From: Haliclystus octoradiatus
Taxonomy: Eukaryota; Cnidaria; Staurozoa; Stauromedusae; Haliclystidae
Direction of reading: 5' to 3'
Assembly (NCBI GenBank): GCA_916610825.1
Contig: OU744453.1
Location: 287,001 to 351,000, forward strand
DNA: 64,000 nt
Shown here: positions 1 to 64,000 of the stretch, piece after piece
Layout of the letters: every line of letters starts with the position of its first letter
Numbering within the stretch: the stretch's first letter is position 1
The notes under the pieces: model-generated
Told to the model about the DNA's origin: nothing
Database searches by the model: none
What the model saw: the letters and a program-made list of their open reading frames with translations, nothing else
Position numbers and translations under genes: made by a program

Positions 1-93
1 TCTCAAAAAAGTAACTAATTACTCCTAAAATTACTCCAAAAGTAACGAGTAACGAGTAACGCGTTACTTTAGTAACGAGTATTTACAACACTG
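1..93. mobile_element. End of a hAT-like element (truncated by window edge)
   Basis: The stretch is made of repeated GTAAC/GTTAC words and ends in TTTACAACACTG. Read on the minus strand this gives CAGTGTTGTAAATACTCGTTA, the style of terminus seen in hAT-type DNA transposons. The other end lies outside the window, so no target-site duplication can be checked. It stops 25 bases from the splice donor of a USP5 exon. Related GTTAC-rich termini occur at 34579-35390 and from 36593. Confidence 0.5.
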
Positions 94-117
94 GAAATAT
101 GAAAACACTGCAATTAC

Positions 118-3100
118 CTGGCTGTTGTTGTTGTTGTTGTTGTTGATTTTCTGGTAATTGTTGTTCATGTGGCTGTATTCCCATGGCCCGTAAACAGTTT
201 AGATCTAATTCATCAGGTACTTCAACGGCAGCATCTAATAACAACAAAACACCACGTTGATATTAAACCAGAGCCAATCATATAACGAGAAAATATGTAT
301 TATGACGTAATGTGACCTAGCTTCTTTGGGACCCAGTCTTCTCCAACCGTGAAGCGGTTTAGTTGCATGATTAGGTAGTCTGGGAATGAGGCAAATCGAG
401 TAGAGCTGGATCACGAAAAGCAGCAAAACGAAATTAACGAGTATCATTATCAATACTTTATCATATTTCATTATTTTAATGAGAGCATAGGTATCAGTGA
501 ATCCACCCACCGAAAAGCAGTTGTTTTGCTATTAATTCCAGAGCTATAGAAATCTTCAATGTTTTCGCTAGCAGAGAAAGTTTCAATGCATGCAGATAGA
601 GGAATACGAGGACGGACAACATTTGAAGTAGGTCTACAAACAGACAGAAGCAGAATTGAGGAACAAGATTAGGCCTACAATTGAGATTTGCAATAGAAAT
701 GATTGACGGCTGTCATAATTAAACGTAATCATTACATTTCTAATTTATTTGCTTCTGCCTCTTTCTTTCTCTCTAGAAATGCAGTGTATTCATCTAATCA
801 GCCAGCAAAATAATAACAACAACAACAACAATAATAATAACATTATAACAACATCATCATCACAGATGATTAAAATCTCCACAAGTAGATTATACCAAAA
901 TTGATGGCGGATGAAAGGGGGATAGGTAACGTCCAGGTGACGTCTTCTTTTGTCGTATAGCGCACCATGTTACTTGCGGCACATTCGATTCGTTCTTCTA
1001 CCTGTCAACAAAGTAATGAAATATTAACAATGATATCACATCTAATAAGCAGTAGGCTACTACAATTATCTAAACTATTAAGTTGATAGCTTATTTAATT
1101 TTTTATATCCCATCAGTCAATAAATATTCTCTTCAACTAATAAAACACAGAACAAAACACCTCCTAATTCTGAAAGTCTTTCAGAATACCTTCAAGCATG
1201 TTAGAAGTATTATTGATATCAAACTTACAGTCAATACAATTGGAAGTTATGAAAGTAGAAGCATTAGCTATGAATCTAAAATTGTTGATTTTAGCAATTT
1301 AGACAAGAGAGAAATATGCTGGTTTAATAACAAGCAAATTGTGAAACAATTTGTTGATTAGAATTATGTCAGGTGGTCTCTGTGTAAAGGTGGATGTTAT
1401 AGCAGGTTAAAATTTTACTGACCTTAAAAGTGAATACTTTATGAAGGAGAGATCCAATTTTATCCTTATTCTGATAATGAAAATATTTAACATTAATTAA
1501 AAGATCAATTCAATTGCTTAATCACAAAGAAATGCATGCAGTTTATGTGTCCGTTTCTACCTCTTGCCTTTCCATTAGCGAAAGCAAATGAAGTAAGAAT
1601 TCCTGAGCATCTTGTTGACGATTTGAGCTGAATTCAACGTGACCTGACCCAACGAGAGTTTTGAAAGATAACGGATTAATACCCTGCACAACAATAAAAG
1701 GAATAAAATATTGAAAATATTGTCTGACACAAATGCTTAGGAGTAGGACTTAGTACGACATACAACATACAATTTGATCCACATTTTCCGGGGATGAGTT
1801 GGATGGAGGCTGAGAATATTTTCCAGTAACAACCCCAGACGCCATTTTGCAACTGCACGACCAAATAATAACCCAACATTAGATTCACAATGATGAATAA
1901 CATAGAAATGATAAAATAATGTACGTACAGTTGGACATTGAAATCTTTGGATGGGTCACACGCACATCTTGAGAAGACAGCTTCGGCTTCATTTGCATAT
2001 CTATAACAACAACAACAACAATAACAACAATATAGGTAAGGACAACATTATTGTTTGTTTAAATTATGATAAACAAGGGACACAATGCTTACTGTGCAAT
2101 GAACTCTGGCATCGACATCAATACCTGCATCACTGAATTCATGTAGCAACTGAAACGGATAAGATCATTAGTAGCCATGACAAAAACATTATTAACTAAA
2201 TGATCAATTGTATTGCTCTGGTTACCTGTTGCCAAGGTTAATCATTCCTGTTTGCCCAGCACCATAAAGAGGCATTAATTTGTGGCCTGATTCCTATGAA
2301 TAAAACATTACTCTAAACACAATGGTAAACGCTGACATGATTTTAAAAGAAGGCCATCATGAGAAGGAGTTTACTTGGATAGCGTCCCATTCTGCTTTCA
2401 ATGTGAGGTTGGCCTCAATCTCAAGTTCTGTCATTGTTTTGTCAGTCTGCAACAACACAAAAGCAAAAATCAACAACCACAACATCTTGTTGCTGAGTGA
2501 TGAATTGTATTCGATGAATGATGATGTCTGTGTGACCTTTTCCATGTTTGCAATGTTGATACCAAAATGTTGAAGATGCTTTGCGAGGATGGGGTCTTCT
2601 ACCATATCGTCTTCGTCATAAGAGAACACATCTATCAACATTAACATTACAATATAACCAGACGTTGTTTCATGATAACACACTGGTAATTCAGTCAAAT
2701 AGTGTTACCTCCGCCCTCTGCAGTGATGGTGCCTAATTTAACTGCAAGGGGATATTTGTTTGTCTCAAAGTGTTCAATGGCATGGTTATTGCCACCAGTC
2801 CCTAAACAAACAGACAAAAAAAAACAGCAAATAAAATGATGTTCATAATGATGACATCATCCAATCAAACAACACGCACCATCAAAATATTTCCGTCCGC
2901 AAAGTATTGCACCATCTGTTAGATTCAGCCATAAGTTTTGCGTTAAATCACACATTGAGCATACCCATCCACTAACAATAGCAACAATTAAAATTATCAA
3001 AAACGGTATTCCCTTTTTATGGTATTATTTTGCATCATCATTTAAGAATTGTCACCTTGGAGAAATTTTAACACCATTATCAAGTTGCCGAAGGTTCAAG

Positions 3101-6100
3101 GCATGTCTGAGAGAAAGAAGAATATCGATATCGATAAAAAAAATGACTACTCAGATGAGATACTATTGAGGTGTTGATTCAAAGGGATGAGTATTACTTG
3201 GATACGTTTCGTTTCTCACCATCCCATGCAGCCACTTGATCTTGCATCACTGATCCTTGATGCGAGATGATACCAGCGATGCTAAGATGCATCTACAACA
3301 GGTAAAGTGCGGATTTATGATACACTTAAGATGATGTCATTAATTTAATCATGTCAGATGAACTAACCTGAAGAGGAATGCTTTGGTCACTGAGTTGCAT
3401 TGTTGATTTTGCGGTGCCATTTTGTTGGTCAACAACAACAACTGTGTTGGCATCTTCATATTGACACTAACATAAATAAACAAGATGCCATGAGGCAAAT
3501 CCTGATGATACTCATTTAATTAATTCCTCCCTTTCGTTAACGAGAGAGCGTTTATGGTAGCTGGGCTGTTGGGTTGATAAACTAATCCATTTTTGGACTT
3601 TTTGCAAGAGTTCGTCTGAAATATTTTGGATCTGGAGTAGGAGTATATTTTTCTTACATTTGCAAAGCAGAACTCGGAGTCAGACGCTGTTATTTGGACT
3701 TTTTTCGGATTCGCAGTCTGAAAATTTAGATTCCATACACCTCTGATATATATGCTTGTCTTCTGTAAATCATTTTCAAGTTATAGCGTTTTAGAATACT
3801 TTATTATTTATGGTATCTATCTACTCACTTCATTTTCAACAGGATTAAAACCACCACTGACACCTTCGAAAATAACGCAACATAAATAATATTTAATAAT
3901 GATACTTTATGAATCTAAATAACAACCACATTATAACATAGCTTGAATTGATTAAATTGATTTACCAATGGCTAGTTTAGTTGGACGCTTTTCTGGAGGT
4001 GAACTGGTATCCTGTTCAATCTAAACGGCATAATATGAAGCAGACAAAAGAGCCTTGTAAAAAGTATCTCAGATGGCATGATTTGATGTTATTATTATGG
4101 GGCTCACAGACTGTTGCCTGGCAACCCATACTCTACTTAATTATCATATTACGCAATGACATCAACACATCTTACCTCAATTGGTATCTTTTTGAGATTT
4201 AAAAAAACATTTTTGTGACTTCTGCTGCTGTAATATTTTAGATGCTGTTGACAATATGACTCAAATGATTCAAAACAGATGTTGATGCCACTTGTTGACA
4301 ACTAAAACACACAAATGAACAATTTCTCAATTTGATTACAAAAACACACACAACACTGCCTTTTTGGTTGTCAAATGCATTATGGTCAGGGTCCGACAAA
4401 GTCTGGGAACCTGGGAACCAGGTTCCCGGAAGGTTTGGGCAAATTCCGAAGAATTCCGAAGAATTTAAACTTTTCCCGTTCAAGTTTTGTAAATTAAATT
4501 CCGAAGGTTGGAAGATTTCGTCAGTTATCCGAAGTTTTCAAATTAATATAATTTATTTAATAAGAATTAATATTTAGCCTACATGTCTTTATATTTAATA
4601 TAACTATGTCTATTTATTCATCAACATAATAAACAGTTCAATTTTCAACGTAAGTGTCTCATTACACACTCGCTTTGTTTCATAACAATGTGTGAAGTAC
4701 GTCAGGCGTCACAACATTCGAATTGAATGAATGATTAATTGATGTGATCTCGTAAACTCGTAAACGCGGAAGTATTTTATTCCCTCTCGCCTTCACAATC
4801 ATTGCGAGCAAACTAACAAAATTATTCTGCGTTCGGTTTGAAAATCGTGGTTACATTTGTTTATCTATCGTATTTGTCTTTGAGTTGACGTGGCTTCTCT
4901 AACTTCGGCATCTTCACGGCTTTCGTTGTCTGTACGCCTACATTAAATTATTATTATTGAATATTTGAATTGGAATTTGCATTAAACATTATTCAAGTAT
5001 CTCGGTAACTTTATATATACATGTCTAGTTTTGTTTCGAAACAAAATGAAGTCTAATCATGCTCATAGTGTCTGCAGTTTGAGAACATGAACATGTCTGT
5101 GTAGCAGGATATTCGGCAATTCACGACTGATGTTGTCTATAGTGGAGTCGATTAGCGATTTAATATTCACAACTATTTGCGTTGGCTTCAACTTCGAGTA
5201 TCGAACATATTTTGAACAGTTCGATAATTGCGTTTGTGTATGATTGTATCGAGATAGAATCAAATGAAAGTACGGAGTACGTGTTAAGTAAAAGTCTTCA
5301 GCAGACTCTTTGTAAAGTCTTTGTTAACGATGAGATATTTCGGCTATTACGATCACAGTTATATAATTATCTTTCCGTTGTAAACTATAATTTGCTGATT
5401 GAAGATGTGTTCTTGGAACTTGACAAACAACGAAGTTTGATCAGTTGTAATGCATTTCAAACAGTATATTTCTTTAGTTATACCAATCAGAAGGGGGTAA
5501 TAACAAAATTGAAGCCCATCCAAACTACAACTAAAAAACAGCGATTCTAATGATACGTAACATACTTATTATTATATCTTACTTGAAAACCGACTGAGAA
5601 TACAGCAGAAAACATTACCATGGAGCACAGGCATACTTTCGCATTTATAGGTATAAAGATAAGTTATACATTTATGAAAATTTCCATACCTATGACTCTG
5701 AGACGGGCTTTTGAAAGAAGTTTAAAAATTTACGCAAAAATTACTATAAACGCTATTTCCGGGAAAAATTTTCCGAAGAAATTTGAGAAAAAACTCAGGT
5801 TCCCGGAAGGTAAATTCTTTTGTCGGACCCTGATTATGGTATATGCCTAGTCTATCATAGACCTGTAGGTTACTCCAATTTTCCAACGTCTGTTTTGTAT
5901 AGGGGACATATTATAGGGGACATATTTAATTTTTTTCATATAAACATTTTTCTTGTGATTGCCGCCCCTTGAGCAGCTGACATTTAAAATGGATTTTCTT
6001 CTTGATTTCTGCTGAAGTGATTGGTTTTTAGCGTCACTGAAGTCATAACATATCAGCTGTTGCCCTCAACTTGTTTTGGCTCTGACGCCCCCAAGATCTC

Positions 6101-7420
6101 GAGATTGCCATTATTTGTAGACTGGATGTTCTCAAAGTTTCCTCAGACTTCTGGAATTCTGTTATTCTGGTTGCCAGGGTTCCATACCTTTCATCGGACC
6201 CAGGCTCCACATACTTTAATCTTCTCAGACTGTTTGCGTTGCGTTATCGAATTATGTGACCATTGATCTGCAATTGTGTCTTTCCTAACTGTTACACAGA
6301 TGAGATAGATTTCCGTCGAATGTCTTATATTTTCTAATTTTTTATGGTTATATTTTCCTTGTGTTACCTTAAACAATGATGCAGGAGCCATGGAGGCACC
6401 CCCTGACCTCTAAGTGCAAGGGCAGCAGGGGGCAGCAAGTTCCCTTTTCCAAAATAGTTCAATACTTTTTAATCAAACTTAATATTGTACCACAAAAATA
6501 CAATAATTATAGCGCAAGAACCATTCAGAGAAAGTTTTTGAAGAATGCTCTTTTTCTCTGCCTTCTTCCATTGCATCGCATAGGCGGGAGGGTCCTATAA
6601 AACGTTAACAGAACCAGTCTAAGTACTTGATAACGTGAAAGGAGAAGTTGTCAAAAATAGTACCGTGAAATGAGGATTCGACATCACATCATCAAAACAG
6701 GAGGTTTTGTATTATTTCCCGTCTATATTATGCAAAATCAAATTTTCTATGTGAAATTGGTAAAAAACATATAATAATTAATATGCTTTGCTACAGAATG
6801 AATTATTTGTTTTGTTATGCTCAAAAAGCACGGTCCCTAAAAAATCTATCGGTGATTTCCACAAAAGGGAATTGGGCGATTTTGATATGCGTGAAACATG
6901 AATTTTGACAAATTTGAGTCTCCCCTGTGATCCGAGTATTGATCACCATAGGAACCTACCCCTCTTTCATAGGGGATTTCATTAATTATGCTAGGCTACC
7001 CTGGATATATCTGGTGTAAATGGTAGCTGACTTTCAAAAATTTGGCGTGCAGATATTCAATGGTAAATCTGGAACCTTCCATAGTTTTCAACTAATTGTT
7101 GGCGTATTTTGTCGTTGCGTAAAATGTGTTTTTGCATGGCGTGAAATTGGCGTAAATATCTGGCGTTCCAAGTACAAGGATTCCACTAAGGTCTGAGTCG
7201 AGGGGGGTCCTTTGACAATTGACATCGATCACTATTCGCTTCATCTAATTAATATCATGATCAATCAAGATCGTTAAACGATTAATGTCACTTTCTGTAA
7301 TGAATAACTGTTATATATACTTACAGCGCTATCATAGCAAAACATGCATTCCTCTTTAAACACTTTATCGCCACCCTTGGGCACACGACAGACAACAACA
7401 TTTAAATCAACGACAGACAT
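118..7420 (-). CDS. USP5: Ubiquitin carboxyl-terminal hydrolase 5 (isopeptidase T), 3' end beyond window
   Basis: This deubiquitinase disassembles unanchored polyubiquitin chains in the cytosol. The start is the ATG at 7418-7420 ([20 protein letters not shown]). Exons I could place include 7325-7420, 4176-4301, 3967-4020, 3829-3863, 3661-3720, about 3368-3466 and 3222-3293, one near 3053-3115, then about 2879-2969, 2708-2803, 2542-2630, 2375-2447, 2226-2295, 2093-2149, 1928-2006, 1756-1864, 1553-1685, 896-1001, 317-395 and 118-234. Order and content match USP5: the zinc-finger UBP segment ([22 protein letters not shown]), the catalytic Cys box (NLGNSCYMNSV), the QQDAQEF box ([20 protein letters not shown]) and [15 protein letters not shown]. 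The 317-395 and 118-234 exons join through a split Asp codon into [16 protein letters not shown] polyglutamine run closes the last exon. The short NPNEVFRF-type exon expected near 1003-1540 was not found. The UBA repeats and the catalytic His lie outside the window. Confidence 0.93.
4387..5832. mobile_element. hAT-type non-autonomous DNA transposon with perfect 8-bp target duplication
   Basis: The termini are inverted repeats: CAGGGTCCGACAAAG on the left and the complement of CTTTTGTCGGACCCTG on the right. Both sides are flanked by the identical octamer ATTATGGT (4379-4386 and 5833-5840), the duplication length of hAT transposases. Subterminal motifs recur at both ends (GGTTCCCGGAAGG, CCGAAGAA). 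The 1446-base element carries only one sizeable open frame (5182-5550, 122 codons), in which I recognise no transposase motif, so it is probably mobilised in trans. It lies in USP5 intron 1, 86 bases upstream of the exon 2 acceptor. Confidence 0.85.
5930..6140. repeat. Dispersed repeat, second copy near 37990-38130
   Basis: Words in the same order occur here and at 37990-38130: a CTGAAGTCA word, then CAGCTG followed by GCCCTCA, then ATTGCCATTATTTG (ATTGGCATTATTTG in the other copy) and an AAGACTG/TAGACTG end. Both copies are intronic on the minus-strand genes (USP5 intron 1, VPS13D intron 1). No coding capacity or terminal repeats were recognised, so the class is unknown. Confidence 0.4.
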
Positions 7421-8433
7421 CTTGGAGTTCACCCTTTCCCTTTTCCAGCCTCATTCTCCCGTTTCAATAAACCTGACCTGCATCAACGGTCACTAAACAC
7501 CAGATCAGAACGACCAAATAATCTGAATAAATAGATAGTTCGTTTATTATAGACGTATAAACTTCATGATACGTACATGATGATTTTAATTTAATGATAT
7601 ATATCACACTGAATCTCTTTAATTTCTTATAACCAATATATCTTGGCATTCTTCTTCTTCGTACATCTACTTTTAATCTAGCAATATATTTTATTTGAAT
7701 TATGTTTATACTATCTAGTCTCATTATCAATAACTCTTACAGTATGTAAGAATACCAGTTGGTATTGAAACACTTCTTGAACTAGAAATTAAATCAAAGA
7801 TACAGCACGCCCCTGTTCCTCATTCGAACAAGCGTGAATAAAGGTTTCAGCTGTAACGGTATACTGTCATCCAACAGTGGGCAAAAAAGTTCAATATTGT
7901 ATGTATGCATGTTTATTTGTTGACTAGAAAAATACAGGAAAGCTGGCTTTCAGCTCCCACTTATGTGCGAGCCATTGGTAAAAATGAGAGCAGAAAACTT
8001 GACTATATTTTTCTGGTCATAATTTATTTGATAAATAAACATACATACATACAATATCGAACTTTTTGCTCACTGTTGATGACAGCATACTGTTACAGCT
8101 GAGACCTTTATAATTGATATTGCGTAATTTACAGTCAAACTTTGCTAAATATTCACCGCTAATAACGGATTCTGCAAAAAGCGGTAAAAGAGTTTGTCTC
8201 CCTAACATATACTATTATTTCCAGATTCAACAGTTGCATAGAAATTGAATGAGAAAAGAAACAAGTCAATAAAAAGGTCAAAGTGAATCTATTCAAAGTA
8301 TATCACCATAGCAACTATATAATATCAAATAATACTTTACTAATTATTTTTATAATATCTATTTTACATTCAATATAATTTCACCAAGTTGCCACTGGTC
8401 ATATTTGGGATGTTACCATGGCAACACTCAGGG
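7421..8433. other. Intergenic spacer between VPS13D 3' end and USP5 start
   Basis: This is the roughly 1-kb gap between two genes transcribed in the same direction, so it must hold the VPS13D 3' UTR and the USP5 promoter. Apart from a TA-flanked MITE (7841-8108) I see AT-rich sequence and no exon or convincing promoter element. Confidence 0.5.
7841..8108. mobile_element. MITE with TA target duplication
   Basis: The element starts AAGGTTTCAGCTGTAACGG and ends in the imperfect reverse complement (CTGTTACAGCTGAGACCTT). TA dinucleotides flank it at 7839-7840 and 8109-8110. The arms extend inward for roughly 90 bases with few mismatches, including a shared CATACATAC stretch, so a transcript would fold into a long hairpin. 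The TA duplication suggests mobilisation by a Tc1/mariner-type transposase. There is no coding capacity. Confidence 0.75.
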
Positions 8434-38361
<29,928 letters not shown>

Positions 38362-38560
38362 TTCAAATCTACCGTTAATATATCCAGGTAAACAACATCT
38401 TTACATTATATATGTGCTACATAAGCTAATAAGGAGACCGCTCCATTTAACTCAATCTTCTTGGGTTAACAACAAGGCATAATCTGCAATTTCTGCATCA
38501 CTTTTTACCGCCATGTTAGTTATGTGACCTCGAAGTGACGCAATCGACATAAAGATCAAT
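38362..38560 (-). promoter_or_regulatory. VPS13D 5' leader with possible YY1 site and upstream ORF
   Basis: On the minus strand, AACATGGCGG near 38510 matches a YY1-type core-promoter motif, with a GTGACGCAAT stretch just upstream. The ATG inside it opens a frame starting MAVKSDAEIADYA that ends after 20 codons, upstream of the VPS13D start. Either the motif is purely a promoter element or it also makes a short upstream ORF. Confidence 0.4.
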
Positions 38561-38639
38561 CTGCTGTGTCAATTCTCTGATCCGATCTCGATCGGTTTGC
38601 TAGGCGGATCACAGTGTTTATTTCATTTCATTTATTTTG

Positions 38640-39480
38640 TCAACATTGACAGGCAAAACAAAGGAGAGTCACATAATATGATCTCTCACTAATTTGTAGG
38701 CTAGTTACAACTAATGTTAATAAAAATTGATATAAATTAATTTAAGCATGCAAAACTATTGTTTGTTTTACATTACATTGTTTTATAATTACTAAATGTC
38801 ATATATTACGAAAATACCATGCAAAAAGATGAGAGGCTTGTCTCATCAAGACCCCTTTTAAAGGAAAAAATACTGATTGAGGTTATCTAACAGAATGGTT
38901 CATTCAAAACCATCTAACGCTAAATACAATCAAAATCCAAGCTCTGGTTCTAGGCAATGAATGTGTTACTATCAAGGTTAACAACGAAGCCATAACAGCC
39001 CAACCAGAACTAAAACAGCTTGGAGTGAAAATTGATAATAGACTTACGTTCAGTGCCTATGCAAATGACATATGCAGAAAAGCGATGCAAAAGGCTGGTA
39101 CTCTTGCCAAATGCAGAATAGAATTTTTCCCATATTCTACTAAAGTGTCTAAACTATGGTAAAAACATTTATATCACCACATTTCAACCATGTTTCAACT
39201 ATTGTGATATACTACTGTGTGGAATTAAGGAAGAAGTATGCAAAAGGCTAGATACCTGCTTCTGCAGATGCATACGAATCTCTGTTGGTATAAAAAGAAA
39301 CACGTCAAAATAGCCTGCTTCCAGATAATTGGCCTAGAAATTCCATTTCTCCAACAGAGCTACTGCTTATCAGCCTTAAAACTTCGCTTGGATGGTGGGA
39401 AGCTTTACAGTAGTAAAATCAAACAAGAGCAAGGAAACAAGGAGATTATTACATACCATATCTTACAGTTCACAACTTGG
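38640..39480 (+). pseudogene. Non-LTR retrotransposon RT C-terminal fragment
   Basis: From about 38890 the sequence translates with stops and a shift into a LINE-type thumb region: IKIQALVLGNE, then ELKQLGVKIDNRLTFSAYAN, DICRKAMQKAGTL and a downstream QIIGLEIPFLQQ piece. QLGV-x-ID-x-LTF is a hallmark of the region after the RT palm. It lies between VPS13D and the NXPE-like gene and is non-functional. Confidence 0.7.
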
Positions 39481-40384
39481 CAAAATATTTATTTATTTTT
39501 ACTTTTTCATCATCATACAATTACTTTATACATAGACATATAGCAAATAGATCTCATTTATTTATAAATTTCTGTAACATGGTTCTTATTAAGTATATAG
39601 ACATTCTGTAAAACATACCCTGTAGGGTAACTGCCTCGTTCAATTAGACCTGCAGTCGAGTTCGAGGTTATAAATAAATAAATATGACGATGATGACAAT
39701 AAATTGAAATGAAAACAAGAAAATCTTCAAAATCATCTCTGAAATTCTTCTGCCTGCAGATTTGAATGCGATACAACTGTCCAAAAAATAATGATAAGTT
39801 TCATAAACGTAGAACAAGATCCGATACCGATCTAGATCCCGATATCTGTTGATTGGAGTGAACAATGCCATTCCATATTTATGTCTACTTATGATTAGGT
39901 AGCAAAAATGCCTATCCAGTTGATCTTTTTCCATTCATTTCAACTGTTTTAACGAAGATATTTATTGTTTCTTGTGGTGCATTGTGGGGCAAAACTCAAA
40001 AGATTCCGGACCTTGCAGGATAGTGTGTCAAAATGTGTCACTAAAAAATAGCACGATGCTGTTTAAAGTCAATTAAAGCAATTTTGGTTATTATTACTAT
40101 TATCGATTCAGTATTCATGCCCTCTTATATCATCACTCTGACATCAAGAAACGTACACAGTTTATGTAAACATTAATTTATATAATTATTGTATGTAAAG
40201 TTGTACAGCCACACGTTTATAGTCTCAAATATACTATTACTACTACAATATCATTCACATTTTTACATTAAACTGCTTGTATAAATCGACCGTTGTATAT
40301 TTACAATTACTTATGTGTCATAATTAATTACAAAACTAAGGAGTATCGCACCATTCACTTGGATGTCTTTCTGTCTCAGAGGAA
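39481..40384. other. Intergenic AT-rich stretch
   Basis: This lies downstream of the NXPE-like gene (minus strand) and should contain its 3' UTR. I see short ATTTATTT runs but no exon, repeat pair or RNA gene. Confidence 0.4.
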
Positions 40385-42576
40385 TCAAGAAGTATCGAAA
40401 TAGTCGCTAAGCAACCGTCCTACTTCTTCTGAGATTTCACTCTTATAATGAACTCCATCGATGGTACCAAGTGGATACGATGAAGTCATGGGGTATACAT
40501 CCAAAAGAGGCACTCCGGCGTCACACATCGCAGAATTGGCATACGCGTTGAACAACAGAGTGCGCTAGAAAGACAAATAGTCAAGCAATCACTATATCCA
40601 AGCATTCTGATAATCGGATTATAATCGGATATTTGATGACTTACGTGATTAGTCATATATCTTCTCAACGCACCCATAATTGTAGCTCTCTGTTCGTGAA
40701 TGGCTGTCGTTGATTTCCAAACAGCAAGGCCGCGGTAGAATTGCTTCACGATTTCAATTAAGCCATCGACTATAGCTTGGTAGTTCTTGAATGACGTGTT
40801 CTGTTGGCAAGAATGAAATCACATCTTCATGACAATAATTTTAGCCTGGCAGATTGTTGAATAAAGTCACCTACCTTGACATAATGCGCACCGGCATTGA
40901 ACAGCAGCACACTAGTCGGTCCCATCTCTTTCTGAGAAGTGACATTTTTAAGAACATCTTTAACTCTTTCAACGTCTAACGCAACGTCACTGCACGTTTG
41001 TTTCTATCAATGGAAATAGAGTTAAGGCAGTTAAGGAACAATAACCTACCGATAATCTGCCTTGGTTGTCACGTGACTTACTAATTCGTAGAGCTTCTTT
41101 GGGTATATCCAATTGTATGTGTTCTGACAAAACCAAAAAACAGACGAGCAGAGAGATCGGTTTCTTTGTAAATTATAAAAGTAATAACTGATCGAGTCTC
41201 CATAAATCCACAGGACAGAATGTTTGTTACCAAGAAAAAACAGTTTTTGCCTTGTAACCTTCGGTCCTAAAATCCGCAGATATCCAAAACAGTATCATCA
41301 GTTCATTATTAATAATAAACAGCAAGAAACACGTGCTTTTCTGTTGCCGTGTATATCACTCCATCTCGAGCAGTCTGATGGCCAGCAAAAATAATAGATC
41401 ACGTGACATATAATTATACTTACGCCTCCATTCTTGCGTCTTGTGACTTTTCCACCGTTGCGCCGTGCCTGCATCATTTGACCATGAACCGTGACCATCC
41501 CACAGCAGAGAACAAGGAGATCCACAATCAACACCGTAAACAACACGATCTAAAACTAACATCAACAACCATAGCAACAACTGTGATATAGTCATTGTAT
41601 ACACAGACAAGTTGTTGTTCGTAGACTGGACTAAGACTTACGTTTGATTGGGTAACGTGGCGAGGAAATGATCACGTGATACGGTGAGCCTTTTAACTTG
41701 GTACTGACACAGTCTGACATGTCGGAGAGAACGTCTTGGCCGATGATCCGTTGACCAGTTTGACCACTGCAATGGACTACAAAAGACAAAGCAGAGATCA
41801 AGAGTACGGTGAACCAATCAACATCTACACATCTACACAATGCAGTGGTTAATTATAATCTCTCACCTTTCAAGAACCATTCCATTGGGGGGTCTTTTAG
41901 CCCCTTGCATTGGGTGTAGTCTAGGATGATGTTGATGCTATGCACTCCACTTGTGAGGAGTAAAACAGTAGCCTCGTATTCCCCATTGCCAAGATCCACC
42001 ACGCTTGCAGAGATAGTCTCGTTTCGGCTTCTATACATTACTCGCCATGCATCTCCGCCGAACCATTTTCGTATGCCATCCCTCGTTACGGATTGAATGA
42101 TAACGCGGCTATGTTCTCCTGCGGGATGCAGATCAAAACGACGGACAAAACTGAGGGATGCGTCAGAGGCCAAGCTGAACAGAACCAAATTGAAAATATG
42201 AGAACAAGCCAAACGTTATGAATATGATGTCTGGTGAACAGTAATGGTACCTCGACGTGGACATTTCATGAGAGTCTGGATCCAAACAAGGCCGAAGGAT
42301 TCCCTGCCAATCAAATCGTTGCCTTCGAACTAGGCACCAGTCCCGCTTGAAAGCTTCAAAATCAACCTCGCTCTCTGTTGGCCAAAGAGCCTCGTATGCA
42401 AACCATGACGGTATGAAGAGCTGTCGTATGTATATCCATGTAATTGAAACCAGAAAGAGACCAATTGAAAACAAGAATTTTATCACGTGCATAATTTTAA
42501 CAGGCTGAAAATAGATGAACATAGACAAAATGGAGTTCAGAAACCATCTATCGAATACTTCAAAATCGTTTTCCAT
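40385..42576 (-). CDS. NXPE-like type II membrane protein with PC-esterase-type C-terminus
   Basis: Exons 42251-42576, 41867-42174, 41642-41776, 41424-41549, 41082-41123, about 40875-41006, 40644-40802 and 40385-40566 join in frame. The N-terminus has one hydrophobic anchor (VIKFLFSIGLFLVSITWIYI) and a luminal part. An immunoglobulin/filamin-like segment follows (RVIIQSVTRDGI, FGGDAWRVMYRS, VVDLGNGEYEATV), as in neurexophilin-PC-esterase proteins. The C-terminus resembles an SGNH/PC-esterase domain: WDGHGSW, LLFNAGAHYVK and a final DVYPMT...GTIDGVHY, where Asp-x-x-His fits the catalytic dyad. Family members act in the secretory pathway, and the PC-esterase fold is linked to glycan acylation. 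The substrate here is unknown. A Cys-poor plain SGNH hydrolase is the alternative. Confidence 0.7.
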
Positions 42577-43135
42577 GGTTGACTGTTGCAGCAAACAGCT
42601 GAGGGTTCAAAAATGATTCTTAACTAACAGAATATACTGCTGCGAATGAAAAGGATGGAACATCATTACAACGTTTTTACTGTACTAAAAAGCAACCAAT
42701 CAAAGGAAATGAAATAAGAAAAATGTAACAATTACAGTTAGACAATCTAAAATAAAAACTTACAGTCAAATCGATCCATCACGTATCAGCTGTAAACGCG
42801 TCCGTCTTTAGCCGGTTCCATGGTAACACTAATAGTCGCATTCGATTGGATTCATACATGGCCACGTGATTAGTCATCCGTTGAAACGCTTCAATTCTAG
42901 TTTGCTGTGATTGCCAGTGACCTGTGAGACATTTCAATGTAAACAAACCAAAACGAATAATTTACAATATATCGCATCCCGTACACTCGGATAAAACAAT
43001 CAATACACGGAATGTTTGGGGAGCAAACTCGCAATTAGTCAACAAAACGGAGCTTTTTTGTTAGAAAACTACAAGCGAAATAATAATAACGCTCTCTCGG
43101 GTAAACACGGCTTTGCCAGACCGTCTGACAAACAC

Positions 43136-43560
43136 AGGTCCCAGTTCCACGATACCGTATTGGTTTTTATCCGTATTGAAAAAGTGTTTTCGTTGTGGAA
43201 TGCGTAGCCTACCGTTTACGAAGCTGTTACACGGCAAAACAATACGATACGTTTGAATTACACGGAAAGGGGAAAATACGATCACGTGTGTTTAATTCCA
43301 TTGTGTCCATGACTACGTGCAATTGCTATGGTCACGAATACGATTTTCCGTATTGATTGAGTTCCACGATGCGTTGCGTTGTGAAACTGGTGAAAACTGT
43401 TCCGCAGTAAAAAAAAATACGCTTGCTAGCGTAGTCACAATGACTACGCTTCATGAAGCGTTTTGCATCGTATTGTCAAGCGTTTTCGTGTAACTCAAAC
43501 CCCTATCCGTTTCGAAAATGACTACGAATTCCGTTAACACAGCATCGTGGAACTGGGGCT
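43136..43560. mobile_element. MITE with CCCAGTTCCACGAT termini
   Basis: The left terminus CCCAGTTCCACGATACCGT and the right ATCGTGGAACTGGG are inverted copies. Internal words such as CGTATTG and GACTACG recur in both orientations. No clear target duplication was seen. (TAA)n begins 20 bases after its right end. Confidence 0.6.
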
Positions 43561-43578
43561 ATTAATCTATATTGATAA

Positions 43579-43718
<140 letters not shown>

Positions 43719-44256
43719 GCCCAACAACAACAACCGCAAGTAGCCTCTGTTTATCAAGCACACGAGATAGCATGATCACCTGCTCAGAAGGAGACATTAG
43801 ACAAATGAAAGGTGTGCAGTGAAAACTTTTATGTTATAAAATTCGAAATAAAAACATCTGCCGTATATTGTATTGTTAATGACCGCTGGATTGCAAACAT
43901 TCGATCGACAGCTGATGTTTGAATTGGATCATCGGTGTTGCGGGCGCATTAGTTATTGTTCTGAAGTGACTGACTATTCGAATCCAGAGCTACACGGATC
44001 GATAAACGACAGCCATGGTCGAGACATTAATATTATTATTTATAGAAGGAGAGTCGTCCATCATCGTGCATAGTGATCTGCCACCCGTTAGATACAGCCA
44101 GTACATATGTAAGCATGTCACGATGAAATGAATAAATTCAAAGTTTGGTGGCTAACACATAAGAGAGTGGAAGCGATTAGCAGAAACACAATAAGAAAAT
44201 ATAACAGTGAAAAGAAAAGAGATATTGGATACAGTAATAATTAATCTTCATACCGC

Positions 44257-47200
44257 ATGGATGGCTTGATAGACACACTCACTAGGTCCAACCTACGAAT
44301 GAATTCATCGTCCATCCTCACTGTTATAAGAGGATTTGCAGCAAGAACCACAACGAGGCTGGTCTATTACAACACACAGGCAGTAAAAGTTAACGCCATA
44401 TTCTCGTTTCCTTTTTTCAGCAATTGGGAAGTAGTTGAGTTCGAGGCTAGCGTAGATGATCGTCATATCAAGACAATAGTACGAAACAATCAACTGGACG
44501 AGGCTGTAGATAGCGAGGCTGTAGATAGCATAAATACCGCTGCTCCCATCTTGTCAACATCAAAGGTAGACTACAGTGCTGAAATCGGCTGGGTGGCACC
44601 ACTGAGCACTGTTGAAATACGGTTGGTTTGCATAAGTGAATTGAGACAGATCGTGGAGCAGAATGCGTTGGCATTCAATCTACCTACCGTCCTAACATCA
44701 AATAGCACACCCATCCAAGATACAAATGCGTCACCAGCTCATTCGTGTGCATTGGAGGTGGACATTTACATTGAAGCACCATGTCTACTTTCAGGAATAC
44801 AATCAGTTGGCCACGTGGTAAGGGTTGACGCATCTCCATTGGCTGACAATGCATGCAGTGTTCATGTGACCCTTTCTGAAAACGCATCTTCTGATAGCAA
44901 AGCATTCGAGCTCTTACTTTTCCTTGAGAATCCGAATGACGCGTATTTCTACATAGAAGACCCGATTGACACGTCATCTGCAGATATTGCTAGCACCGAG
45001 GCCCCCTTAGACCCAACATTAGAGATCAAATGCCATCCAACTGTGGCATTCAGCTATTGTCCGAACCTGAAGAGTTGCAACTCAACTCAGCATCACGACG
45101 AAATAGTGTTCATGCTAGATCAGAGCGGGAGTATGAATGGGGATCGGATGATCAACGCACGCAATGCATTGTTATTAGGTATCATGAGCCTTCCTCCCAA
45201 TACCTTATTCAACGTGGTTAGTTTTGGAACATATTTCAAGACGCTATTCCCGTCTTCACGACTGAATGCAAAAAGACATGTAGAAGAGGCCTGTTGCTAT
45301 GTCAACGGTATTAAAGCAGACATGGGAGGTACGTCATTCCTTGAACCGCTGCAGTGGATATTCAACTCAGCACAGCATCGAGGCAGAGCCAAACAAGTCA
45401 TTATCATAACAGACGGTCACGTGACCGAGCCAACGGCAACCCTTGAGTTCATCAGATGCAGGAGACATTTGGCAAGGTAAAATAAATAACAATGAAACAA
45501 TAATAATAATAAATAATAATACGTTACCATCCCGGGTTACCATTAGTTACATCTGTTCTCTCTTACTGTTGCTATAGGGTATTCACTGTTGGCCTTGGCA
45601 ACGGTGTGAGCAAAGACTTCCTTTGGCAGATTGCACAATTAACCATGGGTGAAGCTGGAATTGTTTCCGACGGAGACAGATTGCAGCCAAAGGTAATAAG
45701 ATATTATTTAATGATGATTATCATCATCATCATCATCATCATTTATTCAGAACCTTTAAGTTAAACAAACGTTTTTCAAAGGACTGATAATTGAAGATGT
45801 CTCCTTTTTAATTTCAATATTATTGTTTATTTATCAACAGCTGATTAAATGGATCGAGGCCGCCATGGCAACACGGATTACTAACCTCAAAGCATCATGG
45901 ATCTTACCCGATGGATACGACGTGATATTTACACCAGAAAACAACCATGTTGTATTTTCAGGCCAAAGGATCATTCTGTATGCAGTCTTAGCGCAATCAT
46001 CGTCAAGTACTAGGAATGACAGATGGAGTGCTTCAGTACGAGACTCAATATCATCTGTAAAAGAGTTTTGGTTTGACGAAGACACATTTGCAGATGATCT
46101 GATTGGGACTCGGGAGAACAGCAAAAGATGGAATTCAGCAGGAACATATTCCACACTCACAGGATTTCAATCCAACCAAGAATATGCAACTACCGAAGAC
46201 GGTCTACGATCATCCAGTGAAAGTAACGAGAGTGGGCAGCATTCATCCGAAGAAGAAACAAGCAACTCGGACGATGCAGATTTGGAAAATGAAGTATTTT
46301 TAAACGAAAAAGAAGTTGAACAATTGAAAAACACAAAACGGTGGTGCAAAAGACATTCGATTGAGAAACTGCAGACATGGCGCGTGCGCAAAATAATTAA
46401 ACATCGATCGACGTCAGACTTCGTAGAAGACATCAGATCCACAGAAAGTCACAGCAGTGGAACAATGGAAGAACGCAGTGCGTGTAACACAGCAGGACGA
46501 ATGTCAGCGGATTACATAGAGATAGATAGAAGAAGTAACGAATCAACAACAGCCTACGAGAAACAACATACAAGCCAGGCAGGCTACACAACAACAAGCC
46601 ACAGCTCGTGTCGAAGTTGCGATGAACAATCACCCAGTTGTTCCTGCCTGCAGTGGGGAGAATGCACAGAAGAAATCGGAAGACCACGGAATTGTCCGTC
46701 AATGGAATCAATACGAGCGGCGTCAAGAGGTGCACTGGACAGAAGATCGATGGAAGAAAGGGCCGAAGCCAAGAGATTGAGCGATAGAATAAGTCGCAGT
46801 AGCTTTCATTTTTCAACTCACGAAGTAATGAAGTTATCAAAAGCTGTCACTGATGGCCACATCAACACACACGTACTTGATGCAGCCAATACGGTTGTTT
46901 TGGCGCAAATGTTAGACACCCTAGTGACAGAGAAAAGGCGTCGGCTGAAATACTTCTGTGAAATGCAGGAAGAGGTTGTTAAATGCTGTTGGCCAACACA
47001 CCACGATGAAATCATTGAACAAGAGGCCAAGAGGAAAGCGAGCCAAACAGAAAATGAGTTACTTTTGATACGAAGAGATAGTGGATTGGGACCGCATTCA
47101 TCCTCCGACGTCAGAAGTGATCTCGACGATGACTGCTTCCTGTTGACGAGTAAGAAAAGCATCAACGCCAAAGAGAGGCAGAATGATCGCAGTTCATCAG

Positions 47201-48816
47201 AACGAGAAAGTATCAGACAAGACAGCAGCACATATCAAAAGAAGAAATCGCAAAAGAGGATACACAAAACAAAATTAAAAACGGATCCCCAAGCAAAGCA
47301 GACCTCATCTGTCGAACAACAACAAGAGGAAGAGGAAAAAGAAACATTAAAGAATAATAATAAACCAGGAAAAGGCAACCGAAAGGCATCCATGTTTGGT
47401 GCATTAGTCGAAGGTGTAAAATCATTAGCAACCAAAATCAGCGAGAGAGCACCCAGTCTGGATAAAGTGTTAGAACGGAAAACGCAAAAACATAAAAACA
47501 ACAAATCAACTTCAGCTAAAAGTAAAGAGACCAGCAGTCAATCAGATACAAAAGATATTGGCGGCAAAAGCGATAAATCATCAGCTGAGAAAAGTCAACA
47601 AAAGGTCAACAGGAAATCATCGGATACGGCATCCAATCATATACCATGGCGTAATTCATGCAAAGGAACAACGATCGAAGGATCTAGAACGTTTCATAGC
47701 GGCAGCGTTCATACCATTGACAGTAGTGTAAACGCCACAGATACAATATTCCTGCCCACTGACCAGGGGATCATTTACTTAGAAGGGAATGTTGGCAAAG
47801 ATGTATTTCGCAGACTCATTCCTTTCAATCTGTTGAACGAAAAGGCAACTGCACAACCGTCTTCAGGTAGTCTTTTCTCGCCTACGATACATCAACTGAC
47901 TGCGCTTTCAATTGTGAGGGACTTAGAGTTCAAATTGGAGCACGACCAACAGTGGCTTGATGAAACGGCCAAGGTTTACATCAACAGAGCCTTGGCCAAT
48001 CTCAGTACGCTGGCTAATATTGCCGTCAATGATTCAAGGTTAGTTACCATAACAACGAATAAAGATGGCACAAAAGAGACCTCGCATGTACATCGGATGG
48101 CTTCGAGATCAAAACGGTAAATATCTATAGTAGGGATACTCGCAACGGAAAACATATATGCATTTTATCAACATAAATTAATTTGTAATTAAATGTTTTC
48201 TTTTTTTCAAAGAACAAATCGCCAAACTAACCAACCTCAACCTCTTAATCACGATACAGCCACTGAAATTGTCAATCCGATTCAATCCAAATCAAAATTA
48301 TCCAAAATCCAGATGACAACAATCGGATCGTTCACGCAGCCTACTGATCAGACAGTCACAGATAGAGAGACGTTGTCTTCTTCGACCGCAACGAAAACGA
48401 TAATTAATTATTCAACACTTGTCTACCTTCAGCACCCAGAGGGATTCTGGGATATGGGCCTTGAGTTTGCACATGCGCTTGACGTTGAGTTGAAAGTGAT
48501 CCAGCGACTCTGTCCGTTTCCAGATGACGTCAAGACGAAGTCTGAAACAGTAGAAATATCAACTATAAATAGTAACAAGGGCAGAGAGCACATATGGGCG
48601 ACAAGTTTGGCGTTGGCATGGTTACAAAAGCATTACAGTGGGTACCGTGATGAGTGGCGATTGGTTAGCAGCAAAGCTAACACGTGGCTAGAAGAACAAA
48701 CTATGTCAGATGGATTCACCCTAGATGATATAAAAGTGTTATCACTGCAAACTTATAAATGTTTAGTAGGACTTGGAAAAGTAGGGTCACGTAGTGCCAG
48801 CCAATTAGGATTGTAA
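44257..48816 (+). CDS. VIT and von Willebrand A domain protein of the VWA5 family
   Basis: Four exons join in frame: 44257-45476, 45578-45692, 45841-48116 and 48213-48816 (about 1,404 residues). Residues 1-150 form a VIT-type domain (YYNTQAVKVNAIFSFPFF, WEVVEFEASVDDRHI). Around residue 285 a vWA domain starts with a MIDAS motif (FMLDQSGSMNGDRM), with the second Thr in GGTSFLEPL and the Asp in IIITDGHV. Exon 3 then gives about 500 residues of Ser/Glu/Lys-rich linker before a conserved block (IIYLEGNVGKDVFRRLIPFN). The C-terminal exon ends with LVYLQHPEGFWDMG and HIWATSLALAWLQKHY, the closing module of VWA5A/5B proteins. The long linker favours the 5B type. There is no signal peptide, so it is probably intracellular. 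The start ATG is the first in frame and could be preceded by a non-coding exon. Confidence 0.85.
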
Positions 48817-49737
48817 TAATAGCGAATTCATTTAATTTGATTTAATGGCGAGGGAAATACAGTACCTTGAATTAAAATTGAAGTTGTATTGCATTAATGT
48901 AAGCTGTAACTGAGAAACGTTTCACATCTCTGAAATTCAGAAGTGACAAAGAAATAAGTTGAAGTTTTAGTGAAAAAGAGTGTAATGGGTCCAATAAGCG
49001 GTGCTGGATGACATTTGAAATAGATTATTTCTTTTTGATGTACACTACAGATATTGAAATACAAAACTCAAAGCTGTCTAATGCGTATTATTATTCAATG
49101 TCGATTAACTATCTGCTTCCATCTACGGGCGTATAATTACAAAATATCCAACAAATATCATAACCATCAAAAATCATAAAAAATATTTTTATTTTGACAA
49201 AATAAATCAAATCAAATCCGTTTGAACCCTGATTCCGGGTACCCGCAGGCGCATGCGTATTGAGTGTTCGTGTTTACGTAATGGCGGACGAACGATCAGA
49301 ACGTGAGTTGTTCAATTCTTGAATACTTTTTGGGAATTTGTTATCGTGATATATAATAATTAGTATCTCTCAAACAGAAATTACAATTCAACTAGCTTAA
49401 TGGCAATTTAAAGGAGGCCTTCATCCACACAACTGGAACGAAAAGGTAGGCAGTAAGACAGACAATTACACGATTAGCCTTGGGTTGGGTTGGGCAGTTG
49501 AGATTCTAACAACTAACACACTGTCGTTGAGTCTGTGGTCAGCATTAGACGCCGCCTAATAAAGAAATATAAATGGTATCAATACTGATATAATTATAGT
49601 AGTTAGCCTACAACAACATAGCGTCGCCGTTGCTCAAAACAGATATTAGTATTACTTTAAAGATCTCCAGTTGAAGTATTTGATTTCGCTTATCCGTTCT
49701 AGATATTTGTTGCATTTGATGTAAATAACCAACCCAG
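48817..49737 (+). promoter_or_regulatory. 3' flank of VWA5-like gene and promoter of the 7TM gene
   Basis: GGCGCATGCG at 49248-49257 is a close match to the NRF1 palindrome, and GTAATGGCGG at 49278-49287 matches a YY1-type motif with the typical spacing from a transcription start. The ATG in the second motif opens a short frame followed by a GTGAGT donor (after 49299), but splicing it to the exon at 49738 would hit a stop at once, so it is better read as a 5' non-coding exon. AATAAA near 49199 may end the VWA5-like transcript. Confidence 0.5.
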
Positions 49738-51219
49738 ATGGATCCTGACGGTGATAACAAATCGAATGACGAGCATCCTGTGTCGTCATCAGCCCATCAC
49801 ACACTTTTGCCAGTCAGACCAAATGAGAAGCAAGTATGGCCTTTTCTGTTCTGGCTGTACCTTAAAACCCTGGGTCTCTACAGAGCAGGTAAACAATTAA
49901 GTCAGACAAAATTTTTTATTTTATTTTCAAGTTTAGTGTCATCAACTGTGATTATCTTAAACTTATGTATGTATAATTGTGTATTATAATTGTTAAAATA
50001 TCCATTATCCTCTGATTATCTTATCTCGTTAGGTCCTTTTGTAACAATCCGTCGTTGTTCTGGATGTAAAGAAAGTGGATTTGAGAAATTTGCTAGCATC
50101 AGCTCATTTGTAGGGCCTTGTGAAATATGCGAGAGTTTTCTATGGGATCATGTAGGCCGTGTCAATTACGTGACAGATCGTGACATTGGAGCTGTCCGTC
50201 TCAATCACCGTGGTAGCGGTGCCCTGTCAATCATCTGGCTGTCCATTATTATATCTTGCTCCTTGTTTCTGATTGTTGTTGACGTAATCCGATTTGAACA
50301 TGAGACAGATGATGTGGTTGAAACACTGGCGACAGCATGTATTCAAATCTTGATAACAATTCCTGCGTTTGCTTGTCTCCATTGCAACATGAATGCAGCG
50401 TGGCCTCATTGTGCCCCTGGTCAATGGGCGTCAGCTCTACATCCAATATTCCTTGTGCAGAGATTGAGATGCGTCAATATGAGGCAGGCAAGAGCAGCTG
50501 GCTATTTCTTATGTTTCGGTAGTCTCGTTTTCATGGCCTTTCAATGTGTCCCAATTGGTCAAGACCTTTATGCGTATGGCTACGGATTCACCTACATCAC
50601 ACCAGTGAAATACTTCAGTCTGGTTATTGGAATTTTTAATTTTGGTGGTATAGCATACATTGCGTATCTTGTAAGGAGCAGTTTTGAGAAGGAGGTCAAA
50701 TTAATTTGCCGTTTCCTTGACCATCATATTGACGACATTGATGTATGTCGACTTCGCTTAGCGGAGACATTTGATTCGTTTCATCGTTTTCGTGAATTTA
50801 CATCCGGGTGGGTGTCAATGAATATTCTATTTAGTACAATCTGTGTCATGCTTGAGCTGCATGTTTTCATTGTTGCTACTGGACCGTTACGCTATTTCCA
50901 TTATGAACGCTTGGGTTTTTTACTAGCATGTTTTGTAGTACCTATTATAGCCAATGGCAACATCAGCGTTGATTATGTGTGGTATCGTATGGTGCGAAGA
51001 ATAAGCCGATTACGACGCAAAGACTTGGAATTTAACTGGGATAAAATTATGCAGTTTTTGCAAGAGCAAAAACCGGGAGATCGTCCCTGGCAATCTGTAA
51101 TGGCATTTTTATTGTCTACGATTGCGGTATTTGCTGCAGTTCAGTTCCGCATTTTAAACAGCAAAGCACTGAACAGCGCAACTGACCTGCGTAATATCAA
51201 TGTAACCATGACAATGTAG
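49738..51219 (+). CDS. Seven-transmembrane protein, candidate gustatory-receptor-like (GRL/7TMIC)
   Basis: Two exons, 49738-49888 and 50033-51219, join through a split glycine codon (YRAG-PFVT) into 445 residues. There is no signal peptide, and the roughly 125-residue hydrophilic N-terminus contains four cysteines (RRCSGC, GPCEIC). Seven hydrophobic segments follow, beginning SIIWLSIIISCSLFLIVVDV and ending SVMAFLLSTIAVFAAVQF. A long charged loop separates TM4 and TM5 (FEKEVKLICRFLDHHIDD), another separates TM6 and TM7, and the last helix ends in QF. That resembles the TYhhhhhQF motif of insect gustatory receptors, with Thr and Tyr replaced. Length and loop pattern fit the family, whose members form tetrameric ligand-gated cation channels. 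An unrelated 7TM family is possible. Function is inferred from pattern only. Confidence 0.5.
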
Positions 51220-53301
51220 TTATAAACTACGAATGACGTTTTTTAATTATGCAAATTAGGTTTAAAGTTGATCTTTTCTAATTAAATGAATAATTAATTA
51301 ATTTATAAGAGTATTTATTAATCAGACCAAACCACTCAACTTGTGTAAACATCCAACTGAAATGTGAAATATTGGAGAAATTTTGATTTGAGTATTTAGG
51401 GAATATTTGGTATGCCCTCTATTCTCGGTGATCAGCCCCCACCACATGAAGAGAGGGTCCCAATAAGAATGAACTGGAATGAATTGGGTGGGTCACTTAT
51501 GCGATGCGTTGCAAATATCGATGCCTATTTTTGGGCCTAGATATTGTGAAAGTCAGTGATATGATAACTATGGTAGGGTGAAGATCTTAGGTTATTCACC
51601 CGAAGTAAATCATTTTGTCCTTCATCAATCTAAGATTATTGCAAAGATTAAGATATTCGATTGACGCCTCACGTTGGATTGCTTCCTACCTTTGCAAAAG
51701 TTAATAATTCAACAAAAAAGAAATGATCGAGGTCAGCAAAGTCCTACGAACAAGAGGTAATTAAGGTAGAAATTTACATTAGACTTAAAAATGTGGACGG
51801 TGTCGCCCTACCGAAGGCACCCGTACCACTCCTCTATTTCTAGAGAAGTGGCTCTTTTCGCTAAGAGCAATGATGTTAAACGCTCCTTAGATCTCAGCCG
51901 CGACACTGCAGATCAATTTCAACAGATTTCATGGCAGATAGGCCTTGATTGTCAATGCGCAACGATGCGCCGCAGCTACTCACAATGCAATTCCTTCTGA
52001 ACCATTCCATCCGCCATCCTTAGATGGTACTCATTTGATGTTTCAGATAAAGTTAAGGTTGAGTTGACCTTCGGGGGATTTGAACCACAGTCGATCAGAT
52101 ATGATGCGATCTGAAGTTCGGTTGCTCTGCCAACTGAGCTAATCACCCCAATCACATTAGACTTAAGGATCTAGAAAGAATTATTTGTAATTTGTATTTA
52201 TATACCTGATGATGCCATGAAGATATGATATGGCGAAACGTTGTGAAATCCTGTGTTTTTTTATCGCTGTCATTTGTTACAAATTATCAAAGGGTCAATT
52301 TCAATTGAGTGCGCATGCTCGGTAACTTCCGTAGCTTTATCCACACCGCTAAAGCTACAGCAACCGTAGCTTTATCCTTGTCAGACTCCTTGTCCTGTCC
52401 AACCACCAAATCACTAAACACGCCAAATTGTTATCATATTTAAAAATTCGCTTTAATCAATCGCATCTGCAATTCTTATCAATATAGCTCTACATCAGTT
52501 ATATATAGTATTACAACTGTGAAAAACACAATATTCCCGACAAAACAATATTAAAAAGGTTTTGGCCTTACGGAAACTACGTTGCCAAAATAAGAGCAAG
52601 CCCAAATGACTCAAACTTCGACTGAATAAATGTTATCAACATTTTTAATTCTGACTTCCTTCAAAGCATGACGACATGTGAATTTTTAAGACATAAGAAA
52701 GCTTTTCAAAATACTCTAAATTTGAATATAAAAGCAATTTTGATAATTGAAAACAACTTGTGCAGGCAGACCTTCTGTGGATCAGATTCAGATATGATTG
52801 CGTATAATTATGCGACGCTCATTTTGTCGGGAAAAACAAATGCACTTTACGCCAGTTTGAATGTAGGACGTCTGGATATATAAAGTTGAACGTATACTCT
52901 GTCACTCGCTACGAAAGAGAGTCTAGCTTGTAAATAGTGACGTTATAATCGCAATGTTTGTTGATAAGGATATAAGCAAATAATATTTAATCATTTGTCT
53001 TTGTTTAATTGTATATTTGAGATGGGTGATCAGTAATTTATCCATATGTATTTGTGCTGCACTGGCGGGTGGCTGTATAAGCAATAATCATCGATTTTTG
53101 ACGATTTTAAGTAGATCTCAATGAAACGGTGCGACATCCATTCTTTAGACGGGTATTTCTTCAAGATGTCGAGTTAATCATAGTCTAAGATAAAAGGTAA
53201 ATTCTAGGAAGTGAATCTTATCCTAATTGAAATGCAAGTAAGAATGAAGATACTAACAAAAGTATATTTTCAATAAAATTTAATGGATTTTAAATCTAAT
53301 T
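51220..53301. other. Intergenic region between the 7TM gene and the receptor-channel gene
   Basis: It contains the 7TM gene 3' flank, one SINE (51789-52153) and otherwise AT-rich sequence. The 71-codon open frame at 52668-52883 has no recognisable features. The promoter of the receptor-channel gene should lie in the last few hundred bases; no motif stands out. Confidence 0.4.
51789..52153 (-). mobile_element. tRNA-derived SINE, copy 2, with 13-bp target duplication
   Basis: On the minus strand the head has an A box (TTAGCTCAGTTGG, 52131-52143) and a B box (GGTTCAAATCC, 52076-52086), about 45-55 bases apart as in a tRNA. The body matches the copy at 33846-34203. Identical 13-mers ACATTAGACTTAA flank it (51776-51788 and 52154-52166), the duplication length produced by LINE-type machinery. 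Confidence 0.88.
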
Positions 53302-55379
53302 ATGTGGCAACGGATATTGAGTACAGTTTTCATGTCAGTTTTAATCATCAAAAATGGTGGGTTAATAACGGTTTCGATATCAAATGGCAGTAATTTTAAT
53401 AATTGATTATAATTATATCCATTTATCATATTAGATGTTTCATCGTTAAAAACGACTGGTTTATCGATATACACTCTGAACCAAAGAGATACTAGCGAAC
53501 CCTTGAGAGTGTGGTCAGTCGTCAACCCAACAGAAGGGGGATCGATTGTAGATGACGCAGATGGCAATCTCTGTCAATCGACTACATTCGAATATCTTGA
53601 TTTAACACTAACTATCAAAGTTAAGAATCAGCAATCACCTACGCTGTGCATTGGGATTGATGTCGGCATTTATAGTCCAGAGGACGAATTAAAGTTTATT
53701 GATCGACCGCTAATTCTCAAGAAAGGTGAGTTTTATATTTGCATGAATTAATTCATAACAAAATTACTATATCTGTGCGTTATAGTAATGAGATGCGTAT
53801 TCATTTATCGGTAAAGTATGTTATGAAAAGTGGCTATTTGACGAGGACGGCGATCTCATGAGGCTCAATGGAGCAACCAATGTTTGCGTTGCGAGTATAG
53901 ACGGAACGCTGAATACTGTGGCATGTAACAATATTATTTTCACAGAGAAATACGTCACTATTAAATACGGTAAGATGCAACCTTCTCATGTGAATCTAAC
54001 AATCATCAACCAATTCATTACATCTGTTCAAATCATTATTAATCACAGCTGACTGCAGCAGATTTGTCTTTCCTGAGTCAATGGAAGGTTGGTACATACA
54101 TACTATTGGGTCTTTGTAGCGTGATAATTCATCTAATGAAATAATTCGATATTATCCTGACAGGAACGCGCTATGAACTAATGCATCCGTTTGTGCTAGA
54201 TCAAAGTGGACAATTTCATTTTTTCACCGTCGCAACAGATCACGGCACTTCACATGATACCATGCAGCTTCAACCAATCAGCGCAAAGTATCCTCTCTGT
54301 GGTCAGACAATGGCATCAACAGTCAGCGGTAAACTGATTGAGACCGCTGGACGAAGAAGCCTTTGTTACTGTATAATCAGATACGTCTATACCAGTACCC
54401 ATCGAAACCAACGGAGAGCATTAGAAGTCATCCGAGACATCGTTCTGTCAGCAGAAGGTACGTGATCATTACGTCGTGATGTAAACTCTAAATCACGTAA
54501 AATAATGCGGTATTATTATTTAGCTGCGAAGTGTTATCATTGCTCCAATGATTGACTCATAATTATAGTGTGACCTCCTTATCGTGACGGGCACGGCATG
54601 GGGGCAGCTCCCAACAAATGATTACATTGAATTGGAAAGCTTCTCAAGTACATCATCAAGTACATCATATCCGCACTGATTTCGGATAGCCCCTGCATTA
54701 GTTTAATCGTGACATGCGCACTGATTTCGGATAGCCCCTGCATTAGTTTAATCGTGACATGCGCACTGATTTCGGATAGCCCCTGCATTAGTTTAATCGT
54801 GACATGCGCACTGATTTCGGATAGCCCCTGCATTAGTTTAAGCGTGACATGCGCACTGATTTCGGATAGCCCCTGCATTAGTTTAAGCGTGACATGCGCA
54901 CTGATTTCGGATAGCCCCTGCATTAGTTTAATCGTGACATGCGCACTGATTTTGGATAGCCCCTGCATTAGTTTAAGCGTGACATGCGCACTGATTTCGG
55001 GCGTGAAAATTCAAGATAGTTCCCCTGTATTAATTCCTGTATGACATGAGCGAGGCACACTGCAAACCACTGACGTCTGTGTATCCGATTAGCTACACCT
55101 TTAGATCCTTCACCTTCATTGCATTGGAAATGGAAAGACTACATATTATCAATGGAAGTTGACGGCGAAGAGATTTGCCTTAGTTTTGACTTACAAACAA
55201 ACGCATTAACAATAGAGACATGCGTAGAAGCAGCGACGAACATGCAGCCTCGGTTTGGTTACTGTGAGTCAATCTTTAACAAAACAATAACAGGATAGAT
55301 GGATAACATTATTCTAACGGTTTTTATAATTTCCATTTGATAGATCGTTGCGGCATTGTTGAGAACAAATCATGCAAAG
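53302..55379 (+). CDS. Receptor-channel N-terminal, lectin-like exons
   Basis: Exons 53302-53389, 53435-53725, 53817-53969, 54049-54087, 54174-54457, 55105-55263 and 55344-55379, all joined after the first base of a codon. Two modules resemble ricin-B-type beta-trefoil repeats: KWLFDEDGDLMRLNGATNV with CVASIDGTLNTVAC, and EEICLSFDLQTNALTIETC ending in a Q-x-x-F-x-Y sequence. This is a weak resemblance, and the rest (LRVWSVVNPTEGG, FHFFTVATDHG) is not recognised. The 54458-55104 intron contains a 45-base tandem repeat. Confidence 0.55.
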
Positions 55380-58300
55380 GTATATATAGAGTATAGGTCT
55401 AATGGAGCCACGGTCACGTTGGAAGATAATAACCGTGATATATAGAATATAGGTCTAATGGAACCACGGTAACGTGGGAAGATAATAACCGTGATACATG
55501 TTCACATTGCAGGTGGCTGTGATTATCTGGCAACGAATGACGTCACAGGTTGCAAATCTCTCTGTTTGTTTCAATTGATAATGTTGTTCAGTGGTCATTA
55601 CTTTCTTACTTTCTACTGCAGATGCCATTTCCCGTTCTATCTTGAACCCGTGGAGCAACTGGTCAGCGTGCACTGTCAAATGCGGTGTTCAATCAGTCAC
55701 GAGAGAGAGGCAATGTATTCACGAATTACTAGGCATGATTCTTGAAAGCGAGGATGGATGCCAATCCATAGAATCAGAATCCTCTATTTGTAAGCAGCCG
55801 GCATGCCATGGTTTGAACATAGCCGACAAGCATTCCAGTTGTTCAGCGTACTGCGGTGATCACGGTCAGACCCTCTCTAAAGTCTAACCGAAACACGTAT
55901 GCAATCAAGTTTCATGGAATGATGTTAAAAAATGGTACTGCATTTTGTTTGACAGGTTTAGAATGTTCTGAAACGATTGAAACGGGCAACTCTATCGCAT
56001 CGATTGAAAACATCGGATTTCCATGCAACGTCAGCAATAATATCAACATCAGTCGCTGGCAGTTGTCGGTAGATCCAATGGTTCGATTTTCAAACAGCGA
56101 ATGTCATGGTTACGTCAATGTACCGTCTCTTGGTAATTGTTACTCATTCAGTTTTTCAGACGACATTCATCGCATATGCAAATGCGTTATACCAGGCATG
56201 TATTACACCGTATACGATACATACATGTTCGCATTGATACGAGATCATAATTTATTGATCTTTATTGATCTATCAGCCATTAAAGGATTTAGTCAATGGT
56301 CAAGGTGGTCGGAATGCGACGTCACGTGTGGAAATGGTTTGAAAACGAGATCAAGATATTGCTCAATGATGATTCGTCAACTGTATTGCCAAGGCAACTA
56401 CGATGACTCGGACAGTTGCAGCCAAGGAGATTGCCCAGGTATAAATGAATGAATGCTTTTCGTTGATGATGCAGCAGAGTTATGTAAAGAGCAGAATGGT
56501 CTTTTTTTAGTTCAAAATGAGTTGACGCCATGGTCTCAATGGTCCGACTGTTCGGTGACATGCAACAGAGGCTTATCAGAAAGAACACGCAGTTGTTTGA
56601 ATCAAGCATCTTTATGTTTCGATGTTGTCAAGGAGACAATTGTTTGCAATCCAGAATACTGTCCAGGTACGTTTAATCAATGGATCACGTGGATCGGATG
56701 CAACAGACCATGTGACGTTGCTTTCTACTTGTATTTTCTAGTTAGCGGTGGTTGGTCAGAATGGACCACGTGGACGGGATGCAACAGACCTTGTAATGGA
56801 GGTAATGACTTACGATATAGAGATTGCAATCGTCCTCAGCCTCTCTACAATGGAGCATCATGCGACGGCTCCCTTTCATCAGAGGCAATCGCTTGTAACG
56901 AACACATATGCCCAGGCAAGTATTTCATCAATCCCATGTCCTCTCTTCAACCCTACAATCCCATGTATTTATAGTAGTAACATATCTACTACACTGTAAA
57001 TTCGTTATGGCCATTAACGCAGTACATCATTGATGTATGTGGAGTGAATGTTGCTGGCGAAGGGCCCTGTTACCGCACGCACGCACGCACTCCGTCGGGT
57101 AAGCTTAATAAATACAGTAGTAGGGTTATAGAATAGCACACCATATTGTATGTTGTGGTAACTGCAACTCTCCCGTTTACAGAGGGAAATGTAACGATTT
57201 CCGTAGAGATTTTAGAGGAATGGGTCCAAGGAATGGAAGATCTCACTTCCAACGGAGCCAAAACATTTGAAAAGAAACTTCAACGAAATGTAAGAGACCA
57301 TCTCCAATACCATTGATATTTGATGAAATCGCTTAGTTGTTGTTGTTGTTGTCCAATATAATGAGTTTGATGTTTAGATTGATTATCTCTACGATGCAGA
57401 AACTGAAATAGCCATCAATCGATTGTGGTACGTCATCATCAATCGCTTACGTATATTTTCATTTATGTTTATGTTTTACTGTACCACCGATGGATGATCT
57501 TTTGGTAGGTTTGGTAGTGTCGGTGTTAGCTTCACACTGTTTTTTGATTCGCTGGATTCGTATCAGGTGCTGCTACTTCAGGACGCCATCGACATTGATT
57601 TTGCAATTCAAAAGTTACAATTGAATCAATCGTACACAGCCACCGTATCATCCCTTACAGGTAACACCATCAGTTCATCCGTGTATGCATGTCTGTAGAT
57701 CTCCCACCCGCCGTAACATTATATCAATATCTACTGCAGTACCACAGGGAGCCCCATCGAACGCCTCTGTTACCATGGTTGGTTCATTCTTCATTGTGAT
57801 GACGTGGCATGACGTACCTTTTGATCTACAAAACTACCCCGTTCTTGGCTACATCATTTTCTACAGACAGGCATCCAATCCTGTGTTTACTTATCACATG
57901 GCCGCTGCTAGCAATACCAACAATCAACCAAATTATTTAACTAACCTACAGCCTGATACAGCCTATTACATTCGCATCGCTGCATTTAACCAATTTGGGG
58001 TGGGCATAGCAACAGAACAACTTGTGGCTAAGACTCTGACAGCACGTAAGTCACGCGGACGATACCTCATTTCGGAAATTGAATAAAAATAATCAAATCA
58101 CACTTACATTTTAGTGCCTCGTTTGCCACCAAGTGATGTCATGACAATAACCATTGATGAGCATACAATAAAAGTGGATTGGGAACCAATTTCCATTGAA
58201 GACATGTACAATTCGCCTCGATGGTATGCCATTCGATACAGTGACACTACCCTCTTATCAAATACATATTCTATTACGGTTGACTACACTATAAATTCGT

Positions 58301-60895
58301 TAATGCTTACAAATTTATGGCCACTAACGCAGTACATCATCGATGTATGTGGAGTGAATGCTGCTGGCGAAGGGCCTTGTTACCGCACGCACGCAACTAC
58401 AGACCCGTCGGGTAAGCTTAATGATAAATATAATGAGTATGAAGTACAGTGAAGCCTCTCCCGTGACACCTGTTTCATTGTAATAATTGCAGGACCTAGT
58501 CAGCCACCTAGAAATCTACAAACCGTTTCCCTATTCAGTCACAGCAAACTAAAAGTGAAATGGGATTCTATCACCCCGTTTCACCGTCACGGTACACTGC
58601 AATCATACACAATTCTCTACAGACGGATAGCGACGGATTCCATACAAGTCATCGACAACTTGCCATTCCAAACAATTGTCATCCATCCATCTCTGAATGA
58701 CGTCATAATTTACAATTTAATGCCCAATTCAGAATACGAGATCATTGCATTCGGGACAAACGAACATGGCGATGGAGAAAAGTCAAACAGTAAATGGGGA
58801 GGTATACAATCAATAGTTACAAACAATAATATTAATCTACAAACGGTGACTTTGAAATGAGATTTAATGTGGTGTTTGTTTTGTTTATATGGCGACAAAC
58901 AGAAACGTGCAAATGCCCGCCATTGGTGTATTCAAATTACATCATCCAATCACCATACACTGCATTCGAATACCAAAGTGGTAAAATCAGCGGTCTATTC
59001 CCTGACATCATAACAAAAGCCATTGCCTCTGTGTGTGAGATATGTACCAACGGACACGGTTTAACATCCATCAGTTACGTATACAACGGAAGAGGGGACT
59101 GGTCACTAAAAGACAATCTAGATATGATCTTGAGAGACGCTGATCAATTCACACAAGTGACCTTCCCCCTCAGCACGACGTCATCGGCCATTTACTACAA
59201 CGGGTTTCCCTTTGTAAAGATTGTGGATGATCCTGGTTTGATTTTCTACACTTTAAAACCAAACATTTCTGATGCTGTGACTAAATTGGCTATTTCAATA
59301 CTCAAGACATGGCCGCTGGTTTTCTTTGTCGCTATTTTAGTTATTCTCAGCGGAGCTGTGATCTTTCTGCTCGTAAGTATCTAAGTCCAAATAATGAAAT
59401 TTAATGGCAATGGCGAGGCTATTGCTTTTCTTACTGACAGTGGCAGTCTCTTTTCAGGAAAGCATCAATTGCCATGACATAGAAGAGAGGCAAGGCATCA
59501 TACCAGGTCTCAAACGAGGCTATTATTGGTCATTCGTAACCATGTTTACAGTCGGGTGAGTAGCACAACCAACATTAAATCTATGTTTATCCCTTTCCAA
59601 GCATCAAATGATTATGTTGAATTGTGGCAGGTACGGTGACATTGTACCCGTGACGATCGTTGGCAAATTATTTGCAATTGTATGGATGATAATCAGTCTC
59701 ATTATGACGGCTATTCTTTTGGGAGTGATAACGTCACAGCTGATAGTCACGGTTACAGATTCAGCGAAACAAATCTATGGCACTGAGGTAAGTCTCTCAT
59801 TGATGTCACTACTCACAATATTCAACAGCAGCCTCAGTCTGATTCATCTGTTGATCCATTGAATTTACAGATTGGCGTTCTTTCTGATTCCCTGGCAGAA
59901 CGATACGCACTCGTGCGTAATGGGCGTGTCAATCAACGTAAGATTATGATCTGTCATCATCATCATCATCGTTATCAATCACTACGATGTATCTTTGAAT
60001 ACTGCGGTGTTAATGTGTCATTGACAGATCGAGCATACAGCTCATATCAACAGTTAGCAGATGCACTTTCCAGTAAAGAGATCGACGCCATCCTGGTAGA
60101 TGCATTACTTGAAAAAGACATAATAGATCTGTATGGTAAATATGGGTTTTTACCAAAGAGAATAATTAAAACTAAGAAAGCATACGGCATGGTGCTAACT
60201 GGTGAATTACAGTATAGTGCAGAAGAGTTTCGAATGGCAGCAAAAGAGTTGACGAATGGAAACGAGACTATTCATCATATGTTGCAGCCTACCATCAAGG
60301 TAATCGCCAATCTTTATTTAGCGACCACATGGGCTGTGTAAGGTGGTCACACAAACAGGTAGACCATTGTGTAAGAATTACTAATTTGTTTGATTGACAG
60401 GAGCTTCAAAGTGAGACCATCACAGTCTCTCTTCTAGACAGTGAATCTGAGTTGCTAAAAAATCTACTAATTGCATTGGCTATAATCTTAGGCCTCGCAA
60501 TCGTCATAGGCTTGACAGTTTCAATGCTACTGAAACGGTTCACGAAAACAAAACCACACCCAGCACAAGGTGAATATGTCATTACAACAATAACATCAAA
60601 TGAGAATTTCTTTGCGTTAATGAGTCCTGTTTGTTTTGATTGATTTTTCTTTACAGAGATGCTGGACGCTGATTGTTTAGAAGTGAACAACATAATTAAA
60701 ACATTCAAAACAAGAGCTTTGAAGATATTCAAAAGGATGGATCGACAGCATCGTCGTCAGATATTTAAAAAAATACTTTTCCCACCAAAATTAGCACCAG
60801 AACTTTATAACTTGAAAAGTCCACCAACTGATAGGCGAAATAGTCGCTTTAATCAAAATGTCAGCTTTGACTTTAGAAACATCGATACTTTGTAA
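53302..60895 (+). CDS. Glutamate-receptor-type channel with K+ filter and TSP1/SEA/FN3 ectodomain
   Basis: The ATG at 53302 gives a hydrophobic leader (MWQRILSTVFMSVLII) and splices in frame at 53389/53435. The gene then runs through roughly 25 small exons to a stop at 60893-60895; AATAAA follows at 60935. Most ectodomain introns share one phase (after the first codon base), which makes domains easy to shuffle. Domain order: lectin-like Cys-containing N-terminus, three TSP1 repeats, SEA, three FN3 domains, S1 half of a periplasmic-binding-type ligand domain, M1, pore helix with TVGYGD, M2, S2 half, a third membrane helix and a roughly 100-residue basic cytoplasmic tail. It should sit in the plasma membrane and pass K+ on ligand binding. 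Splices near 55863-55955 and 56110-56278 are uncertain. Confidence 0.8.
54672..55000. repeat. 45-base tandem repeat, about 7 copies
   Basis: The unit contains GCGCACTGATTTCGGATAGC and CCCTGCATTAGTTTAATCGT. Because 45 is a multiple of three, frames stay open on both strands (15-residue repeats reading SDSPCISL or QGLSEISAHV). Splicing of the flanking exons in matching phase places it in an intron of the receptor-channel gene. Confidence 0.93.
55376..55496. repeat. Two-copy direct repeat in an intron
   Basis: A roughly 56-base unit (TATAGGTCTAATGGAGCCAC ... GATAATAACCGTGATA) occurs twice between exons 55344-55379 and the one starting at 55513. Confidence 0.85.
55513..56925 (+). CDS. Receptor-channel thrombospondin type 1 repeats
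   Basis: After a small exon (GGCDYLATNDVT), TSP1 domain 1 starts near 55622 (NPWSNWSACTVKCGVQSVTR...CKQPACH). An intervening Cys-bearing segment (LECSETIETGNSIASI ... CHGYVNV) leads to TSP1-2 near 56278 (FSQWSRWSECDVTCGNGLKT), TSP1-3 near 56510 (LTPWSQWSDCSVTCNRGLSE) and TSP1-4 near 56741 (GGWSEWTTWTGCNRPCNGG). Domains 1-3 carry the W-x-x-W-x-x-C-x-x-x-C signature for C-mannosylation and layered Trp/Arg stacking. The last is a variant with a shortened spacing. Domains end in a C-P-G codon split by the intron. Such modules bind matrix glycans and guidance ligands. Counting the variant there are four, of which three are canonical. Confidence 0.8.
56672..56725 (+). pseudogene. Partial TSP1 exon duplicate in an intron
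   Basis: The sequence translating QWITWIGCNRPC copies part of the next exon (EWTTWTGCNRPC) but stops after the second Cys and lacks a donor, so it appears to be a relic of a partial tandem duplication. Confidence 0.6.
56985..57110 (+). pseudogene. Partial FN3 exon duplicate in an intron
   Basis: It is nearly identical to 58285-58425 (QYIIDVCGVN, AGEGPCYRTHA and even the GTAAGCTTAATA donor region), but the first half of the domain is absent and no acceptor joins in phase. Expansion of a GCAC repeat marks the copy. Confidence 0.7.
57181..57661 (+). CDS. Receptor-channel SEA domain exons
   Basis: Three small exons (about 57187-57291, 57379-57426 and 57510-57660) encode NVTISVEILEEWVQGMEDL, then DYLYDAETEIAINRLW, then FGSVGVSFTLFFDSLDSY. 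The GSVGV turn between strands matches the GSVVV autoproteolysis site of SEA domains in mucins and adhesion receptors, where Gly-Ser is cut during folding and the halves stay bound. Its position between TSP1 and FN3 modules would let the TSP1 part be shed. Confidence 0.7.
57741..58801 (+). CDS. Receptor-channel fibronectin type III domains
   Basis: Three FN3 domains, one per exon (57741-58048, 58115-58413, 58494-58801), each with split glycine/valine codons at the borders. Typical strands are visible: GAPSNASVTMVG...YPVLGYIIFYR...NLQPDTAYYIRIAAFNQFG; then IKVDWEPI...LWPLTQYIIDVCGVNAAG; then LKVKWDSI...LQSYTILYRR...LMPNSEYEIIAFGTNEHG. They are likely spacers that lift the TSP1 modules off the membrane. 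The third domain splices directly into the channel core at 58801/58903. Confidence 0.88.
58903..60895 (+). CDS. Channel core: S1, M1, TVGYGD pore, M2, S2, M3, tail
   Basis: Exons 58903-59372, 59458-59555, 59631-59787, 59871-60299, 60401-60569 and 60657-60895, all in frame. S1 begins CKCPPLVYSNYIIQSPYTAF. M1 is WPLVFFVAILVILSGAVIFL. The pore exon pair reads YYWSFVTMFTVGYGDIVP, the K+ channel pore helix and filter, with the 59555/59631 intron splitting the filter Gly codon. M2 is FAIVWMIISLIMTAILLGVI. S2 includes QLADALSSKEIDAILVDALL. The last helix is LLIALAIILGLAIVIGLTVS, before a basic tail. Two-helix pore plus third helix is the eukaryotic iGluR topology, whereas GluR0 ends after S2. The usual ligand-binding Arg in S1 is not apparent (segment TFPLSTTSSAIYY). 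Confidence 0.87.
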
Positions 60896-61423
60896 TGATT
60901 ACGCCATTGATAGTAACGTACTAATTATTATGTGAATAAATTAAGTTTGCACATTGGATATTCAGTATGAGTTTTGTTTTGAATTCTAAAAGTAAAGTTG
61001 AAAATTCAATTGATCTGCCTATTGAGAAAAAGGGACACCGCTGACCGTGCAGTATGTGAATTGAAATCAATTATTATACTGAAAAGGACGAAAATGACGT
61101 AATATGCAGCGCAAGAAAGATACAGACGTAGATGCACTCACTGGAGTATGTTGTCTTACAATCATCTTGAATATCCAATCTCCAAACTGTTTTGGGAGTT
61201 TCTTGTCCTTATTGGTAGATCACGTGATACAGTTGATTGTCATGGTAATAGGTCTTTGATTACATTGGATTCAATGGAGGATCTACGTTTGGACTATCCT
61301 AAAAATGGAGCAACTTTTTACAGAATTATCTTTGAGCTACTAACATTTCAAAAGGCTCGCTGTGTGTCTATGTAATGTGTCTTTCGTTGTGTATTTAGAA
61401 ATCTGATTGTCTTCTGCTAGTTT

Positions 61424-61489
61424 AGCATCATTCCATAACAGCCCTCAACTCCACGCAGATGCGTCTGAGGGTCGTTATGGAATGAGGCT
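61424..61489. mobile_element. Minimal copy of the AGCCTCATTCC MITE
   Basis: Sixty-six bases made of the two inverted termini (AGCATCATTCCATAACAGCC ... GTTATGGAATGAGGCT) around a short loop, the same family as 37043-37507. It interrupts or abuts the Gypsy remnant that follows. Confidence 0.7.
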
Positions 61490-61559
61490 ATTGCTACTTT
61501 AATTGTACATGTTCTTGCACTGCCTCATGGTCATTCTGTTGCCTCTCTTGGCTCAGCAG

Positions 61560-62290
61560 TGGGTGGCAGTTGATGCATTGCATCTGATTGCATTATTGCT
61601 TCAATCCCACAAAACAGTTGAAAAGGTGTAAATAATGGGGTCTAGTGAACGGTGGTGTCGTTTGCCAGAACTCTTCTCTCAGTCTGACTTCCCAATCTTT
61701 CGCACAATAGGTTTTTGACCTTTTTTGTCTTCCTTAAAATCTCCCAGATAACTTTCTAAATTGTTTGATTGAATCTTTCAGGTACCAGCTGACTGTGGGT
61801 GATATACGATGTGGTACGTTTCTTGTTGATTCCCAGTAGCTGGACTAGCGCACTGTTTGAATTTATTTGATTCAAATTATGATCATTGATCTGTTGGAAT
61901 GATTCTGGTGAGCAAAATGTACTCATCTTGATATACTTTTACAATGGTTGTGTAGACTGGATGCATCTGCAAACCTTGAAAAATGTTCAAAAATCACTAG
62001 AATATATTGCTTTCTAGAAGATGAACCAGGGAATATTGGGCCCGTGATATGAATTCCTACACACTGACCACGTGAACAGGGTATTCAGAGAGTTAGTATC
62101 TAGTTGAAGTGGTGCCCAATTTTGTTGTCTTCGAGGCTTTCCTTTAAGTAGGACGTCTTACTCTGAAAGCATATTCTTTAGTCTGTTTTCTCCATCTGGA
62201 CCAATAGAAATTCTGTTGAACACATAAGAATGTGCGTTGACACTCGGGATGACCAACTTCATCAAGACACAGATCTGCAGCAGGGGAGGA
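61560..62290 (-). pseudogene. Ty3/Gypsy-type integrase remnant
   Basis: Minus-strand translation with many stops and shifts shows the integrase H2C2-type segment (LDEVGHPECQRTF, then NFYWSRW), a LGTTSTRY linker, and further along a YHIVYHPQSAG piece (cf. the PYHPQS motif) and FTPFQLFCGIEA (cf. the closing part of the catalytic core). The order is that of an LTR-retrotransposon integrase. No LTRs were found and no coding function remains. Confidence 0.65.
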
Positions 62291-62489
62291 CCCATGACCC
62301 CTAAATCCATCCCAGATCTGCAGACTTAATCTGCTGCCTTGAAATCACTTGACTTTTTTTGACATTGGTTGAATGAAACATCAAAATGGATAGCATTGAT
62401 CTGTGACAGCAGATTTCCGTCATCTTTCATTTCTATTAAAGTGTATATCTTGCCTTTTTTAAACGGATTTGGATAGAACTATTTTTAAA

Positions 62490-63370
62490 CGGCCAATTAC
62501 CAGCAACAAGCGAAACAGGCGAAGAAATATCACATGGTTTAATCCTCCCTATAATAAAAGTGTCAGGACAAACATCGGCCGAACATTTCTGAACCTTATT
62601 AAAAAAAACACTTACCAAAGTCGAATGAGTTAAGCAAAATAAAGACCATTATAACCAAGCATAACAACGAAATAATTAACAGAAAAAAGAAAAATCAGCA
62701 GGCTTGTACTAAACAATGCAACTGTAGGGTATAACAGCCTTGCCCATTTAACAATGAATGCCTCACAGAAAGTTTCGTTTACAAGGCAAAAGTTACTACG
62801 ACAAAAGATCAGGAAGGACAAAATTACATCGGTTTGGCGGATGGAGCCTTCAAACAAAGATACACTCAGCATATGATGTCATTCAAACACAGAAAATATA
62901 TTAACAGCACACAACTTTCGAAATACATCTGGAGACTAAAAGCTACGAAAGAAAACTACAAAATTGAATGGACCTACCTAGCTAAAGCGAAAGCATACAG
63001 CAATAAATCAAAAAAATGCCATCTATGTCTAATTGAAAAGTACCATATCATTTGCGCAGAAGAAGATCTATTGAATAAAAAGTCTGAACTCATTTCCAAA
63101 TGTAGACATGAAAATGAATTTTATCTAACTAATTATAAATCCGTTAAAACATAATATAATTTTATAATTTACATATGCAGATGATAACTAACCAGCGATA
63201 ATAGGAAATAACAACAATGCAATTTATTTCTAGCATCAAAAGCCTTTGTTCTGTTAAACAATAACTGTAGGTTTGAAAATCGATATAGGCGGAACTGTCT
63301 GTTTTTCATCAATTAGTTTATTTGTCTGATGATTGCGTAAGCATGAAACTATTAGTAACAATTATGAGAA
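62490..63370 (+). pseudogene. 5'-truncated Penelope-like element with GIY-YIG end
   Basis: It aligns with 30118-31040 of the element in the VPS13D intron: ITWFNPPYNKSV, NIGRTFLNL, a decayed Cys cluster, then NYIGLADGAFKQRYTQHMM, LSKYIWRLKA and the C-terminal CHLCLIEKYHIIC block, which here lacks the stop found in the other copy. The 3' end holds a hammerhead motif (63322-63361). There is no (TAA)n beside it. Confidence 0.85.
63322..63361 (+). ncRNA. Hammerhead ribozyme motif with compensatory changes
   Basis: UUGU, core CUGAUGA (63326-63332), stem II UUGC / GCAU around GUAA, GAAA (63345-63348), stem III ACU / AGU around AUU, GUA, then ACAA. Relative to the other copies stem I changed C-G to U-A and stem II changed C-G to U-A, with pairing kept both times. 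Confidence 0.78.
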
Positions 63371-63540
63371 ATACAATTATCCAGTTTTGAAGTAATAAAT
63401 GCATGGACTAAACGTTTGGTTGTCTCCATATCAAGATAGACTACCTTCTAATTTCTGAACGTGATGTAGATAGTAAAAAAATGACTTGCAAACAGTATTA
63501 ATAGTTTTAATTTATTAATTTATTATTTATTAATTTAAAT

Positions 63541-64000
63541 TTAATTTAATTTATTATAAGACATCCATGAATCAATTTCAGCAGCAACAGTTTCTATTTT
63601 GTGGATAGCAGACTGAATCTCACCATCAACGGTGGGTGTCAAGGTAACAAATAATTGGATACCATCAGCATACAAATGGGATATTATTCTTTCGTAAGAT
63701 TTCACCAATAGGAGAAGTGTACAACAGGTATAAAATTGGTCCACATGAGGACAGATCCTTAGGGTACTCCACAGTGTAGATTTTTAACTGAAGATCTTGA
63801 ATCATTTATATAAACAAACTGATTCCGATTAGTGAGAGATGAATTAAAACATTGTAAAGATGCACCTTTGATTCCAAATCTGGATGATAGTCTTGATAAC
63901 AGAATTTGATGATCAACAGTGTCAAATGCAGAAGACAAATATGAAAGGAGTACAATTACTGAACTTCGACTATCGAGTGCTCGTAAGATGTCATTCTGAA
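63541..64000 (-). pseudogene. Non-LTR retrotransposon RT palm fragment, runs off window
   Basis: Minus-strand reading from 64000: ALDSRSSVIVLLSYLSSAFD, then TVDHQILLSRLSSRFGIKG and a NQFVYINDSRSS piece, followed by a shifted PLLF-type and HLYADGIQLF segment. SAFDTVDH (motif A) and the YAD-type motif are LINE RT hallmarks; the second Asp of the catalytic pair is Gly here, and stops and shifts are present. The element continues beyond the window. Confidence 0.8.

What the first reader, a model, noticed from the sequence alone, without database searches (positions are those of the whole stretch)
53302..60895. Glutamate-receptor-like channel with a potassium filter and a TSP1/SEA/FN3 ectodomain
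Seen: in-frame exons place TSP1, SEA and FN3 modules directly before an S1-M1-P-M2-S2-M3 core whose P-loop reads YYWSFVTMFTVGYGDIVP, a textbook K+ channel pore helix and filter. Known: K-selective pores in glutamate-receptor scaffolds occur in cyanobacterial GluR0 and in AvGluR1 of the rotifer Adineta vaga. Animal iGluRs otherwise have Q/R/N-type non-selective pores and amino-terminal LIVBP domains. Inference: this is a matrix- or adhesion-coupled hyperpolarising receptor, an architecture I do not know to be described.
Basis: partly seen in the sequence, partly recalled or inferred. Interest (0 to 1): 0.93.

Follow-up and report, generated by a model that had tools for sequence, protein, structure and literature searches.

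The report
Jellyfish receptors with potassium-channel pores
A stalked jellyfish genome carries a family of genes that appear to join matrix-type outer domains to a glutamate-receptor-like channel whose pore has the potassium-channel signature, which suggests a kind of inhibitory (quieting) receptor not met in familiar animals.

Summary
Positions 53302-60895 form one 22-exon, 1552-aa gene model: 4 TSP1 domains, 3 FN3 domains, then S1-M1-P-M2-S2-M3 with filter TVGYGD. "SEA" found no library match. The S1 lobe alone found no relative. The joined S1+S2 profile matches bacterial substrate-binding proteins (best E 1.1e-4), mainly through S2.

It is not a lone oddity. Three contig lengths equal those printed for the stalked jellyfish Haliclystus octoradiatus. 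Core hits form 33 clusters. The filter half YG[D/E] is present in 26 of 26 loci where I read that exon. Four paralogs, one on the same and three on other chromosomes, repeat TSP1 - SEA-like - FN3 - channel, so "two genes" is very unlikely. The same genome has ordinary iGluRs, including a GluN1 relative.

Best reading: a family of K+-conducting, GluR0/AvGluR1-like receptors with adhesion-type ectodomains. The pore chemistry is strongly indicated; ligand, current and matrix binding are inferred. New variant of a known kind; nine literature searches on it found no description.

The parts
53302..53356 (+). exon 1, start codon and hydrophobic N-terminus (presumed signal peptide)
   Evidence: open frame, GT donor in phase 1; signal peptide by eye, not predicted by a program
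53435..55263 (+). exons 2-5 (53435-53725, 53817-53969, 54164-54457, 55093-55263): N-terminal region without recognised domain
   Evidence: phase-1 exons with canonical splice sites; no Pfam match; no significant match in paralog A; least certain part
55622..55810 (+). exon 6: TSP1 domain 1
   Evidence: Pfam TSP_1, 4 stretches in the protein
55956..56438 (+). exon 7: unnamed Cys-containing domain (aa 386-468, also in paralog A) followed by TSP1 domain 2
   Evidence: tblastn to paralog A 26.5% identity, E 1.1e-5
56511..56666 (+). exon 8: TSP1 domain 3
56742..56915 (+). exon 9: TSP1 domain 4; GC donor
   Evidence: 48% identity to an exon of paralog A
57183..57660 (+). exons 10-12 (57183-57289, 57378-57427, 57509-57660): SEA-like segment with GSV motif
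   Evidence: 53% identity over 32 aa to paralog A, E 2e-4; no Pfam or PDB match
57740..58801 (+). exons 13-15 (57740-58045, 58115-58411, 58493-58801): three FN3 domains
   Evidence: Pfam fn3, 3 stretches, 3.4e-24
58903..59282 (+). S1 (first half of the ligand-binding region), exon 16
   Evidence: TC.C...C..C pattern conserved; lobe not recognised on its own
59283..59372 (+). M1 transmembrane helix (continues into exon 17)
   Evidence: hydropathy 3.16; helix at residues 121-155 of the otherwise poor single-sequence model, block pLDDT 62-96
59458..59555 (+). exon 17: M1-P linker and pore helix YYWSFVTMFTV
   Evidence: Ion_trans_2
59631..59787 (+). exon 18: second half of the filter (YGD, 59632-59640; intron splits TVG|YGD in phase 2) and M2
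   Evidence: YG[D/E] in 26 of 26 loci where this exon was read
59871..60299 (+). exons 19-20 (59871-59937, 60028-60299): S2, with a conserved Asp that falls at the amine-binding position of substrate-binding proteins (position recalled)
   Evidence: profile match to SBPs 3kzg 1.1e-4 and 4zv1 4.6e-4; Asp in 8 of 8 rows
60401..60569 (+). exon 21: end of S2 and M3 helix (about 60446-60544)
   Evidence: hydropathy 3.03
60657..60895 (+). exon 22: basic C-terminal tail and stop; AATAAA at 60935
   Evidence: 19 K+R against 9 D+E in aa 1466-1552

Best explanation
The gene encodes one subunit of a tetrameric, probably K+-selective channel of the glutamate-receptor superfamily with inverted (GluR0/iGluR-type) topology. 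The TSP1 and FN3 modules and S1 are outside; M1 enters the membrane; the P-loop with TVGYGD dips in from the cytosolic side; M2 returns; S2 is outside; M3 leads to a basic cytosolic tail. S1 and S2 form a clamshell whose closure would pull the pore open. Opening would let K+ out and quiet the cell. The TSP1/FN3 chain takes the place of the LIVBP amino-terminal domain and probably binds matrix or neighbouring cells, placing the channel or gating it by contact. Shown here (sequence only): one gene model, filter, order of parts, S2 similarity to substrate-binding proteins, conservation across a family under purifying selection. Inferred: topology, tetramer, K+ selectivity, ligand gating, adhesion.
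For: Closed 22-exon frame. Pore matches K+ channels (Ion_trans_2 1.3e-14; family profile 1.1e-15 to a named voltage-gated K+ channel). YG[D/E] in 26 of 26 loci where that exon was read. S1+S2 profile of nine loci: 16 of 17 PDB sequences with E<=10 are type-3 substrate-binding or GluR0-type proteins or their relatives, best 1.1e-4, including 2pyy (0.06) and GluR0 1ii5 (0.55). Lig_chan passes its cut-off at two family loci, C5:27.97 and C5:13.85 Mb (36.5 and 35.9 bits), and is matched at E<=0.1 by 12 of 16 members (the other four rows hold no pore), best 2.1e-11. Architecture repeated in paralogs; 29 of 34 non-window SEA/FN3 hits lie within 20 kb upstream, same strand, of a channel-core hit, while 20 kb at each of 33 clusters is about 0.25% of the genome. 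dN/dS 0.09-0.28 in the 11 closest pairs. GluR0 sits in the membrane the opposite way to KcsA (PMC13099474, passage).
Against: The window gene's own Lig_chan score is below the cut-off, and its joined S1+S2 alone has no Pfam match. The S1 lobe is not recognised alone. No S1 column has Arg in all rows, and the window gene lacks Arg at all three S1 columns where 40% or more have it, so the usual alpha-carboxylate contact of amino-acid receptors may be missing. Single-sequence AlphaFold of S1 failed (pLDDT 45.6). No transcript, current or binding data. No relative outside this one genome was examined.
Confidence: 0.7

Rival explanations
1. Two neighbouring genes: a TSP1/FN3 adhesion protein ending after exon 15 and a separate channel gene starting at the ATG at 58857.
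For: In the window an in-frame ATG precedes S1 (MRFNVVFVLFIWRQTETC...), and reading through exon 15 without splicing meets a stop at 58858-58860. Loci B, J and T also have an in-frame ATG there.
Against: The gap is only 101 b and has no AATAAA or ATTAAA. 15 of 15 S1 exons read start right after an AG, and 11 of 15 have no in-frame ATG between the preceding stop and S1. The order is repeated in four other loci.
Confidence: 0.03
2. A K+ channel that is not ligand gated: a leak or mechanically gated K+ channel in which the old binding clamshell is now only a linker or a force-transmitting part for the ectodomain.
For: The pore resembles K+ channels. S1 is very diverged and lacks an invariant Arg. 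The ectodomain looks like an adhesion chain.
Against: S2 keeps substrate-binding similarity and its Asp in 8 of 8 rows.
Confidence: 0.2
3. An adhesion or chemosensory receptor whose pore no longer conducts, or conducts without K+ selectivity.
For: A filter sequence does not prove selectivity; nothing was measured.
Against: The filter half is kept in 26 of 26 loci read while the S1 regions aligned are only 21-33% identical to the window gene's; dN/dS is low.
Confidence: 0.1
4. On origin (compatible with the best reading of how it works): not an old K+-selective branch with GluR0 and AvGluR1, but an animal iGluR that regained a K+ filter, or a K+ channel pore newly fused to a substrate-binding domain.
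For: The pore resembles Kv, TOK and K2P channels.
Against: None of the 17 PDB sequences matched by the S1+S2 profile at E<=10 is an animal iGluR binding domain; GluR0-type and bacterial proteins are among them.
Confidence: 0.35

Closest known systems
AvGluR1 of the rotifer Adineta vaga (Janovjak 2011; paper not held; seen only through passages of PMC12226733, PMC12332018, PMC11479355)
   Same: Animal, glutamate-receptor order with a last transmembrane helix, K+-channel filter signature.
   Different: Described as having the architecture of eukaryotic iGluRs (PMC12332018); no TSP1/FN3 ectodomain is mentioned in the passages read. The jellyfish genes form an expanded family and lack an invariant S1 Arg.
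GluR0 of Synechocystis (Slr1257) and bacterial relatives
   Same: K+ filter between S1 and S2; S1+S2 profile matches GluR0-type chains weakly (2pyy 0.06, 1ii5 0.55).
   Different: GluR0 lacks the M4 helix and the amino-terminal domain (PMC11479355, passage); ours has a third helix, basic tail and a long ectodomain.
Animal iGluRs (GluN1, AMPA/kainate, epsilon, lambda)
   Same: Order of S1-M1-P-M2-S2-M3 and Lig_chan similarity.
   Different: No LIVBP domain found, no Q/R/N-type pore; ordinary iGluR fragments of this same genome match GluN1 (1.2e-31) and GluA/GluK (2.8e-25) instead.
Kv, K2P, TOK and KcsA K+ channels
   Same: Pore helix and filter.
   Different: Embedded between S1 and S2; topology inferred to be inverted.
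Adhesion GPCRs (recalled comparison)
   Same: Long extracellular chains of varied adhesion modules on a signalling membrane core.
   Different: Channel instead of a 7TM core; the SEA-like part is unproven. An analogy in working only.

Membership tests
Ionotropic glutamate receptor superfamily | S1-M1-P-M2-S2-M3 order with extracellular S1 and S2 | tested here: met
   Order and hydropathy, order repeated in paralogs. The side of the membrane is inferred from the extracellular-type modules joined to S1.
Ionotropic glutamate receptor superfamily | Ligand-binding region homologous to type-3 substrate-binding proteins | tested here: met
   S1+S2 profile to 3kzg 1.1e-4, 4zv1 4.6e-4; matches lie mainly in S2. 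S1 alone: no relative, so only half is shown.
Ionotropic glutamate receptor superfamily | Pfam Lig_chan at its curated cut-off | tested here: inconclusive
   Window gene 19.8 bits, below 30.8; loci C5:27.97 and C5:13.85 above (36.5, 35.9); 12 of 16 members match at E<=0.1.
Ionotropic glutamate receptor superfamily | S1 arginine for the ligand alpha-carboxylate and S2 acidic residue for its amine (recalled) | tested here: inconclusive
   S2 Asp 8 of 8; no invariant Arg in S1, window gene lacks it at the three partly-Arg columns. Alignment of S1 to known receptors uncertain.
Animal iGluRs (AKDF, NMDA, epsilon) | LIVBP-like amino-terminal domain | tested here: not met
   Pfam finds TSP1 and fn3 instead.
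Animal iGluRs (AKDF, NMDA, epsilon) | Q/R/N-type non-K+ filter | tested here: not met
   TVGYGD; YG[D/E] in 26 of 26 loci read.
GluR0/AvGluR1-type K+-selective glutamate receptors | K+-channel filter between S1 and S2 | tested here: met
GluR0/AvGluR1-type K+-selective glutamate receptors | Common descent with GluR0/AvGluR1 | not tested
   No AvGluR1 sequence held; no tree built.
GluR0/AvGluR1-type K+-selective glutamate receptors | Amino-acid-gated K+ current | not testable with these tools
   Needs expression and recording.
SEA domain | Match to the SEA family | tested here: not met
   No Pfam hit for the window segment or any of 5 members; no PDB hit. GSV in 4 of 5 rows by eye.
TSP1 and FN3 domains | Pfam TSP_1 and fn3 above cut-off | tested here: met
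   101.9 and 85.3 bits; paralog exons of A, C2:38.8 and C5:21.30 too.

The most novel reading that the evidence does not exclude
Stalked jellyfish have a whole class of adhesion-type, ligand-gated K+ channels: tens of genes that carry a K+-selective glutamate-receptor core under mixed matrix modules (TSP1, FN3, and in some copies perhaps CUB, Ig or fibrinogen-like parts), giving direct, fast inhibition without chloride channels or G proteins, set by matrix or cell contact, alongside ordinary excitatory iGluRs in the same animal.
Probability: 0.45. Interest if true: 0.92.

Novelty: new variant of a known kind. Interest (0 to 1): 0.8.

Why it matters
In the passages I read, the K+-filter glutamate receptors named are bacterial GluR0 and rotifer AvGluR1, the latter called highly atypical (PMC12226733). 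A large, selected family in a cnidarian next to a GluN1 relative would mean that K+-selective receptor cores are an established branch of animal signalling rather than a curiosity. It would offer a testable route to fast inhibition in an early nervous system, and it would show that the amino-terminal domain of this superfamily can be exchanged for adhesion modules.

Tried and rejected
Tried without result: Pfam for the SEA-like segment and PDB; PDB with S1 alone (four weak, unrelated hits); Pfam for the joined S1+S2 of the window gene (none; NCBIfam gave a weak SBP match, 0.0076); single-sequence AlphaFold of the S1 exon (pLDDT 45.6, not used for a fold search); the S2 exon job was interrupted and no fold search was run. 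Considered and rejected: two genes (see rivals); ordinary K+ channel exon; bacterial or contaminant origin (introns throughout, adhesion exons, paralogs on chromosome-scale scaffolds that also hold ordinary animal iGluRs).

Literature: ten searches, of which one search was for the species and nine bore on the receptor; none of their listings showed this architecture. Listings were capped (for example 528 and 657 papers matched listed), and most subscription papers are not held. In one search the one unrelated row of 17 is a ribosomal protein (E 0.74).

Full report
What is in the sequence. I rebuilt the gene from the raw DNA. Twenty-two exons between 53302 and 60895 join through 21 introns (20 GT-AG, one GC-AG; 69-635 b) with no frame break, giving 1552 aa and an AATAAA 40 b past the stop. 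Pfam finds four TSP_1 stretches (E 2e-29), three fn3 stretches (3.4e-24) and Ion_trans_2 (1.3e-14); Lig_chan scores 19.8 bits, below its cut-off of 30.8. The P-loop reads YYWSFVTMFTVGYGDIVP as reported. Hydropathy gives three strong segments in the right places. Two labels are not borne out: the SEA segment matches no library, and S1 alone finds no relative. Exons 1-5 rest on splice sites and phase only.

Which animal. The window is G000:C10:287001-351000. Lengths of contigs C1, C5 and C10 (39,977,743; 28,991,210; 20,733,292) equal the longest, N50 and N90 lengths printed for Haliclystus octoradiatus jrHalOcto1.1, which also has 33 scaffolds and an 18.3-kb mitochondrial genome (PMC9975415, part 1 of 2 of the text read; C33 is 18,316 b). 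The printed total is 261,898,343 b and G000 has 261,861,806 b, a difference of 36.5 kb that I did not explain. The window lies on the 20.73-Mb chromosome 8 of the paper's table. This is a stalked jellyfish (Staurozoa, Cnidaria).

A family, not one gene. Searching the own genome with the channel core gave 74 matches. I dropped six further exon hits of the window's own gene and 15 hits that looked like ordinary K+ channels from their position on the query and open-frame length; the other 53 fall into 33 clusters, the window included. Some weak single-hit clusters may not belong, so 33 is a rough count. My spliced aligner read 20 loci including the window. Where the exons were covered, the S1-M1 exon generally runs from phase 1 to 0 (split in two in K, U and apparently L and T), the pore-helix exon from 0 to 2, the filter-M2 exon is usually 157 b (fused with the next in P, read less clearly in O and H) and the next usually 64-67 b; locus D was not read reliably beyond M2. 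The intron cuts the filter between TVG and YGD. The filter half YG[D/E] (E once) was present in 15 of 15 loci covering it, in the C5:21.30 locus and in 10 of 10 further loci (which also re-read H and C): 26 of 26. Five of the 20 loci (E, F, J, T, U) did not reach the filter there; E, F and J were read, T and U were not. These loci were found by similarity to these very exons, so copies that lost the filter could have been missed. Among pairs sharing more than 90 codons, the 11 closest have dN/dS 0.09-0.28; silent sites are near saturation in several, so the values are rough.

Is it one gene? Paralog A, 3.4 Mb away on the same chromosome, is collinear over about 15 kb: TSP1, the unnamed domain of exon 7, three more TSP1, SEA-like, three FN3, S1-M1, P, M2, S2 (tblastn identities 23-53%) and M3; its TSP1 and FN3 are confirmed by Pfam. 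The C5:21.30-Mb locus has four TSP1-like exons (three tested by Pfam), SEA-like plus FN3 in one exon, two more FN3 (three by Pfam), S1, P, M2 and an S2 segment. C2:38.8 Mb has three TSP1 (Pfam), SEA-like, three FN3 (one tested by Pfam) and the channel; C8:11.4 Mb has one TSP1, SEA-like, FN3-like frames (one by tblastn, two by eye) and the channel. Locus D has three FN3 and locus C one FN3 exon before S1; the last FN3 exons of A, C, D and C5:21.30 are bounded by AG and GT sites. Of 34 non-window hits to the SEA/FN3 part, 29 lie within 20 kb upstream of a channel-core hit on the same strand; five do not. The S1 exon starts after an AG acceptor in 15 of 15 loci read, and in 11 of 15 there is no in-frame ATG before it; the window, B, J and T do have one. 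Together these make the two-gene reading very unlikely, though no transcript was seen. Upstream of the C1:24.23 copy lie CUB (6e-16) and Ig (3.6e-9) open frames, and upstream of the C2 copy a fibrinogen-C frame (7.3e-27); that these belong to the same genes is not shown.

What the core is. The whole-core family profile matches 430 PDB sequences at E<=0.001; of the 60 shown, 59 bear K+ channel names, and the best (3.2e-16) is called only Lmo2059 protein. With the pore removed, the S1+S2 profile of nine loci matches 17 PDB sequences at E<=10. Sixteen are type-3 substrate-binding proteins or relatives, two of them below 0.001, among them a bacterial iGluR homologue (2pyy, 0.06) and Synechocystis GluR0 (0.55). 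None is an animal iGluR domain. The matches fall mainly in S2. Lig_chan passes its cut-off at two family loci. As a contrast, ordinary receptors in the same genome are recognised at once: one fragment as GluN1 (1.2e-31), one as AMPA/kainate type (2.8e-25). In S2 an Asp that falls at the amine-binding position of substrate-binding proteins (recalled) is kept in 8 of 8 rows; S1 has no invariant Arg. S1 has a conserved Cys pattern.

How it most likely works. Since extracellular-type modules lead into S1 with no hydrophobic segment between, S1 should be outside, so the P-loop should enter from the cytosol as in GluR0, which lies opposite to KcsA (PMC13099474, passage). With a K+ filter, opening lets K+ out and quiets the cell. 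Closure of an S1/S2 clamshell is the expected trigger; the ligand is unknown and may not be a standard amino acid. The TSP1/FN3 chain probably fixes the receptor to matrix or neighbours. My odds: one gene 0.95; K+ selective 0.85; ligand gated 0.65; adhesion role 0.5.

Known context. Passages of three papers name GluR0 and/or AvGluR1 as K+-filter glutamate receptors (PMC12226733, PMC12332018, PMC11479355). The metazoan iGluR survey PMC6307864 has no occurrence of the word 'potassium' in its main text (passages read). Nine searches of the held library on the receptor listed no description of this architecture; that does not exclude one in papers not held or not listed. I classify it as a new variant of a known kind: the core works like GluR0/AvGluR1, but common descent with them was not tested.

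Noticed in passing
57005-57122: Intron 9 holds a partial copy of the end of FN3 exon 14 with its donor and the start of intron 14 (58315-58439); a possible decoy or nascent exon.
   Followed up: partly
54672-55000: 45-b tandem array, 7.3 copies, 98% matches, in intron 4.
   Followed up: no
9003-25629, minus strand: VPS13-like gene: VPS13_M 3.2e-8 and VPS13_C 0.0012, both below Pfam cut-offs.
   Followed up: partly
44245-45477, plus strand: VIT plus VWA domain frame; later frames to 48816 may be its continuation (not tested).
   Followed up: partly
49990-51219, plus strand: 409-aa open frame with about seven hydrophobic stretches and no Pfam match; possibly a receptor-like single-exon gene.
   Followed up: partly
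28579-30693 and 62735-63154, plus strand: Retroelement-like frames sharing a YIGL....F..RYTQH stretch (GIY-YIG-like by eye); no Pfam match.
   Followed up: partly
L062 (mitochondrial contig C33:1-8000): cox1 (Pfam) and a DNA-polymerase-like frame (by eye) on one strand; frames that look like cox2, atp6, cox3 and nad2 on the other; tRNA-Trp and tRNA-Met scored best, as recalled for Medusozoa.
   Followed up: partly
11008-12263, 27696-28106, 31057-31297, 43581-43717: Long AAT/TTA-type arrays, up to about 411 copies.
   Followed up: no
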